DNA from: Brucella haematophila
GTDB taxonomy: Bacteria > Pseudomonadota > Alphaproteobacteria > Rhizobiales > Rhizobiaceae
NCBI RefSeq assembly: GCF_005938105.1
Contig: NZ_VCPE01000011.1
Location: 1 to 64,000 of the forward strand
DNA length: 64,000 bases
Direction: 5' to 3'
This document shows positions 1-64,000 of this stretch, piece after piece (positions within the stretch are counted from its first letter, which is position 1; every line of letters starts with the position of its first letter). The notes beneath the pieces were generated by a model, which was not told where the DNA came from, searched no databases, and worked only from the letters and a program-made list of their open reading frames with translations. The position numbers and the translations under genes are program-made.

Positions 1-77
1 TCACCGCAATCGTCAATGGCCATAAGCAGAGCCAAATCGACCAACTATTACCATGGAATTATACCGGCCCGGTGTGA
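1..77 (+). CDS. IS66-family transposase, C-terminal fragment (cut by window edge)
   Basis: The reading frame is open from the window edge to a TGA at 75-77 and gives the last 24 residues of a protein. It contains the segment GHKQSQIDQLLPWNY, which resembles the conserved C-terminal tail of IS66 TnpC transposases (a basic/polar stretch followed by IDELLPW and an aromatic). The stop lies only 16 bp before the inferred right end of the element, overlapping its terminal repeat. Only the tail is visible, so activity cannot be judged. Confidence 0.6.
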   Translation, partial: TAIVNGHKQSQIDQLLPWNYTGPV

Positions 78-93
78 GTGAGACACCGCTTAC
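1..93 (+). mobile_element. Right end of an IS66-type insertion sequence
   Basis: The sequence downstream of the transposase stop ends in CGCTTAC, whose reverse complement GTAAGCG is the usual start of IS66-family terminal repeats. The boundary is inferred at base 93. The opposing gene on the minus strand runs into the element and stops on a TAA at 92-90 inside it, which supports the boundary. The left end and the expected 8 bp target duplication lie outside the window. Confidence 0.55.
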
Positions 94-350
94 ACCCAGA
101 CCAGTTCCGCCTCACTATCATAAGAGGCTATTCCGGCCTCAATGACCCTTTGAAGCCCCTTCCAAGCCCCTTCCAAGGGTATGCCAATATCCAGCGCAAG
201 ATACTCGATATTCAGCGGGTAAATGCCGATCATGGTTGAGTGGTGACTGGTCGTCAGGTGATAGTAGACCGCGATTGCCTCCAAATCACCGCGAAGCTTC
301 TTCAGGTCGGTTTTCCAGATGGTCGGCGGGATAGACGCAAATGATCTCAT
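90..350 (-). pseudogene. Phage-like hypothetical protein, C-terminus truncated by the IS66 end
   Basis: This 86-residue frame starts at an ATG behind a good ribosome site (GGAGG, 8 bases upstream). The start overlaps the stop of the small gene before it (ATGA). The sequence (IWKTDLKKLRGDLEAIAVYYHLTTSHHS, then an IPLEGAWKGLQRVIEAG segment) resembles the N-terminal region of phage or prophage replication-type proteins that carry a small helical domain. I cannot name it more precisely. The last Val codon uses the first base of the inserted element and the TAA stop lies wholly inside it, so the native C-terminus has been lost. Confidence 0.6.
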
Positions 351-457
351 CGGTTGTACCTCCGCATGAAGTCCTCATATGAGCGGTCGGCATGTTTGCA
401 GGCCCAGAGCGCCAGCCATTGCCAGCAACGGTTACGAAACGTGTAGAAGAGCATCAT
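347..457 (-). CDS. Small 36-residue protein in an ATGA-coupled cassette
   Basis: This very short gene encodes MMLFYTFRNRCWQWLALWAC and 16 more residues. Its ATG overlaps the TGA of the upstream gene (ATGA at 457-454), and its own TGA overlaps the ATG of the downstream gene (350-347). A GGAG lies 8 bases upstream of its start. It fills what would otherwise be a 100 bp gap in a set of genes that all overlap by four bases. The protein is rich in aromatic and Arg residues, with a hydrophobic middle (CWQWLALWAC) that is too short to be a sure membrane segment. No family recognised. That it is a real gene is inferred from the coupling. Confidence 0.55.
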   Translation of the reverse strand: MMLFYTFRNRCWQWLALWACKHADRSYEDFMRRYNR

Positions 458-723
458 TGATTGAACTCCGGGCTGTGCGGGTAAAGCTGCTTGAGGAATT
501 CAAACTCCAACCGGTTCGATCGGTTAAGAACGTCGTTCCATGCGAACGAAAGGCGGTCCAGGTCATCGGGCATGATCTGCACCTTGTGCATATCGTCGTA
601 ACGGCTGGTGCTGCCGATTATGGTATCCAGCATTTCCGCGAGAATACCGGCCATGCACTTCAGATCGTGGAACTGGTATTCGATGGCCTTGAGATTGGAA
701 ATCGTGGCGTCTGGAGTGCTCAT
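454..723 (-). CDS. Hypothetical protein of the selC island
   Basis: A 89-residue soluble protein starting MSTPDATISN. I chose this ATG because it overlaps the upstream TGA (ATGA at 723-720); a longer frame to 759 would lie deep in the neighbour. It is mostly helical by appearance and acidic, with no signal peptide or membrane segment and no motif I recognise. It is the third gene of a minus-strand operon that begins with an excisionase-like gene, so a role in element maintenance or regulation is possible but only inferred. Confidence 0.6.
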   Translation of the reverse strand: MSTPDATISNLKAIEYQFHDLKCMAGILAEMLDTIIGSTSRYDDMHKVQIMPDDLDRLSFAWNDVLNRSNRLEFEFLKQLYPHSPEFNQ

Positions 724-1094
724 ACTGATGCCCTCTTTTCTTCCACTAGCTTTTCCCAAAGACTGAAAACGTCCCGTGCCTTTTCCTGAGCTTCGAGGAT
801 TGAAAACGATATGGCCTCAGAGCGGTCATTGCTGCAAATGAGCAACTTATCGCTGGGGAAGCGCCTAATCTTTTCGATGGGCATCCCCTCCCAAACGACC
901 TGAAGCATGTAGAGAAACGTCTTAAGCTCGCAGATCGGCGTTTCAAGATCGTACAAGCTCGGCACTCGCTGCCTTGCTTGGCTTGGAATTTCTGTGCTAT
1001 TGGTATCCATGTTCTTCTTTCCTTGCTGGGTGAGGTGAACGTCGCCCGGATTTGAGGTTGCCGCCTCTGCCGGGCCTTTTGATTTCTGGGTCAT
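720..1094 (-). CDS. Hypothetical protein of the selC island
   Basis: A 124-residue protein of unknown function. The ATG at 1094 overlaps the stop of the excisionase-like gene (ATGA) and is preceded by GGAGG 9 bases upstream. A second in-frame ATG (residue 29, MDTNSTEIP) also has a purine-rich leader, so a shorter form is possible. The first 40 residues are polar and probably disordered; the rest (YDLETPICELKTFLYMLQVV and following) looks helical. No domain recognised. Confidence 0.6.
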   Translation of the reverse strand: MTQKSKGPAEAATSNPGDVHLTQQGKKNMDTNSTEIPSQARQRVPSLYDLETPICELKTFLYMLQVVWEGMPIEKIRRFPSDKLLICSNDRSEAISFSILEAQEKARDVFSLWEKLVEEKRASV

Positions 1095-1300
1095 TGTGAT
1101 GCGCCTCCAATATTGGCGCGAAGTCCGAGGCTTGCAGCCAGCGGCGCAACTGGCACCACGATCCGGCCTCCAACTCTGATTGTCTGGAAATCGCCGCGCT
1201 TAGCGGCGTCGTATGATGCGCAACGGGCTAAGCCGAAAAACAACTTTCCTGCTTCGGTCACTGATATGGTTGGCTTGGTCAGAGCTTCTTCTAGCGTCAT
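1091..1300 (-). CDS. Excisionase-like helix-turn-helix protein
   Basis: A 69-residue protein with one winged-helix/MerR-like fold of the excisionase or AlpA type: ISVTEAGKLFFGLARCASYDA forms the helix-turn-helix, followed by a KRGDFQTIRVGGRIVVP wing. Proteins like this direct excision or act as repressor/activator in integrative elements. It is the first gene of the minus-strand operon and is divergent from the gene pair that ends in the integrase, with a repeat-containing regulatory region between them. Whether it is a true Xis or a transcription factor cannot be told from sequence. Confidence 0.7.
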   Translation of the reverse strand: MTLEEALTKPTISVTEAGKLFFGLARCASYDAAKRGDFQTIRVGGRIVVPVAPLAASLGLRANIGGASQ

Positions 1301-1332
1301 ATCTGATCCTGTCTCTTTTAAGCGCTATCGGC

Positions 1333-1350
1333 GCTACTTGTGCCGATTTT
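1333..1350. promoter_or_regulatory. Direct repeat, copy 1, in the divergent promoter region
   Basis: GCTACTTGTGCCGATTTT occurs here and again at 1393-1410, exactly 60 bp (start to start) downstream. In this copy the flanks also form an inverted repeat (ATCGGC at 1326-1331-type flank and GCCGAT inside the unit). The two copies flank an AT-rich stretch between the divergent excisionase-like and ribbon-helix-helix genes, as expected of an operator pair for an element-encoded regulator. Binding is inferred. Confidence 0.5.
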
Positions 1351-1392
1351 TTATTGTTAAGAGATTTTTCATGCTTTCGCAATAGCTGTTGT

Positions 1393-1410
1393 GCTACTTG
1401 TGCCGATTTT
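1393..1410. promoter_or_regulatory. Direct repeat, copy 2, in the divergent promoter region
   Basis: An exact second copy of the 18 bp unit found at 1333-1350. It ends about 30 bp before the ribbon-helix-helix gene start. The identity over 18 bp in a 140 bp region is unlikely by chance. Confidence 0.5.
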
Positions 1411-1441
1411 GTATGAGTTAGTAACAGGAAGGGTGATGCTA

Positions 1442-1921
1442 ATGGTCAAGCCGCGAGAAAACCGGGTTCCGATTATGATGTCAGACGACGAACTGACCGC
1501 TATCGATGACTGGCGATACGAGAACCGGATAAGCACACGTTCGGATGCAGTCAGACGATTGGTACAGATTGGGCTGAGGCTCGATAGGCACTTTGACGCG
1601 CTCTATGACAACTTGAATGACTTACGTGCTTTAATGCCGCGAATGATCGATAATCTGGATAACGCGGTGAATGGGGTTGATGATGAAGCCTATTCGACCC
1701 AGGCACTAACCCAAGTTCTCGTTACCTTTATGAACCAAGCCGAAGGGCAGAAGCGAATGATCAACCTTCTGTATGGTGTGCTGGGCGAGGCTGCGACCCT
1801 CAAAGACGCAAAGACTACAGCGCAGGCGATCCAAGAGGCTGATGAGGGTGCCGATAAATATTACACGAGTATCAAAGAGGTCCTTAAGCCGCTTGCTGAG
1901 AAGTGGAACGAGAGCAAATGA
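1442..1921 (+). CDS. Ribbon-helix-helix-like regulator of the island
   Basis: A 159-residue protein. I chose the ATG at 1442 because an AGGAAGGG ribosome site lies 8 bases upstream; the ATG at 1436 is too close and a GTG at 1391 falls in the repeat. The N-terminus (NRVPIMMSDDELTAIDDW then RISTRSDAVRRLVQIGL) has the pattern of a ribbon-helix-helix DNA-binding domain: a short strand, helix, turn with SRSDAVR-like signature, helix. The remaining ~110 residues look helical and carry no known motif. Its stop overlaps the integrase start (ATGA), so the two are co-translated. A role in controlling the integrase or the divergent operon is inferred. Confidence 0.65.
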   Translation: MVKPRENRVPIMMSDDELTAIDDWRYENRISTRSDAVRRLVQIGLRLDRHFDALYDNLNDLRALMPRMIDNLDNAVNGVDDEAYSTQALTQVLVTFMNQAEGQKRMINLLYGVLGEAATLKDAKTTAQAIQEADEGADKYYTSIKEVLKPLAEKWNESK

Positions 1922-3071
1922 AAGGCCACATCCGTGAACGCTCGCCCGGTAAGTGGGCAATCGTCCTTGACGTTCCTGATCCCGAGACAGGCAAGCGCCG
2001 CCGCAAGTGGCACACGTTCCACGGCACCAAAAGGCAGGCCCAGGTCGAATGCGCCCGACTGGTTTCCGAACTTAATGGCGGGGTCTACATCGAGCCGGAC
2101 AAAACCACACTCGCGGAGTTTCTGAAACGTTGGCTCACCCACGTAAAGCCTAGCGTTTCGAACAAGACCCATGAGCGATATACCGAACTCTGCGAACTGA
2201 ACATCAAGCCGCTGCTTGGCGATGTCATTTTGAATAAGCTCAAAACTGAGCGCATCGACAACGCACTTTCAACGGCGATCGTTTCCGGCCGTGTTGATGG
2301 CAAAGGCGGTCTATCGCCAACCACAGTCCGGCATATTCGCCGTGTGCTTGTCATGGCGCTTGGTCAGGCCGTCACATGGGAATTGCTACTGAGAAACCCG
2401 GCCACGACTTCAAAGGCACCGAAGCAAGTTCGGAAGCCGATGGGCGCTTATGACGCCAACCAGACAGCGACACTGTTGAAGGCGATTGAAGGCAAACGAC
2501 TTCACATGCCGGTGCTGCTGGCAGTGATGTGCGGAATGAGCGCGGGGAAATTGCAGCCCTGCGCTGGAAGCACATAGACTTCGAAGGATCACGGCTATTC
2601 GTGATCGAGAGCGCAGAGCAGACGAACAAAGAGGTTCACTACAAGGAACCAAAGTCTGGTAAGGGCCGTGTTGTCGACATTCCGGCTTCGGTCACGGCTG
2701 CATTGAAGGCGCATAGAGCGCGTCAGGCCGAAGAGCTATTGCCGCTGGGTGTTCGCCTTACTGATGAGACATTTATTGTGGCAGACGAGCAAGGAGAAGC
2801 TCTTGAGCCGCGCAAGCTGACAGACGCATGGAATAGACTGCGGAAAGGCCTCGCCCTGCCGCCGATCCGGCTTCACGATTTGCGTCATACCCATGCTACC
2901 CAAATGCTGGCAGCTGGGGTTCATCCGAAGATCGCGAGCGAGCGACTCGGACATTCTACAATCGCGATCACTCTCGACCTTTACAGCCATGTCATGCCGG
3001 GTATGCAAGCCAATGCTGCTGCCCAGATTGACGCGATGATTACGCGTGCTGTAGGAAAGAGGGGAAAATAA
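1918..3071 (+). pseudogene. Tyrosine-type site-specific integrase, frameshifted
   Basis: Two overlapping frames give a full-length phage-type integrase: an arm-binding N-terminus (GHIRERSPGKWAIVLDVPD, then KRRRKWHTFHGTKRQA), a SAM-like core-binding domain (TLAEFLKRWLTHVKPSVSNKTHERY), and the catalytic domain in the second frame with HDLRHTHATQM, LGHSTIAITLDLYSH. Frame 1 ends early at 2577. Inserting one base after 2540 restores M-R-R-G-E-I-A-A-L-R-W, the usual box I. The missing base therefore falls in the codon of the first catalytic Arg. The start ATG at 1918 overlaps the upstream stop. Either the gene is dead or this is a sequencing error. Confidence 0.8.
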
Positions 3072-3074
3072 AAT

Positions 3075-3109
3075 GGTAGCAATTGGGTAGCAAACTGCCC
3101 TCTGCTACC
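3075..3109. repeat. GGTAGCA repeats between integrase and selC
   Basis: GGTAGCA occurs at 3075-3081 and 3086-3092 in direct orientation (11 bp apart, one helical turn) and as TGCTACC at 3103-3109. Short repeats like these directly behind an integrase gene are typical of integrase arm-type binding sites in an attachment region. Binding is inferred. Confidence 0.4.
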
Positions 3110-3147
3110 GTCGCCTGACACGAATTTATGTAATGAATTCAATATCT

Positions 3148-3243
3148 GGAAGGGATACATGCCCGGTGGCATGTCCGGACTTCAAATCCGGAAGGGGCCG
3201 ATAGACGGTCTTTGGTGGGTTCGACTCCCATTCTCTTCCGCCA
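3148..3243 (+). tRNA. selC: tRNA-Sec (anticodon TCA)
   Basis: A 96-base tRNA with encoded CCA. The acceptor stem has 8 pairs (GGAAGGGA with TCTCTTCC, one G-U), the D arm has a long stem (ATGCC/GGCAT around CGGT), the anticodon arm is TCCGGA-CTTCAAA-TCCGGA with TCA at 3182-3184, a long variable arm follows, and the T loop is GGTTCGACTCC. The overall plan matches E. coli selC closely. It implies that selA, selB, selD and at least one selenoprotein gene exist elsewhere in the genome; none is visible here. The gene is intact although it borders an integrative element. Confidence 0.93.
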
Positions 3244-3274
3244 AGAACCCCATTTGATCTACCAAGCCGCAAAC

Positions 3275-3311
3275 ATCTCCAGCAAAGCTGCTTCACAACC
3301 TCGCTGGAGAT
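3275..3311. terminator. Hairpin between selC and pcaF
   Basis: Perfect 9 bp inverted repeat ATCTCCAGC / GCTGGAGAT with a 19-base loop, placed between the end of selC and the convergent end of pcaF. No clear T run on either side, so it may be a weak bidirectional terminator. Confidence 0.4.
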
Positions 3312-3323
3312 ACAGAAGATGGA

Positions 3324-4526
3324 TCAGACGCGCTCAAGCGCGATGGCAATGCCCTGACCGACGCCAATGCACATAGTGGCGAGCGCATATTTGCCGCCGT
3401 TCAGCGACAGTTCCAGCGCCGCGGTGCCAGCAATGCGCGCGCCCGACATACCGAGCGGATGACCGAGCGCAATTGCGCCGCCATTCGGATTGACGCGGCT
3501 GTCGTCATCAGCAATGCCCAGCTCACGCAGCACGGCAAGGCCCTGCGAGGCGAAAGCTTCGTTCAGCTCGATCACGTCGAAAGCATCAGGTGCAATGCCG
3601 ATGCGAGCGCTGAGCTTCTTGGTTGCCGGTGCCGGGCCAATGCCCATGATGCGCGGCGGCACACCAGCCGTCGCACCGCCCACGACGCGAGCAATAGGTG
3701 TGAGGCCATATTTCTTCACCGCGGCTTCCGAAGCAACGATCAATGCGGCAGCGCCGTCATTGACGCCCGATGCATTGCCCGCCGTGACCGTGCCGCCCTC
3801 GCGGAAAGGTGTCGGCAGCTTGGCCAGCGCTTCGATGCTGGTGGCACGCGGATGCTCGTCCTTGTCCACGACGATCGGATCACCCTTGCGCTGCGGAATG
3901 GTAACCGCCACGATTTCCTTGGCCAGACGTCCGTTGGCCTGCGCCTCAGCGGCCTTGTTCTGGCTGCGAACGGCAAACGCATCCTGATCAGCGCGCGAGA
4001 CCTTATAATCTTCGGCAACGTTTTCGCCGGTTTCCGGCATGGAATCGACACCATATTGCTTCTTCATCAGCGGATTGACGAAGCGCCAGCCAATGGTGGT
4101 GTCGAAGATTTCCGCCTTGCGCGAAAAGGCGCTATCGGCCTTCGGCATGACGAAAGGCGCACGGCTCATGCTTTCCACACCGCCCGCAATCATCAGTTCC
4201 GCTTCGCCTGCCTTGATGGCGCGGGCAGCGGCGATAACCGCATCCATACCCGAACCGCATAGACGGTTGATCGTGGTGCCGGAGACGCTGACTGGAAGAC
4301 CAGCCAGCAGCAGCGACATACGTGCGACATTGCGGTTGTCTTCGCCTGCCTGATTGGCCGAACCGAAGATGACGTCATCGACGGCTTCCCAATCGACGGA
4401 AGCGTTACGCTCCATAAGAGCCTTGAGGGGCACGGCGCCCAAATCATCGGCACGGACTGCGGAAAGCGCGCCACCATAACGACCGATGGGTGTACGGATG
4501 TAATCGCAAATATAGGCTTCGGTCAT
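3324..4526 (-). CDS. pcaF: Beta-ketoadipyl-CoA thiolase
   Basis: A 400-residue thiolase that splits beta-ketoadipyl-CoA into succinyl-CoA and acetyl-CoA, the last step of protocatechuate/catechol degradation. The nucleophilic Cys lies in TINRLCGSGMDA (about residue 90), the His in GGAIALGHPLGMSG, and the second Cys in ATMCIGVGQG near the end. The N-terminal EAYICDYIRTPIGRYGG is characteristic of the PcaF/PaaJ branch. I chose the ATG at 4526 (GTGAGG 6 bases upstream); a GTG at 4538 would overlap the pcaJ stop. It is the last gene of pcaIJF. A PaaJ-type role in phenylacetate breakdown is the alternative, but the pcaIJ context favours pcaF. Confidence 0.93.
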   Translation of the reverse strand: MTEAYICDYIRTPIGRYGGALSAVRADDLGAVPLKALMERNASVDWEAVDDVIFGSANQAGEDNRNVARMSLLLAGLPVSVSGTTINRLCGSGMDAVIAAARAIKAGEAELMIAGGVESMSRAPFVMPKADSAFSRKAEIFDTTIGWRFVNPLMKKQYGVDSMPETGENVAEDYKVSRADQDAFAVRSQNKAAEAQANGRLAKEIVAVTIPQRKGDPIVVDKDEHPRATSIEALAKLPTPFREGGTVTAGNASGVNDGAAALIVASEAAVKKYGLTPIARVVGGATAGVPPRIMGIGPAPATKKLSARIGIAPDAFDVIELNEAFASQGLAVLRELGIADDDSRVNPNGGAIALGHPLGMSGARIAGTAALELSLNGGKYALATMCIGVGQGIAIALERV

Positions 4527-4534
4527 GACAGGCC

Positions 4535-5224
4535 TCACAATTCTGGAACAACGAGATCGGCAACAGGGCCATCGATATGCAGCTTCGCGCCGGTCATAGC
4601 CTGTAGCTCTTCCAGCGTCATCGCCGCAAGCTTTTCGCGCAGCACAAAGCGGCCCTTGTCGATGTCAACCACCGCATGGCTGGTATAGATGCGCGTGATG
4701 CAGCCGACGCCAGTCAGCGGAAAGGCGCATTTTTCGACCAGTTTCGGCTCGCCCTTCTTGGTGACATGTTCGGTGATGACCACCACCTGCTTGGCGCCAT
4801 GGACAAGATCCATCGCGCCGCCGACGGCAGGCACACCCTTGGCGCCCACGCGCCAATTGGCCAGATCGCCGTTCTGCGCCACCTGATAGGCACCGAGGAT
4901 CGCCACATCAAGATGACCGCCGCGCACCATGGCAAAGCTGTCGGCATGATGGAAGAAAGCCGCGCCCGGCTTCAGTGTCACAGCCTTTTTGCCGGCATTG
5001 ATGAGATCCCAGTCTTCCTCACCTTCCGGCGGTGCTTCGCCGAAATCGAGAATACCGTTCTCGGTGTGGAAGATCGCTTCGCGGCCTTCCGGCTGATAGC
5101 GGGCAACCATTTCGGGAAAGCCGATGCCAAGATTTACATAAGCGCCGTCGGCAATATCCTGCGCCGCGCGCCAGGCAATCTGGGCGTTGGAAAGCTTGAT
5201 GTCCTCACGTGTATCGACGGTCAT
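4535..5224 (-). CDS. pcaJ: 3-oxoadipate CoA-transferase, subunit B
   Basis: The 229-residue beta subunit of succinyl-CoA:3-oxoadipate CoA-transferase, which activates beta-ketoadipate for PcaF. The catalytic Glu is in the HTENGILDFG segment (about residue 55). GGAMDLVHGAKQVVVITEH is the family's conserved glycine-rich stretch. The start is set by the ATGA overlap with pcaI; a much longer frame upstream is an artefact. Translation is therefore coupled to pcaI, which suits a heteromeric enzyme. Confidence 0.94.
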   Translation of the reverse strand: MTVDTREDIKLSNAQIAWRAAQDIADGAYVNLGIGFPEMVARYQPEGREAIFHTENGILDFGEAPPEGEEDWDLINAGKKAVTLKPGAAFFHHADSFAMVRGGHLDVAILGAYQVAQNGDLANWRVGAKGVPAVGGAMDLVHGAKQVVVITEHVTKKGEPKLVEKCAFPLTGVGCITRIYTSHAVVDIDKGRFVLREKLAAMTLEELQAMTGAKLHIDGPVADLVVPEL

Positions 5225-5928
5225 ACGTAGGCCACTCCTGCCCGAATGAGTTCTTCTTCCTGCTGCGGGTTTGCCACTTCGACAATGCTGTCGACGAAGA
5301 TGCCCGGCGTGATGACATTTTCCGGCTCGATGCCGCCAAGCGGCACAATCTGGGATGCCTGCACGATGGTCTTGGCCGCAGCCATGCACATCAGCGGATT
5401 GAAGTTGCGCGCCGCCATACGGTAGTTGAGATTGCCGTGAATATCAGCCACATGCGCCTTGATCAGCGCAAAATCCGCCTTGAGCCAGCGCTCCTGCACG
5501 TAAGCGCGGCCATCGAATTCGGCGATCACCTTGCCATCGGCAAGCTCGGTGCCAAAAGCGGTTGGCGTATAGAAAGCCGGGATGCCTGCACCACCAGCGC
5601 GGATGCGTTCGGCGAGCGTTCCCTGCGGAACCAGCTCAAGCTCGATTTCTCCGGCCAGATACTTGTCGGTGAAGGCGCGCGGATCGGACGAACGCGGAAA
5701 CGAACAGATCATCTTCCTGACCAGTCCCGCGTCGATCATGGCAGCGATGCCGATGCGACCGTTACCGGCATTGTTATTGATGACCGTCAGATTTTTCGAC
5801 CCCTTGTCGATGAGCGCGTGAATGAGTTCAATCGGCGCGCCCGATCCACCAAACCCGCCGATCATCACGGTCGCGCCATCGCCGATACCGGCAACCGCTT
5901 CCGCAAGGCTTCCTATTGTCTTGTCCAT
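5221..5928 (-). CDS. pcaI: 3-oxoadipate CoA-transferase, subunit A
   Basis: The 235-residue alpha subunit, starting MDKTIGSLAEAVAGIGDGAT. The start at 5928 has a strong GAGGAG ribosome site; the open frame continues upstream into the operator region and is not used. The CoA-binding loop VMIGGFGGSGAP and the NNNAGNGRIGIAAMIDAGLVRKMICSFPR region are typical of subunit A. First gene of pcaIJF, divergent from its IclR-type regulator, which presumably activates it in response to beta-ketoadipate. Confidence 0.94.
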   Translation of the reverse strand: MDKTIGSLAEAVAGIGDGATVMIGGFGGSGAPIELIHALIDKGSKNLTVINNNAGNGRIGIAAMIDAGLVRKMICSFPRSSDPRAFTDKYLAGEIELELVPQGTLAERIRAGGAGIPAFYTPTAFGTELADGKVIAEFDGRAYVQERWLKADFALIKAHVADIHGNLNYRMAARNFNPLMCMAAAKTIVQASQIVPLGGIEPENVITPGIFVDSIVEVANPQQEEELIRAGVAYV

Positions 5929-6075
5929 ATTCTTCTCCTCAGACGACCGCAGCGCCAAAGTCGGGCCGGGCGGTGCGCATGCCGAAAATCGGAAACCGTC
6001 TTTCAAAAATGCGCTCCAGATTGAATAAAACGACGCCCTCTCGACCACAATGATTTTGTGCGTTATGCTTACTTT

Positions 6076-6090
6076 GTTCGATAATCGCAC
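6076..6090. promoter_or_regulatory. PcaR-type operator
   Basis: The 15 bp GTTCGATAATCGCAC matches, as I recall it, the site described for PcaR of Pseudomonas putida in the pcaR and pcaIJ promoters. It lies between divergent pcaI and the regulator gene. A longer inverted repeat, TTTGTGCG (from 6054) and CGCACAAA (to 6093), encloses the region. Confidence 0.7.
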
Positions 6091-6109
6091 AAATACGGAG
6101 GTTGCCCGC

Positions 6110-6871
6110 GTGCAGATCAAGGATCGCGACATGATGGGTGGACTGGCCAAGGGACTGAAAGTGATTGAGGCTTTTACCTTCGATCACCCACGGCTCAGCA
6201 TTTCCGATGCAGCGGAACTATCCGGCTATGACCGCGCCACGACGCGTCGCTGCCTGCTGACACTAGCCGAGCTTGGCTATTGTGCTTATGACGGCAAATA
6301 TTTCACGGTGACGCCGCGCATTCTGCGGCTCGGCACCGGGTGCCTCGCCTCCATGCCGCTTCCGCGTATCGTGCAGCCTTTTCTCGACCGCCTGTCGGAT
6401 GAAATCCGCCAAAGCACTTCCGTCTCCATTCTTGATGAGACGGAAATTGTCTATGTCGCCCGCGCGGCGCAGCAGCGCGTCATGTCGGTGATGCTGATGC
6501 CGGGATCGCGATTGCCTGCCTATTGCACCTCGATGGGACGGGTGCTGCTCGCGGTCCTGCCCGATGCGGAAGCGCGTGAAACGCTGAATGCAAGCCAGCG
6601 CATCGCCCGCACGCCGCGGACGGAAACCGATCTGACGCGCATCATGGAAGAGCTGGCCCGCATCCGCGAGCAAGGCTATGCAGGCATCGATCAGGAAGTG
6701 GAAATCGGCCTGCGCTCCATGGCCGTACCACTTACCAACTTCCACGGGAAAGTGGTTGCCGCGCTCAATGTCGGCCTGGCTTTGACCGATGAACCGATGG
6801 CCGATGTCATCGAGCGCTATTTGCCCGCGCTGAAGGCGACGCAGGCGGAAATATCCCGCACTTTGCGCTAG
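6110..6871 (+). CDS. pcaR: IclR-family regulator of pcaIJF
   Basis: A 253-residue IclR-type regulator: winged helix-turn-helix at about residues 8-70 (GLKVIEAF, LSISDAAELSGYDRATTRRCLLTL) and a C-terminal effector domain (QSTSVSILDETEIVYVARA, YCTSMGRVLLA, QGYAGIDQEVEIGLRSMAVP). I chose the GTG at 6110 because GGAGG lies 8 bases upstream; the longer frame from 6050 would run through the operator. It is divergent from pcaI and is closest in kind to PcaR/PcaU/PobR. The stop TAG is the first part of an inserted repeat element, so the original C-terminus may have been slightly different. Confidence 0.88.
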   Translation: MQIKDRDMMGGLAKGLKVIEAFTFDHPRLSISDAAELSGYDRATTRRCLLTLAELGYCAYDGKYFTVTPRILRLGTGCLASMPLPRIVQPFLDRLSDEIRQSTSVSILDETEIVYVARAAQQRVMSVMLMPGSRLPAYCTSMGRVLLAVLPDAEARETLNASQRIARTPRTETDLTRIMEELARIREQGYAGIDQEVEIGLRSMAVPLTNFHGKVVAALNVGLALTDEPMADVIERYLPALKATQAEISRTLR

Positions 6872-6973
6872 AGCGGTTCCGGTTAAAACGGAATCGTGGA
6901 ACCGCTCTATCCATTTGTTTTTACGCATTATCCTACGCAAAACCGCTACGCACTTTTGCTGGAAATGCTCTAA
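6868..6973 (-). repeat. Mosaic palindromic repeat, copy 1
   Basis: A ~105 bp element in the opposite orientation to copies at 56601 and 63398. It begins with CTAGAGCGGTTCC, whose inverted partner GGAACCGCTCTA follows after 17 bases, continues through an AT-rich spacer (ACAAATGG-type) and a block containing CGCAAAACCGCTACGCAC, and ends in TGCTCTA. Elements of this kind are scattered between genes in Brucella/Ochrobactrum and Rhizobium genomes. This copy supplies the stop codon of the pcaR gene. Confidence 0.85.
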
Positions 6974-6992
6974 TGAATTTCTAACAAAGACG

Positions 6993-7022
6993 AGCGCCGA
7001 CCTGTTGCTACAGACCGGCGCT
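6993..7022 (-). terminator. Terminator of the thu operon
   Basis: Inverted repeat AGCGCCG / CGGCGCT, extendable by a few pairs, just after the thuB stop in the minus direction and followed by a T-containing stretch (CTTTGTT). Fits a Rho-independent terminator. Confidence 0.6.
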
Positions 7023-7029
7023 TGCTTGG

Positions 7030-8079
7030 TCAGCTTGCGGCGACTTCCGGCAAAGGCCTATCAACGACCATGGCATGATCGAGCACGCGTTGCAGATTGG
7101 CGGCATGGCGGAAACTCGGCTCCAGCCCAATGCCATCAGCCACGGCGCGGGCAAACCGCTGATAGTTGGTCTCGACAATACCGGCATCGATATCGCGCCA
7201 GACCGGTGTTTCGATATCCTCGCCGATAGAGCCGCGCAGGCTCGATCCGGTCGGCGTGTGAAGCACTTCCAGTGCGCCCTTGTCGCCATGAATGCGCAGA
7301 CGCAACTCGTTCAGATGCCCGGTCGCCCAGCGGCTGGCATGAATGACCCCCAGCGCACCATTGGCGTATTCCGCCATCATGACGAAGCTGTCATTGGCAT
7401 CCAGCACATATTCGCCGATATGGTCGTTGTCGGCCTTATCGAAGGTCTTCAGCCGTGCTGACGCCCGTTCCACGTCGCTGCCGATGGCATAGGATGCGAA
7501 GTCGAGAATGTGGATGCCGACATCGCCAAGAACGCCGTTCGACCCATGGCGGGTCGAAAGACGCCAGAGCCATTTGCTCTCGGTCTTCCAGTCACCCCAT
7601 GCCTTCGACACCAGCCAGCTTTGCAGATAGGACGCCTCGAAATGGCGCACCTGCCCGATTTCTCCGGCGAGTACCATCTCGCGCGCCTTCTGCAAGGGCG
7701 CAACGTTGCGATAGGTCAGATTGACCATATTGACGACATTGGCCTGCTCGGCTGCATCGGCCATTTCAGCGGCCTTCTCATAGCTTTCCGCCAGCGGCTT
7801 TTCGCAAAAGACATGCTTGCCCGCCCCGACCAGCGTCAATGTGGTCGGGTGATGGATGGCGTCCGGCGTGACATTGGCGACCGCATCGAAGCGACCCCAT
7901 TCCAGCGCATCTTCAAGCCGCGTGAAGCGGTTATGAATGTCGTGGTTTTCCGAAAACGCGTCGACACGTTCCGCCGACACATCACAGGCCGCAACCACCT
8001 CGACGCCCTCAATCGCCTTGAAGGCTTCGGCATGGTTTTTCGCCATGCCGCCAGTACCCAGAATAAGAAGACGCATCAT
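7030..8079 (-). CDS. thuB: Gfo/Idh/MocA-type oxidoreductase of trehalose utilisation
   Basis: A 349-residue NAD(P)-dependent dehydrogenase: N-terminal Rossmann motif LGTGGMAKNHAEAF (residues 8-20), the EKP signature at 93-95, and the C-terminal alpha+beta domain with GDVGIHILDFASYAIG carrying the catalytic Asp/His. In rhizobia ThuB works with ThuA in catabolism of trehalose and related disaccharides, probably by oxidation to the 3-keto sugar. Last gene of the thu operon. Two ATGs in a row (8079, 8076); the GAGG spacing favours the second slightly. Confidence 0.87.
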   Translation of the reverse strand: MMRLLILGTGGMAKNHAEAFKAIEGVEVVAACDVSAERVDAFSENHDIHNRFTRLEDALEWGRFDAVANVTPDAIHHPTTLTLVGAGKHVFCEKPLAESYEKAAEMADAAEQANVVNMVNLTYRNVAPLQKAREMVLAGEIGQVRHFEASYLQSWLVSKAWGDWKTESKWLWRLSTRHGSNGVLGDVGIHILDFASYAIGSDVERASARLKTFDKADNDHIGEYVLDANDSFVMMAEYANGALGVIHASRWATGHLNELRLRIHGDKGALEVLHTPTGSSLRGSIGEDIETPVWRDIDAGIVETNYQRFARAVADGIGLEPSFRHAANLQRVLDHAMVVDRPLPEVAAS

Positions 8080-8084
8080 GCACC

Positions 8085-8870
8085 TCAGCGATAACCGGCT
8101 TCACCGGCCTTGTGCAGCTTGGGCCCGCGCTCGACAATCGGCTCCAGCGCCTTTTCGACCGGAACATTCGGCGCGGTGTGGATGCCTGTCCATGCCGGCT
8201 GCGGATTATAAGCCCATTTGACCGAATTGCGCAGAACGGTCTGCACATTGGCATCGTGGTAGGTCGGGTAGGTTTCATGGCCGGGGCGGAAATAGAACAC
8301 ATTGCCCGCACCGCGACGCCAGGTCATGCCGGAACGGAACACTTCACCGCCCGCGAACCACGAAATGAACACCGTTTCCAGTGGTTCCGGCACGGAGAAC
8401 TGTTCGCCATACATTTCCTCATTTTCGAGGACGAAATTCTCGTCCAGCCCTTGTGCAATCGGGTGACCGCGATTGACGACCCACACACGCTCACGCTCGC
8501 CCGCCTCGCGCCATTTGAGCGCGCAGGGCGTGCCCATGACGCGCTTGAAGATTTTGGAGAAATGGCCGGAATGGAGCACGATCAGCCCCATGCCCTCGAA
8601 CACGCGCTTCGCCACGCGCTCCACCACCTCATCGCTGACGGCACCGTGATCCTTGTGCCCCCACCAGACCAGAACGTCGGTCTGGGCCAAGCGTGCTTCC
8701 GGCAAGCCATGCTCCGGTTCCTGCAAGGTGGCGGTCGTAGCACTGATGCCGCTGTCGGTGTTCAGTGCGTCGGCAATCGTGTTGTGCATGCCATTCGGAT
8801 AGACCGAACGCACCGTTTCATTGATCTGCTCGTGGATGTTCTCACCCCAGACGATTGTGCGAATAGGCAC
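8085..8870 (-). CDS. thuA: ThuA-like trehalose utilisation protein
   Basis: A 261-residue ThuA protein with a class I glutamine amidotransferase-like fold: [14 protein letters not shown] at the start, [12 protein letters not shown] (about 65-76), [13 protein letters not shown], and the C-terminal [23 protein letters not shown] chose the GTG at 8870 with AGGAG 8 bases upstream, which gives the family's usual length; a frame to 8897 lacks a ribosome site. It sits between thuK and thuB as in Sinorhizobium, and works with ThuB. Soluble, cytoplasmic. Confidence 0.88.
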
Positions 8871-8939
8871 GGATATTCTCCTTGCTGCGGGCGTCAAAGC
8901 CCGGTTGTCTCATGTGTCATTGAGCTTGGGAGGTCGACG

Positions 8940-9941
8940 TCAAACGGCGCGGCCCTTTTCATCGAAACGATGAACATTGTCCCCTGCCGGGGAAACCGAG
9001 AGCGTCTCGCCTGATTTGCGCACCGCGACGCCGCTTTCGCGGACCACCAGCGGTTCCTCCAGGCCGAGATCGATATAGACATAGGTATCGGAACCGAGGA
9101 TTTCGGTGTGGATCACCTGACCGGTCCAGTGACCGCCTTCGGGAACAACGGCAAGATGCTCGGAACGCAAACCCACCGTGTGAGCACCGAAAGGCTCGGC
9201 ATGTTTGCCGGTCAGGAAATTCATCTTCGGCGATCCGATGAACCCGGCGACGAAAAGCGAATTGGGCTTTTCGTAAAGCTCAAGCGGCGTACCGACCTGC
9301 TCCACGCGCCCATCGCGCAGCACACAGATACGATCCGCCAGTGTCATCGCCTCCACCTGATCATGTGTCACATAGATCATGGTGGTGTCTTCCATGCTCT
9401 GGTGGAGCTTGGCGATCTCAAGCCTTGTAGCCACACGTAGCGCCGCATCGAGGTTGGACAAGGGTTCGTCGAACAGGAAAACCTTCGGGTCGCGCACAAT
9501 GGCCCGACCGATGGCCACGCGCTGGCGCTGACCGCCGGAAAGCTGGCGCGGCAACCGCTCCAGATAGGGCGACAGTTGCAGCATCTCCGCGGCCTTGTGA
9601 ATGCGGCTTTTGCATTCGTCCTTGGTCTTGCCTGCAAGCTGCATACCGAAGGCCATATTCTCATAGACCGTCATATGCGGATAAAGCGCATAGGACTGGA
9701 ACACCATGGCGATGCCGCGCTTCGAAGGGGTGAAGCTGTTGACCACCGTTCCATCGATGGCGAGGCTTCCCGATGAAATTTCCTCCAGTCCCGCAATCAG
9801 GCGCAGCAAGGTGGACTTGCCGCAACCGGATGGGCCGACAAAGACCATGAACTCGCCGGGGCGGATATCCATATCGACGCCCTTGATGACATCAAAATTG
9901 CCGAAAGATTTGCGCACATCGCGCAATTGAAGTTCTGCCAT
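8940..9941 (-). CDS. thuK: ABC transporter ATPase for trehalose/maltose-type sugars
   Basis: A 333-residue MalK/UgpC-type ATPase. Walker A GPSGCGKST (36-44), Q-loop, signature LSGGQRQR, Walker B VFLFDEPLSNLD and the switch His in YVTHDQVEAMTLADR are intact. The C-terminal ~100 residues form the regulatory TOBE/MalK domain (VGLRSEHLAVVPEGG). It powers the ThuFG permease. It follows thuG with 10 bases between them. Confidence 0.9.
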   Translation of the reverse strand: MAELQLRDVRKSFGNFDVIKGVDMDIRPGEFMVFVGPSGCGKSTLLRLIAGLEEISSGSLAIDGTVVNSFTPSKRGIAMVFQSYALYPHMTVYENMAFGMQLAGKTKDECKSRIHKAAEMLQLSPYLERLPRQLSGGQRQRVAIGRAIVRDPKVFLFDEPLSNLDAALRVATRLEIAKLHQSMEDTTMIYVTHDQVEAMTLADRICVLRDGRVEQVGTPLELYEKPNSLFVAGFIGSPKMNFLTGKHAEPFGAHTVGLRSEHLAVVPEGGHWTGQVIHTEILGSDTYVYIDLGLEEPLVVRESGVAVRKSGETLSVSPAGDNVHRFDEKGRAV

Positions 9942-9951
9942 AACCTTACTC

Positions 9952-10776
9952 CTAGCCCTTTACGCCACCCGCCGTCAGACCGGAGACGATCCGCCGCTGG
10001 AAGATGAGCACGAGGATGACGAGGGGAACCGTGACAATGACCGAAGCCGCCATGATGTTGCCCCAGGGGATTTCGAACTGACTGCTGCCCGACAAAAGCG
10101 CGATCGCCACAGGCACGGTGCGCTGGCCGCCGGACGAGGTGAAGGTGAGCGCGAACAGGAACTCGTTCCATGCGGAGATGAAGGCGAGCAGACCTGTCGT
10201 CACCAGTGCGGGCCACATGAGTGGCATGAACACTCGCGTTATGATGACCCAAGGCGATGCCCCGTCGACAATGGCCGCTTCTTCGATCTCCATCGGCAGA
10301 TCGCGCATGAAGGTGGTTAGCACCCACACGGTGAATGGCAGTGTGAAGATCATGTAGGAGAAGATCAGCGCCAGCGGCGTATTGAAAATGCCGAGGAAAC
10401 GGATCAACTCGAACAGGCCGGCCAGAACAGCAATCTGCGGAAACATCGACACCGAGAGAATGGTGAGCAGCAACAACCCCCTGCCCCGGAAACGCACCCG
10501 CGCCAACGCATAGGCCGCTGTTATTGCAAGCAAAAGCGAAATTGCCACCACCACCGTTGCCACCAGCAGCGAATTGCCGAGACTGCGCAGGAAGCTGCCC
10601 TGCGTCAGCACGCTGGTATAGTTTTCAATCGAGAAATTGGTGGGCCAGTAATCGACCTGAAACAGCGCTGTTCCCGATTTCACACTGGTGATGATCGCAT
10701 AATAGAACGGGAACACCGCGACCAGAATGATGATTGCAACGAGGAGATAGAAGCCAGCTAACTTTATATAGTGCAT
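9952..10776 (-). CDS. thuG: Sugar ABC transporter permease (MalG type)
   Basis: A 274-residue inner membrane protein with six predicted helices (first at LAGFYLLVAIIILVAVFPFYY). The EAA loop MEIEEAAIVDGASPW that docks on the ATPase is present, and the C-terminus ends in the common QRRIVSGLTAGGVKG. It pairs with ThuF; the two genes are 3 bases apart. Confidence 0.9.
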   Translation of the reverse strand: MHYIKLAGFYLLVAIIILVAVFPFYYAIITSVKSGTALFQVDYWPTNFSIENYTSVLTQGSFLRSLGNSLLVATVVVAISLLLAITAAYALARVRFRGRGLLLLTILSVSMFPQIAVLAGLFELIRFLGIFNTPLALIFSYMIFTLPFTVWVLTTFMRDLPMEIEEAAIVDGASPWVIITRVFMPLMWPALVTTGLLAFISAWNEFLFALTFTSSGGQRTVPVAIALLSGSSQFEIPWGNIMAASVIVTVPLVILVLIFQRRIVSGLTAGGVKG

Positions 10777-10779
10777 CCT

Positions 10780-11763
10780 CTACTCTCCCCTGCTGGCAAT
10801 GTTCACACGTCCGAAGAACATGTAGAGCAAGGTGATGCCTGCGATGATGAGGAACAGCATTGTCGATGCCGCCGCACCATAGGCAAACTTGTCGAAATCG
10901 AACAGATTTTCACGCGCAAAGACCGACATGGTCTTTGTTTGCGCATTGTTGGGCGTCAGCACATAGATCAGATCGAAAATGCGCAGCGCATCGAGCATGC
11001 GGAAGATGATCGCCACCATCAGCGCCGGGCGTATCAGCGGCAGCGTCACCCGCCAGAACACTTTCAGCGGATGCACGCCATCGATCTTCGCCGCTTCATA
11101 AATATCCGTCGGCACCATTTGCAGACCGGCCAGAATTAGCAGCGCCATGAAGGGCGTCGTCTTCCAGACATCGACAATCAGAACCGCAATCATCGCCGTA
11201 TCCGGATTGGCAGTCCACGCGATCTTCTGGCTGATAAGCCCCAGATTGAGCAGTATGTGATTGAGAATGCCGAACTGGTCGTTGAGCATCCAGTGCCAGA
11301 TCTTGGCCGAAACAATGGTGGGGATCGCCCACGGGATCAGGATCGCCGCACGCACCAGACCTCGCCCCGGAAAATTGGCATTGAGTACCAGCGCCACGAT
11401 CAAGCCGAATATGGTTTCCAGACTGACCGAGAGCAGCGTGAACTTGATGGTGTTCCAGACGGCGCCCCACCATGCGGGGTCGGCAAGAAGGCCACGATAG
11501 ACGGTGCGTCCGCTCTTCAGCGTGATCCAGTTGAGATAATTACTGAAGCCGACGAATTCTGCCGAGCCAAGACTGGTCAGCGAAGCATTGGTAAAACTGA
11601 AATAGATGGTTCTAAGCAATGGCCACCCGGCCACCAGCGCCAGCACAAACAGCGTGGGGGCGAGAAAAATCCAAGCAGACCGGATGCGCTGACTGCGCAA
11701 ATCGGAGTGAACACGCACCCTTTGAGGCGATGCTTCCGCAATATCGAGAGAAGTCTCTGTCAT
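10780..11763 (-). CDS. thuF: Sugar ABC transporter permease (MalF type)
   Basis: A 327-residue inner membrane protein with a ~30-residue cytoplasmic N-terminus, a first helix at SAWIFLAPTLFVLALVAGWPLL and five more. The EAA loop reads TDIYEAAKIDGVHPLKVF. Follows thuE after a 99 bp gap that contains a strong hairpin, so its expression is probably lower than that of the binding protein. Confidence 0.9.
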   Translation of the reverse strand: MTETSLDIAEASPQRVRVHSDLRSQRIRSAWIFLAPTLFVLALVAGWPLLRTIYFSFTNASLTSLGSAEFVGFSNYLNWITLKSGRTVYRGLLADPAWWGAVWNTIKFTLLSVSLETIFGLIVALVLNANFPGRGLVRAAILIPWAIPTIVSAKIWHWMLNDQFGILNHILLNLGLISQKIAWTANPDTAMIAVLIVDVWKTTPFMALLILAGLQMVPTDIYEAAKIDGVHPLKVFWRVTLPLIRPALMVAIIFRMLDALRIFDLIYVLTPNNAQTKTMSVFARENLFDFDKFAYGAAASTMLFLIIAGITLLYMFFGRVNIASRGE

Positions 11764-11796
11764 GATCCAGCTCTGGTCCTGCTCAGAGGAATATGA

Positions 11797-11848
11797 GCGT
11801 TCGGGTTGCCCACCTTGGGGGCGGGGCTTGGGAGGACAACCCGAACGC
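11797..11848 (-). other. Intercistronic hairpin between thuE and thuF
   Basis: Perfect 12 bp stem GCGTTCGGGTTG / CAACCCGAACGC with a 28-base GC-rich loop, lying just behind the binding-protein stop. No T run follows. Such structures behind binding-protein genes usually protect the upstream mRNA from 3' decay and set the excess of binding protein over permease; that role here is inferred. Confidence 0.65.
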
Positions 11849-11862
11849 GGCTTGATCGGTCC

Positions 11863-13128
11863 TTACCAGCCAGAACCTTCCAGCTCAGTCAGCTCGACCT
11901 CAAGCATTTCGAGATTCTCCGCAGCGGTTCCGTTGCCGGAGAGTGTCTTGTGAACCGCCGTCCAGAATTTTGACGACACTTCGTTATACTTAACCTTTGT
12001 TGCAGCCGATGGCCGTGGCACGGCGTTCTGGAAAATGGGTTTCCAGTTGGCCATGAAGGGCTGTGCGGCGATGACATCCTTGTCATCGTAAAGCGCTTCA
12101 ATGGTCGGCAGACGCGAAATCTCGACCGCCTGCACCTTCTGCACTTCCGGTGATGCCAGATATTTGACCAATGCGATGGCCGCATCCTGCTTGGTCGAAT
12201 ATTTGGACACGGCAAGGTTCCAGCCGCCAAGCGTAGAGGATGGTGCATCCCCATCGGCACCGGCGGGCAGTGGAGCAACGTCGAACTTGCCCTTCACGCC
12301 GCTATCCGCGCTGTTGCCCAGCGCATAGGCATAAGGCCAGTTGCGCATGAAGACGGCATTGCCGGTCTGCCAGACACCGCGCGATTCCTCTTCCTGATAG
12401 GCAAGCGCGCCTTGCGGCGAGATAGAACCGATCCAGCCCTTTGCGCGTTCAATCGCTGCGGCCGCCTTCTCATTGTTGATCGAAATCGTGCCGTCCGCCT
12501 CAACGATCTGACCGCCACCCGACGATTTGATCCACTCGAGCGCGTTGCAGGTCAGCCCTTCATAGGCATTACCTTGAAAGACGAAGCCCCAGAGATCGGA
12601 CTTACCGTCAGCCCGCTCCTTGTCCATGATTTCCTTGGCGGTTGCCGTCATTTCATCCCAGGTCTTGGGGACAGGCTTGCTGTATTTTTCGAGGAGATCC
12701 TTGCGGTAGAACAGCGCTGGCGCATCCGTGTAAAACGGCAGGGCGACGAGCTTGCCGTTGACGGTCTGCGACGCGATGATCGACGCAAAATGTGTTCCCG
12801 TCACATCTTTTGTGGCCTCGGTCAGATCGACAAACTGGTCGGACAATTGCGGCGCCCAGACCACGTCGGTCTGATAGACGTCGATATCCGCATTGCCTGC
12901 GGCCAGCCACAAGCGATACTGGCTGAACTGCTCGCTTGAGGACGACGGCATGGACACGATATTGACCTTGTTGCCGGTATCCTTCTCGAACTTGACGATC
13001 TGATCCTGCAAGAACTTGATATTGTTGCCGGTCGAATTGGCAGCAATCGAAATCTCGACAGCCTGCGCGCTGACCGTTGCAAAGCCCAATGCCAAACAGG
13101 CAGCGAGCACACCCTTTAATGGTTTCAT
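11863..13128 (-). CDS. thuE: Trehalose/maltose/sucrose-binding protein
   Basis: A 421-residue periplasmic binding protein of the MalE/family 1 type. A Sec signal peptide MKPLKGVLAACLALGFATVS ends after AQA (about residue 23). IVKFEKDTGNKVNIVSMPSSS and LWLAAGNADIDVYQTDVVWAPQL are characteristic of the ThuE/AglE subgroup. I chose the ATG at 13128 (GGAGGAGGGA upstream); the longer frame lacks a signal. First gene of the operon, divergent from thuR. Confidence 0.9.
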   Translation of the reverse strand: MKPLKGVLAACLALGFATVSAQAVEISIAANSTGNNIKFLQDQIVKFEKDTGNKVNIVSMPSSSSEQFSQYRLWLAAGNADIDVYQTDVVWAPQLSDQFVDLTEATKDVTGTHFASIIASQTVNGKLVALPFYTDAPALFYRKDLLEKYSKPVPKTWDEMTATAKEIMDKERADGKSDLWGFVFQGNAYEGLTCNALEWIKSSGGGQIVEADGTISINNEKAAAAIERAKGWIGSISPQGALAYQEEESRGVWQTGNAVFMRNWPYAYALGNSADSGVKGKFDVAPLPAGADGDAPSSTLGGWNLAVSKYSTKQDAAIALVKYLASPEVQKVQAVEISRLPTIEALYDDKDVIAAQPFMANWKPIFQNAVPRPSAATKVKYNEVSSKFWTAVHKTLSGNGTAAENLEMLEVELTELEGSGW

Positions 13129-13171
13129 TGTTCCCTCCTCCCATCCATTCTGTAAGCGGATTATTAAAATC

Positions 13172-13186
13172 GAAAACGGTTTGGAT
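13172..13186. promoter_or_regulatory. ThuR operator candidate near thuE
   Basis: GAAAACGGTTTGGAT, a LacI-family operator pattern (AAA-N-CG-N-TTT centred on CG), sits about 45 bp upstream of the thuE start. It matches the site at 13368-13382 in 14 of 15 bases. Confidence 0.65.
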
Positions 13187-13367
13187 GACAAAAAGTTGCA
13201 GAGGACCGCATTTCTGTCAAGCGACAGATTCTTACAGATCGGGAACTTCGATAGTTTTCTTTAAAAAGCATAGATATTTCAATTGTATATATGGATGAGT
13301 GCATTTTCTATAAATCGAGCATCAACCATCTCTAACTTGATTCTATGCTTCATTTTGAAACAAACTT

Positions 13368-13382
13368 GAAAGCGGTTTGGAT
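13368..13382. promoter_or_regulatory. ThuR operator candidate near thuR
   Basis: GAAAGCGGTTTGGAT, in the same orientation as the site at 13172 and 196 bp from it. Two operators in one divergent region suggest cooperative or looping repression and autoregulation. The remainder of the 366 bp thuE-thuR gap is AT-rich and holds no other gene that I see. Confidence 0.65.
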
Positions 13383-13494
13383 TTGTTGCACAATGATAAT
13401 TAGTCACGCCGTCTTCGGGCTGCGAGCTGATTGTTAAACGCAAGGAAGCGGCTATAATCCGCGGCCTTGCCTGCCTTTAAACTCGACATACCAA

Positions 13495-14517
13495 ATGAAA
13501 CTTCGCGAATTTGCCAAACAACTGGGGCTTTCAGCCACGACCGTCAGTCGTGCTCTAAGCGGCTATCCTGAAGTCGCCGAAAGCACACGCAAGCGGGTGA
13601 TGGATGAAGCCGTGCGCCTTGGTTACCGCCCCAATGAAAATGCGGTGCGGCTTGCAACCGGGCGCGCCGGTGCCATCGGCGTTGTGATGGGCCGCAACAG
13701 CGAATTTCATTTCGCCGAATTCATGCGCGGCATGGCCGAACGGCTCAGTCAGGACGAAGTCGACATTCTCGTCAGCCCCATTTCCCATAATGGCACCGAC
13801 GACGAAGTTCAGATTTGCCGTCGGCTCGCCACCAGCCGCCGGGTCGATGCGATCATCGTGACCTCCCCGAAGCCGAATGACGAACGCATCCGCCTGCTGC
13901 ACGAACTCGGCATGCCGTTTCTGGTGCACGGGCGTTCGGAAACCGACATCCCGCATGCTTGGCTCGACATCGACAATGAAGGCGCGGTCTGTCGCTCGAC
14001 GGCCCATCTGCTCGATCTCGGCCACCGTCGCATTGCGATGATCAATGGGCGCTACGGCTTTACATTCTCACTCCATCGCGACGAAGGTTATCGCAAGGCG
14101 CTGGAAAGCAGGGGCATCCCCTTCGATCCGGAACTGGTGGAACATGGCGATTTCACCGACGAAATCGGCTATCGTCTTGCCATCAAGCTTCTGGAGCGCA
14201 CCCCGCGCCCAACAGCCTTTGTTGCCGGATCGATGATGACGGCGCTTGGCATCTATCGGGCGGCGCGGTCGTTCGGGCTGACCATCGGCAAGGACATTTC
14301 GGTCATTGCCCATGACGACGTGATCTCGTTCCTGAGCGCGGAGAATATGGTGCCGTCGCTGACAGCAACACGCTCCTCCATGCGGGCGGCGGGCAAGCGC
14401 TGCGCCGACCTTCTTATGGACATGCTCGACGGGCATGCCGCGAGTGATATTCACGAACTTTGGCCGGTGGAACTGATCCTGCGGGATTCCGCCACGCGCG
14501 CGCCCGAAAGCAGCTGA
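13495..14517 (+). CDS. thuR: LacI-family regulator of the thu operon
   Basis: A 340-residue LacI-type repressor. The helix-turn-helix is at the very start (LREFAKQLGLSATTVSRAL) with hinge segment RPNENAVRLATGRA, followed by a periplasmic-binding-protein-like sensor domain. The position divergent from thuE is the same as in Sinorhizobium thuR. It has no strong ribosome site. Likely repressor released by trehalose or a related sugar. AglR-type function on alpha-glucosides is the alternative. Confidence 0.85.
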   Translation: MKLREFAKQLGLSATTVSRALSGYPEVAESTRKRVMDEAVRLGYRPNENAVRLATGRAGAIGVVMGRNSEFHFAEFMRGMAERLSQDEVDILVSPISHNGTDDEVQICRRLATSRRVDAIIVTSPKPNDERIRLLHELGMPFLVHGRSETDIPHAWLDIDNEGAVCRSTAHLLDLGHRRIAMINGRYGFTFSLHRDEGYRKALESRGIPFDPELVEHGDFTDEIGYRLAIKLLERTPRPTAFVAGSMMTALGIYRAARSFGLTIGKDISVIAHDDVISFLSAENMVPSLTATRSSMRAAGKRCADLLMDMLDGHAASDIHELWPVELILRDSATRAPESS

Positions 14518-14528
14518 ACGCCAGATGC

Positions 14529-14554
14529 GGAGAAAACTGTAACGGTCTTTCTCC
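14529..14554. terminator. Hairpin between convergent thuR and sfnG
   Basis: GGAGAAA / TTTCTCC with a 12-base loop in the 60 bp convergent gap. The T-rich right arm makes it a plausible bidirectional terminator. Confidence 0.45.
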
Positions 14555-14577
14555 AGACATCCGGCATCAGATAACGA

Positions 14578-15681
14578 CTATTCTGCAGCAAGGGCTGCGG
14601 CGTCTTCCGCTTCTTCCAGTTCACGCACCAGCGGGATGACATGCTTGCCGAAATATTCGACCTCTTCCTGAAAGTGCAGGAAGCCAAGCAGAATAAGATC
14701 AGCCCCAGCCCGCTTCAGCCCGACAACACGTTCCGCTACCTGCTGTGGCGTGCCGATCAGGTTGGAACGGAAGCCATCATTATATTGCACAAGATCGTCG
14801 AAGCTGGACTTCGCCCAGTTGCCCTCGCCTTCCGGTGAGGATTTGCCTGCATTCTTCACTTCGTGACCGAAGGCCTTGACCGCTTCCGGATTGGCCTTCT
14901 CGACAATCTCGGCCAAGACGGCTTTCGCCTCTTCTTCCGTGTCACGCACGATGGCAAAAGCATTGACGCCGATACGAACCGAATGGTTGTTTTCCCTCGC
15001 TTTGGTCTGGATATCGTCAACCTGTTTGGCGATTTCTTCCGGCGAGTTGCCGTTGGTGAAATACCAGTCGGACACGCGCGATGCCATATCGCGTGCTGCA
15101 CGCGACGAACCGCCCTGGAAAATCTCCGGCTGCGGATCGATTGGCTTGGGCTTCAAGGAGTAGTTGTTGAAGCGATAGAAATCGCCGTGGAAGGAATAGC
15201 TGTCCTCGGTCCAGATGCCCCGCAGCGCGCGAATGAATTCTTCCGAACGGCGATAACGCTCATCATGGTCGTACCACGGCTCGCCAATGGCATGGAACTC
15301 GCCACGGAACCAGCCGCTGACAATATTGACCGCAACACGACCATTGGTGAGGTGATTGATCGTGGCAATCTGTTTGGCGGCAAGCGCCGGGTTCCACGGT
15401 CCAGGCAGAAGAGCAGCAATCACCTTCAGCGTCTTGGTGGATTCGAGCAGCGCATGGCTGAATGACACCGATTCATGCTGGAACTCAGCACCGTAACCCG
15501 CCGTAAAGCGGATCTGGCTCAGCGCATATTCAAACCCGTTGGCCTCAGCGATTTGCGCGAGCTTGCGGTTATACTCGATCGTCCAGCTGGTGCGCTGTTC
15601 AATATTCGAGATGACGAGGCCACCAGAAACATTCGGGACCCAATAGGCGAATTTCAAGGGATTTCGGCTGCGTTCGGTCAT
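14578..15681 (-). CDS. sfnG: FMNH2-dependent dimethyl sulfone monooxygenase
   Basis: A 367-residue bacterial-luciferase-like (LLM) flavin monooxygenase. Features: LKFAYWVPNVSGGLVISNIEQRT at the start (typical of SfnG), NIVSGWFRGEFHAIGE, and IDPQPEIFQGGSSRAARDMASRVSDWYF. SfnG converts dimethyl sulfone to methanesulfinate so that sulfur can be used. It lacks a flavin reductase partner in the immediate neighbourhood. Alone on the minus strand; SsuD (alkanesulfonate monooxygenase) is the main alternative within the family, but the N-terminus favours SfnG. Confidence 0.82.
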   Translation of the reverse strand: MTERSRNPLKFAYWVPNVSGGLVISNIEQRTSWTIEYNRKLAQIAEANGFEYALSQIRFTAGYGAEFQHESVSFSHALLESTKTLKVIAALLPGPWNPALAAKQIATINHLTNGRVAVNIVSGWFRGEFHAIGEPWYDHDERYRRSEEFIRALRGIWTEDSYSFHGDFYRFNNYSLKPKPIDPQPEIFQGGSSRAARDMASRVSDWYFTNGNSPEEIAKQVDDIQTKARENNHSVRIGVNAFAIVRDTEEEAKAVLAEIVEKANPEAVKAFGHEVKNAGKSSPEGEGNWAKSSFDDLVQYNDGFRSNLIGTPQQVAERVVGLKRAGADLILLGFLHFQEEVEYFGKHVIPLVRELEEAEDAAALAAE

Positions 15682-16070
15682 GGCTCAACTCCATAGGTCA
15701 TCGTCAATTGGTGGTGCCCCCACAGGCAAAATGCGCAAAATCACGTCTTGCAGAACATATTGTCTATGGTTTTAGTGAAGTATCAAACACGACTATTCCA
15801 AAGTGCGAACCATCTTTGAAATGACAATCCAGCCAGAGGCTGCACGAACAAACGTAATGGCTGGCCAAGCGGAAGATGTTGAAAACGACAATATAAAACC
15901 GGCCTGTAAGGACTACGCATTGCGCATCAGGGCCTTTGTTGTGCTATCCCGACGCGGTAAAATACGCGAGACTTGAGTAGATTTGCTGTAATCTCCGTCA
16001 TGAGACTGACAGAAGATTCGATTACTTAGTCGGGAAGGCGTTATCGGGGCTGCCAATAAGGAGTACGCCA
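15682..16070. other. Intergenic region upstream of sfnG and the CYTH-CHAD gene
   Basis: A 389 bp divergent gap. I see no open frame with a credible start and no clear RNA structure. It must contain the sfnG promoter (minus) and that of the CYTH-CHAD gene (plus). I looked for a sigma-54 site in front of sfnG and found no GG-N10-GC match. Confidence 0.4.
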
Positions 16071-17507
16071 TTGGCCGAAATCGAACTGAAGCTCGAAATT
16101 TCCCCTGCCGATCTTGAAAAGGTCGCTCTGTCCAGTCTTTTGGGGCAACCAGCTGCGACACTGGAATTGCACTCAGTTTATTTCGACACCGGCGATTGCC
16201 GGCTCTTCGATAATGGCTTCACCTTGCGTATCCGCCGTTCTGGCGACAAAAGCATTCAAACCGTGAAGGCGACCGGTTCCAACGCATCGCTTTTCGCCAG
16301 ATCCGAGTGGGAAACCCCGGCCAAGACGAACACACCCGTCTTTGACTATAATAGCCCGCTTCTCAACCGGTTCGGCCCGATCGAGCGCGATCTCATCGTG
16401 CAGTTTGAAGTCGTTACCAATCGCCGCATCTGGAATCTGACCGAGAGCACGACGAGCATCGAAGTGGCAGCCGATTCCGGCATCGTGATCGCTGGCGACC
16501 GACAAGCGCCGTTTCACGAAATCGAGCTTGAACTGAAAGGCGGAGAGCCGAGACAGCTCTTCGCGCTCGCCCGCAAGGTCAATGCAATTGTCCCGGTTAA
16601 GATCGGCGCTCAATCCAAATCAGAGCGCGGCTACCGGCTGTTATCGGCTATGCGCAGCGCAGCGAAGGCGGAAGCCATCGATCTGGAGCAACGGCTGAAC
16701 GCAGGTGAGAGCTTCAGGATGATCGCGCTGTCCTGTTTCCGCCAGTTCCGGCTGAACGAAACCTTGCTGCTGCAAAGGGGCAATGCCGGCAGCCTGCATC
16801 AGGCGCGCGTTGCCATGCGACGGCTGCGCTCGGCGCTGTCTCTGTTCAGGCCTCTGCTTGATGAAAACGGCAAGCGGTTTTCGGACGAATTCGGCTGGCT
16901 TGCCAATACACTTGGCGAGACCCGCAATCTGGATGTGCTTTTGTTGAAGACCGTCGATGGCGAACTGCGAGAAAAACTCGAAGCCGCACGCAAAAACTCT
17001 TACGATGAGATTGTCGAAGCACTGGGTTCAGCCCGGAGCCGAGCACTGATGCTCGACTTCAACGAATGGCTGCTTTGCGGTGATTACGCCAAACACCCGG
17101 ACTGTGAAAAGCCTGTCGAAGACTTCGCTGCAAAAGCGCTCGACCGGATGCGCAAGAAGCTCAAGAAGCACGGTCGCGATCTTTCCGGGATCGATGACGA
17201 GCACAGGCATGAGGCGCGCAAAGACGCCAAGAAACTACGCTATGCCGCAGAATTCTTCGCGCCGCTGTTTGCCGACAAGCGTGGGCTGCGCCGGTACAAG
17301 AACTTCAACAAGGCCATGGAAGCCCTGCAAGACCGGCTGGGTTCACTGAACGATCTGGCGATAGGCCATGACGTGCTGAAAAAATATGGCATCGAAGAAA
17401 CGCCTGAGGCTCAGAAGCTGATCTTCTATGCCGATAAGAGTCAGTTGATTGATAAAGCCCAAACCGCTCTTGATGACGTTCTCGATGCCAAGAAATTCTG
17501 GCGTTAA
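16071..17507 (+). CDS. CYTH and CHAD domain protein
   Basis: A 478-residue protein with an N-terminal CYTH triphosphate tunnel domain (EIELKLE motif at residues 3-9, then LELHSVYFDTGD, LRIRR) and a C-terminal CHAD domain (about 210-470; HQARVAMRRLRSALSLF, LANTLGETRNLDVLL, HEARKDAKKLRYAAEFF). Such proteins bind or cleave inorganic triphosphate/polyphosphate. It starts with TTG, with AAGGAG 7 bases upstream; there is no ATG nearby. Cytoplasmic. Substrate cannot be fixed from sequence. Confidence 0.88.
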   Translation: MAEIELKLEISPADLEKVALSSLLGQPAATLELHSVYFDTGDCRLFDNGFTLRIRRSGDKSIQTVKATGSNASLFARSEWETPAKTNTPVFDYNSPLLNRFGPIERDLIVQFEVVTNRRIWNLTESTTSIEVAADSGIVIAGDRQAPFHEIELELKGGEPRQLFALARKVNAIVPVKIGAQSKSERGYRLLSAMRSAAKAEAIDLEQRLNAGESFRMIALSCFRQFRLNETLLLQRGNAGSLHQARVAMRRLRSALSLFRPLLDENGKRFSDEFGWLANTLGETRNLDVLLLKTVDGELREKLEAARKNSYDEIVEALGSARSRALMLDFNEWLLCGDYAKHPDCEKPVEDFAAKALDRMRKKLKKHGRDLSGIDDEHRHEARKDAKKLRYAAEFFAPLFADKRGLRRYKNFNKAMEALQDRLGSLNDLAIGHDVLKKYGIEETPEAQKLIFYADKSQLIDKAQTALDDVLDAKKFWR

Positions 17508-17514
17508 GTCGGGG

Positions 17515-18117
17515 TCAAAACATCGCTGTGGAAGCGTCGATCACACCCGATGATTGAAGATATTCAACGGCCTCAAAAGCTGGTTTGGCGGCGAAGAACA
17601 CAAGTCCGTCCATCAATGTGACATAGACCCTGCGTGGCACGACATCCAGGGTTGTCGAGTCACGATAGATGGAGAATTTCGGCCAGAAACGCGGCACTTC
17701 CCGCAGATAGGCCGCATAGGGCTCGCCGAACATGCCCTCCAGGTGTTTTTCTTCCCGGTGAATGACGAGCTGAAACAGCACCGCGCATCCAAGGGCGAAG
17801 ATCAGTCCGACGACAACGCTGCCGGATTGCAACCCCACACCGCCAGCGGCAATGGCCGAGAAGACATAAAGCGGATTGCGGCTGATGGAATAGGGACCCT
17901 GGCGAACCAGTTCCGACGACTTCTTGCCGCCGATATAAAGTGTACACCACAGTCTCCCGACAATGCCCGCGAGAATGAGGAATATCCCGACCACCTCAAT
18001 GGTTTCGTGGGTTTCTCCGATCCAGGCAGACTTCACCTGCGTCAGTGCGAGAAATGCGAGAAGCACGGCTGCGCCAACCCAAAGGCGTCTGAAATACTGA
18101 AACTTGCTCAAGGTCAT
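17515..18117 (-). CDS. Isoprenylcysteine carboxyl methyltransferase-like membrane protein
   Basis: A 200-residue membrane protein with about four helices (first at WVGAAVLLAFLALTQV) and the ICMT/PEMT-type SAM-binding core GPYSISRNPLYVF followed by REEKHLEGMFGEPYAAYLREVPRFWP. Bacterial members methylate unknown small or lipid substrates. I chose the ATG at 18117. It begins 11 bases after mntP and is likely co-transcribed with it. The last ~40 residues beyond the core are unusual and unrecognised. Confidence 0.75.
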   Translation of the reverse strand: MTLSKFQYFRRLWVGAAVLLAFLALTQVKSAWIGETHETIEVVGIFLILAGIVGRLWCTLYIGGKKSSELVRQGPYSISRNPLYVFSAIAAGGVGLQSGSVVVGLIFALGCAVLFQLVIHREEKHLEGMFGEPYAAYLREVPRFWPKFSIYRDSTTLDVVPRRVYVTLMDGLVFFAAKPAFEAVEYLQSSGVIDASTAMF

Positions 18118-18128
18118 TTTTTGCAAAC

Positions 18129-18707
18129 CTATGCCGAAAGATGTTCAAAGAGAATGGACGTGCCGAGAGCACATAGCACCACCGCAGCTGCCACCTCGGC
18201 AAACTTGCCGAACTTGGCGCCGATTACCTTGCCGATCATCAGTCCCATCGTGGACATGATAAATGTCGCACAGCCGATGGCCAATGAAATCGCGATAATA
18301 CCCTGCAAGCCAATGCCGAGGAAAGCAAGCGACAGGCCGACAGCCATCGCATCGATGCTGGTGCCAACCGCCGTCGCCAACAGGACGAGGAACGAGCCTC
18401 CCTGGGGCCTCTCATCCGCGTCGTCATCCTTGGGCCAGATCACCGTGTAAAGCATATGCAGACCGACCGCTGACAACAGGCCGAATGCCAGCCAGTGATC
18501 GATTTGCGAAACCCAGTCGCTGGCCAGAATACCAGCCACCCAGCCGAGAAACGGGGTGATGGCTTCGACAACGCCAAAAACAATGCCGGTGCGCAACGCC
18601 TCGGAAAGTCGGGGGCGGTTCAAGGCGGTGCCACGCCCGACAGAAACTGCAAATGCATCGACCGACATGCTGACGGACAGAAAAAATACCGTGATGGGGG
18701 ACATCAT
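18129..18707 (-). CDS. mntP: Manganese efflux pump
   Basis: A 192-residue inner membrane protein of two repeated three-helix units, each with the conserved Asp that binds Mn(II): [19 protein letters not shown] and [20 protein letters not shown]. Length and motifs fit MntP (formerly YebN). It is preceded by a yybP-ykoY riboswitch, which fits export of excess manganese. The start is a double ATG (18707/18704) without a strong ribosome site, which suits control at translation. Confidence 0.93.
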
Positions 18708-18742
18708 GTCTGCTCAGACGGAGGATTGGCCGGGCAACAAAG

Positions 18743-18766
18743 GCCATCCGTCCGTCGGCGGATGGC
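18743..18766 (-). promoter_or_regulatory. Expression-platform hairpin of the mntP riboswitch
   Basis: GCCATCCG / CGGATGGC, an 8 bp perfect stem with an 8-base loop, just downstream of the aptamer and about 35 bases before the mntP start. It can act as the terminator or anti-sequester element of the switch. Confidence 0.55.
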
Positions 18767-18773
18767 TGATACC

Positions 18774-18900
18774 ACGGTCTTGCCGGGCCGTTAAACGGCT
18801 GATCACGCCACGCTTTTCAGCGATTGTGTTGACGTGATCCCACTTGATCTCAGCGCCGCTGTAATGGGCCGCGCTTCGGTGGTGGCTACTCCCCGATGCG
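18774..18900 (-). ncRNA. Manganese riboswitch (yybP-ykoY)
   Basis: On the minus strand the leader holds GGGGAGTAGCC (18894-18884) and, about 100 bases later, GGCCCGGCAAGACC (18789-18776). These are the two conserved loops (L1 and L3) that form the Mn(II) site of yybP-ykoY RNAs. The bases between can form the long P2/P3 arms. The next gene is mntP, the classic target. Confidence 0.85.
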
Positions 18901-19136
18901 GCTTATCTATTTGCAACTGGAAAAATTGTCAAGCAATATCAATGTGTTGAATGATTATGATAAGCATTTGCAATTAGAGAAATTATAAAAGCACTACAGG
19001 ACATTGATGCGTTTTTAATATTTTGAACGGTGTGGTCGTCTCGAATTTATATGCGCCCGGTCGTAAGTTTTTCGCATCGCCACCGGTTCGATTGAGCCGA
19101 AGCGAGGGGGAGAATCCACCCGAAACGCGGAGACAA

Positions 19137-20108
19137 ATGATTATGGCTTATGATGAACTCAAAACGAGGCTTTGTGGTGTAACAACTGCGCTTGTCACGC
19201 CGTTTCGCAGTAGCGAAGTCGATTACCGCGCCTTTGCCGATCTCATAAACTGGCAAATCGGAGAAGGCATCCATGCGCTCTCGCCGTGTGGCACCACCGG
19301 CGAAGCGCCGACATTGAACACAGCCGAAAAAATCCGTCTCATCAAAACCTGCGTCGAGGTTTCGGCCAGACGCGTGCCAGTCATCGCCGGGACCGGAACG
19401 AACGACACGCTCTCGACCATCGCCCTGACCAGTGCGGCCGCCGCATGCGGCGCCGATGCCGCGCTTATCGTGACGCCCTATTATAACCGCCCCTCTCAGG
19501 AAGGGCTTTATCGCCACTTTGAGGCGGTCGCAAACAATACCCAGATTCCGATCATACTCTACAATGTGCCCACCCGAACCGGTGTCGACCTGTCGCTGGA
19601 CACCATCGAACGACTTTGCAAACATCCCGCGATCATCGGCATTAAGGACGCCACCGGCGATCTGGACAGGCCCAAGCGTCTCATCCGTCGTCTGGGAAGC
19701 CGGCTTATCCAGCTTTCAGGCCATGATACGACCTCCACAGCATTCAATCTGGAGGGTGGTGACGGCACAATATCGGTGATCTCAAACGTAGTACCAGCCG
19801 CGATGGTTGCTATCCACAATGCCTGCCAGCGCAACGATGGCTGTAGCGCGCGCTCACTCGCCTTTGCACTCAAGCCGCTTTTGACGGCACTGGAGCAAGA
19901 CACCAACCCGGTTCCTATCAAATATGCGCTGCATCACATGCGCGGTCTGTCGCCTGAAGTGCGGTTGCCGCTTGTCACGACGAATGACGAGACCACGGCC
20001 TCTATTCGCCGTGCACTTGCCGCACTCGATCCCGATGTGCATCCAATCGTGCCCCTGCGCGATATTGATGGCAACAGCCGCACGCAATTGGCGGTCGTTC
20101 CCCGCTGA
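19137..20108 (+). CDS. 4-hydroxy-tetrahydrodipicolinate synthase-like aldolase
   Basis: A 323-residue DapA-family class I aldolase. It has the SPCGTTGEAPTL loop, the catalytic Tyr region YYNRPSQEGLYRHF, YNVPTRTG with the Arg that binds the carboxylate of the semialdehyde, and the Schiff-base Lys in IIGIKDATGDL. The presence of the Arg favours true DapA chemistry. It runs ~30 residues beyond the usual DapA length (tail PDVHPIVPLRDIDGNSRTQL). I chose the ATG at 19137 (GGAG upstream). As a stand-alone copy it may be a second isozyme or serve another keto-acid. Confidence 0.78.
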   Translation: MIMAYDELKTRLCGVTTALVTPFRSSEVDYRAFADLINWQIGEGIHALSPCGTTGEAPTLNTAEKIRLIKTCVEVSARRVPVIAGTGTNDTLSTIALTSAAAACGADAALIVTPYYNRPSQEGLYRHFEAVANNTQIPIILYNVPTRTGVDLSLDTIERLCKHPAIIGIKDATGDLDRPKRLIRRLGSRLIQLSGHDTTSTAFNLEGGDGTISVISNVVPAAMVAIHNACQRNDGCSARSLAFALKPLLTALEQDTNPVPIKYALHHMRGLSPEVRLPLVTTNDETTASIRRALAALDPDVHPIVPLRDIDGNSRTQLAVVPR

Positions 20109-20144
20109 CACATCCCCCGAAATGATACATGAGGCATAACCATC

Positions 20145-20399
20145 ATGACCAGCATCCCGAACACTGTAGTCCCGGAACAACGGGCCAGATTTGCCGTTAG
20201 TCAGGACAAGCGAGGCCAATGGGTCGTGTTTGACAGGCTTGGCCTGACCGGCGGATTGTTTACCGACCGTGAAACTGCGCTTCGTTTTGCGAAGAGAGCT
20301 TGCCGCACCGCATCAGACACGGCCTGCCTCTCGTCCGGTCCTGTCGCGTCGGATGCGATCTTCGGCAAGAAATCGACGCTCTTGAGACTGGTCCAATAG
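20145..20399 (+). CDS. Small hypothetical protein behind the dapA-like gene
   Basis: An 84-residue basic protein; RFAVSQDKRGQWVVFDRLGLTGGLFTD looks like a short beta-hairpin domain followed by a helix (RETALRFAKRAC), a pattern seen in small uncharacterised proteobacterial proteins. It starts 37 bases after the upstream stop and may share its transcript. No function can be proposed. Confidence 0.55.
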   Translation: MTSIPNTVVPEQRARFAVSQDKRGQWVVFDRLGLTGGLFTDRETALRFAKRACRTASDTACLSSGPVASDAIFGKKSTLLRLVQ

Positions 20400-20730
20400 G
20401 CAGCACTTTGGCTCGCCAATTTCAGCGAATTCGCGCCCGGATTTACCCATGCGGGCCGTCCTTTCCAGACCAATACACACCAGCCTGTTCACGCATTTCA
20501 CACGTCCTCCATGCCCTATCGCCTCTCATTGTTGCTGGCGTGCTGGCATGGGTATTGACCAATATTTTCTCGCCGTCGTGAGACGGAGCCGAACGCGCCG
20601 CTTCGTTCAAGCAATCGGGGTTTGCACCGGGCAGCAGCTTCGTAAACCGCCAATAATGATGCGCGAATCGTAAAGTGACTTTGTCAGTTTCCCCTATCAT
20701 ATTGTTCCCAACAAAAAACAAAGGGGAGAG
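20400..20730. other. Intergenic region upstream of the carnitine-type binding protein
   Basis: A 331 bp gap with no convincing gene. Overlapping frames on both strands lack ribosome sites and family features. It must carry the promoter of the next gene, which has a strong AAGGGGAGAG ribosome site. Confidence 0.4.
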
Positions 20731-21669
20731 ATGATGAAGAAGCTCAATCACTTGCTGGTGGCGGGTATCGCAATCCTGTCCGCTGCTCCGGCTTTTGCAG
20801 CCGAGGCAGAATCCTGTAAAGCGCCGAAATTCTCGGATGTTGGTTGGACCGACATCACCGCAACCACGGCGCTCGCATCGCTTTTGCTTGAAAAGGCTGG
20901 ATACCAGCCTCAGACGACAATTCTCTCAGTGCCGGTGACATTCCAGTCACTGGAAAATGGCCAGATCGATATTTTCCTTGGAAACTGGATGCCCCTTCAG
21001 GAAGAAGTGCGCAAACCCTATCTCGAAGGAAAGAAAATCGAGCAAGCCGGTATTAATCTCGAAAATGCGAAAATCGGCCTTGCGGCAACGGGCAAGGATC
21101 TGGGCATCAAGACCTATGCCGACATAGCAAAATTCAAGGACCAACTCGGCGGAAAGATCTACGGTATTGAAGCGGGCAGCAGCGCCAATGCAACGATCCA
21201 GTCAATGATCGAGAAGAACAATTTCGACCTCAAGGATTTCCAGCTGGCAGAATCGAGCGAACAGGCGATGCTGTCACAGGTGCAAAACGCCGTGCGCAAA
21301 GATGAGCCGGTGGTGTTCTTCGCATGGACCCCACATCCGATGAATATTCGCTACAAGCTCACCTATCTGGAAAACGGTGATAATCTCTTTGGCCCCAATG
21401 ACGGTGCCGCAACCGTCGAGACGCTGACCCGCAAGGGCTATGCCACCGATTGCCCGAATGTCTCGCATTTTCTGTCGAAGTTGAAGTTCACGACCGAGAT
21501 GGAAAGCACCATGATGAACATGATCCTCAATGACGGCATGGAAGCCAAGGATGCCGTCACGAAATGGATCAAGGAGAACCCGGCACAGCTCGACGCTTGG
21601 CTCGACGGCTTCAATACTTTTGACGGCAAGCCAGCACTCGCTGAAGTGAAGTCCGGCCTCGGCTTATAA
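20731..21669 (+). CDS. Choline/carnitine-type ABC substrate-binding protein
   Basis: A 312-residue periplasmic binding protein of the OpuAC/ChoX/CaiX class: Sec signal peptide ending at FAA (about residue 23), SDVGWTDITATTALASLLLEKAGY, and QIDIFLGNWMP, whose aromatic residues form the quaternary-ammonium cage. No permease or ATPase gene is adjacent, so it would have to share a choline/betaine transporter encoded elsewhere, as described for CaiX in Pseudomonas. The neighbouring carnitine genes make L-carnitine the likelier ligand; ChoX (choline) is the alternative. Confidence 0.8.
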   Translation: MMKKLNHLLVAGIAILSAAPAFAAEAESCKAPKFSDVGWTDITATTALASLLLEKAGYQPQTTILSVPVTFQSLENGQIDIFLGNWMPLQEEVRKPYLEGKKIEQAGINLENAKIGLAATGKDLGIKTYADIAKFKDQLGGKIYGIEAGSSANATIQSMIEKNNFDLKDFQLAESSEQAMLSQVQNAVRKDEPVVFFAWTPHPMNIRYKLTYLENGDNLFGPNDGAATVETLTRKGYATDCPNVSHFLSKLKFTTEMESTMMNMILNDGMEAKDAVTKWIKENPAQLDAWLDGFNTFDGKPALAEVKSGLGL

Positions 21670-21688
21670 TATTTATTAAGCCGCGAAA

Positions 21689-22645
21689 CTATTTTTGCCG
21701 CAACTTGCTCGGCGCCTGTCCGAAATGCCGCTTGAAAGCGCGGGAGAGCGAACTGATCGACGAAAAGCCGGTCTGTTCAGCCGTATCCGCCATTGAAAGA
21801 TGCGTATCGAGGATGAGGCGTCGAGCAGCCTTGAGCCGAAGCGACAGATAATAATTGCCAGGCGATTGCCCGATCACATTGGCAAACAGCATTTCAAGAC
21901 TGCGCGTCGAAAGACCAAGCCTTCTGGCAATCCGGGTCACTGGTATAGGCCGGTCGATATGGTTCTCCATAATCTTGATGGCATCGGCCAGTCGCGGCTC
22001 CCGGTTCAAAAGCCGCCCCAGCGAGACCAGTGGCTGCGCATCCGAAGCCTGCCGCACCTCGTCATAGACATAGAGGCTCGCAACATCGAGCGCGATGGAA
22101 TAGCCGTGCCGGGCGCGGATCAGCGCCAGCATCATGTCGAGCGCGGGAGCCGCACCACCTGTTGTCAGAAAAGTGCCGTCGCGCACCCAGCGGTCCGACT
22201 GCATTTCCACATCCGGGAAACGCTGGGAGAAAGCTTCCAGATCCTCCCAATGGGTAGTGGCTTTCCTGCCATTGAGAAGCCCGGCCTTTGCCAACACCCA
22301 TGAACCCGCTTCGACACCGATCACCAGTTGGGACTGTTTGGCGGCCTGACGCAACTGCCCAAGAAGCTTTGGGGTTGCGTGTTCCAGCGCATGAAATGCG
22401 CTGACGATAATCAGGATATCCTGCGGCGTCGCTTCAAATTTCCCATTCACACCAACCTTCAGGCCGCTTGAGGTGATGGGGTCGCTTCCATCCGGAGACA
22501 CCACCCGCCACGAATAGAGCGAACGACCCGTCACGCGGTTGGCGCCGCGCATCGGGTCGAGTGTTGCGGCCAATGACATGAGCGAGCAATCCGGCAAAAC
22601 CAGCAGGGTGACAGACAGTTGTTCATCGGATGGTTCAAAGATCAC
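21689..22645 (-). CDS. cdhR: GlxA-family AraC-type regulator of carnitine catabolism
   Basis: A 318-residue regulator with an N-terminal DJ-1/PfpI-like amidotransferase-fold domain (VTLLVLPDCSLMSLAATLDP, then VIGVEAGSWVLAKAGLLNGRKATTHW) and a C-terminal AraC domain (about 215-318: VTRIARRLGLSTRSLEMLF, MADTAEQTGFSSISSLSRAFKRHFGQAPSKLR). This architecture is that of CdhR, GbdR and ArgR. It is divergent from the carnitine catabolic genes, which points to CdhR. Confidence 0.8.
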   Translation of the reverse strand: MIFEPSDEQLSVTLLVLPDCSLMSLAATLDPMRGANRVTGRSLYSWRVVSPDGSDPITSSGLKVGVNGKFEATPQDILIIVSAFHALEHATPKLLGQLRQAAKQSQLVIGVEAGSWVLAKAGLLNGRKATTHWEDLEAFSQRFPDVEMQSDRWVRDGTFLTTGGAAPALDMMLALIRARHGYSIALDVASLYVYDEVRQASDAQPLVSLGRLLNREPRLADAIKIMENHIDRPIPVTRIARRLGLSTRSLEMLFANVIGQSPGNYYLSLRLKAARRLILDTHLSMADTAEQTGFSSISSLSRAFKRHFGQAPSKLRQK

Positions 22646-22736
22646 GTGCTTCGCTCTTCGCCAAACTAATTTCGTAAAATGATAATCTCAGCAATCTGCG
22701 ACCTGTCAAGCTCGACAAAAATCGAGGGAAATCACC

Positions 22737-23642
22737 ATGCCTTTGCAGCCCACTCGCGAAACCTTCATCACAGCCGCCGTTACTGGCGCTGGCGCTACCA
22801 CACATCGCTCCAACAAGGTGCCGATCACGCCAAGGCAGATCGCGGACGCCGCGATTGAAAGCGCTAAAGCAGGTGCCGCAATCGCGCATATCCATGTGCG
22901 CGATCCAGAAACAGGCGAGCCATCGCGCAAGGTCGAACTGTTCAGCGAAGTGGTCGATCATATACGCGCTTCCGGCGTGGATATCGTGCTTAACCTGACC
23001 GCAGGCGTCGGCGGCGATCTTGTCTTCGGTTCTGCCGAAGCGCCTCTGCCACCGGATGCGTCGAAGACCGATATGGCGGGCGCGACAGAGCGCCTTGCGC
23101 ATGTCGCAGCACTTCTGCCGGAAATCTGCACGCTTGATTGCGGCACCATGAATTTCGGCGAAGGCGACTATGTGATGACCAACACCCCTGCCATGCTGAA
23201 AGAAATGGCAGCGCAAATTCAACATTTGGGCGTGCGCCCGGAAATCGAAATTTTCGACACAGGTCACCTGCCATTGGCCCAATGGCTGCAACAGCAAGGC
23301 CTGCTTGACGACCCGGTGATGGTGCAATTGTGCATGGGCATTCCATGGGGCGCACCGGATGATCTCGCGACGCTGGTGTCCATCCTCCACAATCTGCCGG
23401 ATAACTGGATATTCTCAGCATTTTCCATTGGTCGTAACCAATTGCCTTATGCAGCACTTGCGGTGCTCGCTGGCGGCAATATCCGCGTCGGCCTCGAAGA
23501 CAATATCTGGCTCGAAAAGGGCGTGCTCGCTTCCAATGGCGATCTGGTGGAACGCGCCAGAAACATCGCCGTCAATATGGGGTCAAAGATACTGACGCCC
23601 GGTGAAGTTCGCGAAAAGCTCAAGCTCAAGAAGCGTTGGTGA
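22737..23642 (+). CDS. Beta-keto acid cleavage enzyme (3-dehydrocarnitine cleavage)
   Basis: A 301-residue Zn-dependent BKACE (DUF849) protein. Zn ligands are in IAHIHVRDPETG (His51 and His53); DIVLNLTAGVGGD and GIPWGAPDD follow, with a conserved Glu in VGLEDNIWL near the end. Family members condense a beta-keto acid with acetyl-CoA. With the next gene being carnitine dehydrogenase, the likely reaction is 3-dehydrocarnitine + acetyl-CoA to betainyl-CoA + acetoacetate (CdhC-type). Strong GAGGG ribosome site. Stop overlaps the next start (TGATG). Confidence 0.85.
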   Translation: MPLQPTRETFITAAVTGAGATTHRSNKVPITPRQIADAAIESAKAGAAIAHIHVRDPETGEPSRKVELFSEVVDHIRASGVDIVLNLTAGVGGDLVFGSAEAPLPPDASKTDMAGATERLAHVAALLPEICTLDCGTMNFGEGDYVMTNTPAMLKEMAAQIQHLGVRPEIEIFDTGHLPLAQWLQQQGLLDDPVMVQLCMGIPWGAPDDLATLVSILHNLPDNWIFSAFSIGRNQLPYAALAVLAGGNIRVGLEDNIWLEKGVLASNGDLVERARNIAVNMGSKILTPGEVREKLKLKKRW

Positions 23643-25126
23643 TGCCCATGACCATTCATCCTCCCAAGATCGCCTGCATCGGTAGCGGCGTCATCGGCAG
23701 CGGCTGGGCCGCACGCTTTCTGCTCAACGGCTATGACGTTGCAGTCTATGACCCGTCGCCGGATGCGCAGGCGACAACCGAGCATATCCTCGACAATGCC
23801 CGGCGCGCCTTGTCCGCCCTCACCCCGAAGCGCCTGCCAAACGAAGGCACACTTTCCTTCGCGCCATCACTGGCCGATGCTGTGCGCGATGCCATCCTGA
23901 TTCAGGAAAGCGTGCCTGAGAGGCTCGACCTTAAACTGGCCGTTCTCAAGGAGATCGAGGCATCCTGTTCCAGCGACGCGCTGATTGCATCATCCACCTC
24001 CGGCTTCCTGCCGAGCAAGCTGCAAGCCCCCTTGCAGCACCCGGAACGGCTGATCATCGCGCATCCCTATAATCCGGTCTATCTGCTGCCTCTGGTGGAA
24101 CTCGTACCGGGTGAAAAGACCGGCAGGCAGGCTATCGAAATGGCCGCCGCGCTTTACCGCCACACGGGTATGGAAGCCGTCATTCTCGAAAAGGAAATCG
24201 ATGCCTTTGTCGGCGACCGCTTGCTGGAAGCCTTGTGGCGCGAAGCGCTTTGGCTCGTCAAAGACGGCATCGCCACGGTCGAGCAGATCGACAATATCAT
24301 CCGCTATTCGTTTGGTTTGCGCTGGGCGCAGATGGGCTTGTTCCAGACCTATCGCATCGCTGGTGGTCCGGCGGGGATGAAGCACTTTCTGGCGCAGTTT
24401 GGTCCCGCCTTGCAATGGCCGTGGACGAAACTGACGGATGTTCCGGAGCTGGACGAGACCCTGATAGGCCGCATCGCCAGCCAGTCTGACGCGCAGAACG
24501 AAAACCTGTCGATCCGCGATCTTGAGTCCATTCGCGACGCCAATCTGGTAGCCATCATCCGCGCCCTATCCCAGCAACAGCAGGGCAAAGGCTGGGGCGC
24601 AGGCGCACTTTTGAATGAGTATACCGCGCGACTCGACACATCCGACGACAAGATAGCGTCTCGCTCCGGTCCGCTACGGCTACTCGATGCCCGTGTGATC
24701 CCGGAATGGATCGACTATAATGGCCATATGACCGAGCACCGATACCTCGATCTTTTTGGGCAGACCACCGACCAGTTTCTCGCGCATATCGGCGTCGATG
24801 CCGTTTATCTAAACGGTGGCCACAGTTATTACACCGTCGAAACCCACATCATGCACCGCGATGAAGCCAAAACTGGCGACGAACTGCATGTCGACACACA
24901 GCTTCTGTCCTTCGATGCAAAGCGCATTCACCTGATCCATTCGTTGAAACGCGGTGAGACAGAACTGGCAAGCGCGGAGCAGATGCTGCTCCATGTCGAT
25001 ACGAAAGCAGGCAAGGCGGTCGCCGCCGATCCTGTCATTCTGCAAACGCTGGAAGATCTCACGCTTGCCCATAAGGGTTTAGCCGTTCCGGCTGCTGTCG
25101 GACGATATGTAGGGCAGCGCGCCTGA
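23642..25126 (+). CDS. L-carnitine dehydrogenase fused to a thioesterase domain
   Basis: A 494-residue fusion. Residues 1-310 are a 3-hydroxyacyl-CoA-dehydrogenase-like enzyme (Rossmann motif IACIGSGVIGSGWAARFLL; SSTSGFLPSKLQ; RLIIAHPYNPVYLLPLVELVP; FVGDRLLEALWREAL). Residues ~335-494 are a hotdog thioesterase (RVIPEWIDYNGHMTEHRYLDLFG, VETHIMHRDEAKTGDELHV). The first half oxidises L-carnitine to 3-dehydrocarnitine; the second would hydrolyse betainyl-CoA to glycine betaine. Pseudomonas has these as separate cdhA and cdhB genes; rhizobial LcdH is fused. With the gene before it the whole route is encoded. Confidence 0.88.
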   Translation: MPMTIHPPKIACIGSGVIGSGWAARFLLNGYDVAVYDPSPDAQATTEHILDNARRALSALTPKRLPNEGTLSFAPSLADAVRDAILIQESVPERLDLKLAVLKEIEASCSSDALIASSTSGFLPSKLQAPLQHPERLIIAHPYNPVYLLPLVELVPGEKTGRQAIEMAAALYRHTGMEAVILEKEIDAFVGDRLLEALWREALWLVKDGIATVEQIDNIIRYSFGLRWAQMGLFQTYRIAGGPAGMKHFLAQFGPALQWPWTKLTDVPELDETLIGRIASQSDAQNENLSIRDLESIRDANLVAIIRALSQQQQGKGWGAGALLNEYTARLDTSDDKIASRSGPLRLLDARVIPEWIDYNGHMTEHRYLDLFGQTTDQFLAHIGVDAVYLNGGHSYYTVETHIMHRDEAKTGDELHVDTQLLSFDAKRIHLIHSLKRGETELASAEQMLLHVDTKAGKAVAADPVILQTLEDLTLAHKGLAVPAAVGRYVGQRA

Positions 25127-25232
25127 ACGCTGCCCAAATTGGCCACAGAGCGGCCCAGCGCGCAAATCCGTTTCACATTGTTGCGAAAAATGCTCTAACA
25201 TTCCTCCCGGGTGGTACGGAGGAGGAAACAAA

Positions 25233-25655
25233 ATGGCCGAAAAGGCATCATCCAAGCCGGTTCTCCTATCCGGCGGCAACCCGCAAATTCCAAAGGGCGA
25301 AGGCGACGCGCCGGTCAATGCCTATATCGCCGCCATGCCCGGCTGGAAAAGCGAGGTGGGGCGCCGGCTAAATACGCTCATCGAACAAACGGTTCCAGAC
25401 GTTCACAAGGCGGTCAAATGGAATTCACCTTTCTACGGGCTTGAAGGACAAGGCTGGTTTCTGAGCTTTCATTGCTTCGCCAAATATATAAAGGTTGCTT
25501 TCTTTCGCGGTCTCTCCCTGACCCCGCAGCCGCCGGTGGAGTCCAAGAGCCAGGATACGCGTTACTTCCACATCCAGGAAAACGACGTGCTGGACGAAGC
25601 GCAATTTACCGACTGGGTCAGGCAAGCAAGCCAGTTGCCCGGCGAAAAGATGTGA
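25233..25655 (+). CDS. DUF1801 protein
   Basis: A 140-residue DUF1801 (YdhG-like) protein: VNAYIAAMPGWKSEVGRRLNTLIEQTVPDVHKAVKWNSPFYGLEGQGWFLSF is the typical core with the conserved KW(N)-P-(F/V)-(Y/W) motif. The family's biochemical role is unknown. A good GGAGG ribosome site lies upstream. It is followed 8 bases later by a second member of the family. Confidence 0.8.
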   Translation: MAEKASSKPVLLSGGNPQIPKGEGDAPVNAYIAAMPGWKSEVGRRLNTLIEQTVPDVHKAVKWNSPFYGLEGQGWFLSFHCFAKYIKVAFFRGLSLTPQPPVESKSQDTRYFHIQENDVLDEAQFTDWVRQASQLPGEKM

Positions 25656-25663
25656 GTGAAACA

Positions 25664-26068
25664 ATGACTACCCATGAAAACAAATCCGCTTCACAGCTGA
25701 TCGACGAACGCATTGCCACACTTGACGACTGGCGAGGCAAAACGCTCGCCGGTGTTCGTGCCATCATCACGAAGGCTGATCCGGAAATCACTGAGGAATG
25801 GAAATGGCGCGGCGTACCCGTGTGGGAGCGCGATGGCATTATCTGCACCGGCGAGACCTATAAGCAGGTCGTCAAACTGACTTTTGCCAAAGGTGCCTCG
25901 CTGGACGATCCGACTGGTCTGTTCAATTCAAGCCTGGACGGCAATATGCGCCGGGCCATCGATATTCGCGAAGACGAAGAGATCAATGCCGATGCGCTGA
26001 CAGCCCTCATTCGCGCTGCCATAGCGCTTAATAGCGCGAAGCCGCCGCGCAAGAAAAAGACCCCTTGA
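25664..26068 (+). CDS. DUF1801 protein, second copy
   Basis: A 134-residue protein starting MTTHENKSASQLIDERIATL, with the family core LAGVRAIITKADPEITEEWKWRGVPVWERDGIICTG and a basic tail (KPPRKKKTP). I chose the ATG at 25664; a longer frame overlaps the previous gene. The two copies differ widely, so the duplication is old, and they may form a heteromer. It converges on the pilus operon with only 4 bp between stops. Confidence 0.75.
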   Translation: MTTHENKSASQLIDERIATLDDWRGKTLAGVRAIITKADPEITEEWKWRGVPVWERDGIICTGETYKQVVKLTFAKGASLDDPTGLFNSSLDGNMRRAIDIREDEEINADALTALIRAAIALNSAKPPRKKKTP

Positions 26069-26072
26069 AGCA

Positions 26073-27032
26073 TCAATAGCTGACCGTCACCACCACCGTA
26101 TCCGAATAGGTTCCCGGTGCTGGTGTGGTCTGCGGCGCGACACGACCATAAACGGTCAGGCTTTGCGCGGTTCCCGTTCCCGTCCCGGTTACAATCTGCC
26201 CGGTGGTGTTACCCCACGGGATTGATCGTGCGGCATTTGTATAGAGCCCATAGATGACTGCATTGGAGCCAAGCGTCATCCGCCTTTGTGTCGGTGTTGT
26301 ATTGCTCAAACCACCATTGAGCGAAACGCTATAGGGAAGGTTGGTGGTACAGCTTACCGATAGAGTACCGGTCGCATCCACGTTCGATGTCAGAACCCCG
26401 TGATTGCCAAAGTTGATGGACGTGGCGGAGACCGTGCAGGTGCGATCGACATTCGCCGTCACATTGAATGACGGCTGTGTTGGATTATCCGTCATGGCGG
26501 TACAGGCAGGCGCCACAAGCAGATAGCTGGCATAGTTGAAGCGGGTTTGAGCACCCGAAAATGTCGACAGATACGCGCCGCCTGGCGTGGCCGCCTGCCC
26601 GGACAGGATACGCCCATAGATCGTGCGCGTGGCGGAAGTGGATGTGAGCGGCAGCAACGTCATGTCGATGGGTGGCGGAGACCCCAATGTCGTGTTGGTA
26701 ACAGACCCCCAGGGAACCGAACGGGCAGTATCCGAGTAAAGCTGGTAGGTCAATGTGTTGCTACCGCTCAGCATGGTGCGCAAGCCCCCACTTGAACCGC
26801 CGCTGCCCGCATTGATATTGGGGCACACCCGAAGAAACAGACTGACTGTGAGCGTGTTGGAACAATTGACACTCAATGTCGCTGTCGTATCAACCGCTCC
26901 GCCCGCCAGAAGATTGACCGTACCAAAATTGACATTGGTGACACTGAAGGAACAGGTTTGCGCATAGGTCCAACTGGGTAGAAAAATCAATAGGTTGAAC
27001 AACGCGCATGCGACGATGCGATAAAATCTCAT
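26073..27032 (-). CDS. Csu-type pilus tip adhesin (two spore-coat-U domains)
   Basis: A 319-residue secreted protein. A signal peptide ends at TYAQ (about residue 21). Two SCPU domains follow (about 22-165 and 190-319), each with a CSFSVTNVNFGTVNLL / CTVSATSINFGNHGVL start and a GRI/GRV-type end (VYGRVAPQTTPAPGTYSDTVVVTVSY). Two-domain SCPU proteins at the end of such operons are the tip adhesin (CsuE). The ATG at 27032 has AGGAG 7 bases upstream and overlaps the usher stop (ATGA). Possible role in adhesion and biofilm. Confidence 0.82.
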   Translation of the reverse strand: MRFYRIVACALFNLLIFLPSWTYAQTCSFSVTNVNFGTVNLLAGGAVDTTATLSVNCSNTLTVSLFLRVCPNINAGSGGSSGGLRTMLSGSNTLTYQLYSDTARSVPWGSVTNTTLGSPPPIDMTLLPLTSTSATRTIYGRILSGQAATPGGAYLSTFSGAQTRFNYASYLLVAPACTAMTDNPTQPSFNVTANVDRTCTVSATSINFGNHGVLTSNVDATGTLSVSCTTNLPYSVSLNGGLSNTTPTQRRMTLGSNAVIYGLYTNAARSIPWGNTTGQIVTGTGTGTAQSLTVYGRVAPQTTPAPGTYSDTVVVTVSY

Positions 27033-29467
27033 TGCGTGCTCCTGCATACGGCGTCCGGAATGGTAACGCGCGCTTCTGTATTGCACGGCACGGTGAACGT
27101 GATCTGGCATGAGCCCTTTTCGGATTGCGTCACTATCAACGTGTTGGAGTTCTCAATGCCTTCAAGATAGACCTGACCGTCATAGCCCACGATGAACTCC
27201 TGGGAGCCATTAAGACGCGCTGTGGATCCGGTCTCGATGTAAGCACCGCTTTCATCGCGCAAGGTGACAAGGGCTGCTCGTGTATCAGCCTTGACGTTGA
27301 AATCCACCACGGCTCCGCCCCGATCACTTGGGCTCACCACTTGTCGGGTTTCTCCTACAGTCGCATCAATGGGCAGATTACTAGGGTCGATTGAAATGAC
27401 GTTCTTGTCGTAGGAGCGCAGATTGGGCAGAAGCATTTTGCCGCTCTTGTTGGTTTTGCCCATGGGACGGTTTTCGAATTCAACATCGACATCCGGCGCA
27501 CCCACATCCACCACACCGAAAGCATCGTCGATGCGGTTCGACAGGAACACACCGCCGCCCGCGAGGACAACAGCACCATCAATCTGCGCACTGGCGCGGA
27601 CATTCTCATTAAACTTCTCGACGCTACCTTCAATTCTGCCAATCTGGCTGCGATAGCTGCCGCTGGCGGCAACAATATCGCTCTGGCCGTAAGAACCGCG
27701 CAACCGCCAGCCAGTGCTTCCCACTTCGGCCTGCTCGGATTTCATCAAATCGATGGATCCAGTAGTTCCGTTTTCATCAGCCGAAACACTTGTCGATGCC
27801 GTGATGTTATGGTCGAACGACCAGGACAGTCCGGCATATAATCCGAACGAGCCTTTCTGCTCAAAATCCGTATAGGCAGACACAAACATATTGCCCTTCT
27901 CACCGAAAGGCCGTGTGGCGGTGACGCCAAGAATTCTCGACTTTTCGGAATCGGCGGTTTCGATCTGTGCATAGGAGAAATTAAGGTTTGTGCTATCGAA
28001 GATGGGTGGCAGCGAAACTGACACCTGATCGAGCGCTTTGGCAGGCTTGGCGCTATTGGACGGAAGCCCGGTCTCGTCAATATCAGCCGTGATCGAGGCA
28101 ATATCATTATAGTCGCCGAAGGTACGCTGGGTACGCACATAGAACTTGATGTCCCAAAGTTCGGCTTCAACACTAGCTGCAAACTGGTAGCCGGTTTCGC
28201 CACCAAATTTGCTGGTCGCTCCGGACAAGGTTCCAACGCCGAATGGCCCTATATTGAGTACGCTGCCAATGCCCGCATTGTAGAAATTTTCAGCACCTTC
28301 AACGTGCCCCTCGACGGTCGTGTTGTTGGTGAGACCATAACGCACGGTGCCGCTTCCCACGATGCGGTCATCATAATCATTCGATTCCGTGCCGTAATAA
28401 CGGCGAGCAAAACCGGTTTCAGCGGAAAAATCCGCGAAACCCTTAGCCAGCAAATCAGCCGAGGCATAGAATGGGGTTTCCGTCACTGTTTCGCGGCCCA
28501 GAACGTCGCGAACCACCATGCGCGCCGTGCCCGCACCGGTGACCACCGGGAGGTTGGTGACTGTAAATGGGCCGGATGCAACAGAGCTGGTCGCGCGGCG
28601 CGCATTGTCGATATAAACATCGACCGTTGACGGCACAGCCGCAGACCCCGACAGCTCGGGCATCGGCATGGTGACCAGATCTGGCCGCAATGAAAAATTG
28701 CGCCGGATTTGTACGCCGCCCAGACGGCTCGGTCGTGTCCATGAGAGACCACCCGTAATGAAGTCACCGACATTATAGGTCATCAGTGTTTCCTGATCCG
28801 AGTAGGACCATCGCGTATCGAGCCGCGTCGACCCGAACCTGTCGGTATCGGACGAGCTGATCACCTGTGACGATGACAAGACGCCGTAGGGACCGAACAG
28901 GCGCCCTTCCATGAGGCCCGAAACACCTTCGAACTGCGTCAGATCATACCAATCCTGTCCGCCGCTGGCGCCATAGATCGTATAATTCACCAGCCCGCCG
29001 AAATTGCTCTTGGCTTTGGGCTTGTCGTCCTCTTCCTCAGACGCGACTTCCTCGCCAGACTGTGCATCAATCACACGCGCGGCGCGCTTGTTTTCCTGCG
29101 CATCGAAACGAACGATCTGGTTCTCCTTATCATAGGTGACGTTGACCCCGGAGAGCCGGTTCACGTCGATCCATCCGTCATCCCGCATAGCTTCCCTGGC
29201 GGGCTTGATCCCGACATTCTTGAGCTGTTCCGGCTCAATCAGAAGTGATCCGTCCGGTGTTTGACGAAACGTAGCGATCAGCGCCGATGATGCGCCATTC
29301 ACATAGACCTCAAGCTGAAGCTCCAGAGGGGTATCGTCGGAAACAAGCGTCCCCGACGACGTAGGTGGCAATTCCTGCGCCGCAGCTTTCAGACATCCTG
29401 TGCAGACCGTTAGAAACGCAATCGTCAAAACCGCAAGATCAACCGCCCCTGACGCTCGCTTGCGCAT
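27029..29467 (-). CDS. Outer membrane usher of a Csu-type pilus
   Basis: An 812-residue fimbrial usher (FimD/PapC fold): N-terminal periplasmic domain (LELQLEVYVNGASSALIATFRQTPDGSLLIEPEQLKNVGI), a long beta-barrel rich in alternating residues (GRLFGPYGVLSSSQVISSSD, TRLDTRWSYSDQETLMTYNVGDFITG, GGVQIRRNFSLRPDLVTMPMPE), a plug region (VDVYIDNARR) and C-terminal domains ending in CNTEARVTIPD. An unusual acidic insert (EEVASEEEDDKPKAKSN, about residues 140-156) lies before the barrel. It overlaps the chaperone gene by 29 bp. Confidence 0.9.
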   Translation of the reverse strand: MRKRASGAVDLAVLTIAFLTVCTGCLKAAAQELPPTSSGTLVSDDTPLELQLEVYVNGASSALIATFRQTPDGSLLIEPEQLKNVGIKPAREAMRDDGWIDVNRLSGVNVTYDKENQIVRFDAQENKRAARVIDAQSGEEVASEEEDDKPKAKSNFGGLVNYTIYGASGGQDWYDLTQFEGVSGLMEGRLFGPYGVLSSSQVISSSDTDRFGSTRLDTRWSYSDQETLMTYNVGDFITGGLSWTRPSRLGGVQIRRNFSLRPDLVTMPMPELSGSAAVPSTVDVYIDNARRATSSVASGPFTVTNLPVVTGAGTARMVVRDVLGRETVTETPFYASADLLAKGFADFSAETGFARRYYGTESNDYDDRIVGSGTVRYGLTNNTTVEGHVEGAENFYNAGIGSVLNIGPFGVGTLSGATSKFGGETGYQFAASVEAELWDIKFYVRTQRTFGDYNDIASITADIDETGLPSNSAKPAKALDQVSVSLPPIFDSTNLNFSYAQIETADSEKSRILGVTATRPFGEKGNMFVSAYTDFEQKGSFGLYAGLSWSFDHNITASTSVSADENGTTGSIDLMKSEQAEVGSTGWRLRGSYGQSDIVAASGSYRSQIGRIEGSVEKFNENVRASAQIDGAVVLAGGGVFLSNRIDDAFGVVDVGAPDVDVEFENRPMGKTNKSGKMLLPNLRSYDKNVISIDPSNLPIDATVGETRQVVSPSDRGGAVVDFNVKADTRAALVTLRDESGAYIETGSTARLNGSQEFIVGYDGQVYLEGIENSNTLIVTQSEKGSCQITFTVPCNTEARVTIPDAVCRSTQ

Positions 29468-30158
29468 TTATCGGGCCAGCTTCGCTTTGAGCTGAAATCG
29501 TCAGCGAGCCACCACCCCGACTACCACCTGTTCCAGGAATAAACCAAGATGCACTTGATTGCCCCAGAACATATCCAACAAGGCCTTTCCGCTGTGCGAC
29601 GGCACGACCGCCCGCACCCTGCAATGCAAGGTCGGAAACACGCAGACGCTTGTTTCCCGTGTTGTTGACGGTCACCTGATAACCGCCCGATTTACGCTGA
29701 ACACTCCAGGACGGGTTCGCATCCGGCGTACCGGGTTGCGAAAAGAAAACCGGAATGGAATGGCGGATCACCAGATTGACGGTGCCGGATCGCCGCTGCG
29801 CATTATCAGGAAGTTCATCGACAATCAGCCGGTAGCTTTCTTCCGCCTTGACCGGACTTTTCGACGTGCGAACGATACGCACGATGTTTTCGCCGCCGGG
29901 TTTCAGCTGCGATATGGGCGGGCTGACGACGACATCGGTTGCTTCCGCGTACGTGTCGACCCCGTTGCTCTGGCTCCAGCGGAATATTCTGGCCTGAACA
30001 TTGATGGGCCGTTTTGCATCGTTCCAGATGCGAATGTTTGAAGCCGCCGTTGGCGCGCTCAGATCGATGATGACCGGCGAAACGCGCAAGGAAGCCGCAT
30101 GCGCCGGAATGAGATACAAGCTCGCAAATAACGCCGCGGCAAAAGTGAGAACACGCAT
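29439..30158 (-). CDS. Periplasmic pilus chaperone
   Basis: A 239-residue PapD-like chaperone. A signal peptide ends at AHA (about residue 21). The first Ig-like domain (LRVSPVIIDLSAPTAASNIRIWND, ... ENIVRIVRTSKSPVKAEESYRLIVDELP) contains the Arg and Lys that anchor the subunit C-terminus; the second starts at IRHSIPVFF. The tail is Gly/Ser-rich (GTGGSRGGGS). It would hold the SCPU subunits for delivery to the usher next door. Confidence 0.87.
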   Translation of the reverse strand: MRVLTFAAALFASLYLIPAHAASLRVSPVIIDLSAPTAASNIRIWNDAKRPINVQARIFRWSQSNGVDTYAEATDVVVSPPISQLKPGGENIVRIVRTSKSPVKAEESYRLIVDELPDNAQRRSGTVNLVIRHSIPVFFSQPGTPDANPSWSVQRKSGGYQVTVNNTGNKRLRVSDLALQGAGGRAVAQRKGLVGYVLGQSSASWFIPGTGGSRGGGSLTISAQSEAGPINAQASVRGG

Positions 30159-30174
30159 TCTACCCTCCGTGACG

Positions 30175-30672
30175 TTAATAGCTGATCGTGGCGGTTACCG
30201 TATCCGTATAGACACCAGCAGCCGGCGTTGTTTGCACTGGCACACGCCCGTAGACCGTATAGGCCTGTGCGGCACCATTGCCTGTGCCGGCAACCGTGTT
30301 TGTCCCAACAGTATTACCCCAGACGGCTGTACGTGCCGTCGTGGTGTAAAGGGAATAGCCAACCGTGGCGCTTGCCGGTCCCGTCATCAAACGGTTTGCA
30401 ACGGTTGCGCCCGTTCCACTGCCAGCACTCAGGCCAATGTTGTAAGGTGTCAAATTGGTGCATTGCACAGTAATGGTGCTGGTCGCATCGACATTGGTCG
30501 ACAAAACACCATTGGAACCGAAGTCCATGTTGGTTGCAGAATTAATCTGGCAAGCCGCAGTAATCGTAATCTGTACATTAAACGTCGCTGTGGGCGTTTG
30601 GGCCATAACGCATGTTGAAGAAAGAACAAAACTCGCTACAAGCGCGGGGAACGCGTATTTTATGTACACCAT
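30175..30672 (-). CDS. Csu-type pilus major subunit (spore-coat-U domain)
   Basis: A 165-residue secreted protein with a signal peptide (cleavage after VMAQ, about residue 24) and one SCPU domain (CQINSATNMDFGSNGVL ... YTVYGRVPVQTTPAAGVYTDTVTATISY). It is the likely main pilin (CsuA/B type). I chose the ATG at 30672, with GGAGGGA 5 bases upstream. First gene of the four-gene operon. Acinetobacter csu has two further minor subunit genes that are absent here. Confidence 0.83.
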   Translation of the reverse strand: MVYIKYAFPALVASFVLSSTCVMAQTPTATFNVQITITAACQINSATNMDFGSNGVLSTNVDATSTITVQCTNLTPYNIGLSAGSGTGATVANRLMTGPASATVGYSLYTTTARTAVWGNTVGTNTVAGTGNGAAQAYTVYGRVPVQTTPAAGVYTDTVTATISY

Positions 30673-31145
30673 ATTCCCTCCTATATGTCGGGACGGAAAT
30701 AATCTCCGCCCTTTCAACCAGGTTCACTTGCCCCCCAAATCATTCACTTCTCAATTCTCTGCCTAATTAGTGATTCTCTATCATATGCGGGTTAATATTT
30801 TTTTCAAGAATCGCCCATTTTTCCGTGTTTAACGGCAAGCTATTCTTATACCACATGAAAATCTCTTTATTTTACAAGCACCTAATTCGTGAATTTTCTT
30901 TTCAAAGATAAATGAATGCAGAGACGGCACAGCTTGAAAAGATACGCGAAGAACATAAAAAATTCAAAAACTCACTCGTTAATATTTTTTGAGATCTAAA
31001 ACTGTCTAATCTGAGAAATATTTTTAGTTACATAAATTGAGTTAGTGAAATTCTCAATAAATCCCTTATCATTCTCAACAAAACGGCCTTGAGCGCTTGC
31101 TTTGATAATCGGGCAACCGCTCAAAATGCACGCGAAACAACAAAC
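30673..31145. other. AT-rich region upstream of the pilus operon
   Basis: A 473 bp gap, much of it only 25-30% GC (for example 30841-31080), against well over 50% around it. No frame with a ribosome site or family features was found. It must contain the pilus promoter. The base composition suggests horizontal origin or a binding region for a nucleoid protein or silencer. Confidence 0.55.
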
Positions 31146-31496
31146 CTATTGGCGATAGAGGATCATGCCGCCATGGTGGAGAACATCATTGATAAAACGC
31201 CCGTCGGCTGTGAACCCGGTATCGTCCCAGTAATAGATATGGTCGCCGCGAACTTCATAACGCCCCTGATAGGCGCTTTCACGGCTACCACGCGCCTCGT
31301 CATAACGTCCGTTGGGGAGAAGATGGTGACGGACATGACCATCCCCGGTGATCCACATACCGGCATAGGAGTGGCTCTGGTCAGCAGGAGCTGACAGATC
31401 AGGCTGATTGTTCATTGCGAGGCCTTTTGGGGTCAGAAAGAATATATTCACGGCGACCGCAAACGCGGCGATCATGGGCAGAGAGGCTATCGGCAT
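31146..31496 (-). CDS. Atu4866-domain protein with N-terminal membrane anchor
   Basis: A 116-residue protein. The first ~28 residues (ASLPMIAAFAVAVNIFFLTP) are a signal peptide or anchor; the rest matches the Atu4866 fold (YAGMWITGDGHVRHHLLPNGRYDEARG, AYQGRYEVRGDHIYYWDDTGFTADG). The domain is a small beta-barrel of unknown ligand. Found directly after an SDR gene with a 13-base gap (AGGACGAGG ribosome site), so co-transcribed with it. No function is assigned to the family. Confidence 0.75.
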   Translation of the reverse strand: MPIASLPMIAAFAVAVNIFFLTPKGLAMNNQPDLSAPADQSHSYAGMWITGDGHVRHHLLPNGRYDEARGSRESAYQGRYEVRGDHIYYWDDTGFTADGRFINDVLHHGGMILYRQ

Positions 31497-31509
31497 AACC
31501 TCGTCCTCC

Positions 31510-32235
31510 TCAGGTCGTTGCCGTTGGACGAATGACGATCTCATTGACGTCCACATCGTCCGGTTGCTCTATCGCGAAACGAACAGCCCGTGAGATTGCA
31601 TCAGGCTTCAGCGCGATGGCGCGATAGGTCTTCATCGCCTCAATTGCGATGGGGTCAGTGATCGTATGCGCAAGGTCGCTTTCCACAACACCGGGGTGAA
31701 TGCAGGTGACGCGTAGCGCGCTGTTTTCCTGACGCAGCCCTTCGGAAATTGCCCGCACCGCATATTTCGTCGCGCAGTAAACTGCCGCCGTCGGGGCAAC
31801 ACTCAATGCGCCAATCGAGGCAATATTGATGATGTGACCGGAACCGCGGGCCGTCATTTCAGGCAGCACCGCTGCGATGCCATAAAGAACGCCCTTGATG
31901 TTCACATCGATCATGCGGTCCCATTCTTCCACTTTCATCGAAGCCATCAGTGACAGCGGCATGATACCGGCATTGTTGACGATGACATCAACGCGCCCCC
32001 ACAAGTTGCGTGCCGCATCGGCAAAAGCATTCATGCTGTCACGGTCGGTGACATCAAGCGGATGGGCGAAGGCCGTTCCGCCCGCTTGGTTCAGTTCGGC
32101 AGTCAGCGCTTCGAGACGCTCGATGCGACGCGCACCAAGCGCCACCTTGGCGCCCGCTGCAGCGAGTTCGCGCGCAATGTCGGCACCAATGCCGCTGGAT
32201 GCGCCGGTGACGAGAACAACTTTATCGACAGCCAT
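31510..32235 (-). CDS. SDR-family NAD(P)-dependent oxidoreductase
   Basis: A 241-residue classical short-chain dehydrogenase: cofactor motif TGASSGIG (residues 10-17), NNAG, catalytic Ser in NIASIG and YxxxK in YCATKYAVRA. The C-terminal NEIVIRPTATT is common in the YdfG-like group that acts on small hydroxy acids or aldehydes. First gene of a pair with the Atu4866-domain gene and divergent from a LysR regulator that probably controls it. Confidence 0.83.
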   Translation of the reverse strand: MAVDKVVLVTGASSGIGADIARELAAAGAKVALGARRIERLEALTAELNQAGGTAFAHPLDVTDRDSMNAFADAARNLWGRVDVIVNNAGIMPLSLMASMKVEEWDRMIDVNIKGVLYGIAAVLPEMTARGSGHIINIASIGALSVAPTAAVYCATKYAVRAISEGLRQENSALRVTCIHPGVVESDLAHTITDPIAIEAMKTYRAIALKPDAISRAVRFAIEQPDDVDVNEIVIRPTATT

Positions 32236-32339
32236 GGCTGTTCCTTTCTTTGGGAATTGAGAACGTCTTGACTGTAAGCGCCAATCATTGTTTCGATAAC
32301 CGCACCTTCTTTAACCAGACTGGAAAGCAAAACTAACCA

Positions 32340-33242
32340 ATGACTCCGGATCTGAATGCCCTCGCCATTTTCGCGCTCGTCGCGGAAGAACGCAGTTTTC
32401 GGGCTGCTGCCGAGCGACAGGGTGTGACGCGTTCGGCGATCAGTCAGACGATCCGCAAGCTTGAAGAAAGTCTTGGCATTGCGCTGATCCAGCGCACCAC
32501 GCGCAGCGTCAGCCTGACGGAAGCTGGCGAAAGGCTCTATAGCCAGATCGCGCCAGCCGTGGCGGAAATGACCGCAGCGCTGGAGGGAACAGAGGCGCTC
32601 AAGGAACGACCGCGTGGACGCTTGCGCCTCGCCGTATCGTCCATTGCGGAGCGCTTCCTATCGGGGCCGCTGCTGGCAACCTTCCTCAAACAATATCCCG
32701 AGATCGAACTGGACATCATGGTCACGGATGACGAGTTCGATATCGTCGCGGAAGGCTATGATGCTGGTGTGCGTCTGGGTGAGGTGATTGCGCTGGATAT
32801 GATCGCCGTGCCGATTGCCGGAGAAGAACGGCAACTTGCCGTCTGTGCACCATCTTATTCCGAGCGCTGTGGGATTCCCGCTCATCCGGCGGAACTGACA
32901 TCGCATTTCTGCGTCGGCTGGCGACCTTTCCCGAAATCGTCGCCCTATCGCTGGGAATTTGCCGAAAACGGCAAGGAATTCAGCGTTGCAGTGCCGCCAA
33001 CAGTCACCACTAACGATATGGAACTGATGATCAAGCTGGCCGTTTCGGGCGCAGGCATTGCATTCGGCATGGAAGAAAGCTTCCGCCCATGGATTGACCG
33101 CAGCGAACTGATCCCCATTCTCGAAGATTACTGCCCGTATTTCGCAGGCTTTTATCTCTACTATCCGACACGCAAGAACATCGCGCCCAAGCTTCGCGCG
33201 CTGATCGAGCATGTTCACCGCAGCCGGGCGGCTCAGGCTTAA
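32340..33242 (+). CDS. LysR-family regulator divergent from the SDR gene
   Basis: A 300-residue LysR protein: winged helix at the N-terminus (NALAIFALVAEERSFRAAAERQGVTRSAISQTIRKLEESLGIALIQRTTRSVSLTEAGE) and a type 2 periplasmic-binding-like effector domain (LRLAVSSIAERFLSGPLLATFLKQYPEIELDI). The 104 bp divergent gap to the SDR gene suggests direct control. Ligand unknown. Confidence 0.85.
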   Translation: MTPDLNALAIFALVAEERSFRAAAERQGVTRSAISQTIRKLEESLGIALIQRTTRSVSLTEAGERLYSQIAPAVAEMTAALEGTEALKERPRGRLRLAVSSIAERFLSGPLLATFLKQYPEIELDIMVTDDEFDIVAEGYDAGVRLGEVIALDMIAVPIAGEERQLAVCAPSYSERCGIPAHPAELTSHFCVGWRPFPKSSPYRWEFAENGKEFSVAVPPTVTTNDMELMIKLAVSGAGIAFGMEESFRPWIDRSELIPILEDYCPYFAGFYLYYPTRKNIAPKLRALIEHVHRSRAAQA

Positions 33243-33249
33243 ATAAAAA

Positions 33250-33284
33250 GCGGCGGAGCTTTCACCCCGCCGCCTTTGTTTTTC
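33250..33284 (+). terminator. Rho-independent terminator of the LysR gene
   Basis: GCGGCGG / CCGCCGC stem with a 10-base loop, followed by CTTTGTTTTTC. It lies between the convergent LysR and cytochrome genes. Confidence 0.75.
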
Positions 33285-33299
33285 AAACGTCGAAACCGA

Positions 33300-34655
33300 T
33301 CAGTGCGCAGCCTGGCTCTTGCGAACCGCAGCCACATCACCAGCCGAAACTGCGCCTGCCTTGTTGCCCCAGGCGGAACGAACGAACGAAGCGAGGTCCG
33401 CCACTTCCTGATCCGTCAGGCGATCAGCATAGCCTTGCATCACAAGACGCATCGGACGCTTTGCCGTCGACGGCACTTCCGCACCATGCAGAATGATCGA
33501 GACCAGCGGCTTCACTTCCGAACCCGTCACCAGATCGTTGTCAGCCAGCTCCGGGAATATTCCCGGTGCACCCTTGCCGGTCACGAAGTGGCAGGCAGCG
33601 CAATTGTCGAGATAAAGGCGGGCGCCCACCGGCATATCCGGTGATGCTTCCGTCAGCATCTTCGCCGTTGCTTCACCAGCCGCATCGGCAGGCGCCGCAG
33701 GCAGGACTGTCGGCGCCTTGGCCGCAAAGCTCTGCGGAACTTCGACAGCCGCACCGTCAATGCCCTTGAGGAAAGCGGCAATCGCCAGAGTATCGGCATC
33801 GGTCAGGTGCTGGAACGATTGCTCGACAGCCAGACCCATTTCGCCGTTTGCGGTCGAGTGTGCATTACGACCTGTTGCGAGATAGGCAGCCATTTCCTCG
33901 ACCGACCATTTCTGGGGAGCCGATTGCGCGCCACGCAGCGAAGGCGCATTCCAGCCGTCGACAACGCCGCCGGTCAGGAAGTTCTTATCGCCGACGCTGA
34001 CGCCATCCTGCGCCATGAAGCTGGTACGCGGGCTGTGGCAGGCCGCACAATGCGCCGGACCTTCGACCAGATACTGGCCGCGTTCCTGAACTTCGTTCTT
34101 GCCCACTGGCGTGAAGCCAGCCTTATGGGTCAGCGCGAGCCAGTTCCAGGCGCGAATGCCAAAGCGCAGATTGAACGGGAAGCCGAGTTCGGTCTGCTGA
34201 ACTTCGTTCTTCACCGGCTGCACATCGTGCATGAAGTAGTCGTAGAGCGCACGCACATCTTCTTCGGTCAGCTTGCGATAGTTTTCGTAAGGCATGGCCG
34301 GGTAAAGATGTGCGCCATCGGCGCGGATACCGTCATAGAGCGCGGCGCGGAACTGATCGAGCGTCCAGTTTCCGATGCCCGTTTCCTTGTCCGGGGTGAT
34401 ATTGGTTGTCCAGATTTGACCCATCGGGCTTGCAATGGCGCGACCACCAGCGAATGGCTTGCCGCCATCCGCCGTGTGGCAGGCCATGCAGTCGGATGCA
34501 TACATGACATATTCGCCCTGCCCCTTGGCCGGCTTCCAGTCGGCAGCCAGTTCTTTCGTCGGCTTTGTAAGCTGTACCGGAACGAACAGGAAAGCCAGCA
34601 AGGCGACGATGCCAAGAACGATGAGGACACCGATTATCCGAAGAAAAGTTTTCAT
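33300..34655 (-). CDS. Triheme cytochrome c subunit of gluconate 2-dehydrogenase
   Basis: A 451-residue membrane-anchored periplasmic cytochrome with three CxxCH heme sites: CMACH near residue 58, CAACH near 200 and CAACH near 345. The N-terminal helix (FLRIIGVLIVLGIVALLAFLF) anchors it. It takes electrons from the flavoprotein and passes them to ubiquinone. I chose the ATG at 34655 (GAGGAG upstream). Third gene of a gamma-alpha-cytochrome operon. The alcohol dehydrogenase cytochrome is the family alternative, excluded by the GMC partner. Confidence 0.88.
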   Translation of the reverse strand: MKTFLRIIGVLIVLGIVALLAFLFVPVQLTKPTKELAADWKPAKGQGEYVMYASDCMACHTADGGKPFAGGRAIASPMGQIWTTNITPDKETGIGNWTLDQFRAALYDGIRADGAHLYPAMPYENYRKLTEEDVRALYDYFMHDVQPVKNEVQQTELGFPFNLRFGIRAWNWLALTHKAGFTPVGKNEVQERGQYLVEGPAHCAACHSPRTSFMAQDGVSVGDKNFLTGGVVDGWNAPSLRGAQSAPQKWSVEEMAAYLATGRNAHSTANGEMGLAVEQSFQHLTDADTLAIAAFLKGIDGAAVEVPQSFAAKAPTVLPAAPADAAGEATAKMLTEASPDMPVGARLYLDNCAACHFVTGKGAPGIFPELADNDLVTGSEVKPLVSIILHGAEVPSTAKRPMRLVMQGYADRLTDQEVADLASFVRSAWGNKAGAVSAGDVAAVRKSQAAH

Positions 34656-34666
34656 CACCGTTCTCC

Positions 34667-36436
34667 TCAAACCAGCGGACGCGGATTGGCAAGATACTGC
34701 GTGCGGATCGCATGTGCGGTCCAGTAGGCAAGGCCGCCGAGCAAGCCGGTCGGGTTGTACTGGGTGTTCTGCACGAAGTTACCCGCACCAAGCATGAACA
34801 CATTGTGCTTGTCCCATGCCTGCGAGAAGCGATTGACCACGCCCTCGCGCGCATTCTCCGACATGATGTGTCCACCGGTCGTGTGGGTCGTCTGGTAAGG
34901 ACGAACGTCGAACTGAGCGCCTTCCTTCTTGAAGGACGACTGGATCAGGTCCGGGTTCATCGTCTTGGCCAGCGCTTCCGCCTTGGTCTTCATGAACTGG
35001 GTCATCCGGATATCGTTCGGATTCCAGTTGAAGGTCATGCGCATCAGCGGACGGCCGTGCGGGTCCTTATAGGTCGGATCGAGATCGAGATGGTTAGTCT
35101 TGTAGGACATGACGGAACCATGGGTTCCGATGTTCATCGAGTGCCCATACCATTCGGCAATCGACTTCTTCCAGCCAGCACCCCAGCTCGGCGTGCCGGA
35201 CGGCAATATCATGCTGCGGATCGGCTGGCCGTTGGTCTGGCCGGTGCGCCAGTAAGCGCCACCGATGAAACCTTCGCGACCGAAATCGATCTGGTTGACG
35301 CCAAAGTCATCGATACACATGCCATTGGCGCCGGTGCCGATGAACGGATTGAACTCTTCATCCTTGAAGAAAAGCGTCACACCGCCGGTCAGCTGGTAGG
35401 CATAGTTACGTCCGGTGACGCCTTCGCCCGTTGCCTGATCGTAAGGCTGTCCGATGCCCGAAAGCAGCGCCAGATGCACGTTGTTCAGTTGGAACGACGA
35501 CAGAATGACGAGATCGGCAGGCTGGAAGACTTCTTCCTGCGTCTTGTCGTCGAAATAGGTCACGCCGGTCGCGGTCTTGCCATCCGGAGCCATTTCAACA
35601 CGCAGCACTTCCGACTCGGTGCGATAGGAGAAGTTCGGCATCCGCTTCAGCGCATCGAGGATCGTCGTCTGGGGCGACGACTTCGAATACTGGTAACAAC
35701 CAAAACGCTCACAGAAACCGCAATGATTGCACGGCCCCATCTGCATGCCATATTCATTGACGTAAGCGGTCGAGGCAATGCCGCCCGGCGACGGAAACGG
35801 GTGGTAACCCGCAGCCTGCGCTGCATCGGCGAATTTGCGTCCGTCCCAGGTCGTCTTCATCGGCGGCATTGGGTAGTCGTTTGAACGCCAGCCCTCGAAC
35901 GGGTTGCCGCCTTCAACAATCTTGCCCTTGATGTTGCCCGCCTTCCCGGAAATACCAGCCACGCGCTCGAAGCGGTCGAAGAACGGTTCCATCTCGTCAT
36001 AGGTGACGGGGTAATCACCCAGAAGCATGTCTTCCGGGATGATCTGCTCGCCCCAATGCTCGCGCACATGGGAACGCAGGCGCAGTTCTTCGGCCTGCGG
36101 ACGCCAGTTGAGGCCGTTCCAGTGCGTACCCGCACCACCCACGCCGTTACCCGGCAAAAACGAGCCGAAGCTGCGATAAGGCAGCGCGTTTTCTTCCGCG
36201 TTGCGGCGCACGGTGACCGTCTGCTGGCTGGCGCGCTGCATCATCTTGAGACGCACGCCATATTTCAACTCATCGATCATGTTCGGATATTTGAAATCCG
36301 GCACGGTATTCTGATCGTGGCCGCGTTCAAGCGCGACGATGTCGAGGCCTTCCTGCGCCAGTTCCATTGCGAGAATAGAGCCGGTCCAGCCGAGGCCGAC
36401 AATGACCACGTCTTTCTTCTTTTCCTGACGTGCCAT
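34667..36436 (-). CDS. GMC flavoprotein subunit of gluconate 2-dehydrogenase
   Basis: A 589-residue GMC-family FAD oxidoreductase. The dinucleotide motif VVIVGLGWTGSILAMELAQEG is at residues 10-30, then GVGGAGTHWNGLNWRP, CGFCERFGCYQYSKSSPQTT, and the C-terminal HTTGGHIMSENAREG plus MLGAGNFVQNTQYNPTGLLGGLAYW with the active-site His/Asn. It oxidises D-gluconate to 2-ketogluconate or a related sugar acid in the periplasm. Its own start has no signal; export would be by hitchhiking with the Tat-type gamma subunit. Confidence 0.87.
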   Translation of the reverse strand: MARQEKKKDVVIVGLGWTGSILAMELAQEGLDIVALERGHDQNTVPDFKYPNMIDELKYGVRLKMMQRASQQTVTVRRNAEENALPYRSFGSFLPGNGVGGAGTHWNGLNWRPQAEELRLRSHVREHWGEQIIPEDMLLGDYPVTYDEMEPFFDRFERVAGISGKAGNIKGKIVEGGNPFEGWRSNDYPMPPMKTTWDGRKFADAAQAAGYHPFPSPGGIASTAYVNEYGMQMGPCNHCGFCERFGCYQYSKSSPQTTILDALKRMPNFSYRTESEVLRVEMAPDGKTATGVTYFDDKTQEEVFQPADLVILSSFQLNNVHLALLSGIGQPYDQATGEGVTGRNYAYQLTGGVTLFFKDEEFNPFIGTGANGMCIDDFGVNQIDFGREGFIGGAYWRTGQTNGQPIRSMILPSGTPSWGAGWKKSIAEWYGHSMNIGTHGSVMSYKTNHLDLDPTYKDPHGRPLMRMTFNWNPNDIRMTQFMKTKAEALAKTMNPDLIQSSFKKEGAQFDVRPYQTTHTTGGHIMSENAREGVVNRFSQAWDKHNVFMLGAGNFVQNTQYNPTGLLGGLAYWTAHAIRTQYLANPRPLV

Positions 36437-36438
36437 GG

Positions 36439-37140
36439 TTAAGCCCTTTCGCCCTTGATCGAAACCGGACCCAGCGGGTAGGCAACATTGTAGCGCTCAA
36501 CCCACTCCTTGTAGCTGCCGCGCGCGCCGGGGAAGCCAATATAGGTCCAGGCCTGCATGCCGTGATTGCCGCCATACATCGGGTCGGCGAAATAGCCTTC
36601 CTTGGTGTTCTGGAGCAGAATGCCGAAGAACTCGCGCAGTTCCGGCTGCAAACCGACTTCGCCCTTTTGAAGCGCAGTCAGTGCTTCGTCCTGTTGTTCA
36701 GGCGTGAGAGCGGCAAAAGCGGCGCTGTATTTCTGTTCGCACCAGCCGTTGAAGGCCGGAATAGCCTGGCGATAAATCTGCGCCGGGTTGAGCGGGGTTT
36801 GCCAGCCGCGTGTCGGATCAGCCGACGCGTCGTGCGGCCCAACCATGTACCAGTCGTCAGCGCGGCCATAATCGCCGGCAAGCTGGAGATCGATAAAGAC
36901 AGGGACGCGGGCTTCGATGGCGCCGGGGCCATCGCCATCCGAGGGGATCAGCCTTGCCGTCGCGGCGAGGATAAATGTCCATTCAAGATCGGTAAAATAT
37001 TGGCGTTCATAGTCTTCGAGCGAAACCGGTGGCGTCTTCGGTTCGGCCTGCGCTGAGACAGCCAGTCCTGAAAGCATGACGCTTGCTGCGGAGGCTTTCA
37101 GAAAACTGCGACGACTCGGATATCCGGGGAGGTCAGTCAT
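36439..37140 (-). CDS. Gluconate 2-dehydrogenase subunit 3 (Tat substrate)
   Basis: A 233-residue gamma subunit. A twin-arginine signal SRRSFLKASAASVMLSGLAV lies near the N-terminus (about 10-30), ending at AQA. The family signature LEWTFILAATARLIPSDGDGPGA follows. It is thought to carry the folded flavoprotein through Tat. I chose the ATG at 37140 with AGGAAA upstream. First gene of the operon, only 2 bases before the flavoprotein gene. Confidence 0.87.
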   Translation of the reverse strand: MTDLPGYPSRRSFLKASAASVMLSGLAVSAQAEPKTPPVSLEDYERQYFTDLEWTFILAATARLIPSDGDGPGAIEARVPVFIDLQLAGDYGRADDWYMVGPHDASADPTRGWQTPLNPAQIYRQAIPAFNGWCEQKYSAAFAALTPEQQDEALTALQKGEVGLQPELREFFGILLQNTKEGYFADPMYGGNHGMQAWTYIGFPGARGSYKEWVERYNVAYPLGPVSIKGERA

Positions 37141-37516
37141 TGTCGTTTCCTGCCTGTTAGGTGGGTAAGACGGAGGGATGCTTTTCTGAAATGAAACCGC
37201 ATTGCACGATTGAGAAAAACATAGCGCTCGATACACACCAGACTAGAACAGTTCAAATAACTTGTACCCTAGCTGTGCAAAACATGAGGGATTTCGGGGC
37301 GATGAAGCAGCCGTTTCGGCGAAGAAATTGCCCCTAAAATACCAGAAACCGGCGAAAACGTGCCCGTCATCGGTACAATAATCACATTTATGTGATTACG
37401 TGATCATATACTTAAATAAAGGCTCAAAACTGCAAATTTGACCGGTCGGACAAATTTCAAAAAACGGAGAGAGACTCACTCGGCCAGCGCATGAAACGCT
37501 GGCCGAACGACGCTCA
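37141..37516. other. Intergenic region upstream of the gluconate dehydrogenase operon
   Basis: A 376 bp gap between two minus-strand operons, with the gluconate dehydrogenase promoter. No gene seen. It includes the palindrome listed at 37380-37397. Confidence 0.45.
37380..37397. promoter_or_regulatory. Perfect palindrome, possible operator
   Basis: AATCACAT-TT-ATGTGATT, 8 bp arms with a 2-base spacer, followed by a related GTGATCA. It lies ~240 bp upstream of the gluconate dehydrogenase start and ~130 bp from the end of the next operon. The regulator is unknown; a GntR- or CRP-type dimer is possible. Confidence 0.5.
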
Positions 37517-37855
37517 TCAACCGACGACTTCGCCTACCAGAGCGAGGTCGAAAACGTGGTGGTGGATATGCCCATCGAACATTGCGAGGAGGCCCTTTGT
37601 GGCCTCCCGGCTTTCGTAGCGGATAGGTGACTCCAGCGCCTCGGCCAGCGCTTGTCGGCCGTCATAAACCGTCCACAACACCATCGGGTAGGATGGTGCG
37701 CCTTCGTCCCGTTCCACGGCATAAAGCACGCGCACATCCCGGATGCCTGGAAACTGAAGCCACATCGGCATCAGGGTTTCCGCGACATAAGCCTTGAACG
37801 CATCCTCGCGCCCGGCATGAATTTCACCTTCGAAGAAAGCCTGTCTGACAATCAT
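37517..37855 (-). CDS. Small ferredoxin-fold (EthD/Dabb-like) protein
   Basis: A 112-residue protein (MIVRQAFFEGEIHAGREDAF, FPGIRDVRVLYAVERDEGAPSYPMVLWTVYD, DGHIHHHVFDLAL). The beta-alpha-beta pattern and the HIHHHV stretch suggest a dimeric alpha+beta barrel of the EthD/Dabb kind. A TTG at 37867 overlaps the upstream stop; I prefer the ATG. It always follows the hydroxyacid dehydrogenase frame closely here, so it may act on the same compound. No reaction is known to me. Confidence 0.65.
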   Translation of the reverse strand: MIVRQAFFEGEIHAGREDAFKAYVAETLMPMWLQFPGIRDVRVLYAVERDEGAPSYPMVLWTVYDGRQALAEALESPIRYESREATKGLLAMFDGHIHHHVFDLALVGEVVG

Positions 37856-37863
37856 CGCAAAAC

Positions 37864-38802
37864 TCAATTTACCTTGGTGGGCGGAACATCGCCTGCGAAA
37901 TAGGCCTGCAGATTGGCAAGCACCAGTTCACCCATGCCGATGCGCGTTTCGACAGTTGCACTGCCCTGATGCGGCATCAAAACCGTGTTTGGAGCAGTGA
38001 AGAATTCTTCGCGGATCGTCGGCTCGTTGACGAATACATCAAGACCGGCACCGGCGATAATGCCACCGTTCAGCGCGGCCAGAAGCGCGTCTTCATCGAC
38101 CACAGTGCCGCGCGCGACATTGATGAGATAGCCCTTGTTGCCAAGCGCGGTCAGCACATCCGCATTGACGATATTCGCCGTGGAGGCATTGGCTGCCACG
38201 CAAACCGCCAGAACATCGCAGTTCTCAGCCAGTTCTACAGGCGATGCATGGGCCACCCAGTTCGTGCCTGCCACCGGCGAGCGGTTCCAGTAATGCACGT
38301 CCATGCCGAAAGCCTCGGCGCGCTTTGCCAGCGACTTGCCGATCTGGCCAAGACCGAGAACGCCGATACGCTTGCCCTTGGGGCTGATGCCCAGCGGGAA
38401 CGCCTGACGCCCGGCCCATTTTCCTTCGCGGACAAAGCTGTCGCCAAGCGCCACATGGCGCAGGAGCGCGAGCATCAGCGCAATGCCGGTATCGGCAACA
38501 TCATCGGTCAGGACGCCGGGCGTCGTGCTCACATGCACATTGCGGCTGCGGGCGAAGGGGAGATCGACCTTGTCCGTTCCGACGCCGTTGATGGCGATCA
38601 GGCCAAGCGACGGCAGACGCTCGATCCATTCATTGGAAAGTCCCGAACCGCCACCGGTCACGACCGCGCGGATCGAGCCCAAAGCCGCATCGATAGCCGC
38701 TTTTTCTTCGGTCTTGTAAAGCCGGTGCACCTTGTAGCCCGCATCGAGACGCTCCTCGATAGCGGACATCATCGGCTCCACGAGCAGAATTTCCTTCGTC
38801 AC
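37864..38802 (-). CDS. D-2-hydroxyacid dehydrogenase
   Basis: A 312-residue D-isomer-specific 2-hydroxyacid dehydrogenase. NAD motif RIGVLGLGQIGKSLAKRAEAFGMDVHYWNRS (about 145-175), catalytic Arg in NVARGTVVDEDAL, Glu in VFVNEP and His in LMPHQGSAT. The GhrB/hydroxypyruvate reductase group is closest. It sits at the end of an ABC transporter operon, so it may reduce or oxidise the imported compound. Confidence 0.85.
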   Translation of the reverse strand: MTKEILLVEPMMSAIEERLDAGYKVHRLYKTEEKAAIDAALGSIRAVVTGGGSGLSNEWIERLPSLGLIAINGVGTDKVDLPFARSRNVHVSTTPGVLTDDVADTGIALMLALLRHVALGDSFVREGKWAGRQAFPLGISPKGKRIGVLGLGQIGKSLAKRAEAFGMDVHYWNRSPVAGTNWVAHASPVELAENCDVLAVCVAANASTANIVNADVLTALGNKGYLINVARGTVVDEDALLAALNGGIIAGAGLDVFVNEPTIREEFFTAPNTVLMPHQGSATVETRIGMGELVLANLQAYFAGDVPPTKVN

Positions 38803-38892
38803 GTCAAACTCCAGTTCCAGATTGGGGGAAACACATCGCGAAAGGTGGGATTTAGCCTTCGCGGTATGCGTCAGAACAAACGATGCGAGCGG

Positions 38893-39684
38893 TCAGGAAA
38901 TCTGACCGATAAAGGCCCTTGTCCGCTCATGCTTCGGATTGCCGAAGAATTCTTCCGGCTCCGCCATTTCAAGAATCTGTCCCTGATCCATGAAAATAAC
39001 GCGGTCGGCGACCTGTCGCGCAAAGCCCATTTCATGGGTGACGCAGAGCATGGTCATGCCCTCCTTGGCGAGATCGATCATGGTGTCCAGAACTTCCTTG
39101 ACCATTTCCGGATCGAGCGCCGACGTCGGCTCATCGAAAAGCATGATCTTGGGGTTCATGCACAATGCGCGCGCAATCGCCACGCGCTGCTGCTGGCCGC
39201 CGGAAAGCTGTGCCGGATACTTGTCCGCTTGCTCCGGGATGCGCACACGCTCAAGAAATTTGCGTGCCGTCTTTTCGGCTTCCGCTTTGGCAACCCCGCG
39301 CACTTTCATCGGTGCAAGCGTGCAGTTTTCCAGAACGGTCATATGCGGGAAAAGATTGAACTGCTGGAACACCATGCCGGTTTCCTGCCGGATGATGTCG
39401 ACATTCTTGCCGCCAGCCGTCAGGTCGTGACCATCGACGACGATGCGCCCTTCCTGAATGGTCTCAAGCTGGTTGATGCAACGGATCAGCGTGGACTTTC
39501 CGGAACCCGACGGGCCGCAAATGACGATGCGCTCGCCGCGCGCCACAGTCAGATTGATATTCCGCAGCGCATGATAGGTGCCATACCATTTGTTGACGCC
39601 TTCCATCAGCACCGCAGTACCGGAAGCATCCTGCGATGCCCGGCTGGCTTTGTTCTGAGCTGAATCGTGTGCCGTCTGGTTCAT
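38893..39684 (-). CDS. Polar amino-acid-type ABC transporter ATPase
   Basis: A 263-residue GlnQ/HisP-like ATPase: Walker [10 protein letters not shown] (about 61-69), LSGGQQQR, Walker [16 protein letters not shown], switch His in [12 protein letters not shown] chose the ATG at 39684 ([10 protein letters not shown]), which keeps the separating hairpin outside the gene. A ~25-residue polar leader precedes the domain. It serves the two permeases and binding protein upstream. Confidence 0.87.
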
Positions 39685-39732
39685 GTCGAGAACTCGCTTT
39701 GCTGAACGTGATCGCCGAATGCGGCGTTTGCG

Positions 39733-39760
39733 GCCATGCCCGGCCAATACCGGGCATGGC
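39733..39760 (-). other. Intercistronic hairpin between binding protein and ATPase genes
   Basis: Perfect 11 bp stem GCCATGCCCGG / CCGGGCATGGC with a 6-base loop, directly behind the binding-protein stop and without a T run. Likely protects the binding-protein mRNA and lowers ATPase expression (inferred). Same layout as behind thuE. Confidence 0.65.
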
Positions 39761-39772
39761 ACTGTCAAAGAC

Positions 39773-40573
39773 TTACTTCGCCTTGGAAACGAAATCCGGC
39801 AGTGGAGAACCAAGCCACTTTTCGTGGATCTTGTTCAGTTCGCCGTCGCCCTTCACCTTCTCGATGAACTTGTTGACGAATTCGAGCATTTCGCTCGAAC
39901 CCTTGCGAACTGCGATGCCCTGAACCTGCTGGCTGAGCTGGATTTTCTGCTCGTAACGTCCCGGCGCTGCCTTTTCGATTTCAGCGGCAACGACATTGGA
40001 AAGACCGATCAAATCGACCTGACCCGACAGCAGAGCCTGCACGGCGCTGGCATCGTCATCGAAGCGGCGGATATTCGCATCCTTCGGCGCAACCTTGGTC
40101 ACCGCCGTATCCTGCGTCGAGGCGCGCGCCACGCCGATGGTCTTGCCCGACAGGTCTTCCGGCTTGGCGACTGCCGCGTCCTTCGGTCCGAAAACGCCGA
40201 TGGAAATACCAGCATACGGCTGGGAGAAATCGACGCTCTTGGCGCGCTCTTCGGTGATGCCCAGCGAAGCTACCAGCAGGTCAACCTGTCCGCTCTGCAG
40301 ATAAGGAATGCGGTTAGGGCCGGTGACCGGTACGATCTGCGCCTTCACACCCAGCTCGGCAGCAAGCAGCTTTGCCACGTCGGCATCATAGCCGTCCGGC
40401 TCGTTATTGGTGTTCATGATGCCAAATGGCGGAAAGTCGACCAGCATGCCGATCTTGATCGTTCCTGCCGACTTGATGCCTTCGACGGTCTGCGCGAATG
40501 CGGCAGGCGCAAAAGCCGCGGCAAGCGCGCCAGCACCGATAAGCGTCATCGCTATGCGTCTGTTGATATTCAT
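39773..40573 (-). CDS. Polar amino-acid-type substrate-binding protein
   Basis: A 266-residue periplasmic binding protein (SBP family 3). Signal peptide [20 protein letters not shown] ends at FAQ (about residue 28). The core has [39 protein letters not shown] and [24 protein letters not shown]. The usual Arg that binds the alpha-carboxylate of an amino acid lies in TEERAK. Start chosen at the ATG with GGGAAGGG upstream. Ligand not predictable; the operon context hints at a hydroxy or amino acid derivative. Confidence 0.87.
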
Positions 40574-40638
40574 GTTTTTCCCTTCCCTATTGTTAAACCG
40601 GACTCCTCGCCGGCTATCAGTCCCTACACAGCCCCCGG

Positions 40639-41295
40639 TTACCGAGCAGTTGCGCGAGAAAATTTGGTTTCCATGTTGCGGGCCAAGATCGAGAGCGGCC
40701 AGCACAGAATGAAATAGATAACCGCAACCGTGCCGAAGACCATGAACGGGCTGAAGGTTGCATTGTTGATGATCTGGCCCTGCCGGGTCAGTTCGGTAAA
40801 ACCAATGATGGCGGCAAGCGATGTGCCCTTGATCAACTGCACAAGGAAACCGACCGTCGGTGCAACCGAAATGCGTGCAGCCTGCGGCAGAATGATGTAG
40901 CGCATGCGGTTGTAGTAGCGCAGGCCAAGCGCCGTTGCCGCTTCCCGCTGACCCGGCGGCACAGCATCGATACAGCCACGCCAGATTTCGCCAAGGAAAG
41001 CACTGGCATGCAAGGTCAGGGCGATAGCCGCTGCGATCCAAGGATTGATGCCCAGGCCGAAAATATTCAGTCCGAAGAACACAAGGAAAAGCTGCATCAA
41101 AAGCGGTGTGCCCTGAAACAGGCGGATGAAGCCAAGCGCGATATAGCGCAGCGCACGATTATCCGAAACGCGCATCAACGCCACGATCATGCCGCCAATG
41201 CCGCCGCCCACAAAGGCGATGGCCGAGAGCGCAATGGTCCACTGAGCCGCATAGACGATAATGAGAAATTCGTTCCAGCCGAAAGGTCTGATCAT
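40639..41295 (-). CDS. Polar amino-acid-type ABC permease, second
   Basis: A 218-residue inner membrane protein with about five helices and the EAA-like loop VPPGQREAATALGLRYYNRMRYIILPQA. FIRLFQGTPLLMQLFLVFFGL is the typical HisMQ-family stretch. Ten bases after the first permease gene; together they form the channel. Confidence 0.87.
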   Translation of the reverse strand: MIRPFGWNEFLIIVYAAQWTIALSAIAFVGGGIGGMIVALMRVSDNRALRYIALGFIRLFQGTPLLMQLFLVFFGLNIFGLGINPWIAAAIALTLHASAFLGEIWRGCIDAVPPGQREAATALGLRYYNRMRYIILPQAARISVAPTVGFLVQLIKGTSLAAIIGFTELTRQGQIINNATFSPFMVFGTVAVIYFILCWPLSILARNMETKFSRATAR

Positions 41296-41305
41296 GGCCT
41301 TGCTC

Positions 41306-41974
41306 CTATCGGCTCAGTGGATATTTGAACGCCAGTTTTTCAATCAGCGAAAACACCGCCGAAAAACCGATGGACATGATGAGGTACATCACCGTGATGA
41401 CGATATAGACCTCGAAGCTGGCGAAGGTCGCAGACTGGAGATCATTACCGGCAGCGGCCAGTTCATTGGCCGAAATCACCGACACGACGCTTGATGTCAG
41501 CATCAAATAGATGAATTGGCTGGTCAGCGACGGATAGACCGTGCGCAATGCCGGTTTCATGATGATGTAGCGGAAAACTTGCAGGCGCGAGAGGCCAAGC
41601 GCAGTGCCCGCTTCCACCTGCCCCTTATGGATGGACTCGATGCCTGCGCGGATGATTTCCGTACCGTAAGCGCCGAAATTCACAACCAGCGCCAGAAGTG
41701 CCGCACTGTTGGGCGACAAGCGCAGACCTGCCGAGGGCAGACCGAAGAAGATGAAGAATATCTGCACCAGAAACGGTGTGTTACGGATGATCTCCACATA
41801 GGCGTCGATGACAAAGCGCACCGGCTTCGAGCCGGATGTCTTGCCCAAGGCGCACACAATGGAAACGACCAGCCCGAGCACCATGGCGGCGACAGAAAGC
41901 TCGATCGTTTGCCAGGCGCCGAGAAGCAGCTTGTCCATCGACGCGAACACTGGCGCGAAATTGAAATTGTACAA
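41306..41974 (-). CDS. Polar amino-acid-type ABC permease, first
   Basis: A 222-residue permease of the HisMQ family (VIDAYVEIIRNTPFLVQIFFIFFGL; HKGQVEAGTALGLSRLQVFRYIIMKPALR). I chose the TTG at 41974, since GGGAGG lies 8 bases upstream; the frame starting at 42016 has no ribosome site and encroaches on the operator. First gene of the six-gene operon. Confidence 0.85.
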   Translation of the reverse strand: MYNFNFAPVFASMDKLLLGAWQTIELSVAAMVLGLVVSIVCALGKTSGSKPVRFVIDAYVEIIRNTPFLVQIFFIFFGLPSAGLRLSPNSAALLALVVNFGAYGTEIIRAGIESIHKGQVEAGTALGLSRLQVFRYIIMKPALRTVYPSLTSQFIYLMLTSSVVSVISANELAAAGNDLQSATFASFEVYIVITVMYLIMSIGFSAVFSLIEKLAFKYPLSR

Positions 41975-42025
41975 TGCTGGAACCTCCCGGTCGGCGAATT
42001 GGCTGTCTTCCTCCAAGATCAGCTC

Positions 42026-42045
42026 AATTTAGATCGATCTAAATT
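42026..42045. promoter_or_regulatory. Perfect 20 bp palindrome, LacI-type operator
   Basis: AATTTAGATC and its exact reverse complement meet at a central CG, the pattern of LacI-family operators. It lies about 50 bp upstream of the first permease start and just below the LacI gene. Confidence 0.75.
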
Positions 42046-42098
42046 CGTTTAACCCCTCTCGTCAATCATTAATTCGGATTAGATGATCAAATCTCTCG

Positions 42099-43124
42099 TC
42101 AGCCCACAGGGCGTCCACATGACTGGCGAACCTGCAAATAGGTCTCGGCAACAATGCGCTGCGCCGCCATTTCCGGCTCTGCAAGGCGCGAAAGCAGCAA
42201 TCTGGCTGCGTTTTGGCCGACCGTCACCGGACGCGTCGCGACGGAACTCAGGCGCGGGCGTGTCGCCTCGGCGTCGCTGACATCGTCAAAGCCGATCAGC
42301 GAAAAATCCTCCCCGATTTTTCGCCCGTAATCATAAAGCCCGGCCGAAAGACCGAGCGCTATCACATCGTTAAAGCAGATTGCCGCTGTTGGTTCCGGTC
42401 CCTGCTGAAACAGAAGCGGCGCGGCCCTGGCGATTTCCGGCATGGTGCTTGGCAGATGCACGATCAGTTCCGGGTCCAAGCCCTTCTGCAGCATGGCCTC
42501 GCGAAAGCCCTCGACACGCTCGCGATAGGCAGAATGCACCGGCCCATGCACCGCAAAAGCAATGGTCTTGTGCCCCAGTCCGGACAGATGATTGACGGCC
42601 TGCCGCATGCCGCCCGCATAATCGACCCCGGCATAGTCGATCCTGTCTGTCACATGGCGGAGCACCTGCACGACGGGAAGTCCCCAATCGGCAATCTGCT
42701 CGATAAATTCCGGCTCGGTTCCCGCCGTCAGCGATACGATCACGCCATCGACACCATGCTCGCGCATGCGCTGCATCAACGTGTTCTGATTGGCAAAGTT
42801 CTCATGGCTATTGGCCAGCAGAACAACCATGCCAGCCTCACCGACAATACTGTCGATGCCGGCCAGAAGCTCGCCGTAAAAGGGGTTGCCCAGCGTCGGC
42901 ACAATCACGCCGACCGTGTTCGAGCGATCGGCCCGCAAGCTCGCTGCGCCCATATTGTAGACGTAGCCGAGTTCTTGCAGCGCCTTCTCGACCTTCTCCC
43001 GCGTCGCGGTTCCCACAAGCGGGCTCTTGCGGATGACAAGCGACGCCGTGGCGCGCGAAACATTCGCATGGCGCGCCACATCAAGAAGTGTAACCCGGCT
43101 TTTCTTACGGTCGTCGGTCGGCAT
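42099..43124 (-). CDS. LacI-family regulator of the ABC/hydroxyacid operon
   Basis: A 341-residue LacI-type repressor. Helix-turn-helix TLLDVARHANVSRATASLVIRKS, hinge with RADRSNTVGVIVPTLGNPFYGELL, then the sensor domain with AICFNDVIALGLSAGLYD and SLIGFDDVSDAEATRPRLSSV. It is encoded on the same strand as the operon, immediately before its palindromic operator. I chose the ATG at 43124 (AGG 8 bases upstream). LacI control of an amino-acid-type importer is uncommon and suggests a sugar-derived ligand. Confidence 0.85.
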   Translation of the reverse strand: MPTDDRKKSRVTLLDVARHANVSRATASLVIRKSPLVGTATREKVEKALQELGYVYNMGAASLRADRSNTVGVIVPTLGNPFYGELLAGIDSIVGEAGMVVLLANSHENFANQNTLMQRMREHGVDGVIVSLTAGTEPEFIEQIADWGLPVVQVLRHVTDRIDYAGVDYAGGMRQAVNHLSGLGHKTIAFAVHGPVHSAYRERVEGFREAMLQKGLDPELIVHLPSTMPEIARAAPLLFQQGPEPTAAICFNDVIALGLSAGLYDYGRKIGEDFSLIGFDDVSDAEATRPRLSSVATRPVTVGQNAARLLLSRLAEPEMAAQRIVAETYLQVRQSCGRPVG

Positions 43125-43230
43125 GAAACTCACCTGTCAGTATGAATCCATGTCCTGAAAGGCATTCCAAAATGCCGCCATCAGGTCAGATTCGAAGTCG
43201 GTATATTCAGTACAGACAGATGAAATGGTC

Positions 43231-43258
43231 AATCCGCAGCATAAAACACCTGCGGATT
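43231..43258. terminator. Hairpin downstream of nrdF
   Basis: AATCCGCAG / CTGCGGATT, a 9 bp perfect stem with a 10-base A-rich loop, between the nrdF stop and the start of the next minus-strand gene. No long T run; probable terminator of the nrd operon. Confidence 0.5.
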
Positions 43259-43306
43259 GACAAAGCGCTCTTTGCGGCCCGCATCACGAAGAATGCAGGT
43301 GGCGTG

Positions 43307-44323
<1,017 letters not shown>

Positions 44324-46543
44324 TTACAGGGCGCAGGAAACGCAGCCTTGCACCTGCGTCCCTTCAAGCGCCATCTGGCGCAGCCGGATGTAGTAGATCG
44401 TCTTGATGCCTTTCTTCCAGGCATAGATCTGGGCGCGGTTGATGTCGCGGGTGGTGGCCGTGTCACGGAAGAACAAGGTCAAGGACAGGCCCTGATCGAC
44501 ATGCTGGGTAGCAGCCGCATAGGTGTCGATGATCTTTTCCGGCCCGATCTCATAGGCGTCCTGATAATAATCGAGATTATCATTGGTCATGAACGCAGCC
44601 GGATAATAGACGCGACCAATCTTGCCTTCCTTGCGGATTTCGATCTTGGACACAATCGGATGGATGGAAGAAGTGGAATGGTTGATATAGGAGATCGACC
44701 CGGTCGGTGGCACCGCCTGAAGGTTCTGGTTGTAGAGGCCACCCTCCATCACCGCCTTTTTCAAGTCGCGCCAGTCGTCCTGCGTGGGGATCGCGATGCC
44801 CGCCTTTTCGAAAATCTCGCGGACCTTGTCGGTCTCTGGCTCCCAAAGCTGATCGGTATATTTGTCAAAATATTCACCCGATGCATATTTGGACTTCTCA
44901 AAACCGCTAAATGATTTGCCCGCTTCGACGGCAATGCGGTTCGAAGCACGCAGAGCGTGATAAGTCACGGTGTAGAAATAGATATTCGTGAAATCCACGC
45001 CTTCTTCCGAACCGTAGAAAATCCGCTCGCGAGCAAGATAGCCATGCAGGTTCATCTGGCCGAGGCCGATGGCGTGGCTCTCATCATTGCCGCGCGCAAC
45101 AGACGGCACCGAGCCAATATGGCTCATATCGGAAACTGCCGTCAGCGCCCGAATGGAGGTTTCAATGGTCTTTCCAAAATTCGCCGAATCCATGGCGGCT
45201 GCGATGTTGAGCGAGCCGAGATTGCACGAAATATCCTTGCCGAGATGGGCATAGGAAAGGTCTTCATCAAAAATGCTGGCTTCGCTGACCTGCAGGATTT
45301 CCGAGCACAGATTGCTCATGGTGATGCGCCCGTCAATCGGGTTGGCGCGGTTCACCGTATCCTCGAACATGATGTAGGGATAGCCGGACTCAAACTGAAT
45401 TTCCGCCAGAACCTGGAAGAACTCACGCGCATTGATCTTCCGCTTGCGGATGCGCGCATCATCGACCATTTCGCGGTATTTTTCCGTGACGGAAATCTCG
45501 GTCAGCGGCTGACCATAGACCCGCTCCACGTCATAAGGCGAGAAGAGATACATATCCTCGTTGTTGCGGGCGAGTTCAAAGGTGATATCCGGGATCACCA
45601 CACCCAGCGACAAGGTCTTGATGCGGATTTTCTCGTCCGCATTCTCGCGCTTGGTGTCGAGGAAACGCATGATATCGGGATGATGTGCATGCAGATAAAC
45701 CGCACCTGCTCCCTGTCGCGCGCCAAGCTGATTGGCGTAGGAGAATGAATCCTCCAGCAGCTTCATCACGGGAATGATGCCCGATGACTGGTTCTGGATC
45801 TGCTTGATCGGCGCGCCGGATTCGCGAATATTCGTCAGGCTCAAGGCCACGCCGCCACCGCGCTTGGAAAGCTGCAATGCGGAATTGATGGAGCGTCCGA
45901 TGGACTCCATGTTGTCTTCCACCCGCAGCAGGAAGCAGGACACAAGCTCGCCACGCTGTTTCTTGCCTGCATTAAGGAATGTTGGCGTTGCGGGCTGATA
46001 GCGACCGGAAATAATCTCGTCGACAAGGTCGCGGGCCAGCTGCTCACTGCCGCGCGCCAATGCCAGCGCCACCATGCAGACACGGTCTTCATAGCGCTCC
46101 AGATAGCGCTTTCCGTCAAAGGTCTTCAGCGTGTAGCTGGTGTAATATTTGAAAGCGCCGAGAAATGTCGGGAAACGGAATTTCTTGGCATAGGCCTCAT
46201 CGAAAAGGTCGCGCACGAAATTGAAGGAGTACTGATCCAGTACCGCCTGTTCGTAATAGTTCTCCGTCACCAGATAATCGAGTTTCTCCCGCAGATTATG
46301 GAAGAAGACCGTGTTCTGGTTGACGTGCTGAAGGAAATATTGCTGCGCAGCCTGCTTGTCACGATCAAGCTGGATCTTGCCTTCGTCATCATAGAGGTTG
46401 AGCATCGCGTTCAGCGCATGATAGTCCAGCCCATCCGTAGATTTGACGGGCTTGGGGCTGTTCGATGCCGCTGCTTGCGGCGCGTCCTGCGCGACCAGCT
46501 CTGCCTCGCGCTCGCGGATCAGGGTTGTGTCTGCCGTGTCCAA
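44324..46543 (-). CDS. nrdE: Class Ib ribonucleoside-diphosphate reductase, alpha subunit
   Basis: A 739-residue NrdE catalytic subunit. It has the N-terminal [19 protein letters not shown], active-site Cys in GELVSCFLL and SNLCSEIL, the radical-transfer Tyr pair in the C-terminal domain ([11 protein letters not shown]) and the redox-active C-terminal CVSCAL that is reduced by NrdH. Start is TTG (46543), 25 bp inside the end of nrdI, so the two are translationally coupled. Confidence 0.94.
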
Positions 46544-46953
46544 AATCGTTCCATCCCGTTCCTGACATTGCCAATGTCTTCATCTGTTCCCAAAAGCTCA
46601 AAGCGATAGAGATAGGGAACCTGACATTTGGCAGAGATTATTTTACCGGCTATGCCGAAAGCTTCGCCGAAATTGCTATTACCCGCGGCAATCACGCCGC
46701 GGATCAGCGAGCGATTCCCCGTATTGTTGAGAAAGCGGATGACCGGCTTGGGCACCGCCCCTTTGGTTCCGCCGCCGCCATAACTTGGCGTCATGAGCAC
46801 GAATGGCTCGTCTATCTGCAACGGGTTCGATTCTTCCTCATCCTTTTGCAGGATGGGAATGCGCCTCGCGCGCATTCCAAGCCGCTCTACGAAACGATGC
46901 GTGTTCTCGGAGCGACTGGAAAAATAGACTAGGAGACCCATTGCCGAGCTCAT
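46519..46953 (-). CDS. nrdI: NrdI flavodoxin-like activator
   Basis: A 144-residue NrdI. FMN-binding segments [29 protein letters not shown] and [18 protein letters not shown] are intact. NrdI supplies oxidant for assembly of the manganese cofactor in NrdF. Lies between nrdH and nrdE. Confidence 0.94.
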
Positions 46954-46966
46954 GACAAAGCCACGG

Positions 46967-47188
46967 TCACGAAAGACCGTTGATCATGTCTGGACGAAAA
47001 CCGGCCCAGTGAGTTTCACCAGCCACAACGACTGGCACCTGACGATAGCCCAGCCCTGTGACCAGATCGTAAGCGGCCATATCAGCAGAAATGTCGATGA
47101 CCTGATAATCGATCCCCTGACGATCGAGGGCACGGGTGGTTGCGGTGCACTGGACGCAAGCGGGTTTGCTATAGACGGTGACGTTCAT
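46967..47188 (-). CDS. nrdH: NrdH glutaredoxin-like redoxin
   Basis: A 73-residue NrdH. The redox motif is CVQC in [19 protein letters not shown], and YRQVPVVV and [10 protein letters not shown] are the conserved substrate-binding stretches. It is reduced by thioredoxin reductase and reduces NrdE. I chose the ATG at 47188 (GAGGAAGAA upstream). First gene of the operon. Confidence 0.94.
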
Positions 47189-47523
47189 TTCTTCCTCACT
47201 GGATTGGGCACAGATTGCCTGGAACGCAGCAACCCCATCGGGACAGATGCGCATGAGAGATCGTTCGCGCATGGCACATGCGCGTGATGGCGGACAAAAT
47301 CGGGGAACAGTCAGTGATGCTTGAGCACCACCGGACCGCGCAAAATCACCTCTGGAAAGGTGGACCTGAACTGAAGGAACAATACAAACTGGACAATGTG
47401 TCAGACATGGACTTCACCCCGAAGCTTGTGAGCGGGCATTCGGGGTAGCAATCGGCAAGAAGCACATCTCGCCTCAATGATTGCGCACCAACCGGACACC
47501 CCGCCCGTGGACGTTCATTGCTC

Positions 47524-47690
47524 AAGGCAGGTCTCCTGGCTCACGGGTCAGCGCTCTTGTCGGTCTTCCCAGCTTACGCCAGTGACGTGATCAACAATAA
47601 CTCACCGCTTACAGTTGCGGGGGCAGCTTCGGCTTCGTCTCAGCCCTCATGGCAGCGACTCACCGAATTCCCTCTTAGCTTTCGACTCAT
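47524..47690 (-). ncRNA. Cobalamin riboswitch upstream of nrdHIEF
   Basis: On the minus strand the leader has, in order, AAGAGGGAA and GGTGAG blocks, the core CCCCCGCAACTGTAAGCGG (47623-47605), GCCACTGG-like and GGGAAG elements, and the B12 box AGCCAGGAGACCTGCC (47541-47526). These are the hallmarks of AdoCbl riboswitches. It lies ~340 bases before nrdH with no other credible gene between. It should turn off the B12-independent reductase when cobalamin is plentiful, allowing a class II NrdJ encoded elsewhere to take over (inferred). Confidence 0.9.
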
Positions 47691-47709
47691 CGAATCGAAA
47701 GAACCTAGA

Positions 47710-47725
47710 ACACTATATATAGTAG
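47710..47725. promoter_or_regulatory. NrdR-type box
   Basis: ACACTATATATAGTAG contains the perfect palindrome ACTATATATAGT and fits the NrdR box consensus (ACACwATATwTwGTGT type). It lies just upstream of the riboswitch, where the promoter of nrdHIEF is expected. A degenerate second box may be at 47745-47757 (CAAC...GTTG), 33 bases away centre to centre, as NrdR requires pairs. Confidence 0.6.
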
Positions 47726-47819
47726 CCGAAGTTAAAAGACCGTCAACGGATAGTTGGCGAAAAGCGAAAGATCAGCGATCCATTTTGTAATGGCTGTGAA
47801 GAACGTGGATAACCGGACT

Positions 47820-48650
47820 TCATCGCGCCGGTTTGATCGGCTTCGGGCGAAATTCGGGCTTGAGCGCTTTAAGCGCCATGCGATCCACGATTCGCGGTGC
47901 GATCAGCTTAAGCCAGCGCCCCAATCGCATTTGCCGCGTCATCAATACCTCGCGTTTGCGCCTCTGCAAACCATCGAGCATGAGACGCACCGCTTCTTCC
48001 ACAGACATCATATCGTCTTCGCGCACGCCGCTGGTTCCCAGCGCTTCACCGCTGGCGCCGTAACCGACCTTGCGAATATCTGTCTTCACAACGCCCGGAT
48101 AAACAATCGTCACAGATATACCGCTCGGTTCCAGTTCCGAGCGAAGCGCTTCGCAAAATCCGGACAGCGCGAATTTCGTGCCACTATAGGCAGAGCGCCC
48201 CGGCACGCCGATCAGCCCCGCAACCGATGAAACCACCGCAATCCGCCCTTTGGTCTCCGCGAGGTGAGGAAGTGCGGCATGGATCGGCCAGATGCTGCCA
48301 AAATAGTTCAGCTCCATCAGATCGTGCATCCAGTGCAGATGTTCCGGCCTGATCTCCGCGAAATTGGCGTGGGCCGACATGCCTGCATTAACAATCAGCG
48401 TGTCGATCCGGCCAAAAGTCGATGCCGCTTTTTCAATCAATGCGATGCAGGCATTGCGATCTGTAACATCGGTCAGCACAACCAGCACGGTGCTGCCCTC
48501 AAGCCGCAATTCTGTTGCCAGTTTTTCAAGCTTTTCGACATTACGTGCCGCCAGCACAAGGGCAGCACCTGCGCGATCGCGATGCGCTATCTGGCGAGCG
48601 GTTTCCGCTCCGATCCCATCGGACGCGCCCGTTATAATCGTAACATCCAT
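47820..48650 (-). CDS. SDR-family oxidoreductase
   Basis: A 276-residue classical short-chain dehydrogenase: TGASDGIG (residues 7-14), NAGM in VNAGMSAHANF, Ser in VSSVAGL, YSGTKFALSGF for YxxxK. The C-terminal extension (LMLDGLQRRKREVLMTRQMRLGRWLKLIAP) is typical of the group acting on bulky or lipid-like substrates. I chose the ATG at 48650 (GGGAGACC upstream). Substrate unknown. Confidence 0.82.
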   Translation of the reverse strand: MDVTIITGASDGIGAETARQIAHRDRAGAALVLAARNVEKLEKLATELRLEGSTVLVVLTDVTDRNACIALIEKAASTFGRIDTLIVNAGMSAHANFAEIRPEHLHWMHDLMELNYFGSIWPIHAALPHLAETKGRIAVVSSVAGLIGVPGRSAYSGTKFALSGFCEALRSELEPSGISVTIVYPGVVKTDIRKVGYGASGEALGTSGVREDDMMSVEEAVRLMLDGLQRRKREVLMTRQMRLGRWLKLIAPRIVDRMALKALKPEFRPKPIKPAR

Positions 48651-48742
48651 GTCGGTCTCCCTGCCGATAAGATGCACGATTATGCCGCCGAAAATCGCCA
48701 GCCGAAACAAGCTATTTTGACGAAGTCGCAGTTTTTATGATT

Positions 48743-48764
48743 GGCGGCCAAGTCGTTTGCCGCC
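48743..48764 (-). terminator. Terminator of the ABC exporter gene
   Basis: GGCGGC / GCCGCC stem with a 10-base loop, just after the stop of the ABC exporter in the minus direction, followed by AATCATAAAAAC. Moderate support. Confidence 0.45.
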
Positions 48765-48770
48765 TAATGG

Positions 48771-50495
48771 TCAGTTTACCTGTGCCGCATGGAGTTGCTG
48801 ATAACGACCGCCCGAACGAGCGACCAGCTCGTCATGAACACCCTGTTCGATAATCCGGCCTTCTTCCACCACGACAATCCGGTCTGCATTGACGATGGTT
48901 GCGAGCCGGTGCGCGATGACCAGCGTGGTGCGCCCCTGCGAAAGATCGGCAAGCGATTGCTGGATTGCACGTTCGGTTTCAGTATCCAGCGCCGATGTCG
49001 CCTCATCGAGGATCAGGATCGGCGGGTTTTTCAGGAAAATACGCGCAATCGCCAGACGCTGCTTCTGGCCGCCCGAAAGCTTGACGCCGCGTTCGCCCAC
49101 AACCGTGTCCAAACCAGCAGGCAAGGCGGCAATCACATCATCAAGACGGGCGCGCCGCGCCGCTTCGAGGATTTCTGTCTCCGATGCCTCCAGCCTGCCA
49201 TAAGCGATGTTGTCGCGGATCGTTCCGGCAAACAGGAAGACATCCTGACTGACAATGCCGATATTGGACCGCAGGGACTTGAGCGTCATATCTCGAATAT
49301 CGATGCCGTCGATGCTGATCGCACCTTCGGTCACTTCATAGAAGCGCGGCAGCAGAGAGCAGATCGTCGTCTTTCCTGCTCCGGACGAGCCAACAAAGGC
49401 GACCGTTTCACCCGCCCGGATCGACAGGGTCAAATGGGCAAGCAACGGCTTTTCCGAACGGTAACCGAAGCTGACATCACTATACTCAATATCGCCATGC
49501 AGACGCTGCACGGAAACGGCTTGCGGCCTGTCGGCAATATCCGGCTCTGTATCGAGAAAGGCCGAATAACGCTGGAAACCGGCAATGCCCTTCGGATAGC
49601 TTTCGATGATCGAATTGATCTTCTCGATGGGCCGGAAGAAAACGCCGATGAGCAGCAGGAAGCCAACGAAGCCACCTTCCGTCAGCTGGCCGCGCACGAC
49701 AAACCAGGCGCCAGCGAGCATGACAATAATCTGGACAAAACGCATCGAAAGATAAGACAGCGACATCGAAGCCGCCATGATTTTGTAGGCCCGCAATTTG
49801 GTCGTCAGATAGTTGCGATTGCTTTCGTCAAACAGCTTGCGCTCGTGGTCTTCATTGGTGAAGGCCTGCACGACGCGAATGCCACCGACATTTTCCTCGA
49901 TACGCGCATTGAACTCGCCGACGCGACCATAAAGTGCATGCCAGTTCGAGGTCATCCGGCTGCCATAGCGGATGCTCACAATCGCCGTCAGCGGAACGAC
50001 CAACCCCGTAATCAGCGCCAGCGGCACGTGAATCCAGAGCATCAAGGCAAAAGCGCCGATCAGGGTCATGACGGCGATGAACAGATCTTCGGGGCCGTGA
50101 TGGGCCACTTCGCCGATCTCTTCCAGATCCTTGGTCAGCTTTGCGACCAGATGCCCGGTCTTCTGATTGTCGAAGAAACGGAATGACAATTTTTGCAGAT
50201 GATCGAATGCCTTGCGCCGCATCTCGGTTTCAATCTTGATCCCAAGCATATGGCCCCAATAGGTCACGACAACCTGCAAACCGGCATTGAGGAGATAGAT
50301 CAGAAACAGCCCGGCCACTGCGATGGCAATCAGCCCAAGCTGATTGGTCGGCAGCAGGCGGTCGATGAACAGCGTCACCGCGACCGGAAACGCCAGCTCC
50401 AGCAGACCAGCAAGGACGGCGCTGGAGAAATCAAGTGCAAACAAGCCCTTGTGCGGTTCATAATAGGCAGCAAAGCGCTTCAGCAAACTATTCAT
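48771..50495 (-). CDS. ABC exporter, fused membrane and ATPase domains
   Basis: A 574-residue half-transporter of the MsbA/multidrug type. Six helices in residues ~20-310 (first LDFSSAVLAGLLELAFPVAVTLFI), the ATPase after ~340: Walker A VGSSGAGKTT, signature LSGGQKQRLAIARIF, Walker B ILILDEATSALD, switch His in VIAHRL. Works as a homodimer exporting a lipid or drug; ligand not predictable. Single gene. Confidence 0.87.
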   Translation of the reverse strand: MNSLLKRFAAYYEPHKGLFALDFSSAVLAGLLELAFPVAVTLFIDRLLPTNQLGLIAIAVAGLFLIYLLNAGLQVVVTYWGHMLGIKIETEMRRKAFDHLQKLSFRFFDNQKTGHLVAKLTKDLEEIGEVAHHGPEDLFIAVMTLIGAFALMLWIHVPLALITGLVVPLTAIVSIRYGSRMTSNWHALYGRVGEFNARIEENVGGIRVVQAFTNEDHERKLFDESNRNYLTTKLRAYKIMAASMSLSYLSMRFVQIIVMLAGAWFVVRGQLTEGGFVGFLLLIGVFFRPIEKINSIIESYPKGIAGFQRYSAFLDTEPDIADRPQAVSVQRLHGDIEYSDVSFGYRSEKPLLAHLTLSIRAGETVAFVGSSGAGKTTICSLLPRFYEVTEGAISIDGIDIRDMTLKSLRSNIGIVSQDVFLFAGTIRDNIAYGRLEASETEILEAARRARLDDVIAALPAGLDTVVGERGVKLSGGQKQRLAIARIFLKNPPILILDEATSALDTETERAIQQSLADLSQGRTTLVIAHRLATIVNADRIVVVEEGRIIEQGVHDELVARSGGRYQQLHAAQVN

Positions 50496-50662
50496 AGAAA
50501 TCCCGGCTTACACTTTTGGGGCAGCATTCAAAGAGGTCTGGACACGCCCCCTTCCCTAACGCCTGTTAGCAAGTTTTTGAATAGTGCGGGGGTTATTTTC
50601 TCTGTATCCGGGCCGATCAACCGATTTGTGATCATTTGACTCAACTTTATAGCCGATAGGCG

Positions 50663-51544
50663 CTACAGATTGGGCAAAAGGCTCATGAGATTGTCGATCA
50701 GCGGCGAGTGGTTGCTCTTCATAGAGGCGAGCGCCAGATGTGCGGAAAGTGGTTCGCCTTCAATCGGTCTGTAGGCCACACCGGCAAGCCTGATCTGTGC
50801 AATCGCGGCCGGCACGATGGAAACGCCCAGATCGGCGGCCACCAGATTGACGACCGACGGCATTTGCGGCGCTTCCTGCGCGACGATCATTTCAAAACCA
50901 GCATCACGACAAGCCGCAACCACGTCGTCATAAAGACTGAGGCCGACAATGCGTGGAAACATCACAAAGGCCTCCTTGGCAAGCGCCGAAACCGGCAATG
51001 TTTCATGCGCTGCCAACGGATGATGGCTCGGCAAGGCGATCAGCATCGGCTCATCGGCCAAGCGCTTCGTCCGCACGTCCTTGGGATTTTCGAGGCCGGG
51101 ACGGATGAAAGCCGCATCCACCTCACCGCGTAGAAGTCTTTCCATCAGAAGGCTCGTGTTCATTTCGGTGAGCGTCAGCCGTACCTCCGGCCAGCGGGCA
51201 CGAAACCGTCGGATCGTTCCGCTCACCACCGGGTTGAAGGCCGATGACGCAGTGAAACCCAAGGCCAGACGCCCTGTCTCGCCCCGCGCCGCGCTCTGCG
51301 CGGCAAGCTTGGCCTTCTCCGCAGCGGCAACCGCCGCCTTCGCTTCCTCACGAAAGGCCGTGCCTGCTGCCGTCAACTCCGCGCCATGCGGAACACGATG
51401 GAAAAGAGCGACGCCGATTTCATTCTCCAGATCACGAATTTGCTGGCTCAAGGGTGGTTGACCGATCCCGAGATTTGCCGCAGCGCGCGTAAAATTGCCC
51501 TCATCGGCGACAGCCAGAAAATATCTAAGGTGGCGCAATTCCAT
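50663..51544 (-). CDS. LysR-family regulator divergent from the MFS gene
   Basis: A 293-residue LysR protein of the CatR/BenM-like branch: MELRHLRYFLAVADEGNFTRAAANLGIGQPPLSQQIRDLENEIGVALFHR at the start and RLALGFTASSAFNPVVSGTI in the effector domain. I chose the second start (ATG 51544). The ~100 bp divergent gap to the MFS gene suggests that it controls that exporter. Confidence 0.85.
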   Translation of the reverse strand: MELRHLRYFLAVADEGNFTRAAANLGIGQPPLSQQIRDLENEIGVALFHRVPHGAELTAAGTAFREEAKAAVAAAEKAKLAAQSAARGETGRLALGFTASSAFNPVVSGTIRRFRARWPEVRLTLTEMNTSLLMERLLRGEVDAAFIRPGLENPKDVRTKRLADEPMLIALPSHHPLAAHETLPVSALAKEAFVMFPRIVGLSLYDDVVAACRDAGFEMIVAQEAPQMPSVVNLVAADLGVSIVPAAIAQIRLAGVAYRPIEGEPLSAHLALASMKSNHSPLIDNLMSLLPNL

Positions 51545-51645
51545 CGGTATATCCAAAACATATTACAATCGTCTGTTCCATATATTAGACAAATGATGTG
51601 CATTTGACTAGATCAAGGCTCGGGAGGTTTTGAAAAGGCAAAGTC

Positions 51646-52938
51646 ATGTCCCGCGTCCAAGAACGCAGTCTCGATAGCGTTAGAACACCAGACAGCACCC
51701 TCAGGCTGGTCACCGCTCCAACATCATCCGGAGCTGTACCGGAAGAAAAGCACTATCTGGTCAAAGGCACACCCGCATTTCGCAATGCCAGCGTTGCGCT
51801 CTTTCTGTCAGGCTTTGCGACATTCTCGCTTCTCTATTGCGTGCAGCCTTTGATGCCGCTCTTCGCACATGATTTTAACATCACGCCTGCGGCAAGCTCC
51901 CTTTCTCTTTCGGTTTCCACCGGCTTTCTGGCCTTTGCGATTTTCTTTGCGGCCATCGTTTCCGAACGCTTCGGCCGCCGCTCACTGATGTTCGCCTCCC
52001 TGCTCGGCTCTGCGCTTTGCACCATCGCCGCCGCACTCGTGCCGGATTGGGACATGCTGCTGGCGCTGCGCGCATTGCAGGGCCTTTTGCTGGGCGGCGT
52101 TCCGGCGGTCGCCATGACCTATCTTGCCGAGGAAATCGACCCGCGCGGTCTTGGCGCATCCATGGGCCTTTATATCGCGGGCAACGCCTTCGGTGGTATG
52201 GCGGGGCGCGTCATTACCGGAACGCTGGCTGAATTTTTCTCCTGGCGCGTCGGCCTTGCAGGCATGGGACTTCTGGGCCTTGCCGCTGCCATCGGCTTTC
52301 TGATGCTCCTGCCTGCCTCGCAGAATTTCACCCCGCGCCCCGGTCTGAATGCGCGGTTTCACCTCGGTGCATGGATCGGCCATATCCGCAATCCGGCCCT
52401 GCCGCTGCTGTTCGCCATCGGCTTTCTGGTCATGGGCTCGTTTGTGACGGTCTATAACTATATCGGCTTCCGTCTTGTCGCCGCGCCCTACAGTCTGAGC
52501 CAGACGGCGCTCGGCGCAATTTTCTCGGTCTATCTGTTCGGCATCGCCGCATCGTGGATCGCGGGCCGCATGGGCGACAGGCTCGGCCATTTCATTGTGC
52601 TTCCCATTGGTTTGGGCATTGAAGCGGCGGGCGTGCTGCTGACACTCTTTGCGCCATTGCCGCTGATCATCGTCGGCATCGTGTTTCTGACTGTCGGCTT
52701 CTTCGTCAGCCACTCGGTGGCGAGTGCGTTGGTCGGAAGGCTGGCGCTCCACACCAAGGGTCACGCGTCTTCGCTTTACCTCCTGGCCTATTATCTCGGC
52801 TCCAGCATCGCGGGATCAGCAGGCGGCATTTTCTGGATCGCGGGCGGCTGGAACGCGGTGACGGAGTTTACCTTCGCCATGCTGGCCATCGCCTTTGTCG
52901 CATCGCTTGCCGCAGCGCGTTTTGCCCGTCGGGATTGA
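51646..52938 (+). CDS. MFS transporter (YnfM-like)
   Basis: A 430-residue major facilitator with 12 helices after a ~45-residue polar leader. The motif A-like loop SERFGRRSLMFASLLGSALC and AGRMGDRLGHFIVLPIGLG in the second half are clear, as is the middle loop. The group includes drug and arabinose exporters. Possibly regulated by the divergent LysR gene. Confidence 0.85.
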   Translation: MSRVQERSLDSVRTPDSTLRLVTAPTSSGAVPEEKHYLVKGTPAFRNASVALFLSGFATFSLLYCVQPLMPLFAHDFNITPAASSLSLSVSTGFLAFAIFFAAIVSERFGRRSLMFASLLGSALCTIAAALVPDWDMLLALRALQGLLLGGVPAVAMTYLAEEIDPRGLGASMGLYIAGNAFGGMAGRVITGTLAEFFSWRVGLAGMGLLGLAAAIGFLMLLPASQNFTPRPGLNARFHLGAWIGHIRNPALPLLFAIGFLVMGSFVTVYNYIGFRLVAAPYSLSQTALGAIFSVYLFGIAASWIAGRMGDRLGHFIVLPIGLGIEAAGVLLTLFAPLPLIIVGIVFLTVGFFVSHSVASALVGRLALHTKGHASSLYLLAYYLGSSIAGSAGGIFWIAGGWNAVTEFTFAMLAIAFVASLAAARFARRD

Positions 52939-52968
52939 AAATGCCTCCCAAATTGCCTAGCAGATGAT

Positions 52969-53008
52969 TTGCCATGCAGCTGTCAGCACCTTGACAGCTG
53001 CATGGCAA
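52969..53008. repeat. Perfect 17 bp inverted repeat before the FadR-type gene
   Basis: TTGCCATGCAGCTGTCA and its exact complement are separated by 6 bases (GCACCT). It lies between the MFS stop and the FadR-type gene and overlaps the possible upstream starts of the latter. No T run follows, so besides termination an operator or RNA structure at the regulator's leader is possible. Confidence 0.7.
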
Positions 53009-53025
53009 TGAATGGAGGCTGGGGC

Positions 53026-53733
53026 ATGAGTGAATTGGCTGACTGGCTATCGGAAGCGCATCCGATCAACCGGAAAAACGCCGCCGAAGTCGTGTTCGAC
53101 GACATACGATCGGCGATCATATCCGGTCGCCTACAGGTCGGCACCCGCCTTCCCTCGGAAGCCCGGCTGGCCGACCGGTTCGGCGTCAGCCGCCCCATCG
53201 TGCGGGAGGCGCTGCGCTCGCTGCAAACCCTTGGCCTCACCCAGACCCGGACCGGTAGCGGCACCTATATAGTGAATGCAACGCCCTCGGCGGAACTGAG
53301 CTATGACGGCTATTCCGCGCGCGATCTGATTGAAGCGCGTCCCTTTATCGAAATTCCGGCGGCAGGCTGGGCGGCACTTCGTCGAAGCGACGAACAGCTC
53401 GCGCATCTGCTTGGACTTTGCGACAAGATGGACCGCCAGACCGACCCGCATAAATGGGAGCTGCTCGATTCCGAGTTTCACAGCGCCATAGCCGTTGCCT
53501 CCGGAAACACGCTCTTTGCCAAGATCGTCGCCGATGCCCGTGATGCTCTGGTCCAGCAATCCGAACTCATCAATCTCATGGCAGGTCGCCGCGAGGCGTC
53601 CAATATCGAACATCGCCGGATTGTCGACGCCATCGCGGCCGGTTCCGAAGCTGGCGCCCGGACCGCCATGGAGGCGCATCTGAGCAAGGTTAAAACCGCC
53701 GTCAACGCCATCACAGGCAGTAGCAGCTCTTAA
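53026..53733 (+). CDS. FadR-type GntR regulator
   Basis: A 235-residue GntR protein with the winged helix (AAEVVFDDIRSAIISGRLQVGTRLPSEARLADRFGVSRPIVREALRSLQTLGLTQTRTGSGTYI) and an FCD effector domain (EARPFIEIPAAGWAALRR, DSEFHSAIAVASGNTLF, EHRRIVDAIAAGSEAGARTAMEAHL) whose Asp and His residues bind a metal and a carboxylate ligand. I chose the ATG at 53026, since GGAGG lies 7 bases upstream; two earlier ATGs fall in the inverted repeat. It precedes the asparagine genes and may control them. Confidence 0.82.
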   Translation: MSELADWLSEAHPINRKNAAEVVFDDIRSAIISGRLQVGTRLPSEARLADRFGVSRPIVREALRSLQTLGLTQTRTGSGTYIVNATPSAELSYDGYSARDLIEARPFIEIPAAGWAALRRSDEQLAHLLGLCDKMDRQTDPHKWELLDSEFHSAIAVASGNTLFAKIVADARDALVQQSELINLMAGRREASNIEHRRIVDAIAAGSEAGARTAMEAHLSKVKTAVNAITGSSSS

Positions 53734-54130
53734 GCACACCCTCTTCAAACCGACTGTTTTGCGCAAGCGACAGGTTGAAACCCGTCGCGCGACGGCCTGT
53801 GGATAATTGTCACCGGGACAATCGTGGGAGACAGACAAAATCACCACGTACGAACGCTGAAAGCTAACGTCTTCTTTTCAAAAAGATATTCCCGGTGCCA
53901 CATAGTGCAGCACCTTTCGGCGGGCCAACCGGCGCGCACCGGTGACTTGACGCGCCAATTTCAATATGCGTTAACGCGTCCTCTAATCTGTCATACAGCT
54001 TTACAGATTACCCTCAAAATGGGGTGAGACTCGCCCCATTGAACGACCAACGGCGCGCCCTAAGTGGCGATTCATGCTGTGAATGGTCCTATCGAAAACG
54101 CGCCCGCAAAGCGCTTACCTGGGAGGAGCA
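53734..54130. other. Intergenic region upstream of ansP
   Basis: A 397 bp gap with no gene seen. It holds the inverted repeat at 53806-53822 and must hold the promoter of the permease gene. Confidence 0.4.
53806..53822. promoter_or_regulatory. Inverted repeat upstream of ansP, possible GntR operator
   Basis: ATTGTC-ACCGG-GACAAT, 6 bp perfect arms with a 5-base spacer. The size and odd spacing fit FCD-type GntR operators, and the gene directly before it encodes one. Binding is inferred. Confidence 0.5.
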
Positions 54131-55600
54131 ATGACGATCGAAACCGTGAAAGCCAGTCCGGCGGAACGTGAAATCTTCATCGAAGAGGATAGCGGTTACC
54201 ACAAGGCCCTGAAGCCTCGGCAAATCCAGATGATCGCGATTGGGGGAGCGATCGGAACGGGGCTTTTCCTTGGTGCTGGTGGGCGACTTGCGCAAGCGGG
54301 GCCTGCCCTCGTTTTCGTCTATGCGCTTTGCGGCTTCTTCGCCTTTCTGGTTTTGCGCGCGCTGGGTGAGCTGATCATGCATCGGCCAAGCTCGGGATCA
54401 TTCGTCTCCTATGCCCGTGAGTTTTACGGCGAGAAGCTGGCCTTCGCCGCTGGCTGGATGTACTGGCTGAACTGGGCGATGACTTCGGTGGCCGATGTGA
54501 CCGCCGTCGCGCTCTACATGAATTTCTTCAAGCATTATGTTCCCTGGCTGCAAGGCATCGACCAGTGGATGTTTGCGCTCACAGCGCTCCTCATCGTGCT
54601 CGCGATGAACCTGATGTCGGTGAAAGTCTTCGGCGAGATGGAATTCTGGTTCAGTCTCGTCAAGGTGCTGTCGCTCGTCACCTTTCTGGTGGTCGGAATT
54701 TATTTCGTCGTCTCCGGCACACCGATTGACGGTCACGCCGCCGGTTTCAGCATCATCACCGATAGCGGGGGCTTCTTCCCGAACGGCATATTACCGGCCT
54801 TCGTGATCATACAGGGCGTCGTCTTCGCCTATGCCTCCATCGAACTGATCGGCACCACGGCTGGCGAAACCGAAGACCCGCGCAAGGTAATGCCCGGCGC
54901 AATCCGCACCGTCGTCTTCCGCCTGCTGGTCTTCTATGTCGGCTCGGTGCTGCTGCTGTCGCTGCTTCTGCCCTACACGGCCTATTCCGCTGGCGAAAGC
55001 CCGTTCGTCACCTTCTTCAGCAAGATCGGCGTCGAGGGTGCGGATATCATCATGAACCTTGTCGTGCTGACCGCAGTTCTCTCGTCGCTCAATGCGGGCC
55101 TCTATTCGACAGGCCGTATTCTGCATTCGATGGCTATTTCCGGTTCCGCGCCTTCGGCTCTGGCCAAGATGAACAAGAACGGCGTCCCCTTTGTCGGCAT
55201 CGCGGTCACCGCCGTCGTGACGGTGATCGGCGTTGTCCTCAATGCCCTCGTGCCTTCAGATGCCTTCGAAATTGCGCTCAATCTCTCCGCGCTCGGCATT
55301 ATCACTGCATGGGGCGTCATCGTTCTCTGCCAGCTGAAGCTATGGTATCTGGCGCGGCGCGGCGAAATCGAACGGCCTGATTTCCGGATGTTCGGCGCAC
55401 CCTATACAGGCATCCTCACACTGGCTTTCCTTCTCGGCGTTCTGGTTCTGATGGCGTTCGATTATCCGGTCGGTACCATGACCATCGCTTCGCTGCTGAT
55501 CATCATCCCCGTGCTCATCATCGGATGGTATCTGATGCGCGACCGTATCCATCGACTTGCCGCAGAACGTGCTATAGACGCAAGCACTCTGAGCAAGTGA
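54131..55600 (+). CDS. ansP: L-asparagine permease
   Basis: A 489-residue amino acid permease of the APC superfamily (AAT family) with 12 helices. Signature: [38 protein letters not shown] at residues ~24-60, [29 protein letters not shown] chose the ATG at 54131 (GGGAGGAG upstream). AnsP is preferred over other AAT-family members because asparaginase follows after 7 bases. Confidence 0.83.
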
Positions 55601-55607
55601 GGAAAAC

Positions 55608-56555
55608 GTGAATACAGCGCCGAACAAGCCCGTGGTGGCGGTCATCGCCACCGGGGGCACCATTGCAAGCAAACGCGGTGAAGATGGCGCAAGCACGCCG
55701 ACATTATCCGGCGAAGACCTGCTCGCGCTTATACCGAATATCGACGCTGATCTGCGCCCCATAGACTTGATGGCGAAGGATTCGTCGCTGCTCACGCTGG
55801 CCGACATGCAGCATATCAGCGATACCGTCGGCGAAGCGCTGAACAATGCCGCCATCCATGGCGTGGTCGTCCTGCATGGCACCGACGCCATGGAAGAGAC
55901 CGCGCTTCTGGTGCAGCTCCAGCACCGGCTTGCAAAGCCGGTCATCTTCACCGGCGCACAATTTACAGCCGATCATCCGCATGCCGATGGCCCTGCCAAT
56001 CTTGCCGATGCGGTCGGGCTTGCCATTGATTCCGACAACGCTGCACGCGGCGTACTCATCGCTTTTGGCGGTCGGGTTCTTCCGGCATGGGGTGCCTATA
56101 AAGTCAGCAGCGACAGCGCCGATGCATTTCATTCGGCACGAGCGCTGGATGTGCTGCCGGATGTGCAGCTTCCGTCAAAAATTGGCGATGGCCGTGTCGA
56201 TACGGTTGCCATTTATCCCGGCTGCGATGCCATCCATGTTGCGGCAAGTGTTGCAGCCGGCGCGCGCGGCATTGTTCTCGCCGGGCTTGGCTCCGGCAAT
56301 GCGACGCCGGAGATTGTCGAAGCCGTACGGGTTTGCACCGAACAGGGCATCGCGGTTGTCGTATCAAGCCGCGTGCCGGAAGGTCTGTTGACGCCGGGCT
56401 ATGGCGGCGGTGGCGGTGGGCACGATCTTGCTGCGGCAGGTGCGATCCACGCCCGCACACTTCGTCCCGGTCAGGCGCGCATTCTGCTGGCGGCGCTTAT
56501 CGCCAGCGGCAGTCCGAAAGATGCAATCATCCGCGCCTTCGGCGACAGCCAATAA
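55608..56555 (+). CDS. ansA: L-asparaginase (type I/II, bacterial)
   Basis: A 315-residue asparaginase with both catalytic threonine motifs: ATGGTIA (residues 14-20) and VVLHGTDAMEETA (87-98). The GLGSGN region and C-terminal PGYGGGGGGHDL are also conserved in the family. It has no signal peptide, so it is cytoplasmic. Start is GTG with GTGAGG upstream. It turns imported asparagine into aspartate and ammonia. Confidence 0.9.
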   Translation: MNTAPNKPVVAVIATGGTIASKRGEDGASTPTLSGEDLLALIPNIDADLRPIDLMAKDSSLLTLADMQHISDTVGEALNNAAIHGVVVLHGTDAMEETALLVQLQHRLAKPVIFTGAQFTADHPHADGPANLADAVGLAIDSDNAARGVLIAFGGRVLPAWGAYKVSSDSADAFHSARALDVLPDVQLPSKIGDGRVDTVAIYPGCDAIHVAASVAAGARGIVLAGLGSGNATPEIVEAVRVCTEQGIAVVVSSRVPEGLLTPGYGGGGGGHDLAAAGAIHARTLRPGQARILLAALIASGSPKDAIIRAFGDSQ

Positions 56556-56563
56556 CCCATAAC

Positions 56564-56591
56564 AAAAGGGCCGGATCACTCCGGCCCTTTT
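56564..56591 (+). terminator. Rho-independent terminator of ansPA
   Basis: AAAAGGGCCGG / CCGGCCCTTTT, an 11 bp stem with a 6-base loop, followed by GTTTTG. Strong. Confidence 0.9.
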
Positions 56592-56600
56592 GTTTTGCTG

Positions 56601-56706
56601 CTAGAGCATTTCCCGCAAAAGTGCGTAGCGGTTTTGCGTAGGATAATGCGTAAAAACAAATAGCTAGAGCGGTTCCACGATTCCGTTTTAACCGGAACCG
56701 CTCTAG
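56601..56706 (+). repeat. Mosaic palindromic repeat, copy 2
   Basis: Starts CTAGAGCATTTCCCGCAAAA, contains GTGCGTAGCGGTTTTGCGTAG and ends in a 13 bp inverted repeat, CTAGAGCGGTTCC / GGAACCGCTCTAG, around a 17-base spacer. Nearly identical to copies at 6868 (inverted) and 63398. Lies 6 bases from the end of the RND gene. Confidence 0.88.
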
Positions 56707-56712
56707 CTGCGA

Positions 56713-59700
56713 TCACTCGCCCGGCACAAGATGCGGTGCTTCGATCTTCGCGCCCGAATGCTTGAGCGGACGCTCGCCGCTCAGCTTGCGGATCAGCACA
56801 TAGAACACCGGCGTCATGAAGATGCCGAAGGCCGTCACGCCGATCATGCCCGCGAAGACCGCGATACCCATTGCGGAGCGCATTTCCGCACCGGCACCGG
56901 TGGATGTAACCAGCGGCACCACGCCCATGATGAAGGCCATGGAGGTCATCAGGATCGGGCGCAGACGCAACCGGCTGGCTTCGACGGCGGCCTGCACCAC
57001 GCTTCGACCGGAAAGCTCCAGCTCGCGGGCAAATTCCACGATCAGGATCGCGTTCTTCGCCGATAGTCCCACAAGGACGATCAAGCCAATCTGGGTGAAG
57101 ACGTTGTTGTCACCCCCCGTCAGCCAGACGCCGGTGAGTGCAGCCATGATACCCATCGGAACAATCATGATGATCGACAGGGGCAGAGCAAGGCTTTCAT
57201 ACTGCGCGGCCAGCACCAGATAGACGAGCAGCAGCGCCAGCGGGAAGACGAGGAAGCCTGAATTGCCAGCCAGAATCTGCTGGTAGGTCAGATCGGTCCA
57301 CTCGAAAGCGATGCCCGGAGGCAAGGTTTCCTGCGCAATCCGCTCGACAGCCGCCTGCGCCTGACCGGACGAGAAGCCGGGGGCCGGATTGCCGTTGATA
57401 TCGGCAGACAGGAAGCCGTTATACCGGATGGCGCGTTCCGCACCCACGGTCTGCTCCACCTTCATCAGCGCCGACAGCGGGATCATCTCGCCCGATTGCG
57501 AACGAACCTTCAGCTTGCCGATATCTTCGGCATGGCTGCGGTAATTCGCATCGGCCTGAATGCGCACGCTGTAGGTGCGTCCAAATGCATTGAAGTCGTT
57601 GACGTAGAGCGAACCCAGATAGATCTGCAACGTCTCGAACACATCGGTCACCGCCACACCCAGCTGCCGTGCCTTCACACGATCCAGATCGGCATAAAGC
57701 TGCGGCACATTGATCTGGTAACTCGAATAGAGACCGGCCAGTTCGGGTGTCTGATAGGCCTTGGCGAGAAACGCCTTGGTCGCATCGTCAAGCGCACGGA
57801 AGCCAAGCCCGTTGCGATCTTCGAGCTGGAGCTTGAAGCCGCCCGTTGTACCCAGACCCTGCACAGGCGGTGGCGGGAACATGGCAATGAACGCATCCTG
57901 AATGGAGCCGAACTTCTGATTCAGCTGCATGGTGATAGCGCCTGCCGACAGGTCGGGCGTCTTGCGTTCCTCGAACGGCTTCAACGTGACGAAGACAATG
58001 CCTGAATTCGACGAGTTGGTGAAACCGTTGATCGAAAGGCCCGGGAAGGCAATGGCATTGGCAACGCCCGGCTGGTCGAGCGCAATATCCGTCATGCGGC
58101 GGATGACATCTTCCGAGCGGTCAAGTGTGGCCGCATCCGGCAATTGCGCAAAGCCAATCAGATATTGCTTGTCCTGTGCTGGAACGAAGCCGCCTGGCAC
58201 CGCACGGAACAGAACAAAGGTAACGCCGAGCAGCACGACATAGAGGCCCATCACCAGCGACTTGCGCGAGAGTATTGCGCCCACGCCGCGACCATAGGCA
58301 TTCGAGCTTGCACCGAAAAAGCGGTTGAAGCCACGGAAGAACCAGCCGAACGCCTTGTCCATGATGCGGGTCAAACGATCCTTCGGCGCATCATGACCAC
58401 GCAGCAGCAGGGCTGCGAGAGCTGGCGACAGGGTCAGCGAGTTGAAGGCCGAGATCACTGTCGAGATGGCGATGGTCAGCGCGAACTGGCGATAGAACTG
58501 GCCGGTAAGGCCGGTAATAAATGCCAGCGGCACAAAGACCGCAACCAGCACCAGCGCAATCGCGATGATCGGGCCGGACACTTCCTGCATGGCGCGATAG
58601 GTCGCTTCCACCGGCGACAGTCCCTGTTCGATGTTACGCTCGACATTTTCCACCACCACGATGGCGTCGTCGACGACGATACCGATGGCCAGCACCAGAC
58701 CGAACAGGCTCAGCGCATTGATGGAGAAGCCGAACATATACATGACCGCGAACGTACCCACGATGGAAACGGGGACCGCGACCAGCGGAATGATCGATGC
58801 GCGCCATGTCTGCAAGAACAGAATGACCACAATCACCACCAGAACGATGGCTTCAAGCAGGGTGTGAATAACCGACTCGATAGAGGCTTTCACAAATGCT
58901 GTCGTGTCATAGACGATGTCGAAATCCACGCCTTCCGGCATGGTCTTCTTCAGATCGGCCATGGCCGCGTGCACATTTTCCGAAATCTGCAAAGCGTTGG
59001 AACCTGGCGCCTGAAACACGCCCATGCCAACGGCCTGCTTGTTGTCGAGCAGAGAGCGCAGTGAGTAATCCGCAGCCCCCATCTCGACGCGGGCGACATC
59101 GCCAAGGCGCGTGATTTCGCCCTCGCTGCCCGACTTCACGACGATATTGGCGAAGTCTTCCGGTGTCTGAAGACGGCCTTGCGCATTGACGGAAAGCTGA
59201 AGATCAAGACCGGAAACATTCGGCGAAGCACCAATCACGCCAGCGGCGGCCTGAACATTCTGCTGCCGGATTGCGTTTGCGATATCGCCCGCGGAAAGTC
59301 CGCGCTCGGCTGCCTTTTGCGGGTCGATCCAGACGCGCATGGAATAATCGCCGCCGCCGAATATCTGCACCTGACCGACGCCCGGAATACGCGCGATGCG
59401 GTCCTTGACGTTCAAAACGGCATAGTTGCGCAGATAGTTCACGTCATATCGGCCATCGGGCGAGATGAGGTGAACGACCAGCGTGAGATCGGGCGAGCTT
59501 TTGGCGGTGGTGACGCCGAGCGTGCGCACCTCTTCCGGCAGGCGTGGCTCGGCCTGCGAGATACGGTTCTGCACAAGCTGCTGCGCCTGATCAGGATCGG
59601 TGCCGAGTGCGAAAGTGACAGTCAATGTCATGACGCCATCGGCTGTCGCCTGGCTCTGCATATAGAGCATGCCTTCAACACCGTTGATCTGTTCTTCAAG

Positions 59701-59898
59701 CGGTGTAGCGACGGTCTCGGAAATCACGGCAGGGTTGGCGCCCGGATATTGCGCGCGCACCACGATCTGTGGTGGCACGACTTCCGGATATTCCGAAATC
59801 GGCAGACCTGTCATGCCGATCAGACCGGCCACGAAGATCAGAACCGAAAGAACGCCAGCGAAGACCGGGCGGTCTACGAAGAAGCGTGAGAAGTTCAT
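56713..59898 (-). CDS. RND multidrug efflux permease (HAE1 family)
   Basis: A 1061-residue inner membrane pump of the AcrB/MexF type, with 12 helices and two large periplasmic loops. The N-terminus FSRFFVDRPVFAGVLSVLIFVAGLIGMTGLPISEYPEVVPP is typical, and the proton-relay Asp pair is in LAIGIVVDDAIVVVENVERN. Length and sequence are nearest to MexF and the Brucella BepG group. Second gene after its adaptor (122 bp gap). No outer membrane channel is encoded here, so it would use a shared TolC-type protein. Confidence 0.9.
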   Translation of the reverse strand: MNFSRFFVDRPVFAGVLSVLIFVAGLIGMTGLPISEYPEVVPPQIVVRAQYPGANPAVISETVATPLEEQINGVEGMLYMQSQATADGVMTLTVTFALGTDPDQAQQLVQNRISQAEPRLPEEVRTLGVTTAKSSPDLTLVVHLISPDGRYDVNYLRNYAVLNVKDRIARIPGVGQVQIFGGGDYSMRVWIDPQKAAERGLSAGDIANAIRQQNVQAAAGVIGASPNVSGLDLQLSVNAQGRLQTPEDFANIVVKSGSEGEITRLGDVARVEMGAADYSLRSLLDNKQAVGMGVFQAPGSNALQISENVHAAMADLKKTMPEGVDFDIVYDTTAFVKASIESVIHTLLEAIVLVVIVVILFLQTWRASIIPLVAVPVSIVGTFAVMYMFGFSINALSLFGLVLAIGIVVDDAIVVVENVERNIEQGLSPVEATYRAMQEVSGPIIAIALVLVAVFVPLAFITGLTGQFYRQFALTIAISTVISAFNSLTLSPALAALLLRGHDAPKDRLTRIMDKAFGWFFRGFNRFFGASSNAYGRGVGAILSRKSLVMGLYVVLLGVTFVLFRAVPGGFVPAQDKQYLIGFAQLPDAATLDRSEDVIRRMTDIALDQPGVANAIAFPGLSINGFTNSSNSGIVFVTLKPFEERKTPDLSAGAITMQLNQKFGSIQDAFIAMFPPPPVQGLGTTGGFKLQLEDRNGLGFRALDDATKAFLAKAYQTPELAGLYSSYQINVPQLYADLDRVKARQLGVAVTDVFETLQIYLGSLYVNDFNAFGRTYSVRIQADANYRSHAEDIGKLKVRSQSGEMIPLSALMKVEQTVGAERAIRYNGFLSADINGNPAPGFSSGQAQAAVERIAQETLPPGIAFEWTDLTYQQILAGNSGFLVFPLALLLVYLVLAAQYESLALPLSIIMIVPMGIMAALTGVWLTGGDNNVFTQIGLIVLVGLSAKNAILIVEFARELELSGRSVVQAAVEASRLRLRPILMTSMAFIMGVVPLVTSTGAGAEMRSAMGIAVFAGMIGVTAFGIFMTPVFYVLIRKLSGERPLKHSGAKIEAPHLVPGE

Positions 59899-60020
59899 CT
59901 GTTTATCCCCCTTTAGGCGGATGAGCGAAAACTCTCCCGTGCCGCGAAAACATGCGTTCTCGCGGATTGAATAGGCTGAGCTTTTGCGTTTAGCGCGCGT
60001 CGTCAGACGCGCCGTTTCAG

Positions 60021-61211
60021 TTAATTCTTGGCAAGTGTTTCAGTGACGGGCTGCGGTGCGACGACCACGCCCGGACGAATGCGTTGCAGGCCGTTGACGA
60101 CGATGTTCTCGCCAGCCTTCAGACCGCTTTCGACAATGCGCAAGCCATCATAATTGCGACCGAGCACCACCTGCCGGTATTCCACCTTGTTGTCCGCACC
60201 CACGACGAAGACAAATTTCTTGTCCTGATCGGAGCCAATGGCACGGTCGCTCACCACCAGTTTTTCGTCCGGTTCCGGCTCGCCGAAACGAATGCGCACG
60301 AACTGACCGGGAATGAGCTTGCCATCCGGATTGTCGATGGCGGCGCGCACCCGGATGGTGCCCGTAGTGGCATCCACTTCATTGTTGATCAGCTGGATAT
60401 GTCCGGAAATTGGTGTGCCATCGTCGGCGGCTGTACCAATCTGAACGGGGATACGTTCAATAGCGCTACCGCCCGGCGATGCGGCAAGCTTGGCAAGGGC
60501 CTTGGTGACAACCTCTTCATTGGCGCTGAAGCTTGCATAGATCGGGTCGACCGACACAAGCGTGGTGAGCACCGGCGAAGCGGAGCTGGCGGCAACCAGA
60601 TTGCCAGCGGTGACTTCCAGACGTCCAACGCGACCGGAGATCGGCGCGCGCACTTCGGTATATTGAAGGTCGAGTTCAGCGGAGCGAAGTGCCGCCTTGG
60701 CAGAACGCAGGCTTGCCTGCGCCTCGTCAAAGGCGCTCGACCGCTGATCCAGCCCGCTCTGGGCGAGCGTGCGGGTGGTTACAAGCTGGCGACCGCGATC
60801 CAGCTCCGTCTTGGCCAGCGCCACGCGCGCTTCCTCGGCGGAAACCTGGGCCTTGGCTTTTTCAACCGCTGCCGCATAGGGTTCAGGATCGATAGTCACA
60901 AGCAGATCGCCCTGCTTGACCAGCGCCCCTTCACGGAAATGCGCTTTCAGGATCGCGCCTCCGACACGCGGGCGAATTTCCACACGCTCGATTGCCTCAA
61001 GGCGACCCGAAAATTCTTCCCAGGTCGAAATGCGGCGCGACTCCGCTTTGGCGACTGAAACCGGCACGGCAGGCGGCGGTGCTGACATATCCGTCGCTGC
61101 GTCTGCCTTCAGATGGGGAGCGCCAAAGAGAATGGCGCCACCGCCAGCTGCAGACAATAGGATACTCAGGCCGGCGCCCCACAGGGCCCGGCGTCCGATG
61201 ATCGATGTCAT
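60021..61211 (-). CDS. RND efflux periplasmic adaptor
   Basis: A 396-residue membrane fusion protein. The N-terminal hydrophobic stretch (ALWGAGLSILLSAAGGGAILF) acts as signal or anchor. Then lipoyl halves (SGRLEAIERVEIRPRVGGAILKAHFREGALVKQGDLLVTIDP and YTEVRAPISGRVGRLEVTAGNLV), a coiled-coil hairpin between them, and beta-barrel/MP domains (VRIRFGEPEPDEKLVVSDRAI). Pairs with the downstream permease. Confidence 0.9.
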   Translation of the reverse strand: MTSIIGRRALWGAGLSILLSAAGGGAILFGAPHLKADAATDMSAPPPAVPVSVAKAESRRISTWEEFSGRLEAIERVEIRPRVGGAILKAHFREGALVKQGDLLVTIDPEPYAAAVEKAKAQVSAEEARVALAKTELDRGRQLVTTRTLAQSGLDQRSSAFDEAQASLRSAKAALRSAELDLQYTEVRAPISGRVGRLEVTAGNLVAASSASPVLTTLVSVDPIYASFSANEEVVTKALAKLAASPGGSAIERIPVQIGTAADDGTPISGHIQLINNEVDATTGTIRVRAAIDNPDGKLIPGQFVRIRFGEPEPDEKLVVSDRAIGSDQDKKFVFVVGADNKVEYRQVVLGRNYDGLRIVESGLKAGENIVVNGLQRIRPGVVVAPQPVTETLAKN

Positions 61212-61288
61212 GTTGTATCTCCTTGCCGGTCGAAGCCGGCTACATTCTGATCGTCAGAACAAAGCTTGGGAGGCCTTTCGAACTGACG

Positions 61289-62104
61289 TTATGCTGGTAT
61301 TGCTTTTGCACCAGCCCGCCGGAAGAAATCCGAAAACAGGCCAGTAAGGACTTCTTTTTGTGGCGGCCACTCGCGGTCGGCCACGGTGCTTTCCGGTATC
61401 CAGCCAGCCTGACCCGGCAGGACATGAGACTGAACCTTGACGCCTGCCTGACGCAGCCGCTCGGCATAGGCCTGGGTTTCGTCACGCATCGGGCATTCAG
61501 CACTGGTGACGAGCAGTGTCGGCACCAGACCGGCAAGACGCGTACACAGCGCAGGCGCGGCATAGGGATGGGTAAACCCACCGCACTGACCCAGATAATG
61601 CTGCCAGCCATCCGACATTGTCTGCACCGCACTTTCCGGGCAGTATTTGCGGAAAGATGCCGTCGCAAGGCAAGGATCGAGCATGGGCGAAAGCAATATC
61701 TGACCTTTGAGATCCGTCAGATTCTGATCTCGCGCCATAAGCGCCAAACCGGCTGCAATATTGCCGCCCGCCTCTTCACCGGCAACGAACAGCATCGACT
61801 TCTTGTGTGCAAATTCCGGGCAACGCGCACGCATCGAAGTCAGAATGGCATAGGCCACCTCAAGCGCCGCCGGGAACGGGTTGAGACAGGCCGACGAATA
61901 TTCCGGCGAGACGACCACCGCTCCCGCATCGGCAAGAGCTTCGGCGACACCCTCGCAGGCATCTGGACAATCAGCCGAGAAAGCCCCACCATGGAGATGC
62001 AGCACCACAGGTGGCGGTGAAAGCAATTTGGCGCCGCGATAAATGCGTGCCGTGCAGGCGCAATTGCCAGCCTGCATTGTTTCAACCGTAAACTTCTCGC
62101 ACAT
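61289..62104 (-). CDS. Alpha/beta-hydrolase-fold protein, apparently without a catalytic triad
   Basis: A 271-residue protein of the hormone-sensitive-lipase-like group: oxyanion-hole motif LHLHGGAF (HGG at 38-40), PEYSSACLNPFPAALEV, and a nucleophile elbow that reads GEEAGGN (109-115) where the family has GDSAGGN, so Glu replaces Ser. The acid-residue motif (DPLRDE in the family) is CPMRDE, and the final GHxF-type His motif reads PGQAGWI. All three catalytic residues seem missing. It lies 77 bp before the RND adaptor gene and is likely co-transcribed. A ligand-binding or regulatory role is possible. Confidence 0.75.
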   Translation of the reverse strand: MCEKFTVETMQAGNCACTARIYRGAKLLSPPPVVLHLHGGAFSADCPDACEGVAEALADAGAVVVSPEYSSACLNPFPAALEVAYAILTSMRARCPEFAHKKSMLFVAGEEAGGNIAAGLALMARDQNLTDLKGQILLSPMLDPCLATASFRKYCPESAVQTMSDGWQHYLGQCGGFTHPYAAPALCTRLAGLVPTLLVTSAECPMRDETQAYAERLRQAGVKVQSHVLPGQAGWIPESTVADREWPPQKEVLTGLFSDFFRRAGAKAIPA

Positions 62105-62230
62105 CTTTCTTAGCTTTCATGTCTAGCGGCAAACCGCCATGGTCAGATATTAGCATTGTCTATTATCTGGAATAGTCCCCCTGGATTGGTTACACTATCC
62201 AAAATCTCGAACAATGACGGTTATTGATCA

Positions 62231-63145
62231 ATGGACCAACTCTCGGCCATGCGCGCCTTTCTCCGGGTTGTCGAAACCGGAAACTTCACGCGCGCCTCCG
62301 CGTCACTCAGCATGCCCAAGGCAACCATCAGCAATCTCATTCAGGGATTGGAAGCCCATCTGGGCGCAAAACTCCTCAATCGTACCACCCGTCGTGTTCT
62401 CGTAACACCGGACGGCGCACTTTACTATGAGCGTGCGGCCCGCCTGTTGGCCGATTTGCAGGAACTCGACGGCAGCCTCTCCAGCGCACAGACCCTGCCC
62501 AAAGGTCGGCTGCGCGTGGAAATGGCGAGCGCCGTCGCCAATCTGATCGTCATTCCCGCATTGATCGAGTTTCACCAGCGCTATCCCGATATCCAGATCG
62601 ACCTCGGCGTATCGGACCGCCCGGTCGATTATGTGGCAGAGAATGTGGATTGCGCCATTCGCATCGGCGAGTTGACCGACCAGTCGCTGATCGCACGGCG
62701 CATCGGCGACATGCATTTCATCGCCTGTGCTTCCGCCGAATATCTTGATCGCTGTTCCACGCCGCAGCACCCGTCGGACCTCGCCAGCAACACCTATGCG
62801 GTCGGCTATTTCCGCCCCTCGACCGGGCAGCAAATGCCGTTTCACTTCAGACGCGGTACAGAAGAAGTCGAGATCAACGGGCGCTATGTTGTGGCTGCCA
62901 ATGAATCGACCACCTATCTGGCGGCAGTCCGCGCGGGTCTTGGCGTCGCACAAGCACCCTTGTTCATGGTTCAGGAGGATCTGGAAAAAGGCACGTTGCG
63001 GCCAGTCCTCGAAGACTGGCAGATCGAACCGATGCCGATTTATCTGGTCTATCCGCCCAACCGACATCTCAGCAATCGTCTGCGCGTTTTTGCAGATTGG
63101 GTGGTCAAAGTCATCGCCAAATCGCAAATGGTGGAGCGCCGCTGA
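62231..63145 (+). CDS. LysR-family regulator divergent from the efflux operon
   Basis: A 304-residue LysR protein ([56 protein letters not shown], then the effector domain [34 protein letters not shown]). The 126 bp divergent gap to the hydrolase-like gene indicates control of the hydrolase-adaptor-RND operon, as with MexT and mexEF-oprN; this is inferred from position. Confidence 0.85.
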
Positions 63146-63154
63146 CAGGCGCTC
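63134..63154 (+). terminator. Hairpin spanning the LysR stop codon
   Basis: GAGCGCC / GGCGCTC, 7 bp stem with a 7-base loop that contains part of the TGA stop. T-rich bases follow ~10 bases later. Probable terminator. Confidence 0.45.
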
Positions 63155-63590
63155 TCCAACAGTACTTTTCCACCCCCGGAATCGCTGATCTCGAGACCGT
63201 CAACGGGAACAAGTTTATAGTGTATTTATTTCCCGATACTGGCCTTGACGAACGCCACGACGCCCCTACTGATCCTTAAATATGCCTGTACCGGATTGAA
63301 ACATATGCCTTATTAGCGTCTGCTATCGACGTCTTGGCGGTTTACTTATCATCTGACATGCAGTAGCTTCGGAACAGCTAATATATAGGGACTTCCCAGA
63401 GCATTTCCAGCAAAAGTGCGTAGCGGTTTTGCGTAGGATAATGCTTAAAAACAAATAGATAGAGCGGCTCCACGCTTCCGTTTTAACCGGAACCGCTCTA
63501 GCTAAGTTTCGCCCATATCAGACTGCCCGATAATCTGCCCAGAACTGCTTTCGTATCTTGTTCTTATTCGTTTCGTAATGAGAGGGGACT
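63146..63590. other. Intergenic region with the third mosaic repeat
   Basis: A 445 bp gap. Apart from the LysR hairpin and the mosaic repeat (63398-63501) I see no gene; a short frame at 63097-63279 has no ribosome site. It carries the promoter of the antiporter gene. Confidence 0.45.
63398..63501 (+). repeat. Mosaic palindromic repeat, copy 3
   Basis: AGAGCATTTCCAGCAAAAGT at the start, GCGTAGCGGTTTTGCGTAGG in the middle, and the AGAGCGG / CCGCTCT inverted repeat at the right end. Differs from copy 2 at a handful of bases (one mismatch each in the two arms of the hairpin region). Confidence 0.87.
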
Positions 63591-64000
63591 ATGGCGTCAG
63601 GCGACAATCAAAAACTTCCGCTTCTCGCGCTCACTGCCATGGTTGTGGGTTCAATGGTCGGCGCAGGTATCTTCAACCTGCCCGGTCGTTTTGGCGCGGC
63701 TACCGGCCCGTTCGGGGCCATCATTGCCTGGCTGATCGCTGGTACAGGCATGTATATGCTGGCGCGCGTCTTCCAGTTATTGGCCGAGAAAAAACCCGAT
63801 ATCGACTCCGGTGTCTTTGCCTATGCCAAAGCCGGTTTCGGCAACTATATGGGTTTCCTGTCGGCTTTTGGCTACTGGCTCGGCAGTTGTCTCGGCAATG
63901 TGTTTTACTGGGTGCTGATCGGCTCCACGCTTGGCCGTTTCTTTCCCGATATTTTCGGTGACGGCAGCAGTATTCCAGCCATTGTCGTGTCGCTCATCGG
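63591..64000 (+). CDS. APC-family amino acid antiporter, 5' part (arginine/ornithine type)
   Basis: The first 136 codons of a membrane protein that runs off the window. It starts at an ATG with AGAGGGG 3-4 bases upstream. LLALTAMVVGSMVGAGIFNLPGRFG (residues ~10-34) is the APC signature (GSMVGAGIF), followed by FGAIIAWLIAGTGMYMLARVFQLLAEKKPDIDSGVFAYAKAGFGNYMGFLSAFGYW. The closest group is ArcD/basic amino acid-polyamine antiporters; an arginine deiminase cluster might follow outside the window. Confidence 0.8.
   Translation, partial: MASGDNQKLPLLALTAMVVGSMVGAGIFNLPGRFGAATGPFGAIIAWLIAGTGMYMLARVFQLLAEKKPDIDSGVFAYAKAGFGNYMGFLSAFGYWLGSCLGNVFYWVLIGSTLGRFFPDIFGDGSSIPAIVVSLI

What the first reader, a model, noticed from the sequence alone, without database searches (positions are those of the whole stretch)
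61289..62104. Hydrolase-fold protein without Ser, Asp and His in an RND efflux operon
The GDSAG elbow has become GEEAG (Glu for the nucleophile), and the acid and His motifs are changed as well, while HGG and the fold-defining segments are kept. This points to a pseudoenzyme that may bind the pump substrate or act as a sensor. I know of no described case of such a protein in an efflux operon.
Basis: partly seen in the sequence, partly recalled or inferred. Interest (0 to 1): 0.7.

Follow-up and report, generated by a model that had tools for sequence, protein, structure and literature searches.

The report
Serine-less esterase-like protein in pump operon
A protein folded like an ester-cutting enzyme, but with its cutting residue replaced by an acidic one, is kept beside a drug-efflux pump and its regulator in many bacteria; its known cousin LlpE, so far called a putative lipase, has a similar replacement, so the family probably binds or senses something rather than cutting esters.

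Summary
ORF 61289-62104 (-) is an HSL-type alpha/beta hydrolase (Abhydrolase_3) with GEEAG for GDSAG, Cys at the acid position and Gly at the His position. It is the first gene of a LysR / hydrolase / MFP / RND module. No orthologue read carries GDSAG: Glu is in 22 of 22 intact genus copies and 24 of 24 orthologues outside the genus. In a survey started from the RND gene, 19 of 56 operons read have the hydrolase: 14 Glu, 5 Asp, 0 Ser. Glu and Asp forms make one clade apart from the Ser esterases sampled. Within the genus dN/dS is about 0.1, so this is a maintained protein.

LlpE of the Burkholderia ceo and bpeEF-oprC operons sits at the same place, and B. cenocepacia LlpE has GHDAG (Asp). LlpE is in print as a putative lipase/carboxylesterase without effect on efflux; the papers I could search do not remark on a missing serine (the primary paper was not available). 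Best reading: a non-esterase ligand-binding partner of the LysR switch. Main rival: carboxylate-based chemistry, most plausible in the Asp form, which keeps His and acid.

The parts
61289..62104 (-). HSL-fold (Abhydrolase_3) protein, 271 aa, LlpE-like, Glu-type
61766..61780 (-). nucleophile elbow GEEAG (residues 109-113); E111 (61772-61774) replaces the catalytic Ser
   Evidence: Glu in 22 of 22 intact genus orthologues
61985..61993 (-). HGG oxyanion-hole motif (residues 38-40), kept
61493..61495 (-). C204 in place of the acid Asp (ECPMRDE)
61403..61405 (-). G234 in place of the catalytic His (PGQAGWI)
   Evidence: low-confidence loop in the model
61538..61570 (-). H179 ... R189: both in 40 of 40 Glu and 20 of 20 Asp rows; His in 4 of 17 and Arg in 0 of 17 Ser rows: family signature
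60021..61211 (-). MFP, periplasmic adaptor, MexE-like
56713..59898 (-). RND permease, MexF/OqxB-like
62231..63145 (+). divergent LysR-type regulator
62105..62230 (.). LysR-hydrolase intergenic region with a block conserved in much of the genus (ATAGT-N17-ACTAT and flanks in the window); operator/promoter role inferred

Best explanation
It is the Glu-type branch of the LlpE family: an HSL-fold protein, probably cytoplasmic, made together with a MexEF/CeoAB-type RND pump under a divergent LysR activator, which no longer works as a serine esterase. Most likely mechanism: the pocket binds an aromatic substrate or inducer of the pump without cleaving it, and so buffers, stores or presents it to the LysR regulator, tuning when the pump is made. 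Shown here: loss of Ser, His and acid; conserved Glu; conserved gene order; common clade with LlpE; purifying selection; linkage to LysR. Inferred: co-transcription, cytoplasmic location, ligand binding, feedback on LysR.
For: E111 aligns with the catalytic Ser; no GxSxG in the protein. Glu in 24 of 24 orthologues outside the genus and 22 of 22 inside. LysR / AbH / MFP / RND order in 31 of 34 regions read; the other 3 were GDSAG controls without the module. RND-first survey: AbH beside 19 of the 56 RND genes whose upstream side I read (56 of the 135 listed, all of the top 48 among them), Glu 14, Asp 5, Ser 0. A LysR gene is next to the AbH in 19 of 19 (18 divergent); without AbH, a LysR gene lies within 3 kb upstream of the adaptor in 6 of 37 (Fisher p 4e-10, which treats related genomes as independent). 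Glu and Asp forms are one clade against the 17 Ser rows, 98/92. dN/dS 0.065-0.125. No strongly hydrophobic N-terminus in 9 members by a simple hydropathy measure (highest 12-residue mean 1.76). Fold neighbours include EstDL136, a chloramphenicol esterase, TMq 0.79-0.80; chloramphenicol is a listed substrate of BpeEF-OprC and CeoAB-OpcM and a reported inducer of the latter. PMC5587915 states that its data support the notion of an additional regulatory factor in substrate-mediated induction of BpeEF-OprC.
Against: No ligand, binding or regulatory effect was shown by any search. LlpE deletion is reported to change neither function nor antibiotic specificity of BpeEF-OprC (unpublished data); effects on induction were not mentioned in the passages read. 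Linkage to LysR partly follows from the gene lying between LysR and the pump; L206 has the AbH and adaptor but no LysR gene within 1.5 kb, and in L124 and L168 it is further off. Induction is not uniform: PMC1557404 saw no salicylate induction of the ceo pump gene in its conditions. PCR found llpE missing in two B. cenocepacia types (PMC5461758). A residue that is always Glu or Asp suggests a chemical role more than a mere void. LlpE has been called periplasmic, which would separate it from LysR.
Confidence: 0.5

Rival explanations
1. It is still an enzyme, with a carboxylate doing the chemistry: an Asp (and perhaps Glu) nucleophile or acid/base in the elbow, as in haloalkane dehalogenases and epoxide hydrolases (recalled), acting on a pump substrate.
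For: The position is Glu in 40 and Asp in 20 of the 60 family rows, never neutral. Asp-type rows keep His 20 of 20 and acid Asp 20 of 20, i.e. a complete Asp-His-Asp set. HGG is kept.
Against: In the Glu type His is kept in only 2 of 40 rows, and 7 of 40, the window's genus among them, have Cys for the acid, so no triad partner is left there. A Glu nucleophile in this fold is not known to me.
Confidence: 0.27
2. It is a structural or assembly partner (scaffold or chaperone) of the pump or adaptor rather than a ligand binder.
For: Fixed position directly upstream of the adaptor gene.
Against: 37 of the 56 MexF-like operons read lack it, and LlpE deletion is reported not to impair the pump. It tracks LysR rather than the pump as such.
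Confidence: 0.12
3. It is a decaying relic of an esterase.
For: Poorly complete assemblies G001, G006 and G013 hold broken or partial copies, and 10 of 35 genus genomes gave no orthologue.
Against: dN/dS about 0.1 in 21 comparisons; the same residue is kept across the order and in other classes of the phylum.
Confidence: 0.02

Closest known systems
LlpE of Burkholderia cenocepacia (llpE-ceoAB-opcM) and B. pseudomallei (llpE-bpeEF-oprC)
   Same: HSL-fold gene between a divergent LysR gene and adaptor plus RND genes; same clade as the window protein; catalytic Ser replaced by a carboxylate residue in B. cenocepacia NCTC13227 (L141: GHDAG). That operon also has an outer-membrane channel gene. The B. 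pseudomallei protein itself was not fetched.
   Different: LlpE has Asp and keeps His and acid Asp; the window protein has Glu, Gly and Cys. 33% identity. In the window no channel-sized ORF follows the RND gene on its strand.
Bacterial HSL (family IV) esterases, e.g. EstDL136 chloramphenicol esterase, TrLipB, LipP1
   Same: Fold (Foldseek probability 1.00, TMq 0.70-0.80 in the 50 rows listed), HGG, elbow glycines.
   Different: They carry the Ser-His-Asp triad (recalled for the family; Ser seen in 3 of 4 alignments); the window protein has none of the three and scores far below the NCBIfam cut-offs (148 against 350 bits for LipP1).
GID1 gibberellin receptors
   Same: HSL-fold proteins that bind a ligand without being esterases (recalled); sequence relatives at E 4.7e-14.
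   Different: GID1 has an N-terminal lid and, as recalled, keeps Ser and loses His; the window protein has only 37 residues before HGG.
MexEF-OprN with MexT of Pseudomonas (named; rest recalled)
   Same: LysR-controlled, MexE/MexF-type adaptor and permease.
   Different: No HSL-fold gene there (recalled).
Insect carboxylesterase EoblCXE19 (PMC5741679, passage)
   Same: Table lists GHDAG at the elbow, so Asp for Ser occurs elsewhere in the superfamily.
   Different: A 69 kDa insect carboxylesterase, another family and context; no comment on function in the passage seen.

Membership tests
Bacterial HSL (family IV) serine esterase | Abhydrolase_3 fold and HGG motif | tested here: met
Bacterial HSL (family IV) serine esterase | Ser nucleophile in GxSxG | tested here: not met
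   E111
Bacterial HSL (family IV) serine esterase | catalytic His and Asp | tested here: not met
   G234 and C204 by alignment
Bacterial HSL (family IV) serine esterase | esterase activity | not testable with these tools
   needs an assay
LlpE family | same clade as named Burkholderia LlpE, apart from Ser esterases | tested here: met
   Glu+Asp rows against Ser rows 98/92; only 17 Ser rows sampled
LlpE family | first gene of adaptor-RND operon with divergent LysR gene | tested here: met
LlpE family | carboxylate in place of Ser (proposed here as a family feature) | tested here: met
LlpE family | co-transcription with the pump genes | not testable with these tools
   gap to MFP 77 bp, 74-208 bp in 22 genus loci; promoter and terminator scan at chance level, so uninformative
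GID1-type receptor | N-terminal lid over the pocket | tested here: not met
   37 residues before HGG; open frame 275 aa
GID1-type receptor | ligand-dependent partner binding | not testable with these tools
   needs binding assays

The most novel reading that the evidence does not exclude
The whole LlpE family, named in print as putative lipases, is a serine-less HSL lineage that split into two kinds: an Asp-type with an Asp-His-Asp set that would be a dehalogenase- or epoxide-hydrolase-like enzyme inside the HSL family, and a Glu-type (window) that became a non-catalytic receptor for pump inducers working with LysR, a bacterial counterpart of GID1.
Probability: 0.25. Interest if true: 0.75.

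Novelty: new variant of a known kind. Interest (0 to 1): 0.52.

Why it matters
[quoted passage not shown] The residue pattern seen here says the esterase idea is probably wrong for the family and gives a direct test (ligand binding or carboxylate chemistry). It also shows Glu-type genes in Sinorhizobium meliloti and Cupriavidus metallidurans, so the question can be studied in harmless laboratory species. If the protein senses inducers, it would be a missing layer in how LysR-controlled efflux is switched on.

Tried and rejected
Relic gene: rejected by dN/dS. Ser nucleophile elsewhere: no GxSxG in the window protein; two other Glu-type rows of 40 (L025, L035) have a GxSxG away from the elbow. 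GDSAG relatives at this locus: none among the orthologues read. Missing N-terminal cap as a family trait: my count is not usable for Ser types because starts were set to the nearest ATG; I claim it for the window only. A LysR box shared across the family: the exact pattern was found in 14 of 66 upstream regions (shuffled mean 0.59), 13 of them among the 22 genus loci (one, L022, at another place) and S. meliloti L131; not in the other 43. Terminator and promoter scan was at chance level. L023 and L024 (broken copies in poor assemblies) were dropped before all counts; L054 (broken) was dropped from alignments; L103, L104, L105, L110 and L111 (near-duplicates) were dropped from the tree. The pattern itself required Glu or Asp and kept the best 80 of 441 confirmed, so its loci are no evidence for absence of Ser. 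In one search at most two candidates per genome were scored.

Literature searches behind 'not remarked in print': llpE; 23 papers, 20 listed, passages of five read; 177 papers, 20 listed; 1; motif words; 2 papers, one an insect carboxylesterase table with GHDAG; 12; 0. Nair et al. 2004, the primary llpE paper, is not held and was not read, so it may discuss the motif.

Full report
What is there. The ORF at 61289-62104 on the minus strand encodes 271 aa with a clear Abhydrolase_3 domain (Pfam E 7.1e-47); the best NCBIfam profiles are LipP1 and chloramphenicol hydrolase, both far below their cut-offs. Of the four alignments to solved structures printed, three have the esterase Ser under E111 of GEEAG and one is an Ala variant. 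The acid position is Cys204 and the His position Gly234; HGG (38-40) is kept. No GxSxG exists in the protein. The next genes on the same strand are a MexE-like adaptor and a MexF/OqxB-like RND permease, and a LysR gene diverges.

Structure. An AlphaFold2 model from the window protein plus 49 Asp-type relatives reached mean pLDDT 76.1 and pTM 0.81, with strand 104-110 and helix 112-126 around E111. Segments 41-45, 71-76, 171-178 and 233-245 are below 50, so details of the pocket mouth and the former His loop are not reliable. Foldseek against solved structures lists HSL-type esterases and lipases (50 of 1674 matches shown), among them the chloramphenicol esterase EstDL136 with TMq 0.79-0.80. 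By profile the top solved match is the lipase 7wol, which has a Ser elbow (60 of 100 matches shown); none of those listed is called LlpE.

Conservation in the genus. Of 35 genomes of the genus (G000-G034), 22 hold an intact orthologue, 3 of low completeness (G001, G006, G013: 85, 69, 72%) hold broken or partial copies, and 10 gave none. The Glu is kept in 22 of 22 intact copies (codon GAG 21, GAA 1), and dN/dS against the window is 0.065-0.125 in 21 comparisons. One orthologue has GQEAG; the Glu at the nucleophile position stays.

Conservation beyond. In 397 genomes of the order, 24 further orthologues (42-52% identity, 175 bits or more) stand clear of the next matches (116 bits and below). 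All 24 have Glu at the nucleophile position: GEEAG, GEESG, GDEAG, GVEAG, GVESG or GAESG. The acid Asp is kept in 23 of 24 (Cys in L037); the His column holds His in 2 (L025, L052), Gly in 19, another residue in 3. LysR / AbH / MFP / RND is present in 31 of 34 regions read; the 3 others were GDSAG controls and have none of the partners. In 398 genomes of the phylum I read 16 regions: 12 have the module (9 Glu, 3 Asp; in L124 the LysR gene is about 4.8 kb off) and the 4 without it are Ser esterases.

A survey that does not start from the hydrolase. One search covered 349 genomes with the RND protein, scoring at most two candidates per genome, and listed 135 matches. I read the upstream side of 56 of them: all of the top 48 and 8 further ones (analysed in 15, 25, 41). 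The search for the hydrolase used a profile that included Ser-type sequences. It is present beside 19: Glu 14, Asp 5, Ser 0. It was not found in 37; in L212 and L235 the contig ends 2406 and 899 bp upstream, so absence there is weak. A LysR gene is next to the hydrolase in 19 of 19 (18 divergent; L226 same strand). Without the hydrolase, a LysR gene lies within 2 kb upstream of the adaptor in 5 of 37 (4 divergent), within 3 kb in 6. Fisher p is 4e-10 for 19 of 19 against 6 of 37; related genomes are not independent.

Link to LlpE. [quoted passage not shown] cenocepacia ceo operon, as a difference from all other RND pumps then described. [quoted passage not shown] PMC5587915 (passages) says the same from unpublished data, and that its results support the notion of an additional regulatory factor in substrate-mediated induction. 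PMC5461758 (passages) found llpE by PCR in some B. cenocepacia types and not in two others. In the named scan (its pattern demanded Glu or Asp) B. cenocepacia NCTC13227 (L141) has LysR / AbH / MFP / RND and an outer-membrane channel gene, and its AbH has GHDAG with His and acid Asp kept. Of the 82 loci L130-L211, 77 show LysR, MFP and RND by the script's distances; L146, L200 and L209 are cut by contig ends, L168 has its LysR gene about 2.5 kb off, and L206 has no LysR gene within 1.5 kb and is cut before RND. Named Glu-type members are Sinorhizobium meliloti (L131) and Cupriavidus metallidurans CH34 (L130). Further plasmid matches in Shinella, Rhizobium and Comamonas were not checked for the residue.

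Descent. A tree of 77 rows built without the elbow columns puts the 40 Glu and 20 Asp rows together against 17 Ser rows (98/92), with the Asp rows one clade (100/99) and the Glu rows needing 2 changes. This fits a single loss of the serine in this sample, after which the position stayed acidic. Some branches are long (L123, L037 among the Glu rows) and the Ser sample is small. H179 and R189 are invariant in the 60 family rows; among the 17 Ser rows His is in 4 and Arg in none.

How it may work. The Glu type has lost two or three triad residues in most rows, so serine-esterase chemistry is very unlikely. Because it is maintained, tied to the LysR gene, reported as not needed for pump function in the LlpE case, and folded like esterases that bind aromatic drugs, I favour a ligand-binding role that tunes LysR-controlled expression. 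The ceo operon is reported to be induced by salicylate and chloramphenicol, though PMC1557404 itself saw no salicylate induction in its conditions. A gene labelled llpE was among the most root-induced bacterial genes in a synthetic community (log2FC 15.2, PMC10719396, passages), which points to plant compounds; whether that gene is of the Glu or Asp type was not checked. Against this reading: no ligand is known, LlpE has been called periplasmic, and a position that is always acidic suggests chemistry, which is the main rival and is strongest for the Asp type.

Verdict. Real, conserved and more general than the finding said; not unprecedented as a gene (LlpE), but the missing serine across the family appears unremarked in the papers I could search, the primary llpE paper not among them. 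New variant of a known kind.

Noticed in passing
window 62105-62230: The LysR-hydrolase intergenic region holds a block conserved in much of the genus (ATAGTGTAACCAAT...GGACTATTCCAG...ACAATG), also found in part upstream of the S. meliloti orthologue; possibly the LysR operator.
   Followed up: partly
L114-L118 and L123, C-terminal part of the AbH (alignment): Several Glu-type proteins outside the genus have Cys-x-Cys (L115, L116, L118, L123) or Cys-x-x-Cys (L114, L117) near the C-terminus; the window protein lacks it. Possible disulfide or metal site.
   Followed up: no
G000 contig C26:5438-7981: A second, partial RND match 80% identical to the window's RND (open frame 881 aa, query residues 200-1047); not inspected.
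   Followed up: no
L212-L220: Nine genomes of the window's order have an RND gene 73-78% identical to the window's, with an adaptor but no hydrolase or LysR gene found upstream (L212 is cut 2.4 kb upstream), so the same pump type seems to exist under other control.
   Followed up: partly
window about 43310-47750: Stretch similar to nrdH-nrdI-nrdE-nrdF (class Ib ribonucleotide reductase) of rhizobial plasmids.
   Followed up: no
window 54083-56555: An amino-acid permease-like ORF followed by an asparaginase-like ORF, convergent with the RND gene (named by eye from the ORF list).
   Followed up: no
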